This document shows positions 1 through 64,000 of a stretch of 64,000 nt of DNA, one piece after another. This DNA comes from Nisaea sediminum. GTDB lineage: Bacteria; Pseudomonadota; Alphaproteobacteria; Thalassobaculales; Thalassobaculaceae. The notes under the pieces were generated by a model. The model saw only the letters and a program-made list of their open reading frames with translations. It searched no databases and was not told the origin of the DNA. Position numbers and translations under genes: made by a program. How positions within the stretch are numbered: the first letter of the stretch is position 1; every line of letters begins with the position of its first letter. The stretch is taken from NCBI RefSeq assembly GCF_014904705.1, contig NZ_JACZCQ010000001.1, forward strand, positions 372,001 to 436,000, in the 5' to 3' direction.

Positions 1-410
1 AGGCTGTCGGCGCTGATGCCGCCGAACATCTCCGAGGTGGAGGCCTGGTAAAGTCGGGCCTCCGGGTTGACGATCCGTATGGCCTCGAGGAGCCGGTAGA
101 CCGCGACGGCATTGGCTTCCATCGTGAAGATCGGCTGCCCGAAAGACGCGCCGACGAAGCTCTGGGCCGCGAGATTGTAGATCTCGTCCGGCTGGCTCTC
201 CTGCAGGGCGGAGAGGATGCTGCCGAATTCCAGCATCTCGATGGTCGCGATCTCGACCCGGTCGGTGATGCCGAGTTCGTCGAGGCGCCCGGTGTTGGTG
301 CTCGCCGAGCGCCGGCGCGTTCCCACCACCCTGTAGCCTTCGTTGAGAAGGTGCCGGGCGAGATAGGCGCCGTCCTGACCGGTGATGCCGGTGATGAGAG
401 CGGTCTTCAT
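1..410 (-). CDS. gmd: GDP-mannose 4,6-dehydratase, C-terminal part cut off by window edge
   Basis: The first 136 residues are visible; the rest lies beyond the left edge. Seen: an N-terminal Rossmann nucleotide-binding loop GITGQDG (residues 8-14), the NLAAQSFVG stretch (79-87) and ASTSEMFG (123-130), whose Thr/Ser-Glu belongs to the active-site region of the GMD branch of extended short-chain dehydrogenases. The family converts GDP-D-mannose to GDP-4-keto-6-deoxymannose, the precursor of GDP-fucose, GDP-rhamnose and GDP-perosamine for surface glycans. The ATG overlaps the stop of the upstream glycosyltransferase-methyltransferase gene by four bases (ATGA), so the two are translationally coupled. 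A related GDP-sugar dehydratase is possible but less likely. Confidence 0.88.
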   Translation of the reverse strand, partial: MKTALITGITGQDGAYLARHLLNEGYRVVGTRRRSASTNTGRLDELGITDRVEIATIEMLEFGSILSALQESQPDEIYNLAAQSFVGASFGQPIFTMEANAVAVYRLLEAIRIVNPEARLYQASTSEMFGGISADS

Positions 411-1771
411 AGGCTCTTGCCCGTTGCATGTGGAAACAGGGATCTGATCTTGGCCAGCTTCTCCGGCGATGCCGTCACCGCGAGCGCGATGGCGAGGCCG
501 TTGGAGAATCTGTCGGTGACCGGAAGGACGAGATGCGGGATGGCTTCAAGCAGTTTGTTGCAGCCGAAAGCGTCGGTATCGGCTCCGTCCAGATAGTAGT
601 CGTCGAAAACGACGACCTTCGAATCTCTCAGCTTCGAGAAATCGTGCGCGATGGTCTCGCAGGCGTGTCCGCCGTCAATGAAACAGAAGTCGGCACTCTG
701 TTCTTCGAGCGTCTCGAGCGAATTGCCGCGAATGAGACGGTAGCTGAAACCCGGATTTGCGGTTTCGAATGCGGAAAGCGCGGCGTCGACCGCCGCTAGC
801 GTTACCGAGCTCTTGCCGTTCAGTTCCTCGGAGTCGTTTTCCGGCGTCGCCGCTTCGAACAGATCGTATCCGGTGTAGCGGATACTGGTCCCGAAGCGCA
901 GTCCGTGCCGCGCCATCTCGATCGCCCGGCGCCCATTCCAGGTTCCGACCTCGACGATCGTCTCCGGCTTGAAGGCCTCGATCAGACGGAGGATCTGCTC
1001 GTAGCGGCGCGGATTGTTCATCGTCTCGATCCGGCCCTGACCCGCGGCGCCGTCCTCGGTCTTCGGCTGGCCCTTGAAGTGGCTCATATAGGCAGACAGG
1101 CAACTCTCGGAGAACGGGTCGAGGGTCTCCAGATCGGCCGACAGGTCCCGTGTCCGGATCTTGCCCTGCGCTTCGAAGACCGTGCGCGTCACATCGAAGA
1201 CCTCGCAATCGTGCCAGGCGTTCAGTTTGAACAGTTCGCCGGTGAGGTAGATCCGCTCCATCGTCTCGAAGAACGGTTTCGCTTCCGGATGCCGCAGATC
1301 GAAACAGAGAAAACCGGTCTCGCTGTGCATTCCCTTGCGCCCGAGATAGGCGGCGAAGACGCCTTCCATGATCTCCGGGATGAAGCTTTCCGGAACGTCT
1401 GCCTGGGTGACGACGTCGCCGTCGAGCCAGACCAGGTAATCGGTATCGAGCGTCGCGGCGGCCGCGAACATGGCGAACATCTTGTGCGCGAAGCGGACGG
1501 CGTCGAAATTGTAGTCGTAGCCGGTCTTCGTATGACCGGCGGCCATGGGCTGCTTGCTGTAGTGGTTCTTGAAGGTGACAAGCCGGGGCGCGGCACCGTT
1601 CAACGAAATGCTGCGGACGCGAGCCGCAGGCTCGAGATCGAAGCCCTCCGAATAGACCACGAGGTCCACTGCGGACGGCCAGTGCTGCAGAAAACTGCCG
1701 ATCGCAGTGCGCCCGTACTGTTCCAGCCCCTTCCTGTTGAAGGTGGTGATCGCTGTAACTTTCGGGGCCAT
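407..1771 (-). CDS. Glycosyltransferase-like / SAM methyltransferase fusion protein
   Basis: A 454-residue two-domain protein. Residues 1 to about 235 look like a GT-A glycosyltransferase, with a DYLVWLDGDV segment holding a DxD-type metal/nucleotide-sugar motif at 116-120 and a conserved-looking HDCEVFD at 187-193. Residues about 255-445 are a class I SAM-dependent methyltransferase with motif I VEVGTWNG (273-280) and FIDGGH (364-369), like the Methyltransf_24 group. The pair suggests one polypeptide that adds a sugar and methylates the glycan; this is inferred from domains only. It is translationally coupled to gmd, which supports a role in deoxysugar surface glycan assembly. The acceptor is unknown. 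Confidence 0.8.
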   Translation of the reverse strand: MAPKVTAITTFNRKGLEQYGRTAIGSFLQHWPSAVDLVVYSEGFDLEPAARVRSISLNGAAPRLVTFKNHYSKQPMAAGHTKTGYDYNFDAVRFAHKMFAMFAAAATLDTDYLVWLDGDVVTQADVPESFIPEIMEGVFAAYLGRKGMHSETGFLCFDLRHPEAKPFFETMERIYLTGELFKLNAWHDCEVFDVTRTVFEAQGKIRTRDLSADLETLDPFSESCLSAYMSHFKGQPKTEDGAAGQGRIETMNNPRRYEQILRLIEAFKPETIVEVGTWNGRRAIEMARHGLRFGTSIRYTGYDLFEAATPENDSEELNGKSSVTLAAVDAALSAFETANPGFSYRLIRGNSLETLEEQSADFCFIDGGHACETIAHDFSKLRDSKVVVFDDYYLDGADTDAFGCNKLLEAIPHLVLPVTDRFSNGLAIALAVTASPEKLAKIRSLFPHATGKSL

Positions 1772-2096
1772 CGAGTCCTATCCCTGTTGAACCGGCCGTC
1801 GGCGTCCGGACCGAGCGGCGGCCGCTCGGCTACCGCCGTCACGAGCCTGCCGCTCCCTTCTATTTCTGCGGTCCCGCCGCAAGCAAGGGAGAAATGCCCA
1901 GGGCGCCGGGACCGCGATCCCTGATTCGGGATCAAGTCCGCGAAACAAAGTTCCGTCCTTGGCGCGGGTGCACGCAAACTTGCGGGTGGCGAAGATCGCT
2001 TTGGTTCGATCGTTGCGAATTGATCGGCGTCTCTCGACACTTTATTTCGCCGACAGCATATTCCCCCGATCAACGACCGTCGGAAGGGGAGCCGGA
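1772..2096. other. Divergent intergenic region, no gene seen
   Basis: This 325-base gap lies between the leftward fusion gene and the rightward AceE-like gene and must hold both promoters. An open frame runs on upstream of the AceE-like start from 1959. Those 46 extra codons lack a good ribosome site and do not resemble the family, so I treat them as non-coding. No convincing promoter, hairpin or repeat was found. Confidence 0.5.
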
Positions 2097-4472
2097 ATGG
2101 GCCTCGTGGAACCGCAAAACAAGATCGAGACCCTGCGTGAGCTGGAGAAGAAAGTCCTCTGGCTGGCGATGTGGATGATCCACAACGCCAATCATATCCG
2201 GCCCTCGCGCGACGGTATAAAGGTCGGGGGGCACCAGGCGTCCTGCGCTTCCGTCGCGACCCTCATGACGGCGCTTTATTTCGACGTCCTGAAGCCGCAG
2301 GACCGGGTCGCGGTGAAGCCGCATGCGAGCCCGGTCTTCCATGCCATCCAGTACATGGTGGGGCGGCAGGACCAGTCGGCGCTGGAGCGCTTCCGGGCGC
2401 TCGGCGGCGCGCAGTCCTATCCCTCGCGGACCAAGGACCGGGACGAGGTCGATTTCTCCACCGGCTCCGTCGGCCTCGGCGTCGCGATGACGCTCTTCGC
2501 CTCCATGGTGCAGGACTATGTCCGCCTGCATCACCTGATCCAGGACCAGGGCCTGCAGCAGCAGCCGGCGGGCCGCATGATCTCCATCATGGGCGATGCG
2601 GAGCTCGACGAGGGCAATATCTACGAGGCCATGCTCGAGGGCTGGAAATACGATGTCCGGAACCTCTGGTGGGTGATCGACTACAACCGCCAGAGTCTCG
2701 ACGGCGTGGTCTCCGACGGGCTGTTCCAGAAGATCCGGCAGTTCTTCGGAACCGTCGACTGGAACGTCAACATGCTGAAATACGGCAAGAAGCTGCAGCG
2801 CGTGTTCGAGCTTCCGGGCGGCGATGTGCTGGAGAACTGGATCGACGAGTGTCCGAACGATCTTTACAGCGCGCTGACCTTCAAGGGACAGGCAGGCGGC
2901 AGCGGAACCTGGCGCGACCACCTGAAGAAGGACCTGCACGGCGTGAAGGGGATCAAGGCGATCCTCGACGATCATGACGACAAGGCGCTGCACGAGTTGA
3001 TGACGAACCTCGCCGGGCACGACATGGAGTCGGTGCTGGAGAGCTTCCACGGGGTCAAGGACGACGGTCCGCAATGTTTCATCGCCTACACCGTGAAGGG
3101 CTTCAACACGCCGCTCGCGGGCCACAAGGACAACCATGCGGGTCTGATGACGCCCGAACAGATGGAACTGTTCCGCTCTGGCATGGGCGTGCCGGAGGGT
3201 GGAGAGTGGGACCCGTTCGCACATCTCGACATGCCGAAGGAAGAGGTTCGCGACTATGTCGCCGGGGTTTCCTTCAACCGCGGTGGCTCGCGGGTGCATC
3301 TGGCCGACAAGGTGGAACTGCCGGACAGTCTCGCCATCAAGCGACAGGCGAAGACCTCGACGCAGCAGGCTTTCGGCGCGGTGCTGAACGAGCTGGCGCG
3401 CGGCAATTCGGCGCTCGCCTCGCGCCTTGTCACGACCTCGCCCGACGTCACGGTATCGACTAATCTCGGCCCTTGGGTGAACCAGCGCGGCATCTTCAGC
3501 CTCGATATGCGGAACGACGTCTTCCGCGACGAGAAGGTGGCCTCCGCGCAGAAATGGCTCCGTCACGGCGGCGGCCAGCATTTCGAACTCGGCATCGCGG
3601 AGAGCAATCTTTTCATCATGCTGGCGGCGCTCGGCCTCTCGGGGCCGCTCTTCGGGACGCGGCTGCTCCCGGTCGGCACGCTCTACGATCCCTTTATCCA
3701 GCGCGGGCTCGATAGCTTGAATTACGCCTGCTACCAGGGTGCCAGGTTCATGGTTGTGGCGACTCCGTCCGGCATTTCTCTCGCGCCGGAAGGCGGCGCG
3801 CACCAGTCGGTCTCGACGCCGCTGATCGGTATGGGGCAGCCGGGCCTGACCAGCTTCGAGCCGGCCCATGCGGACGAGCTGGCGGAGATCATGCGCTGGA
3901 GCTTCGCGCATATGCAGGCGGAGGATGGCGGCGCGGTCTATCTCCGGCTGTCGACCCGGCCGCTGCAGCAGCCGGAGCGAGAGATCGATGCGGAGCTGCG
4001 CGACGACATCGTCTCCGGTGGCTACTGGCTGCGCGAGCCGGCGCATGACGCCCCGGCTGTGATCGTCTTCACCGGTGCGGTGGTCCCGGAAGTGCTGCAG
4101 GCCTGCGAGATGCTGGAAGAGGAACTGCCGGGCGTTGGCGTGCTCGCGGTCACCAGCGCCGACAGGCTCTATAGCGGCTGGCAATCCCGTATCCGCCGCC
4201 CGGAGGCGCCGAAATCGCATCTGGAAAAGCTGATGGGCGATCTCGGACCGGACGTCCGCATCGTCACCGTGCAGGATGGCCATCCGGCGAATCTCAGCTG
4301 GATCGGCAGCGCGCTCGGCCGGCGGTTGTTCCCGCTCGGTGTCACCACCTTCGGCCAGTCCGGCGACCTTCCGGATCTCTATCAGACCCACGGCATCGAT
4401 GCCGAGGCGATCATGGATGCGGTGGCGGCGGCCTGCGTGGATACCGCGCGGGGCACGCCAATGGCGGTCTAG
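2097..4472 (+). CDS. AceE/transketolase-family thiamine-diphosphate enzyme
   Basis: A 791-residue homologue of the homodimeric pyruvate dehydrogenase E1 / transketolase superfamily. Seen: GGHQAS near residues 44-49; the ThDP-Mg motif GDAELDEGN (166-174) followed by YNRQSLDG about 25 residues on, which matches the GDGEMDE...N pattern of AceE; and a transketolase-type middle domain with HFELGIAESN. AceE is usually about 890 residues, so this is a shorter relative. Oxidative decarboxylation of a 2-oxoacid or a ketol transfer are both possible. No E2 or E3 subunit gene is adjacent, so the substrate cannot be fixed. The start is chosen for GGAAGGGGAGCC before ATG. Its stop overlaps the convergent gtrA stop. 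Confidence 0.85.
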   Translation: MGLVEPQNKIETLRELEKKVLWLAMWMIHNANHIRPSRDGIKVGGHQASCASVATLMTALYFDVLKPQDRVAVKPHASPVFHAIQYMVGRQDQSALERFRALGGAQSYPSRTKDRDEVDFSTGSVGLGVAMTLFASMVQDYVRLHHLIQDQGLQQQPAGRMISIMGDAELDEGNIYEAMLEGWKYDVRNLWWVIDYNRQSLDGVVSDGLFQKIRQFFGTVDWNVNMLKYGKKLQRVFELPGGDVLENWIDECPNDLYSALTFKGQAGGSGTWRDHLKKDLHGVKGIKAILDDHDDKALHELMTNLAGHDMESVLESFHGVKDDGPQCFIAYTVKGFNTPLAGHKDNHAGLMTPEQMELFRSGMGVPEGGEWDPFAHLDMPKEEVRDYVAGVSFNRGGSRVHLADKVELPDSLAIKRQAKTSTQQAFGAVLNELARGNSALASRLVTTSPDVTVSTNLGPWVNQRGIFSLDMRNDVFRDEKVASAQKWLRHGGGQHFELGIAESNLFIMLAALGLSGPLFGTRLLPVGTLYDPFIQRGLDSLNYACYQGARFMVVATPSGISLAPEGGAHQSVSTPLIGMGQPGLTSFEPAHADELAEIMRWSFAHMQAEDGGAVYLRLSTRPLQQPEREIDAELRDDIVSGGYWLREPAHDAPAVIVFTGAVVPEVLQACEMLEEELPGVGVLAVTSADRLYSGWQSRIRRPEAPKSHLEKLMGDLGPDVRIVTVQDGHPANLSWIGSALGRRLFPLGVTTFGQSGDLPDLYQTHGIDAEAIMDAVAAACVDTARGTPMAV

Positions 4473-4870
4473 CCGCGGAAGACGAAGCGCGCCGAGAGGG
4501 TGAAATTCAGCACCATGCCGGAGAGCGACCCGGCCGCGACGGCACCGACCAGGACCCAGGGTTCGGTGCCGAAGAGGGCAATGACCAGTCCGTAGGCGAG
4601 GAAGTTGGCCACCATGCCGGTCGCATTGGCCGCGAGGAACCGCGCCCATTCAACGAGCGGGGACGTCGAGTTCCGGTCGGCGAAGGTGAATTTCCGGTTT
4701 GCATACCAGGTGAAGGTCGCCGCCGCGAGAAACGAGAGGATGCGGCCGGAATAGGGGTCGAGACCGAGCAGAGCGCTCGCGAACAGAAGCGCGGCACTGT
4801 CGACGACGAAACCTCCGCAACCGACAATGCCGAACTTCAGGAAGCGTTTGACGGTCCCGGGCGCGATCAT
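4469..4870 (-). CDS. GtrA family membrane protein
   Basis: A 133-residue protein with four predicted membrane helices and the GtrA hallmark: an N-terminal RFLKFGIVGCGGFVVD segment, then WYANRKFTF between helices two and three. GtrA proteins are thought to help flip polyprenyl-phosphate-linked sugars across the inner membrane for O-antigen or teichoic acid decoration. It is the last gene of a leftward operon, starting four bases after the stop of the GT2 gene. GtrA next to a GT2 polyprenyl-phosphate glycosyltransferase and a large membrane protein is the classic three-part arrangement for lipid-linked sugar transfer. Confidence 0.9.
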   Translation of the reverse strand: MIAPGTVKRFLKFGIVGCGGFVVDSAALLFASALLGLDPYSGRILSFLAAATFTWYANRKFTFADRNSTSPLVEWARFLAANATGMVANFLAYGLVIALFGTEPWVLVGAVAAGSLSGMVLNFTLSARFVFRG

Positions 4871-4874
4871 AAGG

Positions 4875-5837
4875 CTAGGTCCGCGGCGAAGCGCGGTCGT
4901 CCGAAACCCGGTGCGGCAGCGACAGGTAGATCAGCCGGCGCATCTCCTGTCGCGCATGCATGATGCCGTCGAGCGTCATGCCGAGAACGAAGCTCAGGGC
5001 CGACAGCAGCATCATGCTTGCCGCGAGAACGGCCGTCGGAAGGCGCGGCACCAGTCCGGTCTCGAAAAACTCGGTGATGACCGGAACGCCGAGAGCCATG
5101 CCCGCGATGGCGAAAAGCAGGGCGAAAAGTCCGAATGTCGGCAACGGCCGCTCGAGAGTCATCAGCCGGGCGATAAGCCCGAGGATCCTGAAGCCGTCGC
5201 GGACGGTGGAGAGCTTGCTCGCCGTGCCTTCCGGGCGGGCGGAGTATCGCGTTTCGAGTTCCGCGACCGGCATGCGCAGTTCCAGCGCGTGCACCGTCAG
5301 CTCGGTCTCGATTTCGAATCCCTGCGAGAGCGCGGGGAAGGACTTCACGAAACGCCGGGAAAACGCCCGGTATCCGCTGAAGACGTCCGAATTCCGCCGC
5401 CCGAATATCCGCGCGACGAGCTCGGTGAAAAGGACGTTTCCGAACCGGTGGCCGAACCTGTAGGCCTTAACTTCCTCCGAAATCCGGGTCCCGGTCACCA
5501 TGTCGTTGCCGTCACGGGCGACGAGTTGCACCAGCTCAGGCGCGCGGGACGCGTCATAGGTCGCGTCGCCGTCGACCAGGAGATAGATATCGGCGTCTAT
5601 GTCGGCGAACATGCGCCGGACGACATTGCCTTTCCCCTGCAGCGGTTCCCGCCGGACAATCGCGCCGCGCTGTTCGGCGACAGCGATTGTCTCGTCGGTC
5701 GAGTTGTTGTCGTAGACGAAAATCCTCGCATCGGGGAGGGCCTGCCGGAAGGCGTCGACAGTCTGTCCGATGGCGCCCGCCTCGTTGAAGCAGGGGATCA
5801 GAACGGCGATCTCGGGGAAGGTGGAAGGATTTGTCAT
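4875..5837 (-). CDS. Family 2 glycosyltransferase, polyprenyl-phosphate sugar transferase type
   Basis: A 320-residue protein with a cytosolic GT-A domain: an N-terminal AVLIPCFNEAGAIG strand-loop, YDNNSTDET, then VDGDATYDA with the DxD-like site near residue 90. Two hydrophobic helices follow near the C-terminus, typical of DPM1/GtrB-like enzymes that load a sugar from a nucleotide donor onto undecaprenyl or dolichyl phosphate. Its ATG overlaps the stop of the upstream membrane protein (ATGA) and it is followed immediately by gtrA, so all three should be co-translated. The sugar cannot be told from sequence. Confidence 0.87.
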   Translation of the reverse strand: MTNPSTFPEIAVLIPCFNEAGAIGQTVDAFRQALPDARIFVYDNNSTDETIAVAEQRGAIVRREPLQGKGNVVRRMFADIDADIYLLVDGDATYDASRAPELVQLVARDGNDMVTGTRISEEVKAYRFGHRFGNVLFTELVARIFGRRNSDVFSGYRAFSRRFVKSFPALSQGFEIETELTVHALELRMPVAELETRYSARPEGTASKLSTVRDGFRILGLIARLMTLERPLPTFGLFALLFAIAGMALGVPVITEFFETGLVPRLPTAVLAASMMLLSALSFVLGMTLDGIMHARQEMRRLIYLSLPHRVSDDRASPRT

Positions 5838-7537
5838 TTTCGACTTCTAACACGGTCGCGCAATGTTCGCGCGGCAAGCCATGGTCCCAGCGCGCATAGC
5901 GCAACCAGGTGAGGATAAGCGGGTGAAAAATACAGCAAATTCAGACCGGGGATAGACGTTACGTCGAGAAAGCAGATCAACGCCGTGCGCATCGCGACAG
6001 CGATGCCAAGGGACAGGACGAGGACTCCGAGCGGGTCCCGCAACCATTTCCAGCCGAAGGCAAGAACTCCGGCAACGGTGATCAGCAGGCCTGCCGCGAT
6101 CAGATAGTTGTAGGTGCGGGCCAGCAGACTGAGGAGGTCTGCCGTCTTTGCCGCCGCCTTCTCCCGAAACGTCGTTTCAGGGCGGTCCGAACTGGTGGCG
6201 GCTCCGGTCGCCTCCTGCATCACCTCGGAGCCCGGCGGGCTCGCCGGAACGCCGATTTTCGTCTGCGGCCGCTCCGGGTTGCCGATATCGAGTACCTTGA
6301 GCAGTAGGTCCGGCATCCGTTCAAGCGCATCCGAAAGATAGTGTAGCCGGAAGGGCGGCATCATCGTGTTCCGCGGTGCGAGGCATTGCAGGCGGCCGTC
6401 ATCGCAGGCGGCATTTATTTCCATCGCCAGCCGCTCGAAATAGGCCTCCGTCTCCGGTGCGGACCGGTAATGCCCCGCTGCCCTGGCCGCGTCCCGGAGG
6501 GCCCACATGAACCATCCCGCCGGGATCTCGCTGCATGAGCCATGGTCGCCGGGGATATTGCAGGCAATCTGCGCCCAGCCTTTTCCTTCGGTCTCGAAAT
6601 AGGGTTTCAGCTCGCGGGCCGCGGGGCTGACCTCGTATGCCTGTCGCAGGGTTTCCTGGGGCACCACGATGCGGCGGCGCCACTCTTTCTGCGCTATGCG
6701 GTTCAGGGCGCCATAGGCGGAGACGAATTGGCTCGCGCGGAATTCGTTGTTCCGGAACACACCGTAGGCCGCGTAGTTCACCGCATTCACCGCGAGAATC
6801 ACCGCGCCGAAACAGGTGAGAGCGAGGGCAATCCGGAGCAGTGGAAGGCGTTTGACGAGTGCTCGCAAACCGCCGCGCCATGAGGTGGTCAGACCCAGAT
6901 AGGCGACGACCGGGAATAGGGCGGGCAGCAGCCATATCCCTTCTTCGCGCGTCAGCCAGTAGATCCCGGCACAGAGGCCGAGCGCGGCGGCTTTCAGATA
7001 TCCCGATGCAGGGGAAGCCGATCCGGTGTCCGCCGTGGTCGGCAGGAATGCGGAGAGAAATCCAGCGAAGAGCAGCAGAGAGAGGCTCGCATAGAGCGGT
7101 TCCCGGACAATCCGCGCCAGATCGGTCGTCCAGAAGACCGGGGCGAACAGGAGCAGGGCGAAGAGAATGAAAAGAAGCAGGTCACTCCGGATCAGCCTCC
7201 GCAGAACGAGGCAGAAAATCGTCACCGAGCCGGTGTAAAGCAAAGCCTCCGCGGCACGCAGGGGCAGCCCGATCTCCCGCATGGCGGCGATGAAGACGGG
7301 GAAAGCCGCTCCCTTGGCTAGTGTGAGATGGTCGTAGGGGCCGAGCCAGGCGCCGTCCCGAATAGAGAGCGCGAGCCGGACAAAGAGGGCATCGTCATGA
7401 ATCGCCTCGGGGATCAGGTAGGACGGCCACAGAAATCCGACGGCGATCCGTACCGCGGCCAACATAGCCGCGGCGGCCAGCAAGATCCGTGAGGGAAGGG
7501 GCAGGTTCCCGAAAGCGCGCCGGACCGGGTCGGTCAT
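5834..7537 (-). CDS. Polytopic membrane protein, possible GT-C-like glycosyltransferase
   Basis: About 567 residues. I see an N-terminal hydrophobic block of several helices (residues about 15-260), a soluble stretch of about 200 residues with scattered Cys, then about three helices near the C-terminus. The layout (many helices plus a periplasmic domain, in operon with GT2 and GtrA) is that of enzymes that use a lipid-linked sugar on the periplasmic face. No diagnostic GT39/GT83 motif was recognised, so the function is by context only. The frame is open to an upstream ATG at 7654; the start at 7537 (MTDPVRRA) is preferred because membrane segments begin soon after it and GTGGA precedes it. 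Confidence 0.65.
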   Translation of the reverse strand: MTDPVRRAFGNLPLPSRILLAAAAMLAAVRIAVGFLWPSYLIPEAIHDDALFVRLALSIRDGAWLGPYDHLTLAKGAAFPVFIAAMREIGLPLRAAEALLYTGSVTIFCLVLRRLIRSDLLLFILFALLLFAPVFWTTDLARIVREPLYASLSLLLFAGFLSAFLPTTADTGSASPASGYLKAAALGLCAGIYWLTREEGIWLLPALFPVVAYLGLTTSWRGGLRALVKRLPLLRIALALTCFGAVILAVNAVNYAAYGVFRNNEFRASQFVSAYGALNRIAQKEWRRRIVVPQETLRQAYEVSPAARELKPYFETEGKGWAQIACNIPGDHGSCSEIPAGWFMWALRDAARAAGHYRSAPETEAYFERLAMEINAACDDGRLQCLAPRNTMMPPFRLHYLSDALERMPDLLLKVLDIGNPERPQTKIGVPASPPGSEVMQEATGAATSSDRPETTFREKAAAKTADLLSLLARTYNYLIAAGLLITVAGVLAFGWKWLRDPLGVLVLSLGIAVAMRTALICFLDVTSIPGLNLLYFSPAYPHLVALCALGPWLAARTLRDRVRSRK

Positions 7538-7700
7538 TCCACGATGGGCAAGTCCGCTATCTGGGTCGACCTGTCGGATGGGATGAGCTGCCAATGGTTC
7601 AGACCGGTAATTGTTCCGGCCGCTATTGAGCGAGCCCGGGAAAAGCGACCGCAAACCTGCCGGATACCCCAGGATTGATCAAGTTTCGGGTTCCCGGCGG

Positions 7701-8867
7701 TTAGGAAAAGACCGCCTTCAGCTTGTAGCGCGGGATCGGATGGTCCCAGTCGCCACCCTCCATCAGGCGCGCGGCGGCATAGCCCCAATCGTCCGATCCT
7801 TTGGCGCCCTTGCCGTTGCCGCAGATCGCGATCGCGAGATGGTCGCCCGCGACGAAGTCGATATAGGGCAGGCCGGAGGTGCTGTAGCTGGTCACGCAGG
7901 TATCGGTATGACGCTCCGGACAGTCCTTCAGGACGGGAATCAGCCGCTCGACCACATCGGTGAATTCCAGCCTGTTGCGCTCCGATCCGGCGGATTTGAA
8001 CCAGGCGTCGAGCTCCTCGCGTGAGCCGAGCTGGGTGTCCGCCTCGGTACCGATCCCGATCTTCACGTAGGAATGTCCGTCCGGATAGCGGATCGGCGGC
8101 AGGATGTAGGAACCGGCGAACTTGTCGATGATGGTCGGCATGTGCTCGAGCACCTCGGCTGCGGCGTCGGTGACGCGAAACAGTACGACCGTGCGGGCAT
8201 AGACCCTGGTCGACACCGGCCGCGGCAGCAGCTTGCAGGCGGTGGTGTAGCCGCCGGTTGCGATCAGCACCCGTTCGGCTTCGAGGATACGGCCGTCATC
8301 CAGGGTGACATCGACGCTCGACCCCTTGACGTCGATCGCCGTGACCGTCGATCGGATCACCTCGGCACCGTTCTTCTCCGCCAGGGCCGTCTGCGCCTTG
8401 ACCAACGCGCGCGGACTGATGTGACCCGCGGTCTCGGTTTCCCGGATCCCGGCGCAATCGTTCGGCAGCGAGAGGAACGGATAGAGTTCGCGCATCACGG
8501 TCGCGTCTATGACTGTGGTGTTGCCGCCATTCTCCCGCGCCAGCGTGACCGCCGGTTTTGTAGTCACATCTTCCGAGCCGACGATGCCGAGGAAACCGCT
8601 CGGGGTGAAGAAATCGATCCCGCTTTCGGCTTCGATCTCCGGATAGCGCGCGATCGCGCGGGTCGCCGTGAGCGACCATTCCGGCTCAGGATCGTAGATC
8701 CGGGTCAGCCGCCCTTCGTCGTAGTGGCTGGCAAAAACGCCATCATGGGACAGCCGGTCCGCCGGCTCGTCCGGGCCGATCACGGCGACCCCGTCCTGCC
8801 AGGACGAGAGATGGCGTGCTGCTGCGGAGCCGATCAGGCCGCGGCCGACGATGATATGGCGGTACAT
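7701..8867 (-). CDS. FAD-dependent oxidoreductase (DAO family, sarcosine/N-methyl amino acid oxidase-like)
   Basis: A 388-residue flavoprotein with an N-terminal FAD-binding loop GRGLIGSAAARHL and a second nucleotide-contacting strand RVLIATGGYTT near residue 205. The C-terminal TSYSTSGLPYIDF and GNGKGAKGSDDWG segments match the monomeric sarcosine oxidase / N-methyl-tryptophan oxidase (MSOX/MTOX) layout. The reaction would be oxidative deamination or demethylation of an amino acid or amine with O2. A canonical MSOX flavin-attachment Cys was not assigned, and the substrate is unknown. The gene stands alone with divergent small-gene and intergenic sequence upstream. Confidence 0.85.
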   Translation of the reverse strand: MYRHIIVGRGLIGSAAARHLSSWQDGVAVIGPDEPADRLSHDGVFASHYDEGRLTRIYDPEPEWSLTATRAIARYPEIEAESGIDFFTPSGFLGIVGSEDVTTKPAVTLARENGGNTTVIDATVMRELYPFLSLPNDCAGIRETETAGHISPRALVKAQTALAEKNGAEVIRSTVTAIDVKGSSVDVTLDDGRILEAERVLIATGGYTTACKLLPRPVSTRVYARTVVLFRVTDAAAEVLEHMPTIIDKFAGSYILPPIRYPDGHSYVKIGIGTEADTQLGSREELDAWFKSAGSERNRLEFTDVVERLIPVLKDCPERHTDTCVTSYSTSGLPYIDFVAGDHLAIAICGNGKGAKGSDDWGYAAARLMEGGDWDHPIPRYKLKAVFS

Positions 8868-8990
8868 GAGAGACGCTCCGGAAGATGAACCGGGCAGAGC
8901 CTAATCCCGATCCGGCAGCGCATCCAGTCCGAGCGCCCGCATCCCGTGAACAGCAGGTGAAAAAATCTGACGGTCACGCCGCCGCGACGG

Positions 8991-9098
8991 TCAGACGACG
9001 AGCCCCGGCAGGACCGCGCTCAGCCAGACAAGGACGTTCAACACGATGGCGCCGAGAATGACGCAGGAACGCTTCAGATTGTAGGTTTCGACGGCCAT
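8991..9098 (-). CDS. 35-residue single-helix membrane peptide
   Basis: A very short gene. A strong Shine-Dalgarno (GGGGAGAGG) sits six to eight bases before an ATG at 9098. The product begins MAVETYNLKRSC and is then almost wholly hydrophobic (VILGAIVLNVLVWLSAVLPGLVV), so it reads as one membrane helix with a positively charged cytosolic N-terminus. It lies alone upstream of the FAD oxidoreductase, in the same direction, 123 bases before that gene's start. No family was recognised. The ribosome site plus clear membrane character make it likelier than chance. Confidence 0.55.
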   Translation of the reverse strand: MAVETYNLKRSCVILGAIVLNVLVWLSAVLPGLVV

Positions 9099-9553
9099 GA
9101 CCCTCTCCCCATGCCACTTCGCCAATGTGAGGGAAGACGAACAGCGGCAGTTTCATGTGAACAGATTAGAACGGGACCTCCGATCACCGCAAAAGAAGAT
9201 CGCGTGAACGCGGCACAATTATGGCGCACAAGGAGCGATTGCTTTCACTTGGCAAGAATGCAGAATGCCGGGACTGTCCTGTCAGCTTCTGTGACGAGAA
9301 TATTCCGATGACCGATCCGGTTCGCCTTTTCTTCGCCATCGTTTCTCCGCCGCCGCCCTCCGCCTGATGCCCGCAATGGACCTCCGGGTCCAGCCGCAGG
9401 TATCGAGCGAGAGGAAGAGGGTCTCCAGCCGCGTCTGATCTGACGTTTCGGCCCGCGGGTCCGCGCCTCTCACATTTCCTGAAAAATTTCCACGCAGCGC
9501 CTTCCGCCGCAGGCGGTTACGCGCGCCTGTCGTGGTGTCGAGAGATCGGACAA
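9099..9553. other. Intergenic region, no gene seen
   Basis: About 455 bases between the 35-residue peptide gene and the MFS transporter. Open frames here are short, lack ribosome sites and have atypical composition. No tRNA-like fold or terminator was recognised. Promoters for the flanking divergent genes are expected here but were not pinned down. Confidence 0.4.
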
Positions 9554-10693
9554 ATGAGAGACACAAGAATTATTGTCGTACTGAGCGTCGCGGCGGCGCT
9601 TCTGATGATCGGGGTCGGCATGATCGTAGCCGTGCTGCCCCAGCGGATCCATGACGCAACGGGAAGTCTTGAGAGCGTCGGACTGGTCGCGTCCGTATTC
9701 GCGGTCACCTATGTGCTGACCCAGTTGCCGGCTGGGCTTCTGGCGGACAGGTTCGGCGTGAAGCCGTTCCTTGTCGCGGGATGCGGATTCTGCGCCGTCG
9801 CCGGGCTGCTCCTGTATGCCGCCGATGGTGCGTCGGAGATCCTTTTCGCCCGGGCTGTTCAGGGGATCGGGGAGGCGCCCGTCTGGGCGCTCGGCCCGGC
9901 GCTTCTGTCGCTCGCCTACAGCCGTACCCGGGGGATGGCGATCGGGGTCTACAATGCCGCGATCCATGTCGGCCTGACCGTCGGCCCGGTCGCGGGCCTG
10001 TTGGCTCAGCAATTTGGCGGCGCGCGGACCCCGTTCCTCGCGTTCGCGATACTGGCGCTGGCGGGGGGCGGACTCCTTCTCGTCTTCCTGCCGGCATCCG
10101 CGGCCGGCGCCGGCAGACGAACCGGCGGAGGAAGCGGCGGTTTGCGGCTCATTGTTCTTCTTAAGGACGGGCGGGTCCGGACGCTTCTGGCCGGCATCGC
10201 TGTCGGAGGGGCCAGTTACGGTACCTTCCTCAGCGTGCTTCCGGTTTCCGTCGCGCTCGAGAAGATGGTCACGCCGGCAGCGGTGAGTCTGCTTTTCGTT
10301 CTGTTTTACGCGGCCATCGGCTTGTCGCAACTCGTTGCCGGCGTGTTGAGCGACCGTTATGGCCGCCGTGTGTTTCTGACAGCGGGGCCTGTCTGTGCGG
10401 CCATCGGTATTGCTGTCTTTCCGGCGGTTCCAGGCCTCTGGAGCTATGTTCCGCTAGCGCTCGCCAGTCTCGGCATCGGCATTTTCGGCATCGTCTCGAT
10501 CGTGGAGCTCAATCTACGTGTGACGGACGACCTCATGGCAGCCGTGTCCGGCGCCTACTATCTCGCCTGGGGCAGCGGATATGCCCTCGGCCCGGTTGCC
10601 GTCGGCGCACTGGAGACTTGGCTTCCTGTCTCTGGATATGGCCTGCTCGTGGCAGTCTTGCTGCTCCAGACCGCCGCGATCCTGCGGCGCTAA
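9554..10693 (+). CDS. Major facilitator superfamily transporter
   Basis: A 379-residue protein with about twelve hydrophobic segments in two halves. The loop between helices 2 and 3 carries LPAGLLADRFGVKP, the MFS motif A; a second copy, VLSDRYGRRVFL, lies at the start of the second half. These are the usual signs of a drug/metabolite H+ antiporter of the MFS. The substrate cannot be assigned. A purine-rich ribosome site (GAGAGATCGG) precedes the ATG. The gene ends about 100 bases before alanine dehydrogenase, which has its own strong ribosome site, so co-transcription is possible but not shown. Confidence 0.85.
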   Translation: MRDTRIIVVLSVAAALLMIGVGMIVAVLPQRIHDATGSLESVGLVASVFAVTYVLTQLPAGLLADRFGVKPFLVAGCGFCAVAGLLLYAADGASEILFARAVQGIGEAPVWALGPALLSLAYSRTRGMAIGVYNAAIHVGLTVGPVAGLLAQQFGGARTPFLAFAILALAGGGLLLVFLPASAAGAGRRTGGGSGGLRLIVLLKDGRVRTLLAGIAVGGASYGTFLSVLPVSVALEKMVTPAAVSLLFVLFYAAIGLSQLVAGVLSDRYGRRVFLTAGPVCAAIGIAVFPAVPGLWSYVPLALASLGIGIFGIVSIVELNLRVTDDLMAAVSGAYYLAWGSGYALGPVAVGALETWLPVSGYGLLVAVLLLQTAAILRR

Positions 10694-10794
10694 GGCGCGG
10701 TTACGCGCGGATAAAGAACGCTAACTTGACAGTCGGCTCCCGCAGGTCGAGAGAGGATCGACGGCGGGAGCCGGCCGAAATCAGGGAGGAAAGA

Positions 10795-11913
10795 ATGCTG
10801 ATCGGTGTACCTAAAGAGATCAAGACAGACGAGAACCGGGTCGGCCTGATCCCGTCCAGCGTGCGCGAGCTCGTGCATCACGGGCACAAGGTTCTTGTCG
10901 AGACCCATGCCGGGTACGGCATCGGCCTCGACGACGACCGCTATGTCGCGGCCGGGGCGGAGATCGCGCAGACAGCGGAAGAGATCTTCGCGCGCGCCGA
11001 CATGATCGTGAAGGTGAAGGAACCGCAGGCGGTCGAATGCAGGATGCTGCGCGAGGGCCAGATCCTCTTCACCTATCTCCATCTCGCACCGGATCTGCCG
11101 CAGACGACCGGACTGATCGAAAGCGGGTCCATCGCCATCGCCTATGAGACCGTCACCAATGCGCGCGGCGGCCTGCCGCTGCTGGCGCCGATGAGCGAGG
11201 TCGCCGGACGGATGGCGATCCAGGCGGGTGCCCATTGTCTTGAGAAGGCGCAGGGTGGCAGCGGCACGCTTCTCGGCGGTGTGCCCGGCGTTCCGGCAGG
11301 CAATGTCGTCGTGATCGGTGGCGGCGTGGTCGGCACCAACGCGGCGCGCATGGCCATGGGGCTGGAGGCGAAGGTCACGGTCATCGACCGCAGCCTCGAA
11401 CGGCTTTACGAACTCGACCTGCAATTCGGGCCGATGCTGAACACGATCTATTCGACGGTCGACGCCATTGAGGAGCATATCCTGCAGGCCGATCTCGTGG
11501 TCGGTGCGGTGCTGGTGCCTGGGGCGGCTGCGCCGAAACTCGTGACGAAGGAACATGTCGCGAAGATGCGCCGGGGTGCGGTTCTGGTCGATGTCGCAAT
11601 CGACCAGGGCGGCTGTTTCGAGACCTCGCGCCCAACGACCCACCGCGAGCCGACCTACATGGTCGACGACGTGGTGCATTACTGCGTCGCCAACATGCCG
11701 GGCGGCGTCGCGCGGACCTCGACCTTCGCTCTGAACAACGCGACCCTGCCGTTTGTGATTGCGCTGGCCGACAAGGGGCACCGCCAGGCGCTGGCAGACG
11801 ACAGGCATCTTCTGAACGGGCTCAACGTCCATCGCGGCGAGGTGACCTACAAGGCGGTGGCCGAGGCGCACGGGCTCGCGTTCAAGACGCCGGAAGAAGC
11901 GCTCGGCCTTTGA
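10795..11913 (+). CDS. ald: Alanine dehydrogenase
   Basis: A 372-residue protein starting [10 protein letters not shown], the usual Ald N-terminus, and of the usual family length. It catalyses the reversible NAD-dependent oxidative deamination of L-alanine to pyruvate and ammonia. Seen: the substrate-binding Lys75 in VKVKEPQ and His96 in YLHLAPD, an NAD-binding glycine loop [13 protein letters not shown] near residue 175, and the VDVAIDQGG segment near 265. The start is fixed by AGGGAGGAAAGA before the ATG; a longer upstream open frame is not supported. With the amine oxidases, PuuA-like enzyme and peptide importer nearby, it fits a nitrogen-scavenging region. Confidence 0.95.
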
Positions 11914-12045
11914 TGCAGGCCTTCCGGGCCGGTCGGTATCCGCAATCTCCCTGGATCAAAAAAGGGGATTAATTTCCAGCCGCGGTTAGTGTTAATAATT
12001 GCCGGTCTCCAGAACGGGGCATGACCGCCAGAATGGACGGTATGA

Positions 12046-12873
12046 ATGGCAGTAGTGAATTCAGTGCGGACAAATCCGGGCGCATTGTCGGCGCTCCGTG
12101 CCCTTAATGGGATCAACCGCAAATCCGCGACGATACAGGACAGGGTGTCGACTGGTCTCAAGGTGACCGGCGCGGAAGGCGGTGCGTCCAATTTCGCGAT
12201 CGCGCAGGGACTAAGGGCGGAACTCACTGCGTACAGGGCGTTGAACCAGGGGCTGCGCACGGCGCTCGGCGTGGTCAAGGTCGGGATTGCTGCGGCGACG
12301 GGCGTCTCGGATGTGCTCACCGAGATGCGCGGCAAATCCGTGCAGGGGCGGAACGCGGGACTGACCGCGCAGCAGCGGAGTATCGTCGCCAACGACTTCC
12401 TTGCTCTTCGCGATCAGTTCGACAGGCTGGTTTCGAACGCGAAATTCAACGAGAAGAACCTGATCGTTACCGGATCTTCTTCCATGACGGTCCTCACCAA
12501 TATCGCCGGGGGGACTGTCACGATCGACAATTACGAGCTCAGCGCGATCACGCTGCAGTTCGGACTGGTTGATGCAAATCTCGACACTGTCTCCAATGCC
12601 GAAGCCGCAGACGGATATGTCGTCGATGCTCTCTTTACGGTCGCCACGGCGCTCGCGGGACTTGCCGAGTCCGCACGCTTCATCGAGTCCCAGATAGGGT
12701 TCAACGAATCTCTTTCGGATGCGACGGAAGAGGGGCTTGGCAACATCGTGGATGCCGATCTTGCACGTGACTCGGCTCGGCTGACTGCCTTGCAGGTCCA
12801 GCAGCAGCTCTCCGTACAGACCTTGGGAATCGCCACCCAGAGGCCGAACTCTCTTCTTTCTTTGTTTTCCTAG
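12046..12873 (+). CDS. Flagellin (divergent minor copy)
   Basis: A 275-residue flagellin. The N-terminal D0/D1 stretch (SALRALNGINRKS, DRVSTGLKVTGAEGGASNFAIAQG) and the C-terminal one (NIVDADLARDSARLTALQVQQQL, quoted in parts) match the second flagellin at 62909-63736 along the same length. The variable D2/D3 domain is essentially absent, giving a short alphaproteobacterial flagellin. Changes from its partner include GAEGG in place of GALDD and RGKSVQGRN in the first helical domain. It sits 50 kb from the motility island in a metabolic neighbourhood with a weak ribosome site (GGACGGT), so it is probably a minor or conditional filament subunit. Confidence 0.93.
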   Translation: MAVVNSVRTNPGALSALRALNGINRKSATIQDRVSTGLKVTGAEGGASNFAIAQGLRAELTAYRALNQGLRTALGVVKVGIAAATGVSDVLTEMRGKSVQGRNAGLTAQQRSIVANDFLALRDQFDRLVSNAKFNEKNLIVTGSSSMTVLTNIAGGTVTIDNYELSAITLQFGLVDANLDTVSNAEAADGYVVDALFTVATALAGLAESARFIESQIGFNESLSDATEEGLGNIVDADLARDSARLTALQVQQQLSVQTLGIATQRPNSLLSLFS

Positions 12874-12889
12874 GCATTGAGTTGCCGCC

Positions 12890-12985
12890 GCGTACAATAT
12901 GGCGTCAAATATTTTGAAAGTATTTAAAATTAAAGATAAATCGTCTTTTAATTATTTGATTTATTAAAGATAAAATTATTGAAAG
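12890..12985. other. AT-rich intergenic patch after the first flagellin gene
   Basis: About 95 bases rich in A/T runs (for example repeated TTTAAT and AAAGATAAA) in an otherwise GC-rich chromosome, between the flagellin stop and the next small gene. A similar AT-rich patch precedes the second flagellin near 62750-62812. It could be a promoter region for the following gene; no exact element was identified. Confidence 0.4.
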
Positions 12986-13089
12986 CTGCCCGGTCTCTGC
13001 ATAACATTTGGCCAGTTTTCGCGAAATACCAGCCAGTACAAAAGTGCTGGCGCGCGGAAGTTGCCTCGTTTCCAGAAAGGAGACTGGAC

Positions 13090-13446
13090 ATGACCGACCT
13101 CATGAACCCGGACAGCGCTACGGATGAGACCGCGGCCGATCCGGAGTCTCCCCGGACAGTGCAATCGTCATACCTGCGGAGATTCGAAGGGGCGGCCTCG
13201 CTGCGTCTCGCGAGCGAGATGGATCTGGCCATCGTGGCGCATGCCCTGTCGCTGGAAGCCGAGGCCCCGGACCTGTTCGAAACCCGCGCGCGCCAGAATG
13301 ACGGCGAAAACAGCACTCATCTCGGACCGAAGGCCGCACTCGTTCTCGCGTCCGCCGTGCGCCGGCGCCTCGCTCAGCAAGCGCTCGGGATCGCGAACCG
13401 CAATCCGCGGCGGATCGGTAAACTCCTGAAGAAAAAGTCTCTCTAG
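13090..13446 (+). CDS. Small hypothetical protein, 118 residues
   Basis: I do not recognise a family. The product has an acidic, disordered-looking start (residues 1-30), then a helix-prone middle with RLASEMDLAIVAHALSLEAE, and a basic tail ending KLLKKKSL. No membrane helix or signal peptide is seen. The start at 13090 is chosen for AAGGAGACTGG before the ATG; an in-frame ATG 111 bases upstream has no such site. It follows a flagellin gene by 216 bases of AT-rich DNA, so a link to flagellin is possible but rests only on position. It is convergent with the amine oxidase gene. Confidence 0.65.
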   Translation: MTDLMNPDSATDETAADPESPRTVQSSYLRRFEGAASLRLASEMDLAIVAHALSLEAEAPDLFETRARQNDGENSTHLGPKAALVLASAVRRRLAQQALGIANRNPRRIGKLLKKKSL

Positions 13447-13458
13447 ACAGCGGCTTCG

Positions 13459-14736
13459 CTATTTCGACAATCCCACCATATCGCGCAGCTTGAACCAGGC
13501 CATGCCAAGGGCGAGGACTGCCTGCCGCGCCGGGCCGCCCGGAAAACGGTAATTGGGCAGGCGGGCGAAGACGTCGAAACGCTCCACGTCGCCCGAAACG
13601 GCTTCGGCGATCAGCTTGCCGGCCAGGCCGGTGAGGGCGACCCCGTGACCCGAAAGTCCCTGCGCATAATAGATATTGCTGCCGATCCGCCCGAAATCCG
13701 GCATCCGGGTGACCGTGATGGCAAGTTTGCCCGACCAGCAATACTCCATGTCGATGTTCGCGAGCTCCGGGTAGACGCCGGCCATTCGTCTGCGGAGCGC
13801 CGCCGCGGCATTGTTCAGCGGGCGTCCGGAATAGCTCGCGAGACCTCCGAACAGCAATCTGCCGTCCGGCGTTTTGCGGAAATAGTTCAGCGCGGTGTTG
13901 GAATCGGCCACCGCTTCGTTTCCGGGCAGGATGCGGGCCTGCTGATCGGAGGTGAGAGGCGCGGTTGCCGCAACCGCGCTCAGAACCGGCGCGATGCGAT
14001 ATTCGATCTCCGGCACAAGTCCGCCGAGATAGGCGTTTCCGGCCAGAACCACCATGCGTGCGGTCACGCGCCCGCGCGCGGTCTCCACGACCGGCCGCGC
14101 GCCGTGCTGAAGGCCGGTGACCCGGCTCGCCTCGAACAGACGCGCGCCTTCGGCTTCCGCGGCTCGGGCAAGACCGCGCAGATAGGCGAGGGGATTGATG
14201 TGGCCGCTGCCCTGTTCCAGCAGGGCGGCCGGATAGATATCGGAGCCGGTCGCGGCAGCGGTCTCCGCAGCATCCAGCATGCGAAGGTCGGAGAAGCCAT
14301 AGGTCCCGGACCAGCTTTCCGCCAGTTCCCTCAGGCCGTCGACCTGGCGCGCGTTGAGCGCGGCATGGAGATAGCCTCGGCGGTAATCCGCCGGAATGTC
14401 ATGGCGCTCGATGCGGGCGTTAATATCGGCGATCGCTTCCATGCCCATCTGCCAGATGGCCTGTGCCGCCTCGCGGCCGGCCGCCCGCTCGAACGTGCTC
14501 ATGTCGCAGCCGTAGCCCATGACGATCTGGCCGCCGTTGCGCCCGGATGCACCGTCGCCGATCCGCGCCGCTTCCAGCAGAACGGTGGCAAAACCGCGTT
14601 CTGCGAAGTGCAGCGCGGCGGAGATGCCGGTCAGCCCGCCGCCGACAATGCAGACGTCCGTCTCTAAATCTTCGGCAAGTGACGGACGCTGCTCGAATTC
14701 GGGAGTGGTTGCGTGATAATAGGTTAGGTCGGTCAT
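13459..14736 (-). CDS. FAD-dependent oxidase, gamma-glutamylputrescine oxidase (PuuB/OrdL)-like
   Basis: A 425-residue flavoprotein close in length to PuuB (426). FAD-binding VCIVGGGLTGISAALHFAERG lies near residues 28-50 (quoted only to mark the GxGxxG loop), followed by GASGRNGGQ, a PuuB/OrdL signature. A C-terminal LSGHGVALTGLAGKLIAE closes the FAD site. PuuB oxidises gamma-glutamyl-putrescine to the aldehyde with release of ammonia and H2O2. The divergent neighbour is a PuuA-like ligase, which supports a gamma-glutamylated amine route. The start at 14736 fits the family; the open frame reaches upstream to 14940, but that part overlaps the start of the next gene and is not PuuB-like. Confidence 0.88.
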   Translation of the reverse strand: MTDLTYYHATTPEFEQRPSLAEDLETDVCIVGGGLTGISAALHFAERGFATVLLEAARIGDGASGRNGGQIVMGYGCDMSTFERAAGREAAQAIWQMGMEAIADINARIERHDIPADYRRGYLHAALNARQVDGLRELAESWSGTYGFSDLRMLDAAETAAATGSDIYPAALLEQGSGHINPLAYLRGLARAAEAEGARLFEASRVTGLQHGARPVVETARGRVTARMVVLAGNAYLGGLVPEIEYRIAPVLSAVAATAPLTSDQQARILPGNEAVADSNTALNYFRKTPDGRLLFGGLASYSGRPLNNAAAALRRRMAGVYPELANIDMEYCWSGKLAITVTRMPDFGRIGSNIYYAQGLSGHGVALTGLAGKLIAEAVSGDVERFDVFARLPNYRFPGGPARQAVLALGMAWFKLRDMVGLSK

Positions 14737-14830
14737 CGCGGTGGCCCGGAGTGGGGATGCCCAGCCATTACCACGCCCGTCTTTTCCGGGCGAGCCGTAT
14801 GATCCTGTTGCAACTGCTCTCGGAGCACAT

Positions 14831-16174
14831 ATGTCGGTCGATCTGAAGACCTGGATGAGTGAAAGGCGAATTACGGAAGTCGAATGCATGGTCTCGGACC
14901 ATGCCGGCATTCCGCGCGGCAAGATTCTTCCTGCCAACAAATTCCTTCAGGGAATTGGCGAACGCGGTCTGCGCCTGCCGGAGGCGATCTTCGGGCAGGA
15001 CGTGACCGGGGATTACATCGAGGAGAAGGATCTCGATCCGCGGCGGAGTGATATCATCCTCGTCCCGCAGGCCGACACCATCCGCGTCGTGCCCTGGTAC
15101 AAGGAGCCGACGGCGCAAGTGATCAACGATGCGATCTATGCCGACGGCAGCCCCGTCGATATCGCGCCGCGCAGCGTCCTGAGATCTATTATCAAGCTGT
15201 ATTCCGACAAAGGGTGGCGCCCGGTCGTGGCGCCCGAGCTGGAATTCTTTCTCGTCAAGGTGAACCCGGATCCGGACTATCCGCTGGAGCCGCCCGTCGG
15301 GCGCTCGGGGCGGCCGGAGACGGCGCGTCAGGCCTTCGGCATTGACGCGGTCAACGAGTTCGATCCTTTGTTCGAGGATATATACGACTATTGCGAGGCC
15401 CAGGAGCTCGATGTCGATACTCTGAGCCACGAGGCCGGTGCGGCGCAGATGGAGATCAACTTCAATCACGGCGACGCGCTTGATCTCGCCGATCAGGCTT
15501 TCCTCTTCAAGCGCACGGTGCGACAGGCCGCGCTCGATCACAATATCTACGCCACCTTCATGGCGAAGCCGATGCAGAACGAGCCCGGCAGCGCCATGCA
15601 TGTGCACCAGAGCGTCTACGATATCGCCTCCGGCCGGAACCTCTTCGCCAATGAGGACGGGAGCCATTCCGAAGCCTTCCTGCATTTCATCGGCGGGCTG
15701 CAGAAATATCTTCCTGCCGCGCTGCCTTTGCTTGCACCGTATGTGAATTCCTACCGCCGTCTGGTGCCCGACAGCGATGCGCCGATCAACATGCACTGGG
15801 GCGTCGACAACCGAACGACGGGACTGCGCGTGCCGGTTTCCGGCCCGGCCCAGCGCCGGGTGGAAAACCGTGTCGCAGGGGCGGACGCAAACCCCTATCT
15901 CGCAATGGCGGCGTCGCTCGCCTGCGGTTATCTCGGCCTTGTGGAGGAGATCGAGCCGTCGGCGCCGATCGATACCAGCGCCTATTCTCTTGCCGCGAAA
16001 CTGCCGCGTCATCTCGAGGACGCGCTTATCCGGCTGAATCGGGCGAAGCCGTTGAAGGAGGTGCTGGGGCAACGGTTCGTGGACGTTTTCACGGCGGTGA
16101 AGATTGCCGAGTCGAACGCCTACCAGAAGGTCATCAGCGCCTGGGAACGGGAGTATCTGCTGCTCAATGTCTGA
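14831..16174 (+). CDS. Glutamine synthetase family protein, gamma-glutamylputrescine synthetase (PuuA)-like
   Basis: A 447-residue GS-fold ligase. Seen: the beta-grasp N-terminus with SDHAGIPRGK, metal-binding PELEFFLV and AAQMEINFNHGDAL, and the ATP/metal segment NEPGSAMHVHQS. The adenylylation-loop Tyr of true GlnA is not evident. This set is typical of PuuA-type enzymes that couple glutamate to putrescine or another amine using ATP. It is divergent from the PuuB-like oxidase, so together they could do the first two steps of the Puu route. No PuuC or PuuD gene is seen in the window. ATG at 14831 is chosen because the family starts there. Confidence 0.9.
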   Translation: MSVDLKTWMSERRITEVECMVSDHAGIPRGKILPANKFLQGIGERGLRLPEAIFGQDVTGDYIEEKDLDPRRSDIILVPQADTIRVVPWYKEPTAQVINDAIYADGSPVDIAPRSVLRSIIKLYSDKGWRPVVAPELEFFLVKVNPDPDYPLEPPVGRSGRPETARQAFGIDAVNEFDPLFEDIYDYCEAQELDVDTLSHEAGAAQMEINFNHGDALDLADQAFLFKRTVRQAALDHNIYATFMAKPMQNEPGSAMHVHQSVYDIASGRNLFANEDGSHSEAFLHFIGGLQKYLPAALPLLAPYVNSYRRLVPDSDAPINMHWGVDNRTTGLRVPVSGPAQRRVENRVAGADANPYLAMAASLACGYLGLVEEIEPSAPIDTSAYSLAAKLPRHLEDALIRLNRAKPLKEVLGQRFVDVFTAVKIAESNAYQKVISAWEREYLLLNV

Positions 16175-17126
16175 GGCCGTCGATCCGGGACCGCTGCCGA
16201 CGATCGAGAGTACCGGCGGTTCGGCCGATTTCCCCGTCATGTCGGATGGGGTACGGATCCGGATCGCCCGGTTCCCGGCGCGGGCGGCAAAGCCGGCCGG
16301 GACGGTGCTCATGCTTCCGGGCTTCACCGAGTTCATCGAGAAGGCCCTGGAGAGCATCGCAGAGCTGACGGAGCGCGGGTACGGCGTTGTCACACTGGAC
16401 TGGCGCGGGCAGGGGCTGTCCGACCGGCTGGCGTCCAACCGGCGGATGGGGCATATCGCCGATATGGGGCATTTCCTGAACGACCTCGAGGAGGTGCTCC
16501 GGCTTACGCGCTTTGGCGAGCTGCCGGGTCCGCGCATCCTCTACGGTCATTCCATGGGCGGACACCTCGCCCTGCGGGCGTTGCACGACCATCCGGGCCT
16601 GTTCAGCCGGGCCATTCTTTCGGCGCCGATGGCGGGGATCGAAACCGGTGTCTGGCCGAAATATGTCGCCTATGGCCTGGCGCGGACGGCGGTCGGTCTC
16701 GGTTTCGGGCAATTCTATGTTCCGGGGACCGGACCCTATAGCGACAAGTACCGGGGCTTCGAAGGCAACCCGCTGACCAGCGACCCTGTCCGCTTTGCCC
16801 GGATCCATGCGCAGATCGACGCCAATCCCGAGGTCGCGCTCGGGGGCCCGAGCTACGAGTGGTTCTATTCGGCTCTGAGGTCTCTAAAACTGGTCAACCG
16901 GCGTTCCTATCTCTCGAAAATTACCATTCCTGTCCTGATCCTGAGCGCGGAGCATGAATGGATCGTCTCCAACGCGGCGCAGCGCAAGGTCGCGGCGATG
17001 CTGCCGGACTGCCGGCTGGTGACCTGCGCCGGCGCCCGCCACGAACTTCTGCTGGAGCGCGACGAGGTTCGTCAGGCGGTCTGGGCGGAAATCGACGGCT
17101 TCGTTGCCGAAGGCCGGGGCCGGTAG
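16167..17126 (+). CDS. Alpha/beta hydrolase, lysophospholipase (PldB)-like
   Basis: A 319-residue soluble hydrolase. The nucleophile elbow GHSMGG lies near residue 128, an oxyanion-side LPGFTEF near residue 50, and a DWRGQGLSDR loop near 90. The candidate catalytic His is in GARHELLLE near the C-terminus. Monoacylglycerol lipase / lysophospholipase L2 relatives share this layout. The ATG lies inside the last codons of the PuuA-like gene (8-base overlap), so it is translationally coupled to it. Its substrate in that context is unclear; it might cleave an amide or ester made by the upstream ligase, but that is speculation. Confidence 0.85.
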   Translation: MSEAVDPGPLPTIESTGGSADFPVMSDGVRIRIARFPARAAKPAGTVLMLPGFTEFIEKALESIAELTERGYGVVTLDWRGQGLSDRLASNRRMGHIADMGHFLNDLEEVLRLTRFGELPGPRILYGHSMGGHLALRALHDHPGLFSRAILSAPMAGIETGVWPKYVAYGLARTAVGLGFGQFYVPGTGPYSDKYRGFEGNPLTSDPVRFARIHAQIDANPEVALGGPSYEWFYSALRSLKLVNRRSYLSKITIPVLILSAEHEWIVSNAAQRKVAAMLPDCRLVTCAGARHELLLERDEVRQAVWAEIDGFVAEGRGR

Positions 17127-17186
17127 TGTCTCAGTTTGAAATTAGATCATGTTGACGCCCTGTCGCAATCTGGTGCGCGTTCCCGT

Positions 17187-17204
17187 ATGCTTAGCGTAAA
17201 GCAT
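17187..17204 (+). other. Small hairpin just upstream of the 55-residue gene
   Basis: ATGCTT-AGCGTA-AAGCAT forms a six-base-pair stem with a six-base loop, ending right before the GGAGGT ribosome site at 17205-17210. It is short and could be chance, but its placement could affect ribosome access. Confidence 0.3.
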
Positions 17205-17214
17205 GGAGGTGGCG

Positions 17215-17382
17215 ATGTCAGATGAGACAAACCCCGGTTCGGTTCAGGCGATGCGAGATCTTCTTGGACGCCTGAAAGCGGATCTAGGTCCGGATTGGGC
17301 CGATGCTCTCGCACGCGAGATGCTGGACGAAACAGAGCGCGAAGAACTGTCTGAGGCGTTGACCAGGTTGAGAGATGCCTAA
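17215..17382 (+). CDS. Small acidic hypothetical protein, 55 residues
   Basis: Unrecognised family. The product is acidic and helical, with MRDLLGRLKADLGPDW followed by EMLDETEREELSEAL. A strong ribosome site GGAGGTGGCG precedes the ATG at 17215; an in-frame ATG four codons earlier overlaps that site and is less likely. No membrane segment is seen. It is followed by two more small genes in the same direction (17473 and 17687), which may form a small operon of unknown role. Confidence 0.6.
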   Translation: MSDETNPGSVQAMRDLLGRLKADLGPDWADALAREMLDETEREELSEALTRLRDA

Positions 17383-17472
17383 GGGCCCTTTGGCTTGATT
17401 CCTTCCGCAATCGCCGTTTGCATGACTAGAATGCCTTCGAGACGTTAGAATCCCGGTGCCGGAGGACTCGTC

Positions 17473-17655
17473 ATGCTTCTGATCGAACGTGTCTTTGCCA
17501 GATTGACGATCTGGCTCTGCGACCTCTTCGAGCTGACCCAGGTGGATGTAGACCGCTACAAGGAGCGCGAGTTCGGGATCACGCCTGTGCCACATCATGT
17601 GGAAAGCGCGCGAGCGGCCGAGAGAGCGCAACTCGTCTACCGGCTCCGGCGCTAG
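17473..17655 (+). CDS. Small basic hypothetical protein, 60 residues
   Basis: Starts MLLIERVFARLTIWLCDLFE, a hydrophobic/amphipathic helix that may associate with the membrane, then a charged tail ending AQLVYRLRR. GGAGG lies about eight bases before the ATG. No family was recognised. The gene sits between two other unrecognised genes in the same direction, with gaps of 90 and 31 bases. Confidence 0.5.
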   Translation: MLLIERVFARLTIWLCDLFELTQVDVDRYKEREFGITPVPHHVESARAAERAQLVYRLRR

Positions 17656-17686
17656 GCCAAGTCTGGACCTATCCGAGGAACGAACG

Positions 17687-18163
17687 ATGGCATTTGCCCC
17701 TCACGGTAAACGCGAGATCTGGACGGAAGGTCGAATTCTGATGTCGCGCAACCGGGGGCCGTTCAACGTCGAATTGCTGAAGAATTCGACCGAGCAGACG
17801 CGTGCCGAGCGTATCAGACTCACCGGGTCCGGTCCGTGGGGGGCGATCGCGATGATCGACGGCAGTGTACTTTTTACGCCGGACGCTCTCGACATGGTCC
17901 GTCGCAATATGAGCGACCCCGTCCGGAACGGAAATCTTGTCGCTTCCGCTTTCGTCTTGTCGGACGACACGGTGGGAAAATCGCTGGCGGAAGCGATGTT
18001 CAAGCCTGTCTACGCACTCGCCGGTGCGGAGTTCCGTGTCTTTGATACCCTGGAGCCAGCCCGCGAATGGGTGGAGCATCTTATTGCCGAAGCGGACCGG
18101 CGGGGGAATCCCGGCGGTTCAGAACCAGCGGCGGATGGCCCGGAAGGCGAGCGGCGCCAATAG
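17687..18163 (+). CDS. Hypothetical protein, 158 residues, STAS/SpoIIAA-like fold suspected
   Basis: Soluble protein of unknown role. The spacing of short hydrophobic strands and amphipathic helices (GPFNVELLKN; WGAIAMIDGSVLFTPDALD; FRVFDTLEPAREWVEHLI) resembles the SpoIIAA/STAS-like proteins found widely in proteobacteria. This is a pattern judgement without a diagnostic motif. The start at 17687 follows GAGGAACG. The last 45 bases overlap the convergent AbrB-family gene, and the tail there (PGGSEPAADGPEGERRQ) is low-complexity and unlikely to be structured. Confidence 0.65.
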   Translation: MAFAPHGKREIWTEGRILMSRNRGPFNVELLKNSTEQTRAERIRLTGSGPWGAIAMIDGSVLFTPDALDMVRRNMSDPVRNGNLVASAFVLSDDTVGKSLAEAMFKPVYALAGAEFRVFDTLEPAREWVEHLIAEADRRGNPGGSEPAADGPEGERRQ

Positions 18164-19228
18164 GACGATGAAGGCGATCCGGAACAAGTGGTGGGTCGCG
18201 ACGAAGGCGACGTCCTGGCCGATGCCGAGCGCCACCATGCTCATTTCCGCCAGCCCGCCCGGCGCATAGGCCAGCACCAGCACGTACCAGGGAATCCCGG
18301 TCAGGTCCTGCAGCAGGAACCCGGCGGCGACGGCGGTAGAGAGCAGGATGATCGATGCGCCGGCCGAGGTGCCGATGATCTTGATGACCTCTCCAACCTT
18401 CGTGCCGGCAAAGCGGCAGCCGACGCCGGTGCCGATGATCACCTGCGCGGCGGCGATCAGCATGCTCGGGGGCGCATTCTCACTCCACCCGGTCAGATGC
18501 ACGATCAGGCTGAGAACCATCGCACCGAGCAGGGGCGCTGCCGGCAATTTCAGGCGCTTGGCGATGATGGGGCCGACGATGGCACAGCCCGCCATGAGGG
18601 CCCATTCATGCGCCGGCAGGTCGAAGCCGTTGCCCGGCGGCAGCATGCCCGTTTGCGGGTGATAGCCGCCGAAGATGCGGAACAGGAAGGGGATGATCAT
18701 CACCACGATGAGGATGCGCGAGGCATGGGTGAGGGCAATGATCCGGTCGTCTCCGCCCATCGCCTTGCCGACGATCACCATCTCGTTCAGTCCTCCGGGG
18801 GAGGAGGAGAAATAGGCCGTGACCGGGTCGTATTTCGCGACCTTCCTGAGAAACAGCAGGACCAGCACCAAGGCGACGATGCCGTAAAAGAACAACCCGG
18901 TGACGGAGACCCCCCATTTGCCGAGATGGTCCAGTAGCTCCGGCTTGAAGGCGCTTCCGAGCATGACTCCGAGAATGGCGATCATGACGACCCGGACCGG
19001 CTGCGGCAGGCCGATGTCGAGGCCGGCGATGGAGCAGATCGTGGTCGCGATCATCGCCCCCATCATCCAGGGGAGCGGGAGCTTGAGCCAGGCGAAGAGA
19101 AAACCGCCGGCCGTTCCTATCGCGATAGCGATGAGCGCCCTGCGCAAGACACGCTGCTTCTTGCCGTCCTCAGCCTTTGCGCCGGGGGAGTCGGATTCGG
19201 GTGCGCCAGGCGCCTTTGGATCGTTCAA
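18119..19228 (-). CDS. AbrB-family integral membrane protein
   Basis: A 369-residue protein with about ten hydrophobic segments in two repeated halves. Each half has a LPLPWMMGAM / LPAAPLLGAM type loop, the hallmark of the membrane AbrB duplication family (formerly called ammonia monooxygenase-like), which is unrelated to the DNA-binding AbrB. Other hallmarks are SSSPGGLNEMV near residue 140 and YAPGGLAEMS near 330. The family is thought to be a transporter or permease; the substrate is unknown. An N-terminal charged stretch of about 25 residues precedes the first helix. Confidence 0.85.
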   Translation of the reverse strand: MNDPKAPGAPESDSPGAKAEDGKKQRVLRRALIAIAIGTAGGFLFAWLKLPLPWMMGAMIATTICSIAGLDIGLPQPVRVVMIAILGVMLGSAFKPELLDHLGKWGVSVTGLFFYGIVALVLVLLFLRKVAKYDPVTAYFSSSPGGLNEMVIVGKAMGGDDRIIALTHASRILIVVMIIPFLFRIFGGYHPQTGMLPPGNGFDLPAHEWALMAGCAIVGPIIAKRLKLPAAPLLGAMVLSLIVHLTGWSENAPPSMLIAAAQVIIGTGVGCRFAGTKVGEVIKIIGTSAGASIILLSTAVAAGFLLQDLTGIPWYVLVLAYAPGGLAEMSMVALGIGQDVAFVATHHLFRIAFIVLLAPLAFRAIRRWF

Positions 19229-19309
19229 TCTTTGTTTCGCCCCGGCGGGTGCCGGACGCTTTCTCGATAAGCGGGATATGAGGCGACAGCATAGAGCGGG
19301 AGCGGCCGG

Positions 19310-20284
19310 CTATTCAATAAAGCGACCAAGCCGGACCGCTGTCAGCCCGCGGCTGAGACGGCGCGTCGGCATGATGAGAATGCAGTCGTCATTTGGAGTC
19401 CGGATCGGGGTCCCGCCGTCACGGCCGATCTCTGTGCCGGCTTTGGGGATGATCTCCATGCCCTTGTAATCCCCGTGGAAGCGGAAAGAATCGGTCTTCA
19501 CGGTGACGACCTCGACGATCTCGACCACATTCTGGCGCGGTGGTATTCCGGATCCGCAATGCCGGAAGACGGTCTCGCCGTCAATCTGGCCCAGGGCATG
19601 AAGGAAGCGGTAAGAGGTCTCGATCGCGACCGCCGCCGCCGCTTTCGACCAGTGCTGCCCGCATTCCACCAGCAATGCACTGCGCGGATCGTCCGGATCG
19701 TCGAAGAAATCGTAGTCGCGCAAGCGCCTCCCGGCTGCATGGCCGGCATCGAGAACGATCAGCGGCGGAACGCCGACCTTTTCCGCAAGTCTCCGCCCCT
19801 TCGCATGCCGCCCTGCAAGCACCAGCGGACCGGTCGCGTGCTGCATCGAATGCAGGTCGAGCAACATTTCCGCCCGGGCGATGAGCGGGCGAATCTCCCT
19901 CGCCCTGGCGCGCTCCAGGCTCCGCCGGCCGCTGTCGAGCGCATCGAGATCCCAGACCCGGTTGAAGTCCTCGTCGATGAATCTGGAAAGCGCCGGATAA
20001 TCGGCCCGGAATTCGGCATAGGCGGCCACGTTGCAGAAGCCGAGGGTGAGGGTTCCGCATCTCGGGCGGATCTCGTTGCGGAAAAGATCGTCCAGCGCGA
20101 TCGCGCCGCAGAGTTCGTTGCCGTGAACCAGGGCGGTGATGAGCACGTCCGGACCCGGGCGGCCGGACGCGAAAGTTGTGAAAAAGGGAACGCCGGTGTT
20201 TCCCTTCTCGTAAGCCGAGATGTCCGGAGGTTCGAGCTCGACGGGATAGTGATCGGAGAGAGCTGCCGGGGCGGCGTCTGACAT
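19310..20284 (-). CDS. Succinylglutamate desuccinylase/aspartoacylase-family zinc hydrolase
   Basis: A 324-residue zinc-dependent amidohydrolase. The zinc ligands are seen as HGNE (His and Glu, near residues 55-58) and DLHS (His, near 145), with a substrate-site Asn-Arg pair in DFNRVW. The family (AstE, aspartoacylase) removes acyl groups from N-acyl amino acids. The start at 20284 (MSDAAP) fits the family; the upstream 27 codons are Arg-rich and unlike it. It is divergent from the peptide ABC importer operon, which itself ends in an N-formylglutamate amidohydrolase, so an N-acyl amino-acid uptake and deacylation set is plausible. Confidence 0.87.
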   Translation of the reverse strand: MSDAAPAALSDHYPVELEPPDISAYEKGNTGVPFFTTFASGRPGPDVLITALVHGNELCGAIALDDLFRNEIRPRCGTLTLGFCNVAAYAEFRADYPALSRFIDEDFNRVWDLDALDSGRRSLERARAREIRPLIARAEMLLDLHSMQHATGPLVLAGRHAKGRRLAEKVGVPPLIVLDAGHAAGRRLRDYDFFDDPDDPRSALLVECGQHWSKAAAAVAIETSYRFLHALGQIDGETVFRHCGSGIPPRQNVVEIVEVVTVKTDSFRFHGDYKGMEIIPKAGTEIGRDGGTPIRTPNDDCILIMPTRRLSRGLTAVRLGRFIE

Positions 20285-20499
20285 TCGTGGTCCTCTTGCC
20301 GGTGTGCGTCGGACGAGCCGCCGGGAGACAGAACAATCGTAACGCGAAGGCTTCGGCGGCGACAAGCAAAGGCGTCCTTTCGGGGGCGCTCCAGCCTTGC
20401 GGAGCCGGGTTTAATGCGCCATGCTCTGCGCTCTCATAAGTGCCGGAATTTTATACAACCGGCTCAAAATCAATGTGTGACTGAAGACAGGAGGCAGGG

Positions 20500-22110
20500 A
20501 TGAAGGCACTGCGCAGGCTTGGTCTTGCGGCCGTGGCGGTATCCGCTATGACCACGAACGTTCTGGCCGCCGATATCGTGATCGGTATTCGGTCGGAACC
20601 GTCCTCTATGGACCCTTATTTCCACAATCTGACGCCGAACAACTCGATGATCGGGCATGTGTTCGAGCGTCTGGTGGAATTCGATTCGAACCAGGCGATC
20701 TTCGGCGGTGCCGCCGAGTCCTGGAAGCCGGTCAACGACACGACCTGGGAATTCAAGCTCCGCAAGGGCATCAAGTTCCATGACGGGTCCGACCTGACGG
20801 TCGACGACGTGATCTTCTCCTTCGAGCGCGCCGACAATTACGAAGGCGGCAACTCGAGCTTCCGCACCTACACCAAGGGCAAGAAGCTGGTGAAGGTGGA
20901 CGATCACACGCTTCACATCGTCACCGAGGAACCCTATCCGCTGATGGCGAACGACATGACCACGGTCATGATCATGTCCTCCGAAGCCAAGGGCACCGAC
21001 AGCTCGGGCAAGAACAAGGGCATCTCCGCCAAGGATTTCAACGACGGCACCGCCGCCATCGGGTCCGGCCCCTACAAGTTCGTCGAGTGGAAGAAGGGCG
21101 AAGAGATCGTCCTCGAGAAGTTCGACGGCTATACCGGCCTGATCAAGCAGCCGTGGGACAAGGTGACCTTCAAGTTCATCAAGTCCGAACCGGCCCGCGT
21201 CGCGGCCCTGCTGGCGGGTGACGTCGATGCGATCGACAATGTCCCGACGGTCGATATCGAGCGTCTGAAGAAGGACCCCCGGGTCGTTCTCAGCTCCGGT
21301 ATCTCCAACCGCGTGATCTATCTGCATCTGGATCAATTCCGCGATGTCTCGCCTTTCGTCACCGACAAGGCCGGCAATCCGATGACCTCCAACCCGCTGA
21401 AGGACGCGCGCGTCCGCAAGGCGCTGTCCATGATGATCAACCGCGAAGCGATCGTGGAGCGGGTCATGGAAGGTGTGGCGATTCCGGCTGGGCAGCTGCT
21501 TCCGAAAGGCTTCTTCGGCGTCTCTCCGAACCTGAAGCCCGATCCGTACGATCCGGCGGCCGCGAAGAAGCTGCTGGCGGAAGCGGGTTATCCGGACGGC
21601 TTCGCGCTCACCGCGCACGGCCCGAACGACCGTTACATCAACGACGCGAAGATCCTGGAAGCGATCGGTCAGCTGTTCACCTCGAACGGCATCCCGACCA
21701 AGGTCGAGACCATGACCAAGAACGTCTTCTTCAAGCGGGCGTCCTCCGGCGCGGACGGTCAGCCGGAATTCAGCCTGGTGCTGGTCGGCTGGGGCTCCGG
21801 TACGGGTGAGGCCTCCTCGCCGCTGAAGTCTCTTCTGGCGACGCACGACAAGGACAAGGGCATGGGGGCGTCCAACCGCGGCCGCCACTCCAACCCGAAG
21901 ATGGACGAGCTGCTGAACAAGGCTCTGGCCACGGTTGACGACGCCGCGCGTGAGAAGCTCCTGGCCGAAGCGACCGATGTCGGCATCGGCGAGGACATGG
22001 GCATCATCCCGCTGCACTATCAGGTGAACACTTGGGCCACGAAGAAGGGCATCAAGTACATCCCGCGGACGGACGAGCGCACAACGGCGTTCGATTTCGT
22101 CCCGGAATAA
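20500..22110 (+). CDS. ABC transporter periplasmic peptide/opine-type binding protein
   Basis: A 536-residue SBP_bac_5 (DppA/OppA family) protein. A signal peptide with cleavage near TTNVLA-ADIVIG starts the protein. Seen: the EPSSMDPYF segment and the WEFKLRKGIKFHDGSDLTV stretch (the FHDG motif of the family) near residue 85, and a DLRARKALSM-like segment (ARVRKALSMMINREAI) near 310. It captures a peptide or related ligand for import. It is first of five genes encoding a full importer and hydrolase. The ribosome site AGGAGGCAGGG is very strong, and a stable hairpin follows the stop, both fitting the high demand for binding protein. Confidence 0.95.
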   Translation: MKALRRLGLAAVAVSAMTTNVLAADIVIGIRSEPSSMDPYFHNLTPNNSMIGHVFERLVEFDSNQAIFGGAAESWKPVNDTTWEFKLRKGIKFHDGSDLTVDDVIFSFERADNYEGGNSSFRTYTKGKKLVKVDDHTLHIVTEEPYPLMANDMTTVMIMSSEAKGTDSSGKNKGISAKDFNDGTAAIGSGPYKFVEWKKGEEIVLEKFDGYTGLIKQPWDKVTFKFIKSEPARVAALLAGDVDAIDNVPTVDIERLKKDPRVVLSSGISNRVIYLHLDQFRDVSPFVTDKAGNPMTSNPLKDARVRKALSMMINREAIVERVMEGVAIPAGQLLPKGFFGVSPNLKPDPYDPAAAKKLLAEAGYPDGFALTAHGPNDRYINDAKILEAIGQLFTSNGIPTKVETMTKNVFFKRASSGADGQPEFSLVLVGWGSGTGEASSPLKSLLATHDKDKGMGASNRGRHSNPKMDELLNKALATVDDAAREKLLAEATDVGIGEDMGIIPLHYQVNTWATKKGIKYIPRTDERTTAFDFVPE

Positions 22111-22126
22111 AACAATAATGACCTGA

Positions 22127-22162
22127 GACGGACGGCTGGAACCCCGGTTCCGGCCGCCCGTC
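22127..22162 (+). other. Stable intercistronic hairpin between binding protein and permease genes
   Basis: Bases 22127-22142 pair with 22147-22162 around a CCCG loop. The stem has about 15 pairs, mostly GC, with one A-C mismatch and one G-U pair. No T-run follows, so it is not a simple terminator. It lies between the stop of the binding-protein gene and the permease start and could act as an mRNA 3' stabiliser or partial terminator, raising binding protein over membrane components as known for malE-malF. Confidence 0.65.
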
Positions 22163-22190
22163 GGCAACCATGCTGGTGTCGGGATAAGGG

Positions 22191-23168
22191 ATGACCGTCT
22201 TCGTCATTCGCCGCTTGCTGCAAGCGGCTCTGGTAATGCTCATCATGTCGCTGCTGGTCTTCGGCGGCGTGTTTCTCGTCGGGGATCCGGTCGAGATGCT
22301 GGTCGCGGACGACGCGGACCAGGCGGAACGTCAGGCCATCATCAAGTCGATGGGGCTCGATCTGCCCTTCTACATGCAGTACCTGCGCTTCGTCGGAAAC
22401 GCGTTGCAGGGCGACATGGGCAATTCCTTCGTCTTTCAGGAACCGGCCATGGAGCTGATCCTGGAGCGGATGCCGGCAACCTTCGAGCTCGCGGTCGCCG
22501 CCCTGCTGATCGCGGTGGTCATCGGCATTCCGCTCGGCATCTATGCCGGGCTGAAGGCAGACTCCTGGGTTTCCAAGACAATCATGACGGCCTCGATCCT
22601 CGGCTTCAGCGTGCCGACTTTCTGGGTCGGCATCATGATGATCCTGTTCTTCGCCGTGGTCCTCGGCTGGCTGCCCTCGACCGGACGCGGCGATACCGTG
22701 GAGCTGTTCGGCATTCCGGTCAGTTTCCTCACGCTTGATGGCTTGCAGCATCTGATCCTGCCAGCGGTCAATCTGGCGCTCTTCAAGCTTTCCATGGTGA
22801 TCCGTCTTGCGCGGGCGGGCACCCGCGAGGTCGTGCACCAGGACTACATCAAGTTCGCGCGCGCCAAGGGCCTCAGCACGGGCCGCATCATCGGCGTGCA
22901 TCTGTTCAAGAACATCATGATCCCAGTGGTGACCGTTCTCGGCCTCGAGTTCGGCGGCCTGATCGCGTTCTCGGTGGTCACCGAGACGGTGTTCGCCTGG
23001 CCGGGAATGGGCAAGCTGCTGATTGACTCGATCGGCTTCCTCGACCGCCCGGTGATCGTGGCCTATCTGCTGTTCGTGGTCGGGCTCTTCGTGTTCATCA
23101 ACCTCATCGTCGACGTTCTCTATTCCGTGCTCGATCCGCGAGTCCGGCTCCAGGAGGTGAAGTCATGA
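22191..23168 (+). CDS. ABC transporter permease, DppB/OppB type
   Basis: A 325-residue inner-membrane permease with about six helices. It starts with the typical MTVFVIRRLLQAALVM and has a C-terminal EAA-type loop with REVVHQDYIKFARAKGLS, which docks on the ATPase. It forms a heterodimer with the following permease. Its stop overlaps the start of the next gene (ATGA), showing translational coupling. Confidence 0.94.
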   Translation: MTVFVIRRLLQAALVMLIMSLLVFGGVFLVGDPVEMLVADDADQAERQAIIKSMGLDLPFYMQYLRFVGNALQGDMGNSFVFQEPAMELILERMPATFELAVAALLIAVVIGIPLGIYAGLKADSWVSKTIMTASILGFSVPTFWVGIMMILFFAVVLGWLPSTGRGDTVELFGIPVSFLTLDGLQHLILPAVNLALFKLSMVIRLARAGTREVVHQDYIKFARAKGLSTGRIIGVHLFKNIMIPVVTVLGLEFGGLIAFSVVTETVFAWPGMGKLLIDSIGFLDRPVIVAYLLFVVGLFVFINLIVDVLYSVLDPRVRLQEVKS

Positions 23169-24100
23169 CGGCAGTTCACGACGATACCGGAGTCGGCGGC
23201 GCGGGAGCGGCCAAGCCGATCGCGGAGGGCGAGACGCCGTTCCGCCGTTTCCTGGCCGACTACGCGGAAAGCAAGGTCGCTGTCGGCGGCGCCATCGGTG
23301 TCCTGATTGTGCTCCTGATCGCGCTGTTCGGGCCATGGATCTCGCCGACCGATCCGTACGATCTCGCCTCCGTCACCTTCATGGACAACCGGCTGCATCC
23401 GGGCGGGACCATGGGCAGCGGCGTGACCGCGATGCTCGGGACCGACGGACTCGGCCGCGACATGGTCAGCGCCATGATCTACGGCCTTCGGATCAGCCTC
23501 GGTGTTGGCATCGGTAGCGGCATCATCGCCCTGCTGATCGGCGTCAGCTTTGGCCTCTGCGCCGCCTATTTCGGCGGTAAGGTCGATACCGTAATCATGC
23601 GCGTGGTCGATATCCAGTTGAGCTTCCCGGCGATTCTCATCGCGCTGGTGCTGCTGGCCACTCTCGGCAAGGGGATCGACAAGATCATCGTCGCCCTGGT
23701 CCTGGTGCAATGGGCCTATTATGCCCGCACCGTGCGCGGTTCCGCTCTGGTCGAACGCAGGCGGGAATATATCGAGGCGGCGACCTGTCTTGGTCTCTCG
23801 AAGCAGCGGGTGATCTTCTGCCACATGCTGCCGAACTGCCTGCCGCCGCTGATCGTTGTCGCCACCATGCAGGTCGCGCACGCGATCCTGCTGGAAGCGA
23901 CCCTGTCCTTCCTCGGCCTCGGCCTGCCGGTGACCGAACCGTCGCTCGGCCTGCTGATCGCGAACGGTTTCGAATACATGATGAGCGGAGAGTACTGGAT
24001 CAGCGTCTATCCGGGCCTGGCCCTCCTGTTCACGATCGTGACGATCAACGTCGTCGGCGACCGTCTGCGCGACGTACTCAATCCCCGCCTGCAGAAATAG
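23165..24100 (+). CDS. ABC transporter permease, DppC/OppC type
   Basis: A 311-residue permease with the DppC-type N-terminal cytosolic tail and FGPWISPTDPYD after the first helix, LGTDGLGRDM near residue 95, and the EAA loop VERRREYIEAATCLGLS near 200. It is the partner of the preceding permease in the membrane channel. Genes on both sides overlap or lie within 12 bases, so this is one operon. Confidence 0.94.
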   Translation: MTAVHDDTGVGGAGAAKPIAEGETPFRRFLADYAESKVAVGGAIGVLIVLLIALFGPWISPTDPYDLASVTFMDNRLHPGGTMGSGVTAMLGTDGLGRDMVSAMIYGLRISLGVGIGSGIIALLIGVSFGLCAAYFGGKVDTVIMRVVDIQLSFPAILIALVLLATLGKGIDKIIVALVLVQWAYYARTVRGSALVERRREYIEAATCLGLSKQRVIFCHMLPNCLPPLIVVATMQVAHAILLEATLSFLGLGLPVTEPSLGLLIANGFEYMMSGEYWISVYPGLALLFTIVTINVVGDRLRDVLNPRLQK

Positions 24101-24111
24101 GATCAGGTCAG

Positions 24112-25092
24112 ATGAGCGAACAGGCGACTCTCGAGGTCCGCAATCTGCAGACCCATTTCTTCACCAAGGCCGGTGTCGTGAAGGCGGTGAACGATGTCAG
24201 TTTCTCCGTCGGCAAGGGCAAGATTCTCGGCCTTGTCGGGGAATCCGGGTCCGGCAAGACGGTGACCGGATTCTCCATCCTCGGTCTCGTCGACGAGCCG
24301 GGGAGGGTATGTGGCGGCGAGATCCTCTATCGCGGGGAAAATCTCGTCGGCGCAAGTCAGGAGCGGATGCGGCAACTCCGCGGCAACAATGTCGCGATGA
24401 TCTTCCAGGATCCGATGATGACCCTGAACCCGGTCCTGCGGATCGACACGCAGATGATCGAGGCGATCAAGGCGCATCACAAGGTCACCGACGACGAGGC
24501 GCGCCAGCGCGCCCGCGATGCACTCGGCCAGGTCGGCATCCCGTCGCCGGACGAGCGGCTGAGGAGCTATCCGCATCAGTTTTCCGGCGGTATGCGCCAG
24601 CGCGTGGCGATCGCCATTGCGCTGCTCAACAAGCCGGACCTGATCGTCGCGGACGAGCCGACGACGGCGCTCGACGTCACCATCCAGGGGCAGATCCTCT
24701 ACGAGGTGCAGAAGCTCTGCGCCGAGACCGGGACGGCGATGATCTGGATCACCCACGACCTTTCGGTGGTCGCCGGCCTCGCGGACGAGGTGGCGGTGAT
24801 GTATGCGGGTCGGGTCGTCGAAGCCGGCAAGGTGGACGATGTGCTGGACGCGCCGATGCACCCCTATACCGCCGGTCTCATCGGGTCCGTCCCGAGCCGC
24901 AACGCGCGCGGCAAGCGCCTGCAGCAGATTCCGGGAATGACCCCGTCGCTGCTGAACCTGCCGGAAGGCTGCGCCTTCGCGGCACGCTGCAATTACGCGA
25001 CCGCGGCCTGCGAGCAACCGCCGGCCCTCGAGAATGCTGCGGGAGCGCGCCAGATCCGGTGCCATCACCCGCTCATGGCGGAGGCTGTCTGA
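24112..25092 (+). CDS. ABC transporter ATP-binding protein, DppD/OppD type
   Basis: A 326-residue ATPase. Walker A GESGSGKT lies near residue 43, the Q-loop at IFQDPMM, signature FSGGMRQR near 158, Walker [13 protein letters not shown], and the switch His in ITHDLS. The C-terminal oligopeptide extension has a Cys cluster ([16 protein letters not shown]), typical of the DppD/OppD class, where Cys residues may bind an Fe-S cluster. The start at 24112 is chosen because the family begins here; upstream in-frame codons lie within the permease gene. Confidence 0.95.
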
Positions 25093-25094
25093 TC

Positions 25095-26123
25095 ATGGCG
25101 ATGGAAATGGATAAAGCGGCATCCGGCGCGACGCCGATCGTCCGTCTCGACGGGATCTCCAAGCGTTTCACCAAACATCTCGACCTCGCGGCGAAGATCG
25201 GTCAGCGGCTCGGCGCGAACGTGCGCGAGGAAACCGTGCACGCTGTCGACAATGTCTCGCTCTCCATCGCCGACGGCGAAGTTGTCGGGCTGGTCGGCGA
25301 GTCCGGCTGCGGCAAGTCCACGCTCGGCCGCGTGGTGGCCGGCGTGCACGAGCCGAGCGACGGTCAGATGTTCTACCGTGGCCGCAACGTCGCCGATCTT
25401 CGGGGCGCGGATGCGCGCGACGCGCAGTTGAAGATCCAGATGATCTTCCAGGATCCGATGAGCTCGCTGAACCCGCGCCTGCGCGTCCGCGACATCATTG
25501 GCGAGGCGCCGCGGGTGCATGGCATCGTCAAGCCGAACGAGGTCGAGGATTACGTCCAGAGCGTGATGCTGCGGGTCGGGCTCGATCCGAGCTATGTCCG
25601 TCGCTATCCGCACCAGTTCTCCGGCGGCCAGCGCCAGCGCATCGGCATCGCCCGCGCGCTCGCCGTGAAGCCTGATTTCCTGGTGTGCGACGAGTCCGTC
25701 GCCGCGCTCGACGTGTCGATCCAGGCCCAGGTCCTCAACCTCTTCATGGACCTGCGCGAGGATCTCAATCTCACCTATCTCTTCATCAGCCATGATCTCG
25801 GCGTGGTCGAACATCTGAGCGACCGGGTGGTGATCATGTATCTCGGCCGCATCGTCGAGAGCGCGCCGACGGCCGAGTTGTTCAATGCGCCGAACCATCC
25901 CTATACCAAGGCGCTCCTGGAAGAGGTTCCGCGGCTCGATACCCGCAAGCGGACCTTCGTGCCGATCAAGGGCGAGATCCCGTCGCCGATCGACCCGCCG
26001 CCCGGCTGCCATTTCCATCCCCGCTGCCCGCATGCGACGGAACGCTGCCGGATCGAGCAGCCGGCGCTGAAGGAGATCGCACCGGGGCGAATTGCGGCCT
26101 GTCACCTGAATGATGGCCTCTGA
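25095..26123 (+). CDS. ABC transporter ATP-binding protein, DppF/OppF type
   Basis: A 342-residue second ATPase of the importer. Walker A GESGCGKS lies near residue 74, Q-loop IFQDPMSSLNPRL, signature FSGGQRQRIG, Walker B VCDESVAALD, and switch His in ISHDLG. The Walker B segment reads DESV rather than the usual DEPV/DEPT; the catalytic Glu is kept. A C-terminal CHFHPRCPHATERC cluster is typical of the class. It begins two bases after the DppD-type stop, and its own end overlaps the next gene start. Confidence 0.95.
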   Translation: MAMEMDKAASGATPIVRLDGISKRFTKHLDLAAKIGQRLGANVREETVHAVDNVSLSIADGEVVGLVGESGCGKSTLGRVVAGVHEPSDGQMFYRGRNVADLRGADARDAQLKIQMIFQDPMSSLNPRLRVRDIIGEAPRVHGIVKPNEVEDYVQSVMLRVGLDPSYVRRYPHQFSGGQRQRIGIARALAVKPDFLVCDESVAALDVSIQAQVLNLFMDLREDLNLTYLFISHDLGVVEHLSDRVVIMYLGRIVESAPTAELFNAPNHPYTKALLEEVPRLDTRKRTFVPIKGEIPSPIDPPPGCHFHPRCPHATERCRIEQPALKEIAPGRIAACHLNDGL

Positions 26124-27006
26124 CACGACAGGCGGCGGCCAAATCAGCCGGATCGCCGGCGTTCTGAGCGAGCGGCATCCGGTCGGAGATCCGGTTCCGG
26201 TTCTCTTCGATTCTCCGCATTCCGGGCGCACGATCCCCGACGATTTCGTGACCGCCGTAAGTCTGTCGGATCTCCGGACCGGGGAAGACGCGTTCGTCGA
26301 CGAGCTGGTTTCGGGCTGTCTCGATCACGGGATCGGTCTCATCTCGGCGGAGTTCCCACGGACCTATATCGACGTGAACCGGGCGGTGGACGATATCGAT
26401 GAGAGCCTGCTCTCCGAACCGTGGCCGGGCGGCACCAATCCGACGGACAAGAGCGTGCGCGGCATGGGGCTTGTCCGGCGGGAGATCCTGCGTGGCGTTC
26501 CGATCTACACGGCGCCGCTTTCTGTGGCCGAAGTCACGGCCCGCATCGAGACCTACTATCGGCCCTATCATGACGCGGTGAAGGCGGGGCTCGACCGGCT
26601 GCATGCCGCGCACGGAGCAGTCTGGCATGTCGACTGGCATTCCATGAAGCCGGTCGGCGTCGCGATGAATGTCGATGCAGGCGAGGCGCGTCCGGATTTC
26701 GTGGTCAGTGACGGGGAAGGACAGACCGCTGCGCCTGCACTCGTCCAGACCGTCGCCGGCTGGCTCCGGGAGCACGGCTATTCGGCGTCGGTGAATGCGC
26801 CGTACAAAGGCGCCGAGATGATCCGGCGGTACGGTGCGCCGGAGCTGGGGCGTCACTCGATCCAGGTCGAAATCAACCGGCGGCTCTATCTCGATGCCGA
26901 CCGGATGGTCAGGACGGAAGGGTACGTGGGGTTGAAGCGTGATCTGGACGCGTTCTCGGCCTGGCTCGCCGGATATGTCCGGGAAACGGAGGGTCAGCTC
27001 TCCTGA
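26110..27006 (+). CDS. N-formylglutamate amidohydrolase family protein
   Basis: A 298-residue FGase-family enzyme. Hallmarks seen are VLFDSPHSGRTIP near residue 32, TYIDVNRAVDDID near 85, WHVDWHSMKP near 175 and IQVEINRRLY near 255. The family hydrolyses N-formyl-glutamate to formate and glutamate in histidine breakdown, or related N-formyl amides. It overlaps the DppF-type gene end by 14 bases, so it is the last gene of the importer operon. The substrate taken up may therefore be an N-formyl or similar amino acid/peptide; that link is inference. No other hut gene is present here. Confidence 0.88.
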   Translation: MMASDTTGGGQISRIAGVLSERHPVGDPVPVLFDSPHSGRTIPDDFVTAVSLSDLRTGEDAFVDELVSGCLDHGIGLISAEFPRTYIDVNRAVDDIDESLLSEPWPGGTNPTDKSVRGMGLVRREILRGVPIYTAPLSVAEVTARIETYYRPYHDAVKAGLDRLHAAHGAVWHVDWHSMKPVGVAMNVDAGEARPDFVVSDGEGQTAAPALVQTVAGWLREHGYSASVNAPYKGAEMIRRYGAPELGRHSIQVEINRRLYLDADRMVRTEGYVGLKRDLDAFSAWLAGYVRETEGQLS

Positions 27007-27182
27007 CCAAGTGCCTTCCGGTGTTTTTCCTGGAGCGCCTGAAGTTGTTCGATTCTCTTCTGAGCCTGCTTGGCGGTCCGCAGATAGCGGGCGGCCTTGC
27101 GCTTGCGCTCCTCGAGATAAGATTTCAGATCGTCCGTTGTGGTCGGACCTCTATCGTCGAACTTGTCCCAGTAGCCGGCCAT
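26994..27182 (-). CDS. Small basic coiled-coil-like protein, 62 residues
   Basis: The product starts MAGYWDKFDDRGPTT and then is a long Lys/Arg/Gln-rich helix (LEERKRKAARYLR...RIEQLQALQEKH). It has no membrane segment. A GGGGAAATGAGGG run precedes the ATG at 27182. It is convergent with, and overlaps by 13 bases, the amidohydrolase gene. No family was recognised; a short charged helix of this kind could be a nucleic-acid or protein-binding accessory. Confidence 0.55.
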   Translation of the reverse strand: MAGYWDKFDDRGPTTTDDLKSYLEERKRKAARYLRTAKQAQKRIEQLQALQEKHRKALGQES

Positions 27183-27293
27183 CCCTCATTTCCCCAAAAA
27201 TGCAGAGTTCCGATCCCAACGCGCTGAAGGCAATACATAATTTAAAAAGGTAATAATTTCGTTAACGTTTTGTCGGCTGGAAGAAAGCTATCG

Positions 27294-28262
27294 TTACCGC
27301 GCGCGGGATGCCAGATCCTGACGGGCGAGCAGTCCCATCGCCGCGCTGATGAGCCCCGCTGTCGTGAGGGCCCCGAGGCCATCGATATCGGCTTCCGGCA
27401 CATATTCGACAAAGTCCATGGCCGCGATGCGCCCGCATGCCGCCGCACCTTTGTAGAGATCGAGCACGTGATGATAGGCGAGCCCTCCGGGCGTCCGGCC
27501 GATGACGCCGGGAACGATCGAGGGATCGAGCGCATCCACGTCGGTGCAGATGACGATCTCGGCGCCTTCCGGAATCAGCTCCAGCACCGGCGCGGTTCCG
27601 TCGCGGTGGATATCGTGCGCAGTGAAGAACCGGGCGCCCCAGGCGACAGCATCCTCGAAATCGTCGCTATGCGCAGAGCCGATGCCGCGCGCGCCGACCT
27701 GGATGATGCGCTCGATATGCGGCATCTCCGATGCCCGTCGCATCGTCGATGAAAGACCGAAGCTCTCACCCATATGGGACTGCCGCCAGTCTATGTGGGC
27801 GTCGATCTGCAGCACCATGTAGCGCTTGCCCGTAACGCCGAGGGCTTCGAGCATCGGGATCGGCACGGAATCGTCGCCCCCGGTCAGGATCGGAACCGCG
27901 CCGCATCGGACGATTTTCCGGATCGCGTCCGATATCGTTTGCCTGTTGCGGGCGAAATCCTTCGCATCGAACGGCAGATCGCCGCAGTCGACGGCGCGGC
28001 GCGCACCATCCGGAAAGATCCGTCCGCCGAGATCGAAATTGTGCCGGTCGATATTCGCCGTCAGGGCCGAGGTGGCGCGGCGCAGCGCGTCCGGCGCGTT
28101 CCGGCAATAGGCGCCGACGGACCCGTATGGTGTCGCTCCCGGCGCGCCGATAAAGGCGGAAGACGCTTCGATCCGTTGCAGATCGGTGCATTTGTCGATG
28201 CCGAGAAAGGTTTCGGCGGGCGTCGCCCCGAAGAGCGCGCCGAGATCGGGTTTGTCGGTCAT
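27294..28262 (-). CDS. Agmatinase/ureohydrolase-family protein
   Basis: A 322-residue member of the arginase/agmatinase fold. Manganese-binding motifs seen are DAHIDW (residues about 154-159) and TDVDALDPSIVPG (about 240-252). The first motif reads GGDDSVP (about 127-133), where most agmatinases have GGDHS; that His is normally a metal ligand. SHMGES and GARGIGS resemble agmatinase/guanidino-acid hydrolases more than arginase. The enzyme would hydrolyse a guanidino compound to urea and an amine; agmatine would feed putrescine to the Puu-like genes. The exact substrate is uncertain. Confidence 0.85.
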   Translation of the reverse strand: MTDKPDLGALFGATPAETFLGIDKCTDLQRIEASSAFIGAPGATPYGSVGAYCRNAPDALRRATSALTANIDRHNFDLGGRIFPDGARRAVDCGDLPFDAKDFARNRQTISDAIRKIVRCGAVPILTGGDDSVPIPMLEALGVTGKRYMVLQIDAHIDWRQSHMGESFGLSSTMRRASEMPHIERIIQVGARGIGSAHSDDFEDAVAWGARFFTAHDIHRDGTAPVLELIPEGAEIVICTDVDALDPSIVPGVIGRTPGGLAYHHVLDLYKGAAACGRIAAMDFVEYVPEADIDGLGALTTAGLISAAMGLLARQDLASRAR

Positions 28263-28266
28263 GCGG

Positions 28267-29025
28267 TCAGGGAGCGAACTGTTCCTTCAGAACACGCTCT
28301 TCCAGATTGTGTTGCGGGTCGTAGAGCAGGGTGAGGGGGATCGAGCGGTCTTCGCGCACGCGGACCCGGATCACGTCGCGGACTTCTGTGGAGTCCGCCG
28401 TCGCGCTGATCGGACGCTTTCCGGGATTGAGCACGTCGAACTGGATCTTTGCCTCGTGCGGCAGGAGGGCACCGCGCCAGCGCCGGGGCCGGAAGGCGCT
28501 GATCGGCGTCAGGGCGAGCACGCCCGCGCCGAGCGGAATGATCGGGCCGTGGGCCGAGAGGTTGTAGGCGGTGCTGCCGGCAGGCGTCGCGACGAGCACG
28601 CCGTCGCAGACCAGTTCTTCCAGGCGGACGATGCCGTCGATGGTGATCCTGATCTTTGCGGCCTGCGCGGTCTCCCGGAGCAGCGAGACCTCGTTGATGG
28701 CGAGTGCCTGCTTGATGGTGCCGTCCGCTTTCTCCGCTTCCATCCGGAGCGGATGGAGAACGACCTGCTGCGCCGCCTCTATCCGCGCCATTAGATCGTC
28801 CGGCGAATACTCATTCATCAGAAATCCGACGGTTCCCCGGTTCATCCCGAAGACCTTCACCGGACGTTCGAAATTGTCGCGCAGCGTGTCCAGCATCTGG
28901 CCGTCTCCGCCAAGCGCGACGATGACCTCCGCTTCAGCCTGCGAAACACTTCCGTACCGGGCGGTCAGATCTGCGCAGGCTTCCTGAGCATCCGGCGCCC
29001 TGGAGGCGGTGAAAGCGATCTTCAT
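28267..29025 (-). CDS. nadK: NAD kinase
   Basis: A 252-residue ATP-NAD kinase that makes NADP from NAD. Seen: the GGDG catalytic motif in [10 protein letters not shown] near residue 40, [15 protein letters not shown] (substrate/regulatory loop), and [16 protein letters not shown] near 150, the NAD-contacting segment. Length matches the short alphaproteobacterial type. I chose ATG at 29025 (MKIAFTAS), the usual family start; an ATG three codons earlier (29034) is possible. It lies four bases downstream of nothing else on this strand and precedes the ureohydrolase gene by four bases, suggesting co-transcription. Confidence 0.92.
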
Positions 29026-29197
29026 TGGAGGCATTCTCGATCCGGATGCGGTTTCAGGACGCCCGGGCAAGCGCGGCGCGGCCGTTTCTGGCCTTTATTC
29101 GATGCGTGCGACTATGCATGATCCTCGGGGCATGATCCACGTGCAATCGGTCATGAATGAAATGCGGTCGCACGATCTGGAAACGGGGGAAATCAGA

Positions 29198-29692
29198 ATG
29201 GCCAAGACCCGCGCAGCCGCGCGCCTATGGACTGCGGTCCTGCTCATGATGCTGGCCTGCGCCGGCGGGTCCGTTTTCGCGGAGTCCCTTCATGCCGGAT
29301 ATTATTATCCGGAATCGGTGACCGAGGAGCAGTATGTTTCCCGGGCGCAGAATATTCCGCAGGCAACGCGCGAAAGCCGTCTCGCCTTCGTCTCCGGCGT
29401 CGCCAAGAGCGTCAGCGAGCGGCCCTATCCGCCGCAGCGCGCGATGTTCGCAAAGGGCGACGAGGCCCAGAAGCTCATCATCGTCAGCCTTTACGACAAC
29501 CACATGACCACGCTCGCCCAGGCCCGCGCGGTCCTCGCTCTCATGACCGGGGTCGCGCGAACGACCCAGATCATGCGCGAGCTCCAGGTCGAGTCGATCT
29601 TCAACTTCCTGGACTTTTGCAAGATGCTGGGCTTCACCGAACTGACCGTCAGCGACGGGCGGACCTACGCCCATCGCATCGTGATCGAATAA
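29198..29692 (+). CDS. Exported hypothetical protein, 164 residues
   Basis: A signal peptide is clear: a basic start MAKTRAAARLW, a hydrophobic core TAVLLMMLACAGG, and cleavage near SVFA-ESLHAG. The mature part is soluble and has no recognised motif. It has one Cys pair at most (FCKML) and Tyr-rich HAGYYYPESV near its start. GGGGGAAATCAGA precedes the ATG at 29198, which beats upstream in-frame starts that would bury the signal peptide. It is likely periplasmic. Neighbours are nadK (divergent) and moaA (convergent); neither suggests a role. Confidence 0.75.
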   Translation: MAKTRAAARLWTAVLLMMLACAGGSVFAESLHAGYYYPESVTEEQYVSRAQNIPQATRESRLAFVSGVAKSVSERPYPPQRAMFAKGDEAQKLIIVSLYDNHMTTLAQARAVLALMTGVARTTQIMRELQVESIFNFLDFCKMLGFTELTVSDGRTYAHRIVIE

Positions 29693-29704
29693 CGCGTCCG
29701 TGGT

Positions 29705-29872
29705 TCAGCGCAGCAGATAGAGGCAGAGCAGCAGGGAGCGCTGGTCGAGCGCGGGGAGGGAAAGGCCGCATCCGGCCCGGCAGGACCCCAGCGCGCCGAA
29801 GGCACTAAGGGGAAGCTGAAACTGCATCTGCCGAAGGGTAAAGCGCTGAAGCTGTGTCGCGCGTCGTCGCAT
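29705..29872 (-). CDS. Small basic hypothetical protein, 55 residues
   Basis: The product starts MRRRATQLQRFTLRQ, then has a Cys-containing turn (GSCRAGCG) and ends in a hydrophobic helix-like tail SLLLCLYLLR. GGAGG sits eight bases before the ATG at 29872, a strong ribosome site. The same frame is open upstream into the moaA 3' end, but the ribosome site favours this start. It is 76 bases downstream of moaA on the same strand. No family was recognised. Confidence 0.45.
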   Translation of the reverse strand: MRRRATQLQRFTLRQMQFQLPLSAFGALGSCRAGCGLSLPALDQRSLLLCLYLLR

Positions 29873-29948
29873 GTCCGGGCCTCCGGATCCAAAGGTTGCT
29901 GGTGCAACAGGGACAACGCGGACGGTGTTTTCGTGAAGGGCGCGGTGA

Positions 29949-30941
29949 CTAGCCGCCGGTGACACTCATGTGGCGGCTGACGGCCGGGCCGTTGTGCCGC
30001 CGGTCGATGATGAAATCGTGTCCCTTCGGCTTCCGAGAAATGGCCTCCTCGATGGCGGCGATCAGCTGCTCGTTGCCTTCGCTCGCCCGGAGCGGCGCTC
30101 GCAGATCCGCTGCGTCGTCCTGTCCGAGGCACATATAGAGCGTCCCGGTGCAGGTGAGGCGCACGCGGTTGCAGCTTTCGCAGAAATTATGTGTCAGCGG
30201 GGTGATGAAGCCGAGACGCCCGCCGGTCTCCGCGACCTCGACATAGCGGGCCGGGCCGCCGGTCTTGTAGGGAATGTCGGTCAGCGTAAAGCGTTCGGAG
30301 AGCTTGGCCCGGACGATGGAGAGCGGCAGATACTGGTCCAGCCGGTCCTCGCCGCCGATGTCGCCCATCGGCATGACCTCGATCACGGTCATGTCGTAGC
30401 CGTTGTCGCCGCACCATTGCAGCATGTCGCCGAGCTCGGCGTCGTTCACGCCCTTGAGGGCGACGGCGTTGATCTTGATGGCGAGACCGGCGCGCTTGGC
30501 GATCTCGATACCCTCCAGCACCTGGTCCAGCTTGCCCCAGCGGGTGATGCTCTGGAACTTTCCGGGATCGAGCGTGTCGAGCGAGACATTCACCCGGCGG
30601 ACGCCGCAATCGTAGAGCTCGTGCGCAAAGCGGCCGAGCTGGCTGCCGTTCGTCGTGACCGTCACTTCCTCGAGCGCGCCGCTTTCGAGGTGGCGCTGCA
30701 TGCCGCGGAACAGACTCATGATGTTACGGCGGACGAGAGGCTCGCCGCCGGTGAACCGTAGCTTCTTCACGCCGAGGCCAACGAAGGTCGAACAGAGCCG
30801 ATCCATCTCCTCCAGCGTCAGGAGGTCCTTCTTCGGCAGGAAAGTCATGTTCTCGGACATGCAATAGACGCAGCGGAAGTCGCAGCGGTCCGTTACCGAG
30901 ACCCTGAGATAGCTGACGTCGCGTCCAAATGGATCGAGCAT
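29949..30941 (-). CDS. moaA: GTP 3',8-cyclase, molybdenum cofactor biosynthesis
   Basis: A 330-residue radical SAM enzyme for the first step of molybdopterin synthesis, GTP to 3',8-cyclo-GTP. The N-terminal cluster motif is CDFRCVYC (residues about 19-26) and the SAM-binding FTGGEPLVR lies near 62. The C-terminal substrate-side cluster has [13 protein letters not shown] with a third Cys further on, and the protein ends in the conserved Gly-Gly (SVTGG) needed for activation by MoaC-like partners. Length is as in the family. It is divergent from fdhD-mobA, which forms a local molybdenum-cofactor group. Confidence 0.96.
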
Positions 30942-31103
30942 GTCCTCTCCCTGCCGGCCGGGTCATTTGCGGCCGTTATGCACAGCCAGATATAGCGCCC
31001 GTCGTCGACAGCTTCAATATCGCGCTGAAATTTCGGGCCGTCGACCCCGCGCTTTACCGCGATGTGGATTGCCTGCGCCCGGCTCACTGACCATAGTTAA
31101 GCC

Positions 31104-31997
31104 ATGACACAGGACATCCCCGACTATCTCGTCGGCCCTCGGCCTGACGATCCGCGGCTGACGCGTCGGCTGACCGGCCTTGATCACGAAGGCCGCGAGC
31201 AGGAGATTTCGGTCATCATGGAACGGCCTTTGACGATCTTCCTGAACGGTCAGGAAATCGTCACCGCCATGACCATCGGTGACTTTCCCGACTACCTCGC
31301 GGTCGGCTATCTCCTCAATCAGAACATGCTGCGGCCGGACGATGTGATCACAGGGGTCGAGTACGACGAGGATCTCGAGGTCGTCGTCGTTCGTACCGAA
31401 CGCGAAACGAATTACGAAGAGAAACTTCAAAAGAAGATTCGCACATCCGGATGCGCCCAGGGGACCGTGTTCGGCGATCTGATGGAGAAGTTCGAGGATA
31501 TCGAACTGCCGCGCGATGCGGTGCTCAGAACGTCCTGGATCTATGCGCTTTCGCGGCAGATCAACCTGACGCCGAGCCTTTATCTCGAAGCGGGCGCGAT
31601 CCACGGATGCGTTCTCTGCCGTGAGGACAAGCCGCTGATCTATATGGAGGATGTCGGACGCCACAATGCGATCGACAAGATCGCGGGTTACATGTTCCTC
31701 AACCGGATCGAACCGGGCGACAAGATCTTCTACACGACCGGCCGTCTGACCAGCGAGATGGTGATCAAGACCGTGCAGATGGGCATTCCGATCCTGATAT
31801 CCCGCTCCGGCTTCACCGCCTGGGGCGTCGATCTCGCGCGCGAGGCCGGTCTGACCCTGATCGGACGGGCGAAAGGCAAGCGGTTCATTGCCCTCTCCGG
31901 GGGGGAACGGCTGATCTACGATGCGGATCTGGCGTCCGTCGGCGAGGAGCCTTCCCGGAGTTCGCGCAAGTCGAGCGTGACGTCCGATGCCGATTGA
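31104..31997 (+). CDS. fdhD: Formate dehydrogenase accessory sulfurtransferase FdhD
   Basis: A 297-residue FdhD. It carries sulfur from IscS to the Mo-bis-MGD cofactor and so activates formate dehydrogenase. Seen: VGRHNAIDK, TTGRLTSEMV and ISRSGFTAWGVDLAREAGLTLIGRAKGKR (signature segments). The E. coli CGVC sulfur-relay loop is here SGCAQGTVFGD, with only the first Cys kept; another Cys pair, GCVLC, lies near residue 170. The N-terminal extension of about 30 residues is charged. Its last 11 bases overlap mobA. No formate dehydrogenase structural gene is in the window. Confidence 0.93.
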   Translation: MTQDIPDYLVGPRPDDPRLTRRLTGLDHEGREQEISVIMERPLTIFLNGQEIVTAMTIGDFPDYLAVGYLLNQNMLRPDDVITGVEYDEDLEVVVVRTERETNYEEKLQKKIRTSGCAQGTVFGDLMEKFEDIELPRDAVLRTSWIYALSRQINLTPSLYLEAGAIHGCVLCREDKPLIYMEDVGRHNAIDKIAGYMFLNRIEPGDKIFYTTGRLTSEMVIKTVQMGIPILISRSGFTAWGVDLAREAGLTLIGRAKGKRFIALSGGERLIYDADLASVGEEPSRSSRKSSVTSDAD

Positions 31998-32616
31998 GCG
32001 CGGCGACATCGTCGGAGTTCTGCTCGCGGGCGGGCAGTCGCGGCGGATGGGCGGCGGCGACAAGTCTCTGAGGAACCTTGTGGGGCGGCCGATCCTCTCG
32101 CATGTGATCGAGCGGATCCGCGGCCAGGTCGGGAGACTCGTCCTCAACGCGAACGGAGATCCGGAGCGCTTCTCAGATTTCGGTCTACCGGTTGCTCCGG
32201 ATGTCGTTGAGGGGCAGCCGGGACCGCTTGCCGGAGTCCTGACCGGCATGCGCTGGGCCATGCAGCACGCCCCGGAGGCGAGTTGGATCCTGACCGTTGC
32301 AACCGATGCGCCCTTCGTGCCGACAGACATCGTGGCGCGTCTGGCAGCAGCGATCGAAGCGGAAGACGCGGAGCTTGCCTGCGCCTCGTCGGGTGGACGC
32401 CGGCATCCGGTGATCGGGCTTTGGCCCGTGCGGCTCGCGGAAAACCTGCATGGCGCGATCGAGCAAGATGATATTCGTAAGGTTGATCTGTGGACCGCGA
32501 GGTTCAAACTTGCGGTCGCTGAATTCTCCGAAAAGCCAACCGATCCGTTTTTCAACGTCAACCGTCCGGACGATCTGGAGGCAGCGGAGCGGGTCTGTCA
32601 GCAGGGGGCACTTTAG
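31987..32616 (+). CDS. mobA: Molybdenum cofactor guanylyltransferase
   Basis: A 209-residue nucleotidyltransferase that adds GMP to Mo-molybdopterin to give the MGD form of the cofactor. The signature LLAGGQSRRMGGGDKSL lies at residues about 11-27, with GQPGPLAGV near 76 and ATDAPFVP near 101 (metal-binding Asp). Overlap with fdhD shows tight co-expression, and FdhD acts on the bis-MGD cofactor this enzyme makes. Confidence 0.95.
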   Translation: MPIERGDIVGVLLAGGQSRRMGGGDKSLRNLVGRPILSHVIERIRGQVGRLVLNANGDPERFSDFGLPVAPDVVEGQPGPLAGVLTGMRWAMQHAPEASWILTVATDAPFVPTDIVARLAAAIEAEDAELACASSGGRRHPVIGLWPVRLAENLHGAIEQDDIRKVDLWTARFKLAVAEFSEKPTDPFFNVNRPDDLEAAERVCQQGAL

Positions 32617-32717
32617 GCTCCCGTTTTCAGTTTTTCGTAGAAGGTCTTCTCATTCGACCCGCTTAGGCGTAAGATTCTTAAAGATTTTCTTCACCTCGCG
32701 ACCTTCCGGCGGCCCCT

Positions 32718-33056
32718 ATGACCCGAGTTCTATCGACCCTTCTGATCGTGACGGCGCTGGTCGGGCTCACCGGCTGTTTCGGCGAAGAGGAAAAGCCTGG
32801 GCCAAAGCTCGATTTTATCAATGTCCGCAACGACTCCTCCACGGAAGCTCGGGTCCGCGTGAAACTCTGGACCGAGGACATTCTCGTCGTTTCGGCCGGA
32901 GATTCCGCGAAGATGGAGTTTCAGGCCGGATCCAGGACCGTCCAGGTCGAGGCGCGCAGCCGCAAGCAGTGGGACGATTGCTGGGTCACCATGCAGGTCG
33001 GCGAGACCTTGGTCGTTTCCGATGCCGGCGAGCGGATAGGCTGTTCGGTCGAATAG
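32718..33056 (+). CDS. Small lipoprotein, hypothetical
   Basis: A 112-residue protein with a lipoprotein signal: MTRVLSTLLIVTALVG followed by lipobox LTGC, so Cys19 should be lipidated. The mature domain is a compact beta-rich stretch (LDFINVRNDSST; RVRVKLWTEDILVV; MEFQAGSRTVQVEA) with two further Cys (WDDCW and IGCSVE) that may pair. No family was recognised. It follows mobA by about 100 bases in the same direction. Acidic residues right after the Cys (FGEEEK) do not settle which membrane it goes to. Confidence 0.75.
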   Translation: MTRVLSTLLIVTALVGLTGCFGEEEKPGPKLDFINVRNDSSTEARVRVKLWTEDILVVSAGDSAKMEFQAGSRTVQVEARSRKQWDDCWVTMQVGETLVVSDAGERIGCSVE

Positions 33057-33065
33057 ACCGCCGGA

Positions 33066-34112
33066 TTATTCTTCCGAGAGCATGATCTGTCGGCCATATG
33101 GCTTGAAGGCTTTCACCCCGCCGCCATCTGCGATGATCTCGCGTGTTTTTTCCCGGTCTCCGACGATGAACCCGGCGAGCCTGTGGATGCCGTAGGCATG
33201 GAGCGCCGGGGCAAGCGGGGCGCCCGGGCCGACCAGAGTGACCCGGCTGCCGATTGCCAGGCGTAGCAGTCCGGCAAGTGTGCCGTTGCTCCAAGCGGAT
33301 GCGGTGACGACGAAGTGATCCGCGCCTGGAATGACGTAGGGCGCCGCATCCGCCGGCAGATCGTCGGGGCCTGGATGCTTCTCCAGCACGATTGCGCCAG
33401 GGCGTTTGCGGGCCAGTTCGGGGAAGCGGCCGACGATCACCGTCCGCTCCGTTCCGGATCCTGGTTCCGGCAGCAAGCCGTCGCTGACCGCGCCGCCGTT
33501 GGGAGCGCGGTTCCCGGCATTCGCCGCCGCACATGCGAGGGATCTTTCGATCCCGGCCGCCATGCGCAGACCGCCTGCAAGCGCGCTCAGCGGCGCACCC
33601 ACATAATCATCGCAGATTTTCGCGGGAATATCGGGGGCCGATCCGCTCGCGAGCAACGGCATTGCAGAGAGGCCGACAGTCTCTTCCGTTTCCACCATCG
33701 CCCAGCGTGCTCCCGCAGTAACGCGGGTGATCGTCAGGGGCGGGATATTGCGGATCAACTCCGCGTCCATGCGTTCCGGGCCCCACCACTGGAAGAGACA
33801 TTCGGGCAAGACCGGATGGGGGCGGAGGTTCCGGATGGCGGAATCGCTGGCGGAGCCTCTGAGGAGAAGCGGGACCCCATGCGTTTTAGCGGTTTCGAGG
33901 AGCAGCTGTAGCTCATGGTCTGCGGGGCGGCGGTCCGCTTCCAGATCCAGGAATGCGAGATCGTGGCTCGGCGAAAGATTGTCGGATCCGAGAATTGCGA
34001 CGGACCATCGGCGGTCTCTCAGACGCCGGACGAACTCGGCAGCCGAGCCCTTATTCCCGTCTTCGGTTTCGGGAAATACCCAAGCAGGTGTCAGGTGGGG
34101 AAGCGGAAGCAT
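33066..34112 (-). CDS. DUF364-like protein (putative heavy-metal chelation domain)
   Basis: A 348-residue protein. The C-terminal half matches the DUF364 pattern: IVGRFPELARKRPGAIVLEK near residue 225, then VIPGADHFVVTASAWSNGTL and VTLVGPGAPLAPAL, in a Rossmann-like fold. The middle has KICDDYVGAPLSALAGG, like the DUF4213 half of these proteins. The first 130 residues are longer than usual and lack a recognised domain (RWSVAILGSDN, LDLEADRR). DUF364 proteins are proposed metal binders. Beside mobA and fdhD, a molybdenum or other metal role is possible but only inferred. Confidence 0.7.
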   Translation of the reverse strand: MLPLPHLTPAWVFPETEDGNKGSAAEFVRRLRDRRWSVAILGSDNLSPSHDLAFLDLEADRRPADHELQLLLETAKTHGVPLLLRGSASDSAIRNLRPHPVLPECLFQWWGPERMDAELIRNIPPLTITRVTAGARWAMVETEETVGLSAMPLLASGSAPDIPAKICDDYVGAPLSALAGGLRMAAGIERSLACAAANAGNRAPNGGAVSDGLLPEPGSGTERTVIVGRFPELARKRPGAIVLEKHPGPDDLPADAAPYVIPGADHFVVTASAWSNGTLAGLLRLAIGSRVTLVGPGAPLAPALHAYGIHRLAGFIVGDREKTREIIADGGGVKAFKPYGRQIMLSEE

Positions 34113-34157
34113 GCAAGTACGGTCTCATGGCCCCACTCGTGCGGGGCGGGCGTCGGA

Positions 34158-34361
34158 TCAGCCGAAACGGGCGGCGCGTCTTTCTTCGACCATGTCATCG
34201 GCGGCGATCAGGTCTACCTTCGCGCTGTTGATAAGCTGTTTGCCGCGGTGCTCGAAATTGACGGTCACGCGGTCTCCGACCACCGACTGGATCTGCCCAA
34301 TTCCCCAATCCGGTTCGTCCGCCAGCATCACGAAACTTCCAGGAGTGAGGAAATTGGACAT
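34158..34361 (-). CDS. DUF3553 family small protein
   Basis: A 67-residue protein that matches DUF3553: PGSFVMLADEPDWGIGQIQS then VTVNFEHRGKQLI. The fold is predicted to be a small beta barrel similar to Tudor/CarD-N-like domains, so nucleic acid or protein binding is possible; the function is unknown. GAGGGTGCA precedes the ATG. It is divergent from chpT across 193 bases, a pairing I recall as common in Rhodospirillales but could not check here. Confidence 0.8.
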   Translation of the reverse strand: MSNFLTPGSFVMLADEPDWGIGQIQSVVGDRVTVNFEHRGKQLINSAKVDLIAADDMVEERRAARFG

Positions 34362-34554
34362 TGCACCCTCGTAAACATTGCGTCTCGATGCTGCCGCGGC
34401 ACTTAAAAAACCGCGATTAATGAATTGTGAAGGAAAGCGGAATCAAACTTCAACAAGTTTCGGTGCGGCAATTTTTTCGACCCATTCGGAAAGGCCGTGT
34501 CTGTATTGTGTGTTAAGATTGCGCAGCTAGGACGAGACACCGGGGGCTTTCCGC

Positions 34555-35202
34555 ATGTCAGAGCATATGGGCTTGATTGATATACTTTTATCGCGACTTT
34601 TCCATGATCTGATCAGCCCCGTAAGCGCGACTGTGAATGGGGCCGAGCTGATTTCGGACCTCGGCGGAGGTGGCGGCGGCGATCTTGAGCAGGAAGCGCT
34701 GGCGCTGATCGGGACCAGCGCGCGGCAAGCCTCGGAGCGCCTGTCCTTTTTCCGAGTCGCGTTCGGTGGGGCGGGATCGACCGCAGACCAGTCAGTGGCC
34801 GACGGTGCCGCACTGGCGGAACCTTATCTCAAGGCACGGAAGATCGCGTTCGAACTTGAGTGCGACGCCGATCCTAAATCCGTCCGTCCGCCGGTCGGCG
34901 GCATGAAGGTGGCGCTCGGATTCATCTGCACGCTCTGCGAGTGCCTGCCGCGCGGGGGAAGCATTTCCCTCGGCGTCACCGGAGCGGCGGCCGAAGAGAT
35001 GGTGCTGAAGGCGACGGGCGACGGTGCCAATCTGCTTCCGGAGGTTGCGTCCGCGCTCGAAGAGGGCGCCGATATAGCCAATCTGACCAGCCGATCCGTG
35101 GTCGCGCATATTGCGGCAGAAAACGCACGGCGCTTCGGGATGGATTTCGCCTTGGAAGAGGCGTTGAATGCACTCGAAATTCGGTTGCGGACGCAAAGAT
35201 GA
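34555..35202 (+). CDS. chpT: Histidine phosphotransferase ChpT
   Basis: A 215-residue ChpT-like protein with the phospho-acceptor His17 in SRLFHDLISPVSA, then NGAELI, in a DHp-like helical hairpin. The C-terminal half (residues about 90-210) is a degenerate Bergerat ATPase-like fold with no ATP-binding motifs, as in ChpT. In alphaproteobacteria ChpT moves phosphate from CckA to CtrA and CpdR. ctrA is 6 kb away in the same window, and the chemotaxis operon follows directly. It was long missed as a plain hypothetical; the His motif and half-domain structure make the call strong. Confidence 0.85.
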   Translation: MSEHMGLIDILLSRLFHDLISPVSATVNGAELISDLGGGGGGDLEQEALALIGTSARQASERLSFFRVAFGGAGSTADQSVADGAALAEPYLKARKIAFELECDADPKSVRPPVGGMKVALGFICTLCECLPRGGSISLGVTGAAAEEMVLKATGDGANLLPEVASALEEGADIANLTSRSVVAHIAAENARRFGMDFALEEALNALEIRLRTQR

Positions 35203-35378
35203 GATTCCAAATCCGAAGCATCTGCTCGGGTGTATTTGCGTTAAATGGGTTAACGTTTTTTTTATCGGTTTGAACTACGGTCGGATGTGTCCGAGAAGTT
35301 AGAACCCGGGTCTGGAACAAACGATTTCCAGATCGCGGCGGTCGCGGCCACTGAACGAGGAAGAGTGGGGTTAGATTT

Positions 35379-38093
35379 ATGGATGAACTACTCAGCGAGT
35401 TCTTGACGGAGACGTCCGAGAGCGTTTCGGAGCTCGATGTCGAACTGGTTCAACTGGAACAGAATCCGAATGACCAGGCTCTTCTCAGCAATATTTTCCG
35501 GCTGGTGCATACGATCAAAGGCACTTGCGGCTTCCTTGGACTGCCGCGCCTCGAGGCCGTTGCGCACGCCGCGGAAAACGTCCTCGGCCGCATCCGCGAC
35601 GGAAGCCTGGAGGTCACGCCGGACGCGATTACGCTGATCCTCGAGTCCTTCGACCGGATCAAGTGGCTGCTGTCTTCCCTGGAAGAAAACGAGGTCGAAC
35701 CGGAAGGTGACGACCAGGATCTGATCGACCGTCTCAACATCGTCGCCGAGGGCGGCGCGCTTGGCGACGACGGCGGAGCCCCCGCGCCGGTGGAAGAGCC
35801 GGCTGCCGAAGAGCCGGAACCCGAGCGCGAGTTGAAGCCGGGCGAGGTCAGCCTCGACGAACTGGAGCGTGCCTTCATGGAAGCGCCTGGTCCCGAAGAC
35901 ATGGCCACCGAAGAGCCGGAAGCCGAGCCTGCGGAAGAACCGGCTGAGCCGGAACCTGCCGCCGAAGCGCCACCTCCGGCCGCGAAAAAGGAAGTCGCCG
36001 TCAGTGGCGGCCAGAGCGTCGCGAAGCAGCCGGAGCAGGACAAGCAGGTCCGTGAATCCGCGGTCGCGAACCAGACGATCCGCGTCAATGTCGACCTGCT
36101 CGAAAACCTGATGACCATGGTCAGCGAGTTGGTGTTGACCCGTAACCAGCTGATGCAGATCTCCCGGAACGAGAAGGACAGCGAGTTCACCGTTCCGTTG
36201 CAGCGTCTGAGCCAGGTCACGTCCGAGCTGCAGGAAGGCGTCATGAAGACGCGCATGCAGCCGATCGGCAATGCTTGGTCGAAGCTGCCGCGCCTGGTCC
36301 GCGATCTCTCGATCGAACTGAACAAGAAGATCGATCTGGTGATGCTCGGTGCCGATACCGAACTCGACCGCCAGGTGCTCGAGCTGATCAAGGATCCGTT
36401 GACCCACATGGTCCGCAATTCGGCCGACCACGGCATCGAAGAAGGTGTCGATCGAGTCGCGGCCGGGAAGCCGGAAGGCGGAACCATCACGCTGAACGCC
36501 TATCACGAAGGCGGTCACATCATCATCGAGATCAAGGACGACGGCAAAGGCCTCGATCCGGAGAAGATCAAGGCCAAGGCGGTCGCCAACGGTCTGGTCG
36601 CCGAGTCCGAAGCCGACTCTCTGTCCGAGCAGCAGATCCAGCAGTTCATCTTCCGTGCGGGCTTCTCGACGGCCGCCCAGGTCACTTCGGTCTCCGGCCG
36701 TGGCGTGGGCATGGACGTCGTGCGCACCAATATCGAGAAGATCGGCGGCACGATCGAGCTGAAGTCGGTTTTCGGCAGGGGCTCGACCTTCATCATCAAG
36801 ATCCCGCTGACCCTGGCCATCGTCTCCGCCCTGATCGTGGAAGCCGGCGGTGAGCGTTTCGCCATCCCGCAGCTCAGCGTCGTGGAACTGGTCCGGGCGT
36901 CGAGCAACAGCGAGCACAAGATCGAGGAAGTCCACGGCACACCGGTTCTGCGCTTGCGCAACCGCCTGCTGCCTCTGGTTTCGCTCCGGCGTCTGCTCCG
37001 GCTCGACGAAGGTGTCGAGGAGATGCCGCAGGAGACCTTCATCGTCGTGCTTCAGATCGGAACCTATTCGGTCGGCATCATGGTGGACCGGGTGTTCGAC
37101 ACCGAGGAAATCGTGGTCAAGCCGGTGGCGCCGATCCTGCGCAATATCACGCTCTTCTCCGGCAACACCATTCTCGGCGACGGCAGCGTGATCATGATCC
37201 TCGATCCGAACGGGATCGCCGCCGCCAGCGGAGAGCTCAAGATGGTCGACGAGGATGCCAAGGATACCGCGCGTCAACTGGCGCATCGCTCCGACGTCTC
37301 TTCGCTGCTTCTTTTCCGCGCCGGGGGCAAGAGCCCGAAAGCCGTGCCGCTCGCACTGGTTGCGCGCCTGGAAGAGATCGATCTCGCCTCAGTGGAATAT
37401 TCCGAAGGCCGGCCGCTGGTTCAGTATCGCGGTCAGCTCATGCCTCTGATCCCGATGGTCGAAGGCATGGAGCTCGAAAAGGAAGGCCGTCAGCCGGTGC
37501 TCGTCTTCACCGACAACGATCGCTCCATGGGCCTGATCGTCGACGAGATCGTCGATATCGTCGAGGACCGGATCCATATCGAGGTTCGTCCGGATCATCC
37601 CTGGCTCATGGGCAGCGCGGTCATTGCCGGCAAGGCGACCGAAGTCATCGATGCGGGTTACTACCTGACCCAGGCCTATGGCGACTGGTTCGGCTCCGCC
37701 GAGAGCGACAGCCAAGAGCCCGAAGGCTCGCGGCGGGTCCTGCTGGTGGATGACAGCGCGTTCTTCCGCAATCTGATCAAGCCGCTGCTCTCGGTGGCGG
37801 GCTATGACGTGACGATCGCGGAGCATGCGGAAGCCGCTCTCGATCTCTGCGAGAACGGGGCCGATTTCGATGCCATCATCAGCGATATCGAGATGCCTGG
37901 TATGGACGGCTTCGAGCTGACCCGTCGCCTGCGCTCGATCGACCGCTGGCAGGAGACGCCGATCATCGCGCTCTCGTCGCATACGAGCCCGCGTGATCTC
38001 GACCGTGGCCGCGAAGTCGGCTTCACGGACTATATCGCCAAACTTGACCGTGACGCGCTGCTCGAAACGCTGGCGCAAACCATCGACGCGTGA
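35379..38093 (+). CDS. cheA: Chemotaxis histidine kinase CheA, hybrid with C-terminal receiver
   Basis: A 904-residue kinase. Order of domains: HPt (1-105, phospho-His44 in LVHTIKGTCGF); a Glu/Pro-rich linker (about 125-215) in place of a clear CheY/CheB-docking P2 domain; dimerisation helices; HATPase with HMVRNSADHGIE (N box) and DDGKGLDPEK, GRGVGMDVV (G boxes); a CheW-like domain (FAIPQLSVVELVR); a second CheW-like domain (about 640-770); and a receiver (about 785-904) with VDDSAFFRN and phospho-Asp in ISDIEMPGMDG. The receiver may act as a phosphate sink or a feedback input. First gene of cheA-W-Y-B-R; GAGGAAGAGTGGGG precedes the ATG. Confidence 0.96.
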   Translation: MDELLSEFLTETSESVSELDVELVQLEQNPNDQALLSNIFRLVHTIKGTCGFLGLPRLEAVAHAAENVLGRIRDGSLEVTPDAITLILESFDRIKWLLSSLEENEVEPEGDDQDLIDRLNIVAEGGALGDDGGAPAPVEEPAAEEPEPERELKPGEVSLDELERAFMEAPGPEDMATEEPEAEPAEEPAEPEPAAEAPPPAAKKEVAVSGGQSVAKQPEQDKQVRESAVANQTIRVNVDLLENLMTMVSELVLTRNQLMQISRNEKDSEFTVPLQRLSQVTSELQEGVMKTRMQPIGNAWSKLPRLVRDLSIELNKKIDLVMLGADTELDRQVLELIKDPLTHMVRNSADHGIEEGVDRVAAGKPEGGTITLNAYHEGGHIIIEIKDDGKGLDPEKIKAKAVANGLVAESEADSLSEQQIQQFIFRAGFSTAAQVTSVSGRGVGMDVVRTNIEKIGGTIELKSVFGRGSTFIIKIPLTLAIVSALIVEAGGERFAIPQLSVVELVRASSNSEHKIEEVHGTPVLRLRNRLLPLVSLRRLLRLDEGVEEMPQETFIVVLQIGTYSVGIMVDRVFDTEEIVVKPVAPILRNITLFSGNTILGDGSVIMILDPNGIAAASGELKMVDEDAKDTARQLAHRSDVSSLLLFRAGGKSPKAVPLALVARLEEIDLASVEYSEGRPLVQYRGQLMPLIPMVEGMELEKEGRQPVLVFTDNDRSMGLIVDEIVDIVEDRIHIEVRPDHPWLMGSAVIAGKATEVIDAGYYLTQAYGDWFGSAESDSQEPEGSRRVLLVDDSAFFRNLIKPLLSVAGYDVTIAEHAEAALDLCENGADFDAIISDIEMPGMDGFELTRRLRSIDRWQETPIIALSSHTSPRDLDRGREVGFTDYIAKLDRDALLETLAQTIDA

Positions 38094-38100
38094 GGGACTG

Positions 38101-38592
38101 ATGACCGACCTACCTGCGACTCAATCCACCGGGCAAAGCCTTATCGCGCTCGGCGAGCTGAAACAGTTCGTCTCGATCATGATCGGCAAACAGCTCTTCG
38201 GAATTCCGGTGCTTCAGGTGCATGATGTGCTTGGACCGCAGCGGATCACCCGGATCCCGCTCTCTCCGAAAGAAGTGGCCGGATCTCTCAATCTGCGTGG
38301 CAGGATCGTTACCGCGATCGATATCCGCAGCCGTCTGAACATGCCGCCGAGGTCCGACGACCAAGAAGGCATGAGCGTGGTCGTCGAGGACCAGGGCGAG
38401 CTTTACAGCCTGATGGTAGACTCGGTCGGCGAGGTGCTCTCGCTCGACGAGGCGACCTTTGAGCAGCACCCCTCGACGCTTGGCGAGAATATCCGGGAGG
38501 TCTCGACCGGAATCTATCGTCTGGATAGCAGTCTTCTGGTTGTTTTTGATGTGCCGTCGCTTTTGCGGTTCCAGGGTGAGGAAGCGGCCTAG
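38101..38592 (+). CDS. cheW: Chemotaxis coupling protein CheW
   Basis: A 163-residue CheW with the SH3-like CheW fold: KQFVSIMIGKQLFGIPVLQV near residue 22, then LNLRGRIVTAIDIRSRL and the VDSVGEVL segment near 105. It links chemoreceptors to CheA. ATG at 38101 lies seven bases after the cheA stop. It is the second gene of the chemotaxis operon. Confidence 0.95.
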   Translation: MTDLPATQSTGQSLIALGELKQFVSIMIGKQLFGIPVLQVHDVLGPQRITRIPLSPKEVAGSLNLRGRIVTAIDIRSRLNMPPRSDDQEGMSVVVEDQGELYSLMVDSVGEVLSLDEATFEQHPSTLGENIREVSTGIYRLDSSLLVVFDVPSLLRFQGEEAA

Positions 38593-38651
38593 AGTGCATC
38601 GCTCGCAAGAGTGTGCGACAATCTACGCGTGACGATTCGCGGAGCTATTAG

Positions 38652-39017
38652 ATGAAGACCTGTCTGATCGTGGATGACTCCAAGGTCGTTCGTATGGTGG
38701 CCCGGAAGATCCTCGAAGAGCTGAAGTTCGAGACTTCCGAAGCCGAAGATGGACAGATTGCGCTGGACGTCTGCAAAGCCGAACTTCCCGATGCCGTACT
38801 GCTTGACTGGAACATGCCGGTGATGAGCGGGATCGATTTTCTGCGCGAACTCCGAAAACTTCCGGAAGGTGACCGGCCGCTGGTGGTCTTCTGCACTACG
38901 GAAAACGACATGGCCCACATCCAGGAAGCGCTGGCCGCCGGTGCGAACGAGTACATCATGAAACCGTTCGACAGCGAGATCATTGAAACCAAGTTTTCTC
39001 AGATCGGGTTGTTGTAG
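38652..39017 (+). CDS. cheY: Chemotaxis response regulator CheY
   Basis: A 121-residue single-domain receiver. The acidic pair is D8/D9, phospho-acceptor D52 lies in LLDWNMPVMSG, the switch Thr in FCTTEND, and Lys104 in YIMKPFD. Phosphorylated by CheA, it would bind the flagellar switch. The stop is followed at once by the cheB ATG, so the pair is tightly coupled. Confidence 0.95.
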   Translation: MKTCLIVDDSKVVRMVARKILEELKFETSEAEDGQIALDVCKAELPDAVLLDWNMPVMSGIDFLRELRKLPEGDRPLVVFCTTENDMAHIQEALAAGANEYIMKPFDSEIIETKFSQIGLL

Positions 39018-40199
39018 ATGCGCGGACCTATTACGTCCGCGGCGTCAAAACCGCGGTCGAATGACCCGTACCGAGTCATGCTCGTGGATGATTCCGCGGT
39101 GATCCGCGGGCTCTTTACCCGATTTCTCGAGGCCGATCCGGACGTCAAGATCGTCGCATCGGTCGGTGACGGGCAGCGCGCTATCGATACTCTCAAGAAC
39201 AATGACGTCGAGATCATCGTGCTCGACATCGAGATGCCGCGTATGGACGGCATCACCGCGCTTCCGGAACTTCTGAAGGTCGACCCGAAAGTGCAGATCG
39301 TCATGGCATCGACCCTGACGGCACGTAACGCGGAAATCTCCCTGAAGGCATTGTCGCTTGGCGCCCGCGACTATTTGACCAAACCGAGCTCGACCTCCGA
39401 AATGACGGGCGCGGCCGACTTCCCGAGCGATCTTCTGAGCAAGGTGAAGGCTTTCGGTGCGCAGCGCCGCCGCAAGGTGGGCGCGGCCCAGCCGTCGGAT
39501 GCTACCGCACGTACCGCCGTGCCCGGGAAGGCGGACGCGACGGCACGGTCGGCCACGGCCCGCCCCGGCGCAACGCGGCCGGCTCCGGCGACATCCGCGC
39601 AGTTCGCGCTCAGAAAGCCGAGCGGCCGGAAGCCGGAGGTGATCGGCATCGGCAGCTCGACCGGCGGCCCGCAGGCCCTCTTCAAGGTGCTGGCCGATAT
39701 TCCGAAAACGATCCGCCAGCCGATCCTGGTCACGCAGCATATGCCGCCGACCTTTACGACGATCCTGGCGGAGCACATCACGAAATCCTCGGGCTGGGTC
39801 TGTTCGGAAGCAAAAACGGGCGATGTGGTGGCGCCGGGGCGAATCTATCTGGCACCGGGCGGTTATCACATGACCGTGAAAACGGAAGGCACCGAAAAGG
39901 TGATCGCGCTCAATCAGGAGCCGCCGGAGAATTTCTGCCGTCCGGCAGTGGATCCGATGATGCGCAGCCTGATCAAGGCCTATGGCCGCGTGCTTGCGGT
40001 GATATTGACCGGGATGGGGCATGACGGTCGCGAGGGGTGCCGCGCAGTTGTCGAGGCCGGCGGCGACGTGATTGCCCAGGACGAGATGACGAGTGTGGTC
40101 TGGGGCATGCCGGGAGCGGTTGCGCAAGCGGGATTGTGCTGCGAAGTTCTCCCGGTTACGGATATCGGCGCCAGCGTCCAGCGGTTGGCGAGGGGGTAG
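39018..40199 (+). CDS. cheB: Chemotaxis methylesterase/glutamine deamidase CheB
   Basis: A 393-residue protein. The receiver (residues about 17-140) has phospho-Asp70 in VLDIEMPRMDG. A 60-residue Ala/Thr/Arg/Pro-rich linker (about 150-210) follows. The methylesterase domain has GIGSSTGGPQAL (catalytic Ser), VTQHMPP (His) and LTGMGHDG (Asp). It removes methyl groups from chemoreceptor glutamates. The linker is longer than in E. coli CheB. No adjacent receptor or CheD gene is seen. Confidence 0.96.
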   Translation: MRGPITSAASKPRSNDPYRVMLVDDSAVIRGLFTRFLEADPDVKIVASVGDGQRAIDTLKNNDVEIIVLDIEMPRMDGITALPELLKVDPKVQIVMASTLTARNAEISLKALSLGARDYLTKPSSTSEMTGAADFPSDLLSKVKAFGAQRRRKVGAAQPSDATARTAVPGKADATARSATARPGATRPAPATSAQFALRKPSGRKPEVIGIGSSTGGPQALFKVLADIPKTIRQPILVTQHMPPTFTTILAEHITKSSGWVCSEAKTGDVVAPGRIYLAPGGYHMTVKTEGTEKVIALNQEPPENFCRPAVDPMMRSLIKAYGRVLAVILTGMGHDGREGCRAVVEAGGDVIAQDEMTSVVWGMPGAVAQAGLCCEVLPVTDIGASVQRLARG

Positions 40200-40205
40200 G
40201 CTGGT

Positions 40206-41042
40206 ATGAACAGCTCAGATTTCGAATTCCTGTCCAGTCTGCTGTACAAACAGTCGGGTCTCGTTCTCACTCCCGACAAGGGGTATCTGCTTGAAACGCG
40301 GCTGCAGCCGGTTGCACGTAGCCACGGACTGAGTTCCATCGAACAGATCGTGTCGACGCTTCGTTCCCGGCGGGACGAGCGGCTGGTCAATTCCATCACC
40401 GACGCGATGACCACGAACGAGTCCCTGTTTTTCCGCGATCGGACTCCCTTCGAACAGTTCAAGACCGTCGTGCTGCCCAAGCTGCTTGAGACGCGGGCGG
40501 CGAAGAAGCAGATCCGGATCTGGAGCGCGGCCTGCTCATCGGGGCAGGAGCCGTATTCGCTGTCCATGATCCTAGACGAATTGTCTGCCAAGCTCGCCGG
40601 CTGGCGCATCGAGATCATCGCCACGGACATTTCCAGCGAGATGATCGCGCGTGCCCGCTCCGGCATCTATTCCCAGTTCGAAGTGCAGCGCGGTCTGCCG
40701 GTCCAGCTGCTGGTGAAGTATTTCCAGCAGGACGGGGATCGCTGGCAGCTGAACGAGAAGATCCGCCGGATGGTGACCTTCCGCGAGTTCAATCTGTTGC
40801 AGGATCCGCGCGCCCTCGGCAATTTCGACGTCGTGTTCTGCCGCAACGTGCTGATCTATTTCGATCAGAACACCAAGCGTCAGGTGCTTGACGGGATCTC
40901 CCGGCAAATGGCGCCTGACGGGTATCTCTATCTTGGCGGGGCGGAAACCGTGATCAGCATCACGGACAAGTTCCAGCCGGTGAAGGGGCAGAGGGGCATG
41001 TATATGCCGACCGGCGCCGGAGGTCAGAAGGCCGCGATCTGA
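40206..41042 (+). CDS. cheR: Chemotaxis protein methyltransferase CheR
   Basis: A 278-residue SAM-dependent methyltransferase that methylates receptor glutamates. The N-terminal helical domain (residues 1-75) has SSLLYKQSGL; the catalytic domain has TTNESLFFRD, RIWSAACSSGQEPYS (SAM motif I), ATDISSEMI and FDVVFCRNVLIYFD. A C-terminal pentapeptide-like tether partner for receptors is not in this window. It is the last gene of the chemotaxis operon and ends at a bidirectional terminator. Confidence 0.96.
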   Translation: MNSSDFEFLSSLLYKQSGLVLTPDKGYLLETRLQPVARSHGLSSIEQIVSTLRSRRDERLVNSITDAMTTNESLFFRDRTPFEQFKTVVLPKLLETRAAKKQIRIWSAACSSGQEPYSLSMILDELSAKLAGWRIEIIATDISSEMIARARSGIYSQFEVQRGLPVQLLVKYFQQDGDRWQLNEKIRRMVTFREFNLLQDPRALGNFDVVFCRNVLIYFDQNTKRQVLDGISRQMAPDGYLYLGGAETVISITDKFQPVKGQRGMYMPTGAGGQKAAI

Positions 41043-41074
41043 CGCCGCAGCCGCTGGGCTGTTCGGGACATGAA

Positions 41075-41109
41075 AAAAGGGGCTGGCTCCGATCGGGCCA
41101 GCCCCTTTT
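41075..41109. terminator. Bidirectional Rho-independent terminator between cheR and ctrA
   Basis: A GC-rich stem GGGGCTGGC / GCCAGCCCC is extended by four A-T pairs (AAAA/TTTT), with a loop around CGATC. T-runs lie on the 3' side in both directions. It sits between the convergent ends of cheR (+) and ctrA (-) and should stop both. Confidence 0.9.
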
Positions 41110-41134
41110 CATTGATCGGTCGGAAAGAGCGCGG

Positions 41135-41857
41135 TTATTCGGCCGGCTCCTTGACCTTCTTGCTCTGCGACGCGGTCTCGGCTTCCGGATCGCGCAACAC
41201 ATAGCCGCGGCCCCACACCGTTTCGATGTAGTTGGCACCGCCGGTCGCCTTCGAGAGCTTTTTCCGCAGCTTGCAGACGAACACGTCGATGATCTTCAGT
41301 TCGGGTTCGTCGATGCCGCCATAGAGATGGTTCAGGAACATCTCCTTGGTCAGCGTCGTGCCCTTGCGCAGGGAGAGCAGTTCGAGGATCGCGAATTCCT
41401 TGCCGGTGAGGTGGACCGGCTTGCCGTCGACCTCGGCGCTCCGGGTCGTGAGATTGACCGAAATCGGCCCGGTCTCGATGACCGAGTCGGAGTGGCCTTT
41501 AGAACGGCGGATGATCGCCTGCATCCGGGCGATCAGCTCGCGCCGGTCGAACGGCTTGGTGAGATAATCGTCGGCACCGAATCCGAGGCCTTTGATCTTG
41601 TTGTCCATTTCGGACAGGCCGGAGAGAATCAGGATCGGCGTCTCGACCTTCGAGCTGCGCAGACGGCGGAGGACCTCATACCCGTCGAGGTCCGGCAGCA
41701 TCAGGTCGAGCAGGATGATGTCGTAATCGTACAGGCGGCCGATTTCCAGACCGTCCTCTCCGTGCTCGGTAACGTCGACGACAAAACCTTCGGACTTCAG
41801 CATCAGTTCGATGCTTTGCGCGGTCGCGGTATCGTCTTCTACCAGGAGTACTCGCAT
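41135..41857 (-). CDS. ctrA: Cell-cycle/motility response regulator CtrA
   Basis: A 240-residue OmpR/PhoB-class regulator. The receiver has E7/D8/D9, phospho-acceptor D51 in [15 protein letters not shown] (same position as Caulobacter CtrA) and Lys in YLTKPFD. The winged-helix domain has [17 protein letters not shown] and [14 protein letters not shown]. CtrA controls flagellar and other genes by binding TTAA-N7-TTAA. In Rhodospirillales it is linked mainly to motility rather than viability. A TTAA-N7-TTTA candidate lies 48 bases upstream. Its phosphodonor ChpT and its inhibitor SciP are also in this window. The C-terminal tail differs from the Caulobacter AA degron: it ends PAE. Confidence 0.96.
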
Positions 41858-41904
41858 GGGACCCTCCCTAATTTTTGCTCATTATAAACGTTAACGCCGT
41901 TAGA

Positions 41905-41919
41905 TAAACAAACGGTTAA
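41905..41919 (-). promoter_or_regulatory. Candidate CtrA box upstream of ctrA
   Basis: On the minus strand the sequence reads TTAA, CCGTTTG, TTTA: a CtrA full site (TTAA-N7-TTAA) with one mismatch. It lies about 48 bases before the ctrA ATG, in the shared gap with fliI-fliJ. A second GTTAAC at 41890-41895 lies 25 bases away. CtrA autoregulation is known in Caulobacter; this is a position-plausible match, not proof. Confidence 0.4.
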
Positions 41920-41992
41920 CCTATGGCTCCGCCCGTCGAAAACGTGCCAGAAGGCCAGGTTGATGATAGACTTTATTAACTAGATGGCGAAC

Positions 41993-42014
41993 GGCCTGCG
42001 GAAAGGCCTTTTTT
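41993..42014 (+). terminator. Attenuator-like hairpin with T-run in the fliI leader
   Basis: GGCCT-GCGGAA-AGGCC followed directly by six T residues, ending 20 bases before the fliI start. The stem is only five pairs but almost all GC. The position, inside a leader and pointing into fliI, suggests partial termination or attenuation of fliI-fliJ rather than an end-of-gene terminator. Confidence 0.45.
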
Positions 42015-42033
42015 CTCTGCTGGAGAGCGTCAA

Positions 42034-43395
42034 GTGGCGACTGCCCTCGGAAATCTCGCATCCGAAATCGACAAGATTGCCGAGTTCCGGCTCTACGGCC
42101 GGGTGACTGCCGTTCTGGGAATGATGGTCGAGGTCGGCGGCGTCGACCGCGCACTTTCGATCGGGGACCGTCTGCATCTCCAGGCGCGGAGCGGGACGCG
42201 GGTGAGCTGCGAGATCGTCGGCTTCAAGGACGGTCGCGCCCTTGCGATGCCGTTCGGGTCGTTGGACGGCATCGGCATCGGCAGCCGCGCGGAAATCTCC
42301 GATGCTGCCCCCGTGATCTTTCCGCACGAGGGCTGGCTCGGCAGGGTCGTGAATGCCATGGGCGAGCCGGTGGACGGCAAGGGCCCGCTCGGTGACGGTC
42401 CGAAAGGCTGCCCGGTGAAGACGCCTCCGCCGCCGGCCCATGCCCGTCAGCGGGTCGGGGAGAAGCTCGATCTCGGGGTTCGCGCGATCAACACCTTCAT
42501 CTCGGTCTGCAAGGGCCAGCGTATGGGCATCTTCGCCGGTTCCGGGGTCGGCAAGTCGATGCTGATGTCGATGATCGCCCGCTTCACCCAGAGCGAGGTG
42601 AACGTGATCGGGCTGATCGGCGAGCGCGGGCGCGAGGTGCAGGAATTCATCCAGGATTACCTCGGCGAGGAAGGCCTTGCCCGCAGCGTCGTGGTGGTCG
42701 CGACCTCGGACGAATCGCCTCTTATGCGGCGACAGGCGGCGCACCTGACCCTTGCGGTCGCGGAATATTTCCGCGACGAGGGCAAGACCGTCATGTGCAT
42801 GATGGACAGCGTGACCCGTTTCGCTATGGCGCAGCGCGAGATTGGCCTTGCGACGGGTGAACCGCCCGCTTCGAAGGGCTATACGCCAACCGTTTTCGCC
42901 GAGCTGCCGAAACTGTTGGAACGGGCGGGTCCGGGTACGGGCGAGGGGACGATCACCGGCCTTTTCACTGTGCTGGTCGAGGGCGACGATCACAACGAGC
43001 CGATCTCCGACGCCGTGCGCGGGATCATCGACGGACATATCGTGCTGGATCGCGGGATCGCGGACCGCGGGCGCTATCCCGCCATCAACGTGCTCCGAAG
43101 CGTGTCGCGGACCATGCCGGACTGCAACACGGCCGAGGAAAACGCGCTGGTGCGGCGTGCTCGGTCCCTCATGGCGACCTACGAGAACATGGCGGACATG
43201 ATTCGGCTCGGCGCCTATCGCCGAGGCAGCGACCCGGAAGTTGACGAGGCAATCCTCTATCATGACTCCCTCGAGCGATTTCTCTCGCAAGACAAGAACG
43301 AGGCTGCGACGCTCGAGGCCGGATACGATCAGCTCGATGCGATCCTCTCGATGATCGGCGACGCGTCTCCCGTACCGGAAGACGAAGACGATTAG
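42034..43395 (+). CDS. fliI: Flagellar export ATPase FliI
   Basis: A 453-residue F1-ATPase beta-like enzyme of the flagellar type III secretion system, acting in the cytosol below the export gate. Walker A is FAGSGVGKSMLM near residue 170, Walker B CMMDSVTRFAMAQ near 255, with GEPPASKGYTPTVFAELPKL following. Start codon is GTG; there is no good ATG upstream in frame. It forms an operon with fliJ and faces the leftward fli/flh cluster. An attenuator-like hairpin precedes it. Confidence 0.95.
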   Translation: MATALGNLASEIDKIAEFRLYGRVTAVLGMMVEVGGVDRALSIGDRLHLQARSGTRVSCEIVGFKDGRALAMPFGSLDGIGIGSRAEISDAAPVIFPHEGWLGRVVNAMGEPVDGKGPLGDGPKGCPVKTPPPPAHARQRVGEKLDLGVRAINTFISVCKGQRMGIFAGSGVGKSMLMSMIARFTQSEVNVIGLIGERGREVQEFIQDYLGEEGLARSVVVVATSDESPLMRRQAAHLTLAVAEYFRDEGKTVMCMMDSVTRFAMAQREIGLATGEPPASKGYTPTVFAELPKLLERAGPGTGEGTITGLFTVLVEGDDHNEPISDAVRGIIDGHIVLDRGIADRGRYPAINVLRSVSRTMPDCNTAEENALVRRARSLMATYENMADMIRLGAYRRGSDPEVDEAILYHDSLERFLSQDKNEAATLEAGYDQLDAILSMIGDASPVPEDEDD

Positions 43396-43403
43396 GATGA
43401 GCC

Positions 43404-43820
43404 GTGAGCCAGTTCGAACAACTCGTCCGCCTCAGAACCTGGGAACTTGACGAAAAGCGCCGCGCGATGGGCGCTCTGCTTGCGGAGGAAGCTGCGCTCC
43501 TTGCGGAATCCGAGGCTATGGAGCGAGAGTTCGAGAGGGAAAAGCAGGCCGCCGGCGCTTCTCTGGAAGCGCGCCGGACACTTGAAGGCTACATGGTGCA
43601 TTTCAAGCAGCGCGAACAAGCCCTTGCCGGACGTATCGCGGCGAAGCGCACGGAGATCGATGCCGCCAACGAGGAGGTCCTCGACGCCTACCAGGAACTC
43701 CGCAAGGCCGAAGCGGCCGAGGAACAGCATGCCGCCCGGGAAGCGGAGCGGGTCGCCCGGCTTGAGCAGATGGAACTCGACGAGATTGCGCTCAACATCA
43801 TGAAGCGGCGCGAAAGGTAG
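43404..43820 (+). CDS. fliJ: Flagellar export chaperone FliJ
   Basis: A 138-residue, highly charged, almost entirely helical protein with long Glu/Arg/Ala heptad stretches, fitting the coiled-coil FliJ that sits in the FliI ring and promotes export. Sequence conservation in FliJ is low, so the call leans on size, coiled-coil character and position eight bases after fliI. Start is GTG after AGGATGAGCC. Confidence 0.85.
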   Translation: MSQFEQLVRLRTWELDEKRRAMGALLAEEAALLAESEAMEREFEREKQAAGASLEARRTLEGYMVHFKQREQALAGRIAAKRTEIDAANEEVLDAYQELRKAEAAEEQHAAREAERVARLEQMELDEIALNIMKRRER

Positions 43821-43835
43821 CGCTTCGGGAGCGCT
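43819..43835. other. GC hairpin between convergent fliJ and FliK-like genes
   Basis: AGCGCT-TCGGG-AGCGCT forms a six-pair stem at the end of fliJ. There is no T-run, so it is at best a weak terminator; the convergent gene stop is only about ten bases away. Confidence 0.35.
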
Positions 43836-43843
43836 CCAGCCGT

Positions 43844-46336
43844 CTACGCATAGACGTCCGGCCCCTGCCGTCCGTCCGGCATCAGTTCGGCGAGCGGAAG
43901 CGGGGGGAACTCCTTCTGCACCTTGAAGCTGACCGCACCCTCCATCCCCGTCCGGGCAGCCGTCGTCTCGAAGATATCGATGATGTCCGCCCGCATCTGC
44001 GACGGCAGTGCGTGTCTGGTCCGGATCAGGAGGGAGAGCGACTTCTTCGCAACCGAGCCGTCGATCTGGAACGGTCCGAGGCCGCTCAGAGCAAGGTCGA
44101 CGATGAATCGGGTTTCACTGTCCTGTGCGCTTTCCTCGCTTTCCTCGCCATCGCGCTTCTTCCTGTCGTCCCTCGGCTGGAACGGAGCCGGAAGGATGAA
44201 GAGCCGCAGTTGCTCCAGCATATCGTTGTTCTGCATCGGCATGAAGAAGGCGCGCCATCCGCTGCTCTCCGGCCCGCCTTCGCTGGCCCGGTTCAGCGAC
44301 TGGAAATCGCCGCCGAGTGCGGACAGGAGTCGGCTGTTGATGCTCTCAAGGCCTTGGTTGGCATCCCTGCCGATCCAGCTGCCGAGTGATCCGCCGCGGA
44401 CCGCGGCGAGGAAGAACAGCATCGATGCGGTCAGCTGGGGCCCCGGCCGGGCGATGGTTGCGGCAAGTTGCGCTGCCCCTTGGGGTGCTGCGATTTCAAG
44501 CGCCCGCAGGCTCTCTTCAAGTGCGGGCCATTCGCGGGACAGGACCGAGAGCGGCGTCTGCTGCGCGGTGCCGCTCCGCCCGGCGCTTTCGGCAGCGGCA
44601 CGGGACAGCATTTCCATGCGGATTTCCGACTGCAGCTGGCTGCTTTCGGCGCGCGCGGCAATGTCGAGCAAGCCGACCGAGGAATTCACGATCGCTTGGC
44701 CGTTCCCGCCTGTGGCGACGATGGTGCCGGAAATCACCGTTCCTCCCGAACCGGGCTGAGCGCCGAGCGCGTTGCTTGCCGGCTGGCCGACAGAAAGCAC
44801 CCGGACCGGAAAATCGGTCCCCGGCGGCAGTGCAGCGCCGGGACGTGGCGCTGCCGCGGGAGCAGTCTGTCCGACTGTGGAGTTGGGGGAGGCGGCGGGC
44901 GAGGAAGCTGGCTGCGCCGCGGGCGTCGGACCGGTTCCCGTGCCGCTCCCCGAAAGGGGGGCTGAGGCGGCTGGCGACGGCTGTGCGGCGGATGTGGGTG
45001 TTGCCGCGGCTGGAGTAGCGGCCGGGGGCGTTGTCGCCGCCGGAGCGGGCGGGGGCGACGGAGCGGTTGGGGGAGGCGCCGGCTGGCCGGATCCGGTGGG
45101 CGTAGCAGTCGGCTGGACGATGGACGGGGATTGCCCTGTCGTTGTTGAAGTGCCGGTCTGCGGTGCCTGGCTCGCTGCGCCGGTTGGCGGCGACGAAGCG
45201 GGCGCAGCTCCCGTGTTTGCTGCCGCTTGTGGTCCGGAAACCGTAGGTGCCTGAGCGGAAGCCGTCGCCGGGGTCGCCTGCGGAGTGGGACCCTGAGCCG
45301 GCGGTGTTGCACCGGCCGCCGGCGGAGTTCCTTGCGCAGTAGCGGTTGCCGGTGCCTGTGGCGCGGCGCCGCCGGCAACCGTTCCGGCCGGTTGGGCTTG
45401 GACGGCTGTCGGCGTGCTCTGGACCGAAGATTGCGCCGCCGCTGCGGGGATCGTGACCGAGGGTCTGAGTTGCGGACTGGAGGCAATCAGATAACGTGCT
45501 GCGGCCTGTGCCGCCTGTTGAGGGCTGATGCCGCCCCCGGCCGAGGGCAGGGGGCCGCTGGCAACGCCTTGCGGCAGGGAGGCCGTTCGCAGGACGATCG
45601 CGCGCGTTATCTGTCCGTCGCTCAGCGGCGGCAGGGCTTTGGGCGCCGTGCTCTGGGCTTGCGCCGTCGCCGGGGTTGCGGCCGTGGAGCGGGCTGCGGA
45701 TGTGCCTCCGGCGGCGTCCGTCGGGAGTGCCGAGCGTGGCTGGAGCAGGGCCTGGAGCCCGTTCTCGGTCTGCCGGGCGGTCAGGGCCACCACGACTCCT
45801 GCACGCAGAAATGCGGGAATCTGCCGCGGATTGATCTGGATGGTCGCCTCGCCGGCAGCGGTGCGCACCGATACGGTCCCGTCGGTCAGGATCCGGGTGA
45901 CGGTCGCTTCTTGTGGCACAGCGCGCGCTGCTGCCTGCGCGGGCGCTGGTTGGCTCTGTGGCGGCGGCGATGCAGGGGCCGGTGCCGGAGCCTGTGCAGA
46001 CGGGGCGGGCGGTGCAGGTGTTCCGCTCTGGGATGGCGCGGCACTTTGCGGAGGCGGTGTCTGAGGCGCCGGCGGTTGAGGAGCCGGAGATTGAGCGGCC
46101 GGCGTCTGCGCGGGTGCTTGCTGAGCCGGAGGTTGCCCTCCGCCGGACTGCGGTTGCGGTGCGGCCGATGGCTGTTGTGGAGCTGGCGTGGATTGTGCGG
46201 ATGGCTGGGCCGCGGTTCCGGTGCCGGCCTGAAGGGCGCTCGCCCCGCCCGTGACCCGCCCTTCGACCTGCGCCGCCGGAGTTTGTCCGGGGGCGCTTGT
46301 CTGCGGTGTCGGGGCGGTAGGCTGGACGGTGCTCAA
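43844..46336 (-). CDS. Large Pro/Ala/Gln-rich protein with FliK-like C-terminal domain
   Basis: An 830-residue protein. About 550 residues are low-complexity Ala/Pro/Gln/Thr/Ser, probably unfolded. An ordered stretch lies near residues 145-200 (TRILTDGTVSVRTAAGEATI), and an ordered C-terminal domain spans about 600-830 with VDLALSGLGPFQIDGSV and TGMEGAVSFKVQKEFPP, reminiscent of the FliK hook-length domain, though not the canonical LNPxxLGxVEVRL form. Start codon appears to be TTG after GAAGAGAGCAG. It is the last gene of the fliF-to-flhG cluster. A canonical FliK exists separately at 60251-62461, so this would be a second, divergent one. Confidence 0.75.
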   Translation of the reverse strand: MSTVQPTAPTPQTSAPGQTPAAQVEGRVTGGASALQAGTGTAAQPSAQSTPAPQQPSAAPQPQSGGGQPPAQQAPAQTPAAQSPAPQPPAPQTPPPQSAAPSQSGTPAPPAPSAQAPAPAPASPPPQSQPAPAQAAARAVPQEATVTRILTDGTVSVRTAAGEATIQINPRQIPAFLRAGVVVALTARQTENGLQALLQPRSALPTDAAGGTSAARSTAATPATAQAQSTAPKALPPLSDGQITRAIVLRTASLPQGVASGPLPSAGGGISPQQAAQAAARYLIASSPQLRPSVTIPAAAAQSSVQSTPTAVQAQPAGTVAGGAAPQAPATATAQGTPPAAGATPPAQGPTPQATPATASAQAPTVSGPQAAANTGAAPASSPPTGAASQAPQTGTSTTTGQSPSIVQPTATPTGSGQPAPPPTAPSPPPAPAATTPPAATPAAATPTSAAQPSPAASAPLSGSGTGTGPTPAAQPASSPAASPNSTVGQTAPAAAPRPGAALPPGTDFPVRVLSVGQPASNALGAQPGSGGTVISGTIVATGGNGQAIVNSSVGLLDIAARAESSQLQSEIRMEMLSRAAAESAGRSGTAQQTPLSVLSREWPALEESLRALEIAAPQGAAQLAATIARPGPQLTASMLFFLAAVRGGSLGSWIGRDANQGLESINSRLLSALGGDFQSLNRASEGGPESSGWRAFFMPMQNNDMLEQLRLFILPAPFQPRDDRKKRDGEESEESAQDSETRFIVDLALSGLGPFQIDGSVAKKSLSLLIRTRHALPSQMRADIIDIFETTAARTGMEGAVSFKVQKEFPPLPLAELMPDGRQGPDVYA

Positions 46337-46352
46337 TCTGCTCTCTTCGCTG

Positions 46353-47144
46353 CTACAGCAGCTTGTCGACGATGGCCTCCATGTCGGTCGAAGCCATGGT
46401 CGACGGGAAACGGCTCAGGATCGGGCTCTGGTTCCGGATCGACTCAATCACCTTGCGGTCTCGGCGGATGATGCCGAGCAGGGCCGGTTCGAACTTCAGG
46501 AAGTTCATTGTCGCCTTGCGCAGGGTTTCGTAGGTCTTGCGGCCGTCATTTACGGAGTCCGCGCTGTTCACGACGATCGAGATGTCGCAGTTCGGATCGT
46601 TCTGGTGCGCGACCTTGACGAAGGCGTAGGCGTCGGTCAGGGACGTCGGCTCCGCCGTGGTGACGACCACGATCTGGCCGGCCCGCGAGGCCAGGATTCG
46701 TACCGTACGGTCGAGGCCCGCGCCGAGGTCCATGACGACCCGGTCGTAGCTGTCCGAGAGCTGCACGAGCTCGTTGCCGAGGGACTGCAGCCGGTTCGCC
46801 GGCAGGGTTGCGAGACTGCCGGAACCGGAACGCCCGGCGATAATGTCAAAATTGCCGTCCTCATAGTGGATCTTGGCCTGGGCGAGCGAAAGGCGCCCGC
46901 CGATCACGCCGCCGAGGTCGCGCTGCGGCATCAGCCCGAGCTGGATATCGACGTTCGCGAGCCCGAGATCGGCATCGAACAGAAGCACCTTCTTACCCAT
47001 GCGGCTGAGGCCGTGGGCGAGGGTGACGGAGAACCAGGTCTTGCCCACGCCGCCTTTGCCCGAAGCAACGGCGAGGATCTTCGGCCCCTTGAGGGCCGCC
47101 CCGCTGGCGGCAGTCTGACGCGGTTTATCGGCAGGCGACATCAT
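46353..47144 (-). CDS. flhG: Flagellar number regulator FlhG (FleN/MinD-like ATPase)
   Basis: A 263-residue MinD/ParA-type ATPase. A deviant Walker A, SGKGGVGKTWFS, lies near residue 30, with FDADLGLANVDIQLG and VVMDLGAGLD following. FlhG sets flagellar number and works with FlhF, whose gene lies directly upstream in the same operon. The C-terminal membrane-targeting helix is seen as MASTDMEAIVDKLL. Two tandem ATGs mark the start. Confidence 0.92.
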   Translation of the reverse strand: MMSPADKPRQTAASGAALKGPKILAVASGKGGVGKTWFSVTLAHGLSRMGKKVLLFDADLGLANVDIQLGLMPQRDLGGVIGGRLSLAQAKIHYEDGNFDIIAGRSGSGSLATLPANRLQSLGNELVQLSDSYDRVVMDLGAGLDRTVRILASRAGQIVVVTTAEPTSLTDAYAFVKVAHQNDPNCDISIVVNSADSVNDGRKTYETLRKATMNFLKFEPALLGIIRRDRKVIESIRNQSPILSRFPSTMASTDMEAIVDKLL

Positions 47145-47180
47145 AGGACAAACCCTTCGTCCGGTTCCCTGTTAACGGTC

Positions 47181-48179
47181 TCAGCCATAAGCGCCTCGCA
47201 CTTCCGGCTCCTCGTCGTCGAAGTTCTGCACCACGGAATGTGGAAGCAACAATCGGGCCAGTGTGACCGGGTTCATCGGCCGGAGCCCGTCGGCGACACT
47301 CGGCCCGACGCCGACCTCGGTAAGCTGCAGATCGGCCACCGCAGCGGCGCTGAGATAGGAGCCGAAGCGCCGGGTCATGTCGAGCCGGGTCAGGAGCAGG
47401 CGCCGGGCGCCGAGTTCACGGTAGATCCGGGCGATCTCCGCGGCTTCCATCGGATCCGCCCCGCCGGCCATGACCAGGACCACGTCGGCATTGACCGCCT
47501 TGATCAGGCGCGCCTGGCGGGCCACATCGGTATCGTCGAATGGATTGCCGCCGGGGCAATCGATCAGAATATGTCCGCGTCCTTCCGCACCGGCAACGGC
47601 AGCGCGCAGTTCCTCGGGCGTGCCGGCGCTGATCAGCTTGAGCTTGAGGATCTTTGTGAAGGCTTCCAGCTGCGCGAAACCACCGGCGCGCACCGTGTCC
47701 GTCGTGATGACGCGGACAGGCTGCTTGCGCATCACGATCTGGGTTGCCAGCTTGGCGATGGTGACGGTCTTGCCGGCGCCGGGCATGCCAACCAGGACGA
47801 TCGGTTTTTCGGCGTTACCGATCGGCATGGGCGCGAAGGTGAAATAGCGGTCGATGGCGCCGGCAAGGGCCAGCACCGGGTCCTCCAGCGCCATCTCCTC
47901 CGCGGCCGCGATCAGGTCGTCGGAGAGCTGCGGCGGAACGCCATTGTTCAGCAGGGCGTCTGTGATGATCTCGATCGGATCGTGGTAGAGCTCGTCCTCG
48001 TAGGACTCCTCCTCGAAGTCGTAATCGTCTTCGACCTGATCGATGGCTGCGGTGATGCGGACGCCTTTCCCGTTCTCGCCTGCCTGGGTCGAGACGATGA
48101 TCGCCTCCTCGCCGAAATGCTGCTTCACCAGCGCCATGGCGTCATTCATCGTATCGGCGGAAAAAGTCTTCAGGCGCAT
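47181..48179 (-). CDS. flhF: Flagellar SRP-like GTPase FlhF
   Basis: A 332-residue SRP-family GTPase that sets flagellar pole placement. The start MRLKTFSADTMNDAMALVKQHFGE is the typical FlhF B-domain opening. G1 is VGMPGAGKTVTIAKLA near residue 140; later, ITTDTVRAGGFAQLEAF and LLTRLDMTRRFGS (G4-like TRLD) are seen. Family members are often 350-450 residues; here the N-terminal B domain and acidic linker (EEESYEDELYHD) are short. It lies between flhA and flhG. Confidence 0.93.
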   Translation of the reverse strand: MRLKTFSADTMNDAMALVKQHFGEEAIIVSTQAGENGKGVRITAAIDQVEDDYDFEEESYEDELYHDPIEIITDALLNNGVPPQLSDDLIAAAEEMALEDPVLALAGAIDRYFTFAPMPIGNAEKPIVLVGMPGAGKTVTIAKLATQIVMRKQPVRVITTDTVRAGGFAQLEAFTKILKLKLISAGTPEELRAAVAGAEGRGHILIDCPGGNPFDDTDVARQARLIKAVNADVVLVMAGGADPMEAAEIARIYRELGARRLLLTRLDMTRRFGSYLSAAAVADLQLTEVGVGPSVADGLRPMNPVTLARLLLPHSVVQNFDDEEPEVRGAYG

Positions 48180-48226
48180 GGGTCCCTCACCGGCGAAGCG
48201 CGTTTTCGAGGCGCCCTAGACGTAAA

Positions 48227-50368
48227 CTAAACTTGGCCAAGCGTCTTGATCCGTGCCTTGGGGTGAATTTCGTTCTGAGACATTACCACAGTCTGCGAGC
48301 GGAACCGCTCGACGATCGAACGAACGTACGGCCGGATGCCCGGCGAGGTCAGAACAGCGGGGAATTCACCAACCTCCGCCAGTTGGTCCAGGGTTTTGCG
48401 GAGCGCGGTGATGAATTCCTGTAGTTTGCTCGGAGGCATCGAAAGCTGCTGGTCCTCGCCCTGGCCGATGATGGAGTTCGCGAAGGTCTGCTCCCAGTCC
48501 GGCGACAGGGTGACGAGGTGGATGACACCGTCGTCCGCCGTGTTCTGCTCGCTGATCTGGCGGGCGAGGCGGGTGCGCACATGCTCGGTCATCAGCGTGA
48601 TATTGCGGGTGAAGGTCGCGGCCTCCGAGATTCCTTCCAGAATGGTCGGCAGATCGCGGATCGAGACGCGCTCGCCGAGGAGATTTTGCAGGATGCGCTG
48701 CAGGCCGCCGATCGAGATGTTCGACGGCACCACGTCGGTGACCAGCTTCTGGTACTGATCCGGCAGCTCGTCGAGCAGTTTCTGGGTTTCCGTGTAGGAC
48801 AGCAGCTCGCGCATATTGTCCCGGATCAGCTCGGTCAGGTGGGTTGTCACCACGGTCGAGGGATCGACCACGGTATAGCCCTTGAAGAGGGCTTCCTCGC
48901 GTTGTTCCGGCCCGACCCACATGGCGGGAAGGCCGAAGGTCGGCTCCCGTGTCTCGGTACCTGCGAGATCGATCGGATTGCCGGCCGGATCCATGACCAG
49001 CAGACGGTTCGGTCGGATATCGCCGCGTCCGACCTCGATCTCCTTCACTCGTATGACATAGGTGTTTGCCGGGAGTTGCAGATTATCCTGGATACGGACC
49101 TGAGGCATGATGAAGCCGCTCTCGACCGCGAGCTGGCGCCGGAGAGCGCGGATTTGATCGGTCAGGCGCTGGCCTTCGACAGTCTCGTTCACCAGCGGCA
49201 GCAGGCCGTAGCCGAGCTCCAGACGGACGAGGTCGATATGCAGGGCAGAGGAGATCGGTTCTTCCGGCGGCGGCGCGGCGGCTTCGTCGGCCTCGCGCTG
49301 TACCTCCGCCGCGGCGACCTTTTCGTTCTGGTTGTGGATCATGTAGGCGAGGCCGCCGACGGCCGCGGCGAGCATCAGGAAGATCAGAGTCGGAAAGCCG
49401 GGGAGCAGAGAGAGGATCGCAAGCAGCACGGCGCAGAGTGCGAGCGCTTTCGGATATCCGCCGAGCTGGCCGAACACGGCTTTCTCGGTGGTTCCCGTCG
49501 TGCCGCCCTTGGTGACCAGCATACCCGCGGCCGTGGAGACGATCAGCGCCGGGATCTGGCTGACGAGACCGTCGCCGACGGTCAACAGCGTGTAGGTGGA
49601 GAAGGCGTCGGCGAAGCTGACGCCCTGTTGGGCGATGCCGATCACCATGCCGCCGATAACGTTGATCACGGTGATCAGGAGGCCGGCGACCGCGTCGCCG
49701 CGCACGAACTTGGAGGCACCGTCCATGGCGCCGAAAAAGGTGCTTTCGGCGCTCAGCTCCTCGCGCCGGTTGCGCGCCTGGTCCTCATTTATCAAACCGG
49801 AGGACAGGTCGGCGTCGATCGCCATCTGTTTGCCGGGCATCGCATCGAGGCTGAACCGCGCCGCGACTTCCGCGATACGGCCGGAGCCTTTGGTGATGAC
49901 GATGAAGTTCACGATCACCAGGATCGAGAAGACGATGATTCCGATGGCCGCGTTGCCGCCCATCATGAAGGCGCCGAAGGCCTGGATCACTTCGCCGGCC
50001 GCGTCGGTGCCGGTATGACCGTCCGCCAGGATCAGCCGTGTCGAGGCCAGGTTGAGCGCCAGACGCAGCATCGTCGCGATCAGCAGGACCGTCGGGAAGG
50101 CGTTGAAATCGAGCGGTTTCTCGATAAAGAGCACGGTCATCAGGATGATGACCGACAGCGCGATCGAGATCCCGAGCAGGACGTCGAGCAGCATTGTCGG
50201 CACGGGCAGGATCAGAACCGAGAGAATTCCGATCACCCCGAGCGCGAGATAGATGTCCCCGCGCATCGTCATCCCCTTCAGCCCCTCGAGGCTGAAGGAG
50301 GGAAGGGCGGTGCCCGATCCGGAGCCGCCGCCGTCCGGCCGCGGTGACTGGCCCGAGGCGTCGCTCAT
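48227..50368 (-). CDS. flhA: Flagellar biosynthesis protein FlhA
   Basis: A 713-residue export-gate protein. Eight membrane helices lie in the first 340 residues. The FHIPEP signature is seen as RNRREELSAESTFFGAMDGA between helices, and the cytosolic C-terminal domain (about 370-713) docks chaperone-substrate complexes. Length matches the family. An N-terminal extension of about 30 residues is Gly/Ser-rich. It lies between flbD and flhF in the leftward cluster. Confidence 0.96.
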   Translation of the reverse strand: MSDASGQSPRPDGGGSGSGTALPSFSLEGLKGMTMRGDIYLALGVIGILSVLILPVPTMLLDVLLGISIALSVIILMTVLFIEKPLDFNAFPTVLLIATMLRLALNLASTRLILADGHTGTDAAGEVIQAFGAFMMGGNAAIGIIVFSILVIVNFIVITKGSGRIAEVAARFSLDAMPGKQMAIDADLSSGLINEDQARNRREELSAESTFFGAMDGASKFVRGDAVAGLLITVINVIGGMVIGIAQQGVSFADAFSTYTLLTVGDGLVSQIPALIVSTAAGMLVTKGGTTGTTEKAVFGQLGGYPKALALCAVLLAILSLLPGFPTLIFLMLAAAVGGLAYMIHNQNEKVAAAEVQREADEAAAPPPEEPISSALHIDLVRLELGYGLLPLVNETVEGQRLTDQIRALRRQLAVESGFIMPQVRIQDNLQLPANTYVIRVKEIEVGRGDIRPNRLLVMDPAGNPIDLAGTETREPTFGLPAMWVGPEQREEALFKGYTVVDPSTVVTTHLTELIRDNMRELLSYTETQKLLDELPDQYQKLVTDVVPSNISIGGLQRILQNLLGERVSIRDLPTILEGISEAATFTRNITLMTEHVRTRLARQISEQNTADDGVIHLVTLSPDWEQTFANSIIGQGEDQQLSMPPSKLQEFITALRKTLDQLAEVGEFPAVLTSPGIRPYVRSIVERFRSQTVVMSQNEIHPKARIKTLGQV

Positions 50369-50420
50369 TCAGAGGCTCTCATGATCGCGCGTTTCATGGT
50401 CGGGTCCGCTCCGGCGCCGT

Positions 50421-51893
50421 TCAGACCGTGGCCCGGTCCGCCTCGCCCGGCGGCGGGACGCTGACGCCCTCTTCGGAATAGGCCTTCAGCTTGTTGCGCA
50501 GGGTCCGGATCGAAATACCGAGAATATTGGCGGCATGGGTCCTGTTGCCGAGACAGTGCGTCAGGGTGTCGATGATGAGCTGGCGCTCCACGTCGGCGAC
50601 CGTGCGGCCGACAAGATCGCCGCCCTGATCGGCCACGGAACCGGCCTCAGAGGACGGTTGCGCGGGGGCCGGAGCCGGTTCTGGTTCGTCGTCGAAAGAA
50701 TCAGGTTGGAAGGCGCCCGGCGCCGGTGTCTCCGCCGGTCTCGGAGCCGGTGCGGCGGTCAGCGGCGGGGCTTCCGGGGCCGCGGGAGCCATCTGTTCGC
50801 CGGTCAGGATGATGGCCTCCGCGCCGATCTCGTCGCCCGAGGCGAGCAGGATGGCACGGTGCATGGTGTTCTCGAGTTCGCGCACGTTGCCGCGCCAGTG
50901 ATGGCCCTGCAGGCGCTTGACCGCATCCTCGCTCATCGGACGGGGGGGCATGCCGTTCGCCTCGGCATATTTCTTCGCGAAATGCTCGGCGAGCAGCTTG
51001 ATGTCGGCCGGACGCTGCCGCAGAGGCGGAAGCTGCAGGTTGAAGACATTGAGGCGGAAATAGAGATCCTCGCGGAAATTGCCATCGCGGACATGCCGCT
51101 CGAGATCACGGTTCGAAGTGGCGAGGAGGCGGATATCGACCTTTACCGGCTGGTTGCCGCCGACCCGGTCGATCTCGCGCTCCTGGATCGCGCGCAGCAG
51201 CTTTGCCTGTAGGCGGATGTCCATCTCGCTGATTTCGTCGAGCAGCAGGGTACCGCCGTTGGCTTCCTCGAACTTGCCGATGCGGCGCGCGACGGCGCCG
51301 GTGAAGGCACCTTTTTCGTGACCGAACAGTTCGGACTCAAGGAGATTGTCAGGGATCGCGGCACAGTTCACGGAAACGAACTGCTTGTCGGAGCGCTTGC
51401 TCTTCTCGTGCAGATAGCGCGCGAGCACTTCCTTACCGGTACCGGACTCGCCGGTGATCAGCACGCTGGCATCCGACGGCGCGATCTGGTCCGCGAGTTT
51501 GAGCACCGCCCCCATGATCGGGTCCTTGAAGATGACCGAGCTCTGCTCCTCGGTGACCGCCTGCAGGACGGCGGCGATCAGTTCGGCGTTCGGGGGCAGG
51601 GGGATATATTCCTTGGCGCCCGCCTTGATCGCGGCGACGGCCGCGTCGGAATCGTTCTCCAGGCCGCAGGCGACGACGGGGGTATTGATCCGCTCCTGAT
51701 TCATGGCACGCAACAGCTTCGCCACCGGCTGCGCGACGTCGATCATCACGAGATCCGCGCCCTGGCCGCTGCGCAAGGCATGCATGGCCCCGTCGACATT
51801 GTCGATGTGGCTTACCTTGGCGCCCTTCTTGAGGGCGATCTGACCGGCTGCGCTAATATGTCCGCCGAGTGTGCCGACGATCAGCAATCGCAT
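50421..51893 (-). CDS. flbD: Sigma-54-dependent flagellar transcription activator FlbD
   Basis: A 490-residue bacterial enhancer-binding protein. N-terminal receiver-like domain (1-115) lacks the usual acidic pair near its start, as in FlbD; an Asp in VMIDVAQ occupies the phospho-site position. The AAA+ domain has Walker A GESGTGKE, the GAFTGA sigma-54 contact loop, GGTLLLDEISEMD and a second-region RLNVFNLQLPPLRQR. After a Pro/Ala linker, a C-terminal Fis-type helix-turn-helix (NILGISIRTLRNKL) binds DNA. It should activate late genes such as fliK-flgD-flgE. Start at 51893 (MRLLIVG) is set by GGGAGAATT before the ATG. Confidence 0.92.
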   Translation of the reverse strand: MRLLIVGTLGGHISAAGQIALKKGAKVSHIDNVDGAMHALRSGQGADLVMIDVAQPVAKLLRAMNQERINTPVVACGLENDSDAAVAAIKAGAKEYIPLPPNAELIAAVLQAVTEEQSSVIFKDPIMGAVLKLADQIAPSDASVLITGESGTGKEVLARYLHEKSKRSDKQFVSVNCAAIPDNLLESELFGHEKGAFTGAVARRIGKFEEANGGTLLLDEISEMDIRLQAKLLRAIQEREIDRVGGNQPVKVDIRLLATSNRDLERHVRDGNFREDLYFRLNVFNLQLPPLRQRPADIKLLAEHFAKKYAEANGMPPRPMSEDAVKRLQGHHWRGNVRELENTMHRAILLASGDEIGAEAIILTGEQMAPAAPEAPPLTAAPAPRPAETPAPGAFQPDSFDDEPEPAPAPAQPSSEAGSVADQGGDLVGRTVADVERQLIIDTLTHCLGNRTHAANILGISIRTLRNKLKAYSEEGVSVPPPGEADRATV

Positions 51894-51935
51894 CTGGCAA
51901 TTCTCCCTTCGCACGGCGGAAACCGCCGCACCCAT

Positions 51936-52790
51936 CTATCCGTAATAGTCGAGCCGCTGCGAGGGCGGCAGTTTGGTATTGAGGAGCCGCTCCAGGAGCC
52001 GCGGGTTTTCCTGCCGCGCGATCGACATGGCGCAGGCATGGTAGATTTCGCATTCGAGCAGTTCCGCTTCCGCATTCCGCTCCAGTTTCGCCGCGATCGG
52101 CGCAAGCACCATGTAGGCGAGGATGGCGCCGTAGAAGGTCGTCAGCAGAGCGACCGCCATGGCCGGTCCGATCGAGCTCGGATCGTTCAGGTTCCCGAGC
52201 AACTGGATCAGCCCGATAAGGGTACCGATCAGGCCCATGGAGGGCGCGACCTCGGCAGCGCGGCGCAAGACGCCCGCATAACGGTGTCTGAGGTCCTGCA
52301 CGGCATCGATCTCCTGCGCCAGAACCTGGTCGATCTGGTGCGGCGTCGCTCCGTCGACGGTCATCGCAATGGCACGTTGCAGGAACGGCTCGCTCTCGAT
52401 CACCGGAAGCACGTGGTCGAGCGCGAGGACGCCGTTGTCGCGGGCGATGGCAGCCAGATTGAGGCCGCGCTCGCCGGCGAGCCGGTGATCGTAGCGTTTC
52501 GGCAGGATCGTCGCGAGGACGGCGCCAAAGGCTCCCATAAGCTCGGTCAGGCTGAACGATACCAGCGTCACGGCGAAGGTTCCGATCAGGACGATGAGCA
52601 CCGACGGAAGATTGTAGAAGGAGCTTACCGAACCACCGAGCACAAGAGCCGTGCCGACCAGGCCGAAGGCGACGGAGAGGCCGAAAATCAGCGCGATATC
52701 GATCGTCCGTCCGCTTTCCGGCACATCGAACGTGCGGGCGCGTGCCGGGCGCGCGCGGGCGCCATCTTCTACAGTCGCGCGATCAGCCAT
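51936..52790 (-). CDS. Flagellar stator protein, MotA/PomA-like
   Basis: A 284-residue MotA/TolQ/ExbB-family ion channel subunit with four membrane helices. The segments GLIGTLIGLIQLLGNLNDP and IGPAMAVALLTTFYGAILAYM are like PomA/MotA of sodium or proton stators. The N-terminal 25 residues are an Ala/Arg-rich cytosolic tail. The partner MotB/PomB is not in the window; it must be encoded elsewhere. It sits between fliN and flbD. The ion used cannot be told from this alone. Confidence 0.87.
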   Translation of the reverse strand: MADRATVEDGARARPARARTFDVPESGRTIDIALIFGLSVAFGLVGTALVLGGSVSSFYNLPSVLIVLIGTFAVTLVSFSLTELMGAFGAVLATILPKRYDHRLAGERGLNLAAIARDNGVLALDHVLPVIESEPFLQRAIAMTVDGATPHQIDQVLAQEIDAVQDLRHRYAGVLRRAAEVAPSMGLIGTLIGLIQLLGNLNDPSSIGPAMAVALLTTFYGAILAYMVLAPIAAKLERNAEAELLECEIYHACAMSIARQENPRLLERLLNTKLPPSQRLDYYG

Positions 52791-52811
52791 CGAACTTGTC
52801 CGCTCTCAAGG

Positions 52812-53186
52812 TCAGCCGGTCCTGTCGGACTTGATGATTTCCGTCATCGTCACGCCGAGGCGCTCGTCGACGATCACGACCTCGCCGCGGGCGACGAGCC
52901 GGTTGTTCACGTAGATATCGATCGCTTCGCCGACCTTGCGGTCGAGCTCGACGACGGCGCCGCGACCGAGCTTCAGGAGCTGGCTGACCTGCATGCTGGA
53001 TTTGCCCAGCACGGCGGAAACCTGGACCGGGATGTCGTAGACGGCTTCGAGTTCACGGGCACTGATGCGCTCGGGGGCATCGGAAGCGACCACTTCCTCG
53101 GGTTCTTCGGCGGCCTGCTGCTCCATCGCAGCGGCCATATCCATGTCGTCGAGATCTTCGAAATCGACATCGCTTTCGTCGGACAT
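52812..53186 (-). CDS. fliN: Flagellar motor switch protein FliN
   Basis: A 124-residue FliN with an acidic start (residues 1-45) and the SpoA/FliN domain: VQVSAVLGKSSMQVSQLLKLGRGAVVELD, then IDIYVNNRLVARGEVVIVD. It is part of the C-ring where CheY-P acts. AGAGGAGAGC precedes the ATG. The neighbouring switch genes fliG and fliM are not in this window. Confidence 0.95.
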   Translation of the reverse strand: MSDESDVDFEDLDDMDMAAAMEQQAAEEPEEVVASDAPERISARELEAVYDIPVQVSAVLGKSSMQVSQLLKLGRGAVVELDRKVGEAIDIYVNNRLVARGEVVIVDERLGVTMTEIIKSDRTG

Positions 53187-53214
53187 TCAGCTCTCCTCTG
53201 GCGGCAATGCTGCG

Positions 53215-54075
53215 CTAGCTTTGGCTTTCCCTCACGTCAGCTTCGTCCGGATGGACGGCGTCGTCCATCTCCGGTTCCACGTCGCTCGCAAGGGGCTCGG
53301 TTTCGGGGGCCGGATCGGCTTCGGTCGGTTCGTCTTCGGTCTCGGCTTCAAGCGCGACTCCGGGGGCATCCGGTTCTTCCGACGGCGGAATGTCGGAGCC
53401 GATCCCCGAGCGTGCGGGCAGGGCGGAGATCGTGCGCTCCACCATCTCGTCGATCTCGTGCCAGGTTTCGTCCAGCGAACGTTCGACCGCACCGGCCGCC
53501 CAGGAGACACGGCAGTCGGTCGCCACGAGTTCCGGGTCGCCGACCAGAACGACTTCCCCCTCGTAGCCGACGCGAGAGGCCATCAGCTGCACTTTGCTCC
53601 GCAACGGTTCTTCGATTTCCGTCGCAACGCGAATCATGACCTTCGGCTGCTCGGTCAGGAACTGGAAGGCCTGATTGATGACATGTTCTATCTGCGGCAG
53701 CTCGGTTCCGCGGACCAGTTCAGGGGCGAGCTTGCGCATGATGGTGGCGGAGAGCCGGACCGCGTCGCGCTGCATCTCGTTTGTCCATTTGCGATGCGCG
53801 TCCTTCAGCTTGCCGACCTGGGCAAGCACCCCTTCCAGGGCAACGGCGACCTGCTGCTCGATGCCCGACATCGCCGCCGACATGCCTTCCTGGCGGCCGA
53901 GCTGGTAGGAAGCCTCCTTGGCGTCGTCGACTTCTTCCTGGGTATATGTCGGAGGGGCATTGATCGCCGCTTCCTCTTCCGCGAGGCGCGCGGCTTCGGC
54001 GGCGCGGCGGAGCTTTTGCTGATACTCCTCGTCGAAAATATCATCGAACAGGAAGCGTGATTTCTGCTTCTCCAT
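53215..54075 (-). CDS. fliH: Flagellar assembly protein FliH
   Basis: A 286-residue FliH-like regulator of the export ATPase. It opens with a charged helical stretch (residues 1-65), has a central helix pair and the FliH/YscL-type C-terminal part (VMIRVATEIEEPLRSKVQLM; WAAGAVERSLDETWHEIDEMVERTI). The tail (about 220-286) is an acidic Glu/Pro/Asp-rich extension not usual in FliH. Conservation is weak, so position after fliF and before fliN supports the call. Confidence 0.85.
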   Translation of the reverse strand: MEKQKSRFLFDDIFDEEYQQKLRRAAEAARLAEEEAAINAPPTYTQEEVDDAKEASYQLGRQEGMSAAMSGIEQQVAVALEGVLAQVGKLKDAHRKWTNEMQRDAVRLSATIMRKLAPELVRGTELPQIEHVINQAFQFLTEQPKVMIRVATEIEEPLRSKVQLMASRVGYEGEVVLVGDPELVATDCRVSWAAGAVERSLDETWHEIDEMVERTISALPARSGIGSDIPPSEEPDAPGVALEAETEDEPTEADPAPETEPLASDVEPEMDDAVHPDEADVRESQS

Positions 54076-54121
54076 GTGCGTCAGCCCGTCATTCCCGTTC
54101 CGCCCATGCCCTCACGCCCAA

Positions 54122-55807
54122 TCAGCCGCCGCCGGTATTGCCGGCTTCCTGATACATCCAGTTGCGGATGATCGCCACGGCCTCTTCCGGATGTTTCTCG
54201 ACGATTTCACCGATCTTCTTCAGCGAGGAGGCGCGGACGCGTCCCTCGACCTGGTTGATGTCGATCATCTGGTCGAGAAGGCTTTCCTCCTCGTCGTCGC
54301 TTTCCAGCAACTCCGCCATGTCGGCGGTCGCGCCCGGGCCGGTCAATTGTGCGATCGCATCGGCCCCGCCGATCGCGCCAACGCCGCCGCTGGCGGCCAG
54401 CGTGGTCGGCATGGATTCGAAGAGGCGGGTGAGAACCGGGCGCACGACCAGCAGGATAACGAGCAGGCCGACCACGGCGAGGACCAGAACTTCGGCAAGC
54501 TGCAGGAACTCGTCCTTGGAGATGCCGAACAGGAGGGATCCGTCATCGAGGTCGAGCGGCTCGAGCTTGACGAATTGCATGTTGACGACTTCGACGGTGT
54601 CTCCGCGCGTGCCGTTGTAACCGACGGCGGAGCGCACGAGGGTCGCGATCTGCTCCAGTTCTTCCGGCGTGCGCGGCTGATAGACCTTGTCGCCTTCCTC
54701 GTTCTCGACATAGCGGCCATCGACCAGGACGGCGACCGACAGGTTCTGGATCTCGCCCGCTTCCTTGACGCGGTTGCGGACGGTCCGGCTGATCTCGAAG
54801 TTGACGGTTTCCTCGCTACGCGAGGATTCCGAAAGCGCGGAAAGATCTCCGGCACCGGCATTGGCCTGGGCTTCCGGCAGGTTGTTCTCGACCGAGACCG
54901 TGTCCTGCTTGTTCCGTTCCTGGGAGCTTTCGTTTTCTGAGATGGTCTGTGTCGAGCGGGCGACCTGGCTGTCCGGATCGTAGATTTCCGACTGTTCCGT
55001 GAACCGGTCGTAATCGATCTCCGCGCTGACTTCCGCGCGGACGCGGCCAAGACCGACGATGCGTTCGACCAGTTCCTCCACAGAGCCGCGCAGGCGGTTC
55101 TCGAAGGCGAGGCGCATTTCCTCGGAGCTCTGGCCCGGAAGCGCGCCGTCTTCCTCGGACGTGCCGCGCGCGAGGAGCTGGCCCCGGCTGTCGAGGATGG
55201 AAATGTTCTGCGGGTCCATTTCCGGAACCGCTGCGGCCACGAGGTGCTGGATCGCGAGGACCTGTTCGCGGCCGAGGCGGCCGGCGCCCTGGACCTGGAG
55301 AACGACGGAAGCGCTCGGCTTGCGGCGCTCGCGGCTGAACAGTTCGCGTTGCGGCAGCACGAGATGAACGCGCGCGCCGCGGACATTGTTCATCGCCCCG
55401 ATGGTGCGGGCGAGCTCGCCTTCGAGGGCGCGCACCAGATTGACGTTCTGCACGAAGTTGGTGGTGCCGAGACCGTCCGACTTGTCGAAGATCTCGTAGC
55501 CCATCGTGCCGCCGCCGGGGACGCCCTGTTCGGCGAGAGCCACCCGCAGTTTCAGCACTTCGTCGCCGGGCACGTAGACCTGTTGGCCGCCGGCCTTAAG
55601 CTCGTACTCGATGTTGCGGGATTCGAGTTCCTTGACGATCGCGCCGCTATCCGCCGGATCGAGGTCGCCATACAGCAGCGCCATCCCTCCGGTCGACAGA
55701 CGCGAGGCAAGGAAGATGAAGAAGCCCAGCACGGCGACCGCTGTGCCGACCAGGGCGGCGATGCGGATGGGGCCGAGATTTCGAAGCAAGTCGACGAGAG
55801 GATTCAT
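54122..55807 (-). CDS. fliF: Flagellar MS-ring protein FliF
   Basis: A 561-residue MS-ring protein with two membrane helices (near residues 18-38 and 435-455) flanking the large periplasmic ring-building part. Hallmarks: ALLYGDLDPADSGAIVKELE near 50, a VRALEGELARTIGAM segment and VHLVLPQRELFSRER near 145. The C-terminal cytosolic helix (VEKHPEEAVAIIRNWMYQE) is the FliG-binding tail. It is first of a leftward cluster. In most relatives fliG follows fliF, but here fliH follows after 46 bases and fliG is absent. Confidence 0.96.
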   Translation of the reverse strand: MNPLVDLLRNLGPIRIAALVGTAVAVLGFFIFLASRLSTGGMALLYGDLDPADSGAIVKELESRNIEYELKAGGQQVYVPGDEVLKLRVALAEQGVPGGGTMGYEIFDKSDGLGTTNFVQNVNLVRALEGELARTIGAMNNVRGARVHLVLPQRELFSRERRKPSASVVLQVQGAGRLGREQVLAIQHLVAAAVPEMDPQNISILDSRGQLLARGTSEEDGALPGQSSEEMRLAFENRLRGSVEELVERIVGLGRVRAEVSAEIDYDRFTEQSEIYDPDSQVARSTQTISENESSQERNKQDTVSVENNLPEAQANAGAGDLSALSESSRSEETVNFEISRTVRNRVKEAGEIQNLSVAVLVDGRYVENEEGDKVYQPRTPEELEQIATLVRSAVGYNGTRGDTVEVVNMQFVKLEPLDLDDGSLLFGISKDEFLQLAEVLVLAVVGLLVILLVVRPVLTRLFESMPTTLAASGGVGAIGGADAIAQLTGPGATADMAELLESDDEEESLLDQMIDINQVEGRVRASSLKKIGEIVEKHPEEAVAIIRNWMYQEAGNTGGG

Positions 55808-56074
55808 GGGTTAAGACCCTTGCTGTTGCGCGCAGCTGGTGCCCGGATGTTGCCCCGGGCGACTCTCACAATTAGATTGCATTTTAGACATATCTTATGA
55901 AAATTGAAAGAGTCCTCTCGGCAAAAAATGCCTAGTGACTATATCCGAGTGTGAATCGAAAGAGAACAATTAATTAGCGGCGATACTTGTGGTATTGGTT
56001 AAAGGAATGTTTCTGCGTTGATCCAACAAAGGGCCAATCTTAGAATCACCCACCGGGGTGACGGAGAAATTCTC

Positions 56075-57670
56075 ATGGTGCGGCAATCGGCGACCCAAGG
56101 TCAGTCTGACAATGGCGTGAATCCGAAATCGGGAGAGCGTGCGGAGGCAGGGTCATTTCAGGGGATGTTGGATGTCTCCCGGACACGGCACCGTAAGTTG
56201 AATAGTCAAGCCGTAGAAATGCTCAATGCCTCCGAGTGGGAGAAAGCGCGGAAGATTTTCATGCAGGTCCTCGATGAGAACGAGGAGGACGCGACGGCTC
56301 TGCATGGTGTCGGCATTGTTGCCCGCAAGATGGGGCGTCTTGAGGTCGCCCGTGAGCTGATGCAGCGTGCGCTCAAATTTGAGCCTCGCAATCACATGAT
56401 CATGAGCAATCTGGGTGTGGTCCAGGAGGATCTGAAAGATTACGAGGGGGCGCTCAAGAGTTTCCGCGCCGCTGCGCGCGCGGCGCCAAAAGTTCCAGAA
56501 TACCATGTTAACCAAGCGAGCGTGCTCTCCAAGATGAACCGGCGATCTGAGGCATTGATCGCAAATCGCAAGGCATTCGAACTGGGTATCCGGAAAGCGG
56601 AACCGTTGACCAACTTGGGTGTCATGCTGGCCGACATCGGTGATTTCGCGCAGGCGGAAAAATATTTTCGCAAGGCGCTGGAGATCGATCCTGAAAACGC
56701 CCACGCCCACCATAACTTCGGTACGGTCCTGCTGCGGCAAGGTCGCTGGGATGAAGCTTGGTTCCACTCGGAATGGCGAATGGCCGGATCGACGTTTTTG
56801 CCGGAGAGCAAAGCTAAGCGTGCCTTTGCTCAACCGCTTTGGAATGGCAACCCATTTCATGGCGCCCGTCTGTTTCTCTATGCGGAGCAGGGGATTGGGG
56901 ATGAGATCCGTTTTGCGAGCATGATTCCAGAGGCTATCGCGCGTGGCGGAGAGGTCGTGGTCGAGTGCGAACGCCGGCTCGTCACGCTGTTTCAACGCTC
57001 CTTTCCAGAGACCAGAGTCGTTCCGGCAAATTATTGGCCTGCCGAGCGAGGGGTCGAACCTTTCGATATCGTTTTGCCGTTCGGATCGCTCGGGCGCTTG
57101 TTCCGTACGAGCCAGGACGCGTTTCCGGAACATTCGGGCTATATCAAGCCGGATCTGGCACTTGTCGCGGAATTCAGAGATCGTCTCAAGGCCGCAGGAC
57201 CGGGACCATATGTGGGGCTTTGCTGGCGAAGCGGCCTCTCCGGAGCGTATCGTAACGAGTATTACGCTGCGATCGAGGACATGGCGCCGATCCTGAAGGT
57301 CAAAGGTGTGACCTTCGTGAACCTGCAATATGACGCTACTGCTGACGAATTGGAGGCGGCGCATAATATTTCGGGAGTAGATCTCGTCCGTTGGGACGAT
57401 GTCGATCTCAAGATGGATCTGGAAAAGGCCGCGGCCTTGACCAGTTGTATGGACTTGGTCGTCAGCCCGGCCACGTCGGTCTCCGTCATGGCCGGAGCGA
57501 TTGGCATCGAGACGCTTGAATTCCGACCGTTTCCGGTTGCCGATACATATTTCCGCAAAGGCCGCTGCACCTGGTTCCCGAGCGTGCGCTACGTCGCGAA
57601 GCGGCAATCGGAGAAATGGAATAAGGTGCTTCGGAAGATTGCCGGGGAAGTCGCGGCTCTCCCTGACTAG
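56075..57670 (+). CDS. TPR protein with glycosyltransferase-like C-terminal domain (possible flagellin glycosyltransferase, FlmG-like)
   Basis: A 531-residue protein. Residues about 40-235 hold several TPR repeats (for example AEKYFRKALEIDPENAHAHH). Residues about 250-530 form a GT-B-like domain with LFLYAEQGIGDEIRFASMIP, VGLCWRSG and VVSPATSVSVMAGAIG, as in TPR proteins with GT9/heptosyltransferase-like ends. FlmG of Caulobacter has the same layout and glycosylates flagellin. Its place between fliF and sciP, beside hook and flagellin genes, supports that role; it remains inference. Start at 56075 (MVRQSAT) is chosen for GACGGAGAAA before the ATG. Confidence 0.78.
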   Translation: MVRQSATQGQSDNGVNPKSGERAEAGSFQGMLDVSRTRHRKLNSQAVEMLNASEWEKARKIFMQVLDENEEDATALHGVGIVARKMGRLEVARELMQRALKFEPRNHMIMSNLGVVQEDLKDYEGALKSFRAAARAAPKVPEYHVNQASVLSKMNRRSEALIANRKAFELGIRKAEPLTNLGVMLADIGDFAQAEKYFRKALEIDPENAHAHHNFGTVLLRQGRWDEAWFHSEWRMAGSTFLPESKAKRAFAQPLWNGNPFHGARLFLYAEQGIGDEIRFASMIPEAIARGGEVVVECERRLVTLFQRSFPETRVVPANYWPAERGVEPFDIVLPFGSLGRLFRTSQDAFPEHSGYIKPDLALVAEFRDRLKAAGPGPYVGLCWRSGLSGAYRNEYYAAIEDMAPILKVKGVTFVNLQYDATADELEAAHNISGVDLVRWDDVDLKMDLEKAAALTSCMDLVVSPATSVSVMAGAIGIETLEFRPFPVADTYFRKGRCTWFPSVRYVAKRQSEKWNKVLRKIAGEVAALPD

Positions 57671-57679
57671 AGGGCTCTC

Positions 57680-57991
57680 TCAGGCTCCTCCATGGCGCCG
57701 CGACGCGCGCCTGTAGTCCTGGATACGTGTGGCGCGAAGGGCGCGAGTCCCGTGGACCTTGATGAGTTCCCGCCAGTTCGAAAACTCCTCGTGGCTCAGG
57801 CTGTAGCGTTCGCAGGCCTGTTCTAGCGTGATGGTGCCGTCCTCGACGGCCCGAACGACTTGCGCTTTCCGGCTCACGACCCATCGTTTCGTGTTGGCTG
57901 GCGGAAGGCCGGCGAAGGCGGCACCGTCGGCGTCGGCTTCTGCGGGTTCGTGTTGCGCCGCCATTTTCTCAATGTTCTCGTCTGCGGACAT
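57680..57991 (-). CDS. sciP: CtrA inhibitory protein SciP (DUF1153)
   Basis: A 103-residue protein that matches DUF1153/SciP: RWVVSRKAQVVRAVEDG, then LEQACERYSLSHEEFSNW and ALRATRIQDYRR. The helix-turn-helix-like core is as in Caulobacter SciP (93 residues), which binds CtrA and blocks recruitment of RNA polymerase. The start at 57991 has only a GAAGAG before it. An AGGAGG lies further upstream (near 58040) without a suitable start codon, so the true start is uncertain by about 30 codons. It is convergent with the TPR gene. Confidence 0.87.
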   Translation of the reverse strand: MSADENIEKMAAQHEPAEADADGAAFAGLPPANTKRWVVSRKAQVVRAVEDGTITLEQACERYSLSHEEFSNWRELIKVHGTRALRATRIQDYRRASRRHGGA

Positions 57992-58091
57992 CTCTTCAAT
58001 GCATGCTGAAATGCTGATGAACCGAGAATAAGTGCTGCCTCCTAAGGAATAGTTAAAATGCGATCTTTCTCGCGAAGGAGACATTTGCGGT

Positions 58092-58119
58092 AAAAAAAAG
58101 CCCCGGCTGACGCCGGGGC
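58092..58119 (-). terminator. Rho-independent terminator after flgE
   Basis: Reading leftward, GCCCCGGC pairs with GCCGGGGC around a four-base loop, followed by eight T residues. It ends the leftward fliK-flgD-flgE operon, 38 bases past the flgE stop, and should shield sciP from read-through. On the plus strand there is no T-run. Confidence 0.92.
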
Positions 58120-58156
58120 AAAAAAACTGACGGTAGAAATCGGATGGAGGCGATGC

Positions 58157-59461
58157 CTACCGCTTGATGCGGATGATCTCGTCCAGCAATTCGTCGCCTG
58201 TGGTGATAATCCGGGTCGATGCCGAATAGGCGCGCTGGGTGATGATCAGATCGGTGAACTCTGTCGCGATATCGGTGGTGGAGTTCTCCAGCGAGCCGGA
58301 CTGGATACGGCCGGTACCGCCGCTGGTCGGGGTGCTGAGAACGATGTCACCGGACGTTGAGGTCACGCGGTATGCGTTACCGTTCACCGAATCAAGCTGC
58401 GTTGCTGACGGTACGGTGCCGATCGGCAACCTGTAGATGTTCCGCGATTGTCCGTTGGCGAAGTTTGCCGAGACCAATCCATCTTCCGATATCGAGACTC
58501 CGATCAGCGCGGATGGCCCTGAACCATCTTGGTTCAATAGCGAGGTTTCGAATTCCCCGTCAAACTGCGACATTCCTGTTGGTTGTCCGTAAGTCCCCCA
58601 GTTGATCGTGATCGTCGCGTTTTCGACCGTCCGGCCGAAATCGGCGGCGTTAATCGTCAGGGTTTCCGTTGCTGCCTGGTTCGTAGTGCCGCTTGCGCCG
58701 GCAACTGCAAGCAGACTGCCGTCGGGGTTGAAGACCATTGTCTGCGTGGTACCGATGACGGTTGCGACCGCGCTGACGGTCCCCGGATTGCGGACCAGCT
58801 GGTAGGCATAGGTCCAGGTGTTGTCGGCTGCTGCCTTTGTCCAGGTTGTTTCGAGCAAATAGTCGAAGCCCTGCGAGTCATAAATCGTGATGTTCGTGAC
58901 AGCCGTCGTGCCGGTCGAGGCTCCCGCCGGGAGGTTGGCGTTGATGGAGACATCATCTGTCGCGTTCGCGATCTGGCCGAACTGGGAAAGGTCGACCGTC
59001 TCGAGGCTGGTCAGCAGGTCGCGCGTGTCCTGGTTGACGATGTTGCCGGTCACGTCGGTTCGCCAGCCCTGAAGGTAGTAACCGGCGGTGTTCACCAGAC
59101 GGCCGTTCTCGTCGGTGTTGAAGGCGCCGGCCCGGGTCAACAGATATTCGTCGTCGGACCCTGGATTGGACGCTTCGTTGACAACGAAGAAGCCATTACC
59201 GTCGACGGCAATGTCGGTGGTGCTGTTGGTCGCTTGCAGCAGGCCCTGGCGTTCCGGGTTCGTAAGCGGTTTCGCCTGCACGCCGCCCGGGGTGAAAGCC
59301 GTCGCGGTGGGGCTGCGGGTCACAAGCGTCTGGAAACGCGCGTTTGTTTCCTTGTAGCCGACCGTCTGCGAGTTGGCGATGTTGTCGGAAATAATACCGA
59401 ACGCGGTAGCCTGAGCGCCGATCGACGCCACGCCCGCGAAAAGTCCGCCGGTAACACTCAT
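58157..59461 (-). CDS. flgE: Flagellar hook protein FlgE
   Basis: A 434-residue hook protein. The N-terminal rod/hook helix SVTGGLFAGVASIGAQATAFGIISDNIANSQT (quoted only in part) is the flg_bb_rod start, and the C-terminal ENSTTDIATEFTDLIITQR...STRIITTGDELLDE is the matching end. GNGFFVVNE and LTRAGAFNTDENGRLVNTAGYYLQGW lie in the middle. GGAGGACTAG precedes the ATG. It is last of three genes in the hook operon. Confidence 0.96.
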   Translation of the reverse strand: MSVTGGLFAGVASIGAQATAFGIISDNIANSQTVGYKETNARFQTLVTRSPTATAFTPGGVQAKPLTNPERQGLLQATNSTTDIAVDGNGFFVVNEASNPGSDDEYLLTRAGAFNTDENGRLVNTAGYYLQGWRTDVTGNIVNQDTRDLLTSLETVDLSQFGQIANATDDVSINANLPAGASTGTTAVTNITIYDSQGFDYLLETTWTKAAADNTWTYAYQLVRNPGTVSAVATVIGTTQTMVFNPDGSLLAVAGASGTTNQAATETLTINAADFGRTVENATITINWGTYGQPTGMSQFDGEFETSLLNQDGSGPSALIGVSISEDGLVSANFANGQSRNIYRLPIGTVPSATQLDSVNGNAYRVTSTSGDIVLSTPTSGGTGRIQSGSLENSTTDIATEFTDLIITQRAYSASTRIITTGDELLDEIIRIKR

Positions 59462-59572
59462 GTCTAGTCCTCCATTCCAGTGGCCGGGACGTCAGTCTCG
59501 ACCGTTTCTACCGATGGCGCCGGTCTGGCGCCGTGGCCGGGGGCATCGCTCTGGCCGCCCGGTCCTTCCGCC

Positions 59573-60238
59573 TTAGGTGGCGGAAACTCGCGTTACTTGA
59601 TCCATCTTGACGATCACGTTGCCGACCAGAAGGCTCGGGCCTTCCTCGCCAGTGACCACGCCGGTCACGAGGCCGATGGATTCGATCTGGGTCTCGACCG
59701 TGTCGTTGTTCTTGTCGAGGGCGCCGACCCGTACGGAATAGGCTCCATTCGGTTGTTGCTCGCCGGCATTGTTCTTGCCGTCCCAGACGAATTCGTGGCG
59801 TGTATCGGGGGTTGTGTCGCCGTCGGTCGTGTAGACAAGCAGGCCGTCTTCGTTGAACACATTGATCGCAACGGAGTCCGCGTTCTCGTCGACCTTGTAT
59901 CCCCAGGTCGCGCCTTCGTCGGTCAGCGTGGTCGTGTTGCCGTTGAAGATCACCTTCTGGTCGATATAGCCGACCGCTGCGGTGTTCGAGTTCGCGACCT
60001 GCGCGCTGACGAGCTTGCCGAGAGACTTGTTGGTCTCGATCTGCTGTTCGACGGAGGTGAACTGGACCAACTGGTTGGTCATCTCGTTCGAGTCCATCGG
60101 GCTCGTCGGATCCTGGTTCTGCAGCTGGGTCAGGAACAGCGTCAGGAACTGGTTCCGTTGTTCCTCAAGGCGCTCTTCGGTCGTCTGTTCGGTCGCCCAG
60201 ATGCTTGCGTCGCCAGTGCTTGATACAGAGCTCACCAT
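59573..60238 (-). CDS. flgD: Flagellar hook assembly scaffold FlgD
   Basis: A 221-residue hook cap protein. The N-terminal FLTLFLTQLQNQDPTSPMDSNEMT region is the FlgD signature near residues 30-55, followed by VEQQIETNKSLG and a FlgD Ig/tudor-like domain (VFNEDGLLVYT; RHEFVWDGKNNAGEQ). It is needed for polymerising FlgE. TAGGAGGCG before the ATG is a very strong ribosome site. A gap of 111 bases to flgE holds no gene. Confidence 0.95.
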   Translation of the reverse strand: MVSSVSSTGDASIWATEQTTEERLEEQRNQFLTLFLTQLQNQDPTSPMDSNEMTNQLVQFTSVEQQIETNKSLGKLVSAQVANSNTAAVGYIDQKVIFNGNTTTLTDEGATWGYKVDENADSVAINVFNEDGLLVYTTDGDTTPDTRHEFVWDGKNNAGEQQPNGAYSVRVGALDKNNDTVETQIESIGLVTGVVTGEEGPSLLVGNVIVKMDQVTRVSAT

Positions 60239-60250
60239 GTCCGTCGCCTC

Positions 60251-62461
60251 CTAGGCCACCATGTTCAGCGAACCGTCTTCGCCGACACCGTTCTGTTCAG
60301 TCCCTGCGGTGGCCGTCGCGAGCTGTTCTTCTTCAGCCGTCAGGTCGCCGCCCGCTTCAGAGTGGGAACCGTTCCCGGTTCCGGCATTCTGTTGTCCCTC
60401 GTTGGTGTTGCCGCCTCGCATCTGGAATTCGAGGCCTTCACCATCGGTCTTGAATCCTGCGTCTTGCAAAGCCTGTTCCAAATGACGGGCATCGCGCTGC
60501 AAAAGGTGCAAAGTTTCCGGTTTTTCGACCGTCACAATCCCCCGAACGCCGCCGTCAGAACCGAATTCGAGGCGAACCTCGACCTTGCCGAGTTCGGACG
60601 GATTGAGCTGGATCTTGATCTTGTCGAGGCCGCCCTCGGCAGCTTTGACCAGTTTCACCTTGACCTGCTCGGCGGGGCTGCTCGGCAAAGACTGCCGGGT
60701 CTCGGAAGCGGGCGCACTGCGCTCGGTTCCCGCTGTCCTGAGGCTGTCGCCGAAGCTGCTGCCGGTGCTCGTGGACGGGGCATCGGCGGTACGCGCCGTG
60801 CCGCCCGTGTTCGTACCGGGCTCGCTCAGGCTGCTCTGGCCCGTACCGCCCTGCGACCGGCCGCCCATTGTCATCTCCGTGGAACCGACCGGCATCTGGC
60901 CCGGCATGGGAGCCGGAGCGGCGCCGGTGTTCGGCGTCGTGGACTGGACGGTGTTGGCTGCAACGTTGATCGATGCCGCTGCCTGACCGGCATTGGCGGT
61001 GCTCTGAGCAGAGGCTTTCTCAACTGCCGAAGTCACCGCATTGCTCTGCGGGGCCGCGCCAAGAGCGTTGGAGCGCGGGACCCGGCTGTTCAAAGCCGTG
61101 ACGGCGGCTATGGTCTCGCTCTGCGACGGGATGAAGCTCTGCTTCGATCGTCCGCTGTCGGCAGCCGTCCGGTTGTTGGCGATCAGCACCGAGGCATCCG
61201 ACGAGACTTGCGGCTTTGTCGCGGCCGGATTCTCGATTTCGATCTTCGGCAAGTTCTGAGCGGCCGCATTGGCCGCAGCGGTTTGCTTACCCCGGGCGGC
61301 CTGCGGCGCCGCTGTCTTCATGTCCGAAGCGATCGTCTGCGGTCCGCTGGACTTGCCGTTCGTTGTGGCCGCGGCCACCGCTTGAGCCGCGCGTGCAGAA
61401 GCCTCGGAGGGGAGCTCCGCTGCCGGCTTCGCAGTGCCGTTCGCTGCTGAAGTTGCCGTCTGGACGCCCGGTTTTTGCGGCGGCCAAGGCACCGGAAGCG
61501 TGAAGGAGGTCTTGTCCTCTGCCCCGTTGGCAGCCGCCGGAGTCTGGGGCGGCGCCGCTTTCGGCTGCGTCAGCTTTTGAAGAGCAGCGAGCTTCGGATC
61601 GGCAATTGTGCGTACCGGCTCTGCAACCGCTTTGTCCGCGGGTTTATCGGCAGCTCCGTTCTTCGCCGCGGCATCTTGCGCGGCCGCCGCCGGCGCGGCT
61701 GCATTCTGGCTTTGAGCCTCGACCGGGGTTTGAGCCTGAGCCGGGGTGTTTGCGGCCTCACTTGCCTGAGGGATTGTGGTTTGCGCTTTTGCAGCCGTTT
61801 CGCCCGAAGCCGCTGCGGGAGCATCGGTCGCTGCACTCTTCTTAACTTCCGCGAGCTCTGCCGATCCGTCGGCAGGGGAGGTCTGCCCGGCGGCTTCCGC
61901 GGCTTCGCCGGTTTGCTGCGGGCCAGCCGCACCCTTGCCTGCCGCATTCGGCTCGGCCTGCGCCGGCTCGGCGTCATTGACGGTCGCGCTTGATTCTACG
62001 GTCGTAGGCGCCTTCGCATTCTCGCCGGTCTCGGGCGTTTCTGTCTTTGTTCGCGCTTCGGCGGCGGCCGTATCCTGTTCCGGAGGGCCCTGGACAGCAT
62101 CGGCCTGCTTCGCGCGCGCTGGCTTCGCATCGGCGTCGTCCGTGTTCCGGGAGGCGCCGGACGCAGTGGTCTTGCCCGAATTCGCTTCGGCCTTTTTATT
62201 GTCGTCGGCTGGCCTTGCCTCCGAGCGATCGGTTTCGCGCGGTTGATCCTGGCGGGAGTCCGTCGCTTCTGTGCGCGTGCCGCGCTCGCGGTGTGCCGAG
62301 TCCGCAGGCCGGACTTCCGACGTATCCTTGCGTTCGTAATCTTCGAGCCTGAACTTGGGGCGATCCGCTTTCCGGGACGCAATCGGATCAAACGGCAACG
62401 CGCTGCTGCGCTTTCCGGTCACGCCAATTGCGTAGTCCTGCGTATTCGATACGGGAGACAT
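60251..62461 (-). CDS. fliK: Flagellar hook-length control protein FliK
   Basis: A 736-residue protein. About 600 residues are low-complexity Ala/Thr/Gln/Glu/Lys, probably a molecular ruler. The C-terminal Flg_hook domain (about 610-700) has KIKIQLNPSELGKVEVRLE, the family hallmark, then LLQRDARHLEQALQDAGF. It measures hook length and triggers export switching with FlhB. A near-consensus sigma-54 site lies 37 bases upstream. First gene of fliK-flgD-flgE; the stop is 12 bases before flgD. Confidence 0.92.
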   Translation of the reverse strand: MSPVSNTQDYAIGVTGKRSSALPFDPIASRKADRPKFRLEDYERKDTSEVRPADSAHRERGTRTEATDSRQDQPRETDRSEARPADDNKKAEANSGKTTASGASRNTDDADAKPARAKQADAVQGPPEQDTAAAEARTKTETPETGENAKAPTTVESSATVNDAEPAQAEPNAAGKGAAGPQQTGEAAEAAGQTSPADGSAELAEVKKSAATDAPAAASGETAAKAQTTIPQASEAANTPAQAQTPVEAQSQNAAAPAAAAQDAAAKNGAADKPADKAVAEPVRTIADPKLAALQKLTQPKAAPPQTPAAANGAEDKTSFTLPVPWPPQKPGVQTATSAANGTAKPAAELPSEASARAAQAVAAATTNGKSSGPQTIASDMKTAAPQAARGKQTAAANAAAQNLPKIEIENPAATKPQVSSDASVLIANNRTAADSGRSKQSFIPSQSETIAAVTALNSRVPRSNALGAAPQSNAVTSAVEKASAQSTANAGQAAASINVAANTVQSTTPNTGAAPAPMPGQMPVGSTEMTMGGRSQGGTGQSSLSEPGTNTGGTARTADAPSTSTGSSFGDSLRTAGTERSAPASETRQSLPSSPAEQVKVKLVKAAEGGLDKIKIQLNPSELGKVEVRLEFGSDGGVRGIVTVEKPETLHLLQRDARHLEQALQDAGFKTDGEGLEFQMRGGNTNEGQQNAGTGNGSHSEAGGDLTAEEEQLATATAGTEQNGVGEDGSLNMVA

Positions 62462-62497
62462 GGCTTGTCCTCGCGCGTTATGTCGGTGTTTTAGGAA

Positions 62498-62512
62498 GCA
62501 AGGACCGGGCCA
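62498..62512 (-). promoter_or_regulatory. Sigma-54 promoter for fliK-flgD-flgE
   Basis: On the minus strand TGGCCCG-GTCC-TTGC matches the sigma-54 -24/-12 consensus TGGCACG-N4-TTGC at all but one base, with the right GG-N10-GC spacing. The predicted start would be near 62486, about 25 bases before the fliK ATG, giving a normal leader. Dependence on FlbD fits known alphaproteobacterial hook operons. FlbD binding sites were not identified. Confidence 0.75.
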
Positions 62513-62664
62513 AGCCCAGCTCGGCGGAAATTGGCCGGTGAATGGCGGAAAATCGTCGGTTTCCGGAGCGCGATGAGGGGAGGGGGGAAAGATCTGCCAT
62601 GCGGGGAGGAAATTTTTGCCCCGTCACTCGCCCTGGCATGGGCGATTACCGTAGGAGACCGGTC

Positions 62665-62680
62665 TGGCACGGATATTGAG
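62665..62680 (+). promoter_or_regulatory. Sigma-54-like site upstream of the main flagellin, imperfect
   Basis: TGGCACG-GATA-TTGA has a perfect -24 half and correct spacing, but the -12 element ends in GA, not GC. It lies 229 bases before the flagellin ATG. The mismatch is at a critical base, so activity is uncertain. Confidence 0.3.
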
Positions 62681-62805
62681 AGCAGAGGAGGGGCCCGCAT
62701 GGTGGCCGTCGATGCGGTGTCGGTGGCGCAATGGATATGGCCAAGAGACGCTAACTTATTGAAAAACAAATAATATACAATTTATCTACAATTTTAATTT
62801 TTTTA

Positions 62806-62834
62806 TTGACAATGTTTATGGAGTTGTGGATGAT
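62806..62834 (+). promoter_or_regulatory. Sigma-70-like site upstream of the main flagellin
   Basis: A perfect TTGACA at 62806-62811 is followed after 17 bases by GATGAT, a four-of-six match to the -10 element. An AT-rich stretch lies just upstream (62750-62805), like an UP element. If used, the transcript would start near 62841, at the foot of the first leader hairpin. Confidence 0.35.
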
Positions 62835-62840
62835 GGCGGC

Positions 62841-62874
62841 GTGAGGAAGACCTCACTTTCAGCAAAACGCTGAA
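62841..62874 (+). promoter_or_regulatory. Tandem hairpins in the flagellin mRNA leader
   Basis: Two adjacent perfect stems: GTGAGG-AAGA-CCTCAC (62841-62856) and TTCAGC-AAAAC-GCTGAA (62858-62874). They end about 20 bases before the AGAGGAC ribosome site at 62894-62900. Such structures can set mRNA life or bind a regulator such as FlbT, which binds the fljK leader in Caulobacter. flbT is not in this window. Confidence 0.6.
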
Positions 62875-62908
62875 TCATCATGAGCCCTTAGAAAGAGGAC
62901 TTTATACC

Positions 62909-63736
62909 ATGGCTATCCAAAACTCTGTTCTGACCAACCCGTCGTCCTTCGTTGCCCTTCGTACCCTGAACGGCATCAACCGCAGCCTCGACACCACGCA
63001 GAACCGTGTCTCCACGGGCCTGAAGGTCGCCGGCGCTCTCGACGACGCGTCCAACTTCGCCATCGCGCAGGGTATCCGGGCCGAACTGAAGGCTATCGAT
63101 GCGGTTACCCAGGGTCTGAACAACGCCAAGGGTATCGGCAAGGTTGCGATCGCCGGTGTGACCGGAGTTTCCAACCTCCTGTCCGACATCCGCGGCAAGC
63201 TGACCGAACTGGCCAACGAAGGCATCACCACCGCGCAGCGTGACATTCTCGAGGCCGACTTCAACGAGTTGATCTCGCAGGCGGCGAACTTCATCGCCAA
63301 CGCGTCGTTCAACGGTGTGAACCTGATCAATTCCGGCGCCACTTCCGTCAACACGCTGTCGAACCTGGCCGGTGGCCTGCTCACACTGACCTCTCAGAGC
63401 GCGGTCAACACGCAGGTCGGCACCATCGCGACGGCGACGCTTACCTCTGCGACCAACGCGCAGAGCGTGATCGCCAACCAGTTCTCCAACCTCGAGTCCG
63501 TCGTGAACACTGCTCTCGGCGCGCTTGGTGCGGAGGTCCGTGCCCTGAACCTGCAGACGACGTTCCTGGAAGAGATCCGGGATGCGACCGACGAAGGTCT
63601 CGGCAACATCGTCGATGCCGACCTGGCTCGCGAGTCTGCTCGCCTCACCTCCCTGCAGGTGCAGCAGCAGCTGTCGACCCAGACGCTCAGCATCGCCAAC
63701 CAGCGCCCGCAGACCCTGCTTGGTCTGTTCGGCTAA
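62909..63736 (+). CDS. Flagellin (main copy)
   Basis: A 275-residue flagellin with D0/D1 domains only: FVALRTLNGINRSLDTTQNRVSTGLKVAG at the start and NIVDADLARESARLTSLQVQQQL at the end (given in part). The D2/D3 region is absent, so the filament would be built from a compact subunit. GAGGACTTTATACC precedes the ATG. It is next to the hook operon, has a structured leader and its own terminator, and its codon choice is strongly biased, all fitting the major filament protein. The paralogue is at 12046-12873. Confidence 0.96.
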   Translation: MAIQNSVLTNPSSFVALRTLNGINRSLDTTQNRVSTGLKVAGALDDASNFAIAQGIRAELKAIDAVTQGLNNAKGIGKVAIAGVTGVSNLLSDIRGKLTELANEGITTAQRDILEADFNELISQAANFIANASFNGVNLINSGATSVNTLSNLAGGLLTLTSQSAVNTQVGTIATATLTSATNAQSVIANQFSNLESVVNTALGALGAEVRALNLQTTFLEEIRDATDEGLGNIVDADLARESARLTSLQVQQQLSTQTLSIANQRPQTLLGLFG

Positions 63737-63761
63737 CGGTTACGGCAAAAACATTCTTGCG

Positions 63762-63787
63762 AAAGGGCGGCTTCGGCCGCCCTTTTT
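63762..63787 (+). terminator. Rho-independent terminator after the main flagellin
   Basis: AAAGGGCGGC-TTCG-GCCGCCCTTT followed by TT: a ten-pair stem with a very stable TTCG tetraloop, 26 bases past the flagellin stop. It should both end the message and protect its 3' end. Confidence 0.92.
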
Positions 63788-63833
63788 GCGCCGGGTGCGC
63801 GAGGAATTCGATCAGGCGGGCTGAATGGGGCGA

Positions 63834-63873
63834 GTTTTGTCACAATCCGGCGTGTTTTGTCACAATCCGGCGT
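63834..63873. repeat. Two perfect tandem copies of a 20-base unit
   Basis: The unit GTTTTGTCACAATCCGGCGT occurs at 63834-63853 and again at 63854-63873 with no change. It lies downstream of the flagellin terminator in a non-coding region that runs to the window end. Each copy contains TTGTCACAA, a near-palindrome that could bind a protein. Confidence 0.85.
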
Positions 63874-64000
63874 GAAGCGGATTCATTACGAATTTCCAAT
63901 GATTTCAGCGGATTAAATTTGGGCAACCGCAGGTTCGTATTTTCCGCCGTATTTCCTCTCTCACATTAAACTTTTCGCAACTATTTTCTGTGTTATTATG

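Follow-up and report, generated by a model that had tools for sequence, protein, structure and literature searches.

Does the gene that lies between fliF and sciP in the motility island of Nisaea sediminum encode an enzyme that glycosylates flagellin? How cytoplasmic O-glycosylation achieves its specificity is poorly understood. Among flagellin enzymes of the TPR-glycosyltransferase (TPR-GT) type, the literature we searched offers only one that has been characterised: FlmG (CCNA_01524), the flagellin O-glycosyltransferase of Caulobacter crescentus (PMC7591256). An earlier note on this DNA had proposed a FlmG-like role for the Nisaea protein on account of its layout and location. Here, we follow up this proposal in the window, a stretch of 64,000 nucleotides (G000:C1:372001-436000) from a genome of 5.02 Mb, and in related genomes. 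The explanation that best fits our results, to which we give a probability of a little over one half, is a cytoplasmic O-glycosyltransferase of the FlmG kind, with TPRs and a GT9-like domain, which would be expressed early and would modify a flagellar export substrate, most likely flagellin.

A TPR array joined to a GT9-like glycosyltransferase domain

The gene (Table 1) begins at an ATG that, together with a GGAG sequence about 9 nt upstream (GGGG in one case), keeps its position in five Nisaea genomes while the surrounding DNA does not, and this start is therefore favoured over an alternative in-frame TTG at 56018. No signal peptide was evident when the N-terminus was inspected by eye, and residues 1-31 are disordered in the AF2 model, which suggests a cytoplasmic protein. 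An Rfam scan of the window between 52 and 64 kb returned no match.

Table 1. Features of the fliF-sciP region, in window coordinates.
Feature	Position	Strand	Basis and remarks
fliF (MS-ring), divergent neighbour	54122..55807	-	ORF position, conserved flagellar gene order, naming in the earlier note
Putative divergent promoter block, fliF/TPR-GT	55870..56003	.	80.6% identical columns in five Nisaea genomes; promoter role suggested by position
CGGCAAAAAATGCCTAG box; GGCAAAAATTTCCTA at the same place in Thalassobaculum-group genomes	55919..55935	+	Intergenic alignments
TPR-glycosyltransferase CDS	56075..57670	+	531 aa, ATG start; start and ribosome-binding site kept in five Nisaea genomes
TPR domain, residues 34-238, about six TPRs, Asn ladder N112/N146/N180/N214	56174..56788	+	Pfam, model, Asn spacing and conservation
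GT-B domain, GT9/FlmG-like, residues 260-531	56852..57667	+	Family motifs, model, fold search, hhalign
EQGIGDE motif, E271-E277	56885..56905	+	G and D invariant in 50 TPR-GTs; D276 over WaaF GD; putative catalytic base
WRS motif, W384-S386	57224..57232	+	W invariant in family; proposed donor contact
SPATSV, S464-V469, GT9-like C-terminal loop	57464..57481	+	Alignments; predicted donor loop
sciP (CtrA inhibitor), convergent neighbour	57680..58084	-	NF051866, PF06627
flgE (hook protein), neighbour common to all orthologues inspected	58157..59461	-	Named from sequence and gene order
Flagellin, first of downstream flagellin-flbT-flaF cluster, possible substrate	62909..63736	+	PF00669/PF00700

When run on the whole protein, Pfam finds the TPRs (PF07719, E 2.8e-26) and no glycosyltransferase domain; its GT9 model (PF01075) stays below threshold, with E 0.072 and 12.8 bits against a gathering score of 22, and reaches E values down to 5.5e-9 in relatives. 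The AF2 model built from 13 orthologues (pLDDT 85, pTM 0.79) contains 12 TPR-like helices between residues 34 and 232, or about six TPRs, followed by a GT-B domain. Since this first model matched O-GlcNAc transferase and SPINDLY (GT41) mainly through the TPRs and the overall layout, the GT domain was folded separately from 50 relatives (pLDDT 93, pTM 0.91). Its nearest solved folds are all GT9 enzymes: 3tov from Veillonella (Z 18.0), WaaF (1psw, 16.8), the protein heptosyltransferase TibC (4rb4, 16.2) and WaaC (15.6). Plant NDH-PSI chains come next (7wff, 9grx and 7f9o, Z 13.9-14.8), and the remaining GT-B-like proteins score below 12. The GT41 enzymes thus share the TPR plus GT-B layout and are the best whole-model Foldseek matches, but the Nisaea GT domain is GT9-like, with a bacterial OGT homologue scoring only about 9 compared with 15-18 for GT9. 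The GT9 enzymes in turn share the fold and a GD motif in the first loop; they are only 9-13% identical and lack a TPR array, and an ADP-heptose donor is not indicated for the Nisaea protein. The earlier reading of the open reading frame, as TPRs followed by a GT-B/heptosyltransferase-like C-terminus, is borne out by the gene itself, the PF07719 match and the GT9 folds.

Across 50 TPR-GTs the G and D of EQGxGDE, one W (in WRS) and one D are invariant; the Nisaea protein has them all, and the family motifs are intact in 13 of 13 aligned orthologues. The aspartate of the GD motif is the catalytic base of GT9 enzymes, and in a weak HMM profile alignment to WaaF the GD of the TPR-GT falls over VGD. 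Matches to fructose-bisphosphatase in the profile comparison were at chance level and were set aside. The four asparagines of the TPR domain are spaced at exactly 34 residues; N112 and N146 are invariant and N180 is almost invariant. Such a chain of four arose in 0.04% of shuffles. In OGT, the corresponding Asn ladder binds the acceptor backbone.

It might be argued that the GT domain is catalytically dead and that the protein works as a TPR-based chaperone or as a regulator in flagellar assembly: no activity is known for it, and the pairing of TPRs with a flagellar locus could mean a chaperone role. Against this, every orthologue retains EQGxGDE, WRS and the C-terminal donor loop, and conservation is higher in the GT half than in the TPR half; we regard a non-catalytic role as highly improbable.

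The gene keeps its flagellar neighbours across genera

Within the genus, the orthologues have 61-65% identity, a value that falls to 37-45% elsewhere in Thalassobaculaceae. Protein identity to the closest named relatives, N. nitritireducens, N. denitrificans and a Nisaea MAG, is 64-66%, the same as for the same-genus genomes G001-G004. The placement between fliF and sciP described in the earlier note is not peculiar to this strain. The gene adjoins flgE in 15 Thalassobaculaceae genomes, one copy being truncated, and most of these also keep fliF and sciP as neighbours, so that orthologues with the same surroundings occur in Nisaea and in Thalassobaculum-group genomes, including the frame-disturbed copy of G024. 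In G018 and G025, flgE is present and fliF and sciP were undetected beside the gene. In BAL199 (L035/L162) the GT half alone was found, next to sciP and flgE; unrelated ORFs, one of them sulfotransferase-like by eye, occupy the place of the TPR half. A species-level genome collection returned 78 loci, among which only those of Thalassobaculaceae show the flgE or sciP-flgE arrangement. For SciP, the NCBIfam model NF051866 gives 103.1 bits, above its cut-off of 100.

Flagellin genes are found in 15 of 15 family genomes with the TPR-GT and in 14 of 21 without it, a comparison of samples that are not independent, and flagellated Thalassobaculaceae without the TPR-GT exist. The N. sediminum genome has seven flagellin-type genes. 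One of its flagellin genes (12046-12873) stands alone, with roughly 50 kb between it and the main flagellin cluster.

A conserved intergenic block is shared with fliF

The 267 bp between fliF and the TPR-GT gene contain a conserved block of 134 bp that occurs once in the genome. In five Nisaea genomes, 80.6% of its columns are identical, compared with 45-52% in the TPR-GT coding sequence, 76% where fliF begins and 11-40% in the flanking intergenic DNA. The Thalassobaculum group retains GGCAAAAATTTCCTA and AATTAG at the corresponding place. From its position, we infer that the block is a shared fliF/TPR-GT promoter. Scans of the intergenic region for CtrA and sigma-54 consensus sites gave nothing convincing. 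In Caulobacter, CtrA activates flmG and SciP represses it (PMC7591256); in the Nisaea window CtrA is encoded at 41138-41857, and sciP adjoins the TPR-GT gene. We also weighed a box upstream of fliK (62605) as a possible shared regulatory site, but abandoned it since it is not conserved in G003.

These observations bear on two further readings. The first assigns the enzyme a non-flagellar protein or a surface polysaccharide as acceptor and treats its location in the island as incidental, as might be suggested by other paralogues that lie away from flagellar genes on contigs with NeuB-family genes. However, the gene holds its position from genus to genus, conservation is higher in the shared intergenic block than in the coding sequence, and the Asn ladder argues for a peptide ligand, so that we consider this very unlikely.

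The second is that the enzyme acts on an early flagellar export substrate other than flagellin, with the hook protein FlgE as the likeliest. FlgE deserves serious consideration, given that its gene is the constant neighbour of the TPR-GT: it is the only one common to all orthologues, and it persists in G018 and G025 where fliF and sciP were not detected. The conserved intergenic region is shared with fliF, an early gene, and the flagellin cluster already has TPR-GTs of its own (see below). Yet only about 5 kb separate the TPR-GT gene from the flagellin genes of the island, and the adjacency to flgE may consequently be plain synteny. Furthermore, export of Caulobacter FlgE is independent of the pseudaminic acid pathway (PMC7591256), and the titles and abstracts of the literature searched contained no precedent for a glycosylated hook. 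Taken together, we judge a hook substrate possible, if on the unlikely side.

The GT domain is homologous to that of FlmG but groups in another clade of the tree

Caulobacter FlmG was located through a FljK search in the family of genome G098 and by synteny; the best agreement between the FljK query and those genomes is 88%, and the assignment to Caulobacter is based on the FljK match together with the 596-aa length and the PseH-like, flbT and flaF neighbours. In these six-frame genomes, the Caulobacter-genus FlmG is 596 aa long, as published, and is flanked by a PseH-family acetyltransferase (FlmH), flbT, flaF and flagellins.

The Nisaea TPR-GT matches FlmG with a BLASTP E value of 2e-61 (29% identity over 552 columns). 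A profile comparison of the C-terminal part with FlmG, the check that the earlier note had proposed, identifies the two GT domains as full-length homologues (hhalign probability 100, E 5.5e-69), and FlmG has the highest score of the groups compared (465, followed by 420 for the flaF-adjacent and 401 for the pseI-adjacent group). The FlmG-like layout noted earlier is thus upheld, with N-terminal TPRs, a C-terminal GT-B domain of common descent and intact motifs. The TPR domain, which is shorter than that of FlmG, scores 145.5 against FlmG and 151.0 against a TPR-only control; it carries no detectable FlmG-specific signal, and flagellin is accordingly not singled out as the substrate.

In a careful tree of GT domains, from which five long-branch paralogues were excluded, the fliF-sciP clade (14 rows, 100/100) is separate from the FlmG clade (100/99). 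Forcing both into one clade cost 6.9 log units and was not quite rejected (AU p = 0.052), while uniting FlmG with the flaF-adjacent clade was rejected (AU p = 0.013). The TPR-GT is therefore of the same kind as FlmG, with strict orthology unsupported. Both belong to flagellar loci with ctrA and sciP genes nearby, but FlmG sits at flbT-flaF-flagellin-flmH and the Nisaea enzyme at fliF-sciP-flgE, its genome having several paralogues, some of them at the flbT-flaF place.

The idea of FlmG-type flagellin glycosylation thus survives in part. It agrees with the GT homology, the motifs and the position in the island, and sits less well with the separate FlmG clade, the TPR comparison, the presence of two paralogues closer to flagellin, flbT and flaF, and the flagellated Thalassobaculaceae that do without the gene. 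Flagellin as the substrate of this particular enzyme is a guess, though a reasonable one.

Paralogues and the donor sugar

The genome encodes about 14 TPR-GT paralogues. Just to the right of the window, the flagellin cluster (L052, G000:C1:434500-449500) runs flagellin, flagellin, flbT, flaF, TPR-GT, flagellin, flaF2, TPR-GT, flgK, flgL. The flaF2 gene is a second flaF-like gene, and the cluster also encodes a TPR-only protein. Its two TPR-GTs (L052:3517-5472 and 6982-8943) share architecture, motifs and motility island with the fliF-adjacent enzyme; they differ from it in belonging to other clades, in being longer (651 and 653 aa) and in lying beside flbT, flaF, flagellin and flgK, and they are better-placed candidates for flagellin glycosylation. 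On contig 5 (L053/L193, G000:C5:104000-123500), three tandem TPR-GTs directly adjoin pseI and pseG, forming a pseudaminic acid module that apparently has dedicated transferases. Further divergent members were also seen: five at L055-L056 (G000:C14:40-64 kb), on a contig that has a second NeuB-family gene (C14:7874), and a divergent TPR-GT frame at L057 (G000:C1:110000-116000) that adjoins a TPR protein with, by eye, a possible oxygenase domain.

The earlier note had observed that the window contains no pseudaminic acid genes, and on that ground had invoked a different sugar. The window ORFs scanned do not contradict the observation, which is nonetheless misleading, since PseI, PseB and PseG are all encoded elsewhere in the assembly, with PseI (480 bits, cut-off 340) and PseB (516, cut-off 408) above their curated cut-offs. 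At the scale of the genome the argument for another sugar fails. Equally, pseudaminic acid should not be assumed as the donor, because G035 has an orthologue of the TPR-GT, as well as three flagellin-cluster TPR-GTs, and no NeuB-family synthase was found in it at 97% completeness.

The fliF-adjacent enzyme could also add a second or alternative sugar, or serve one minor flagellin, leaving the main transfer of pseudaminic acid to the pse-linked and flaF-adjacent TPR-GTs. The three TPR-GTs beside pseI, the number of flagellin-type genes and the gene complement of G035 are consistent with this division. On the other hand, G035 is a draft assembly in which a lone absence may be a gap, and donor specificity cannot be revealed by sequence; we think such a division quite unlikely.

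Maf flagellin glycosyltransferases resemble the TPR-GT in function, namely cytoplasmic flagellin O-glycosylation, and differ in architecture. PF01973 (Maf) had no match in the genome, although the absence of Maf is only indicated by this, as the model matched only in archaea among the controls. Relatives of the TPR-GT adjoin flagellin genes in Azospirillum, whose flagellins are glycosylated (PMC12826043), and in Planctomycetota and Gemmatimonadota. In Azospirillum (L124, L128, L132, L136, L147, L155 and others), a long flagellin-matching ORF is followed by flbT and by TPR-GT ORFs of great length (4-6 kb), which look like fusions of several GT modules. Outside Alphaproteobacteria, TPR-GT genes near flagellin genes were seen in Planctomycetota (L143, L161, L170, L181), Gemmatimonadota (L169) and Desulfuromusa (L185).

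Discussion

The anatomy and context of the gene make an O-glycosyltransferase of a flagellar protein well supported, and by analogy flagellin would be the likeliest acceptor. In our proposed mechanism, the TPR superhelix would grip a segment of the flagellar export substrate and offer a Ser/Thr to the GT-B cleft, where D276 would act as the base and a nucleotide sugar as the donor. The enzyme would be made together with fliF from the shared early promoter and so might be ready before its substrate is exported. That substrate would be one or more of the seven flagellins, modified alongside the two flagellin-cluster paralogues, with labour perhaps divided among the TPR-GTs by flagellin, site or sugar.

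A more speculative extension, and an improbable one at present, is that an early glycosyltransferase co-expressed with fliF acts, ahead of filament assembly, on the hook protein or on some other rod-hook substrate, beside the separate TPR-GTs for flagellin. If true, a single organelle would be glycosylated stage by stage by paralogous enzymes.

Under our preferred reading, the Nisaea TPR-GT belongs to the FlmG kind and represents an apparently separate lineage, marked by a conserved place in the island and a putative promoter region shared with fliF. The paralogue set of this genome is unusually rich: six of its TPR-GTs are flagellar or pse-linked (one adjacent to fliF, two in the flagellin cluster and three adjacent to pseI). 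Together, these six enzymes provide a natural series for how TPR arrays pick acceptors and GT domains pick sugars, and since a conserved clade goes with fliF and flgE, the idea that flagellar parts other than flagellin are glycosylated becomes open to test.
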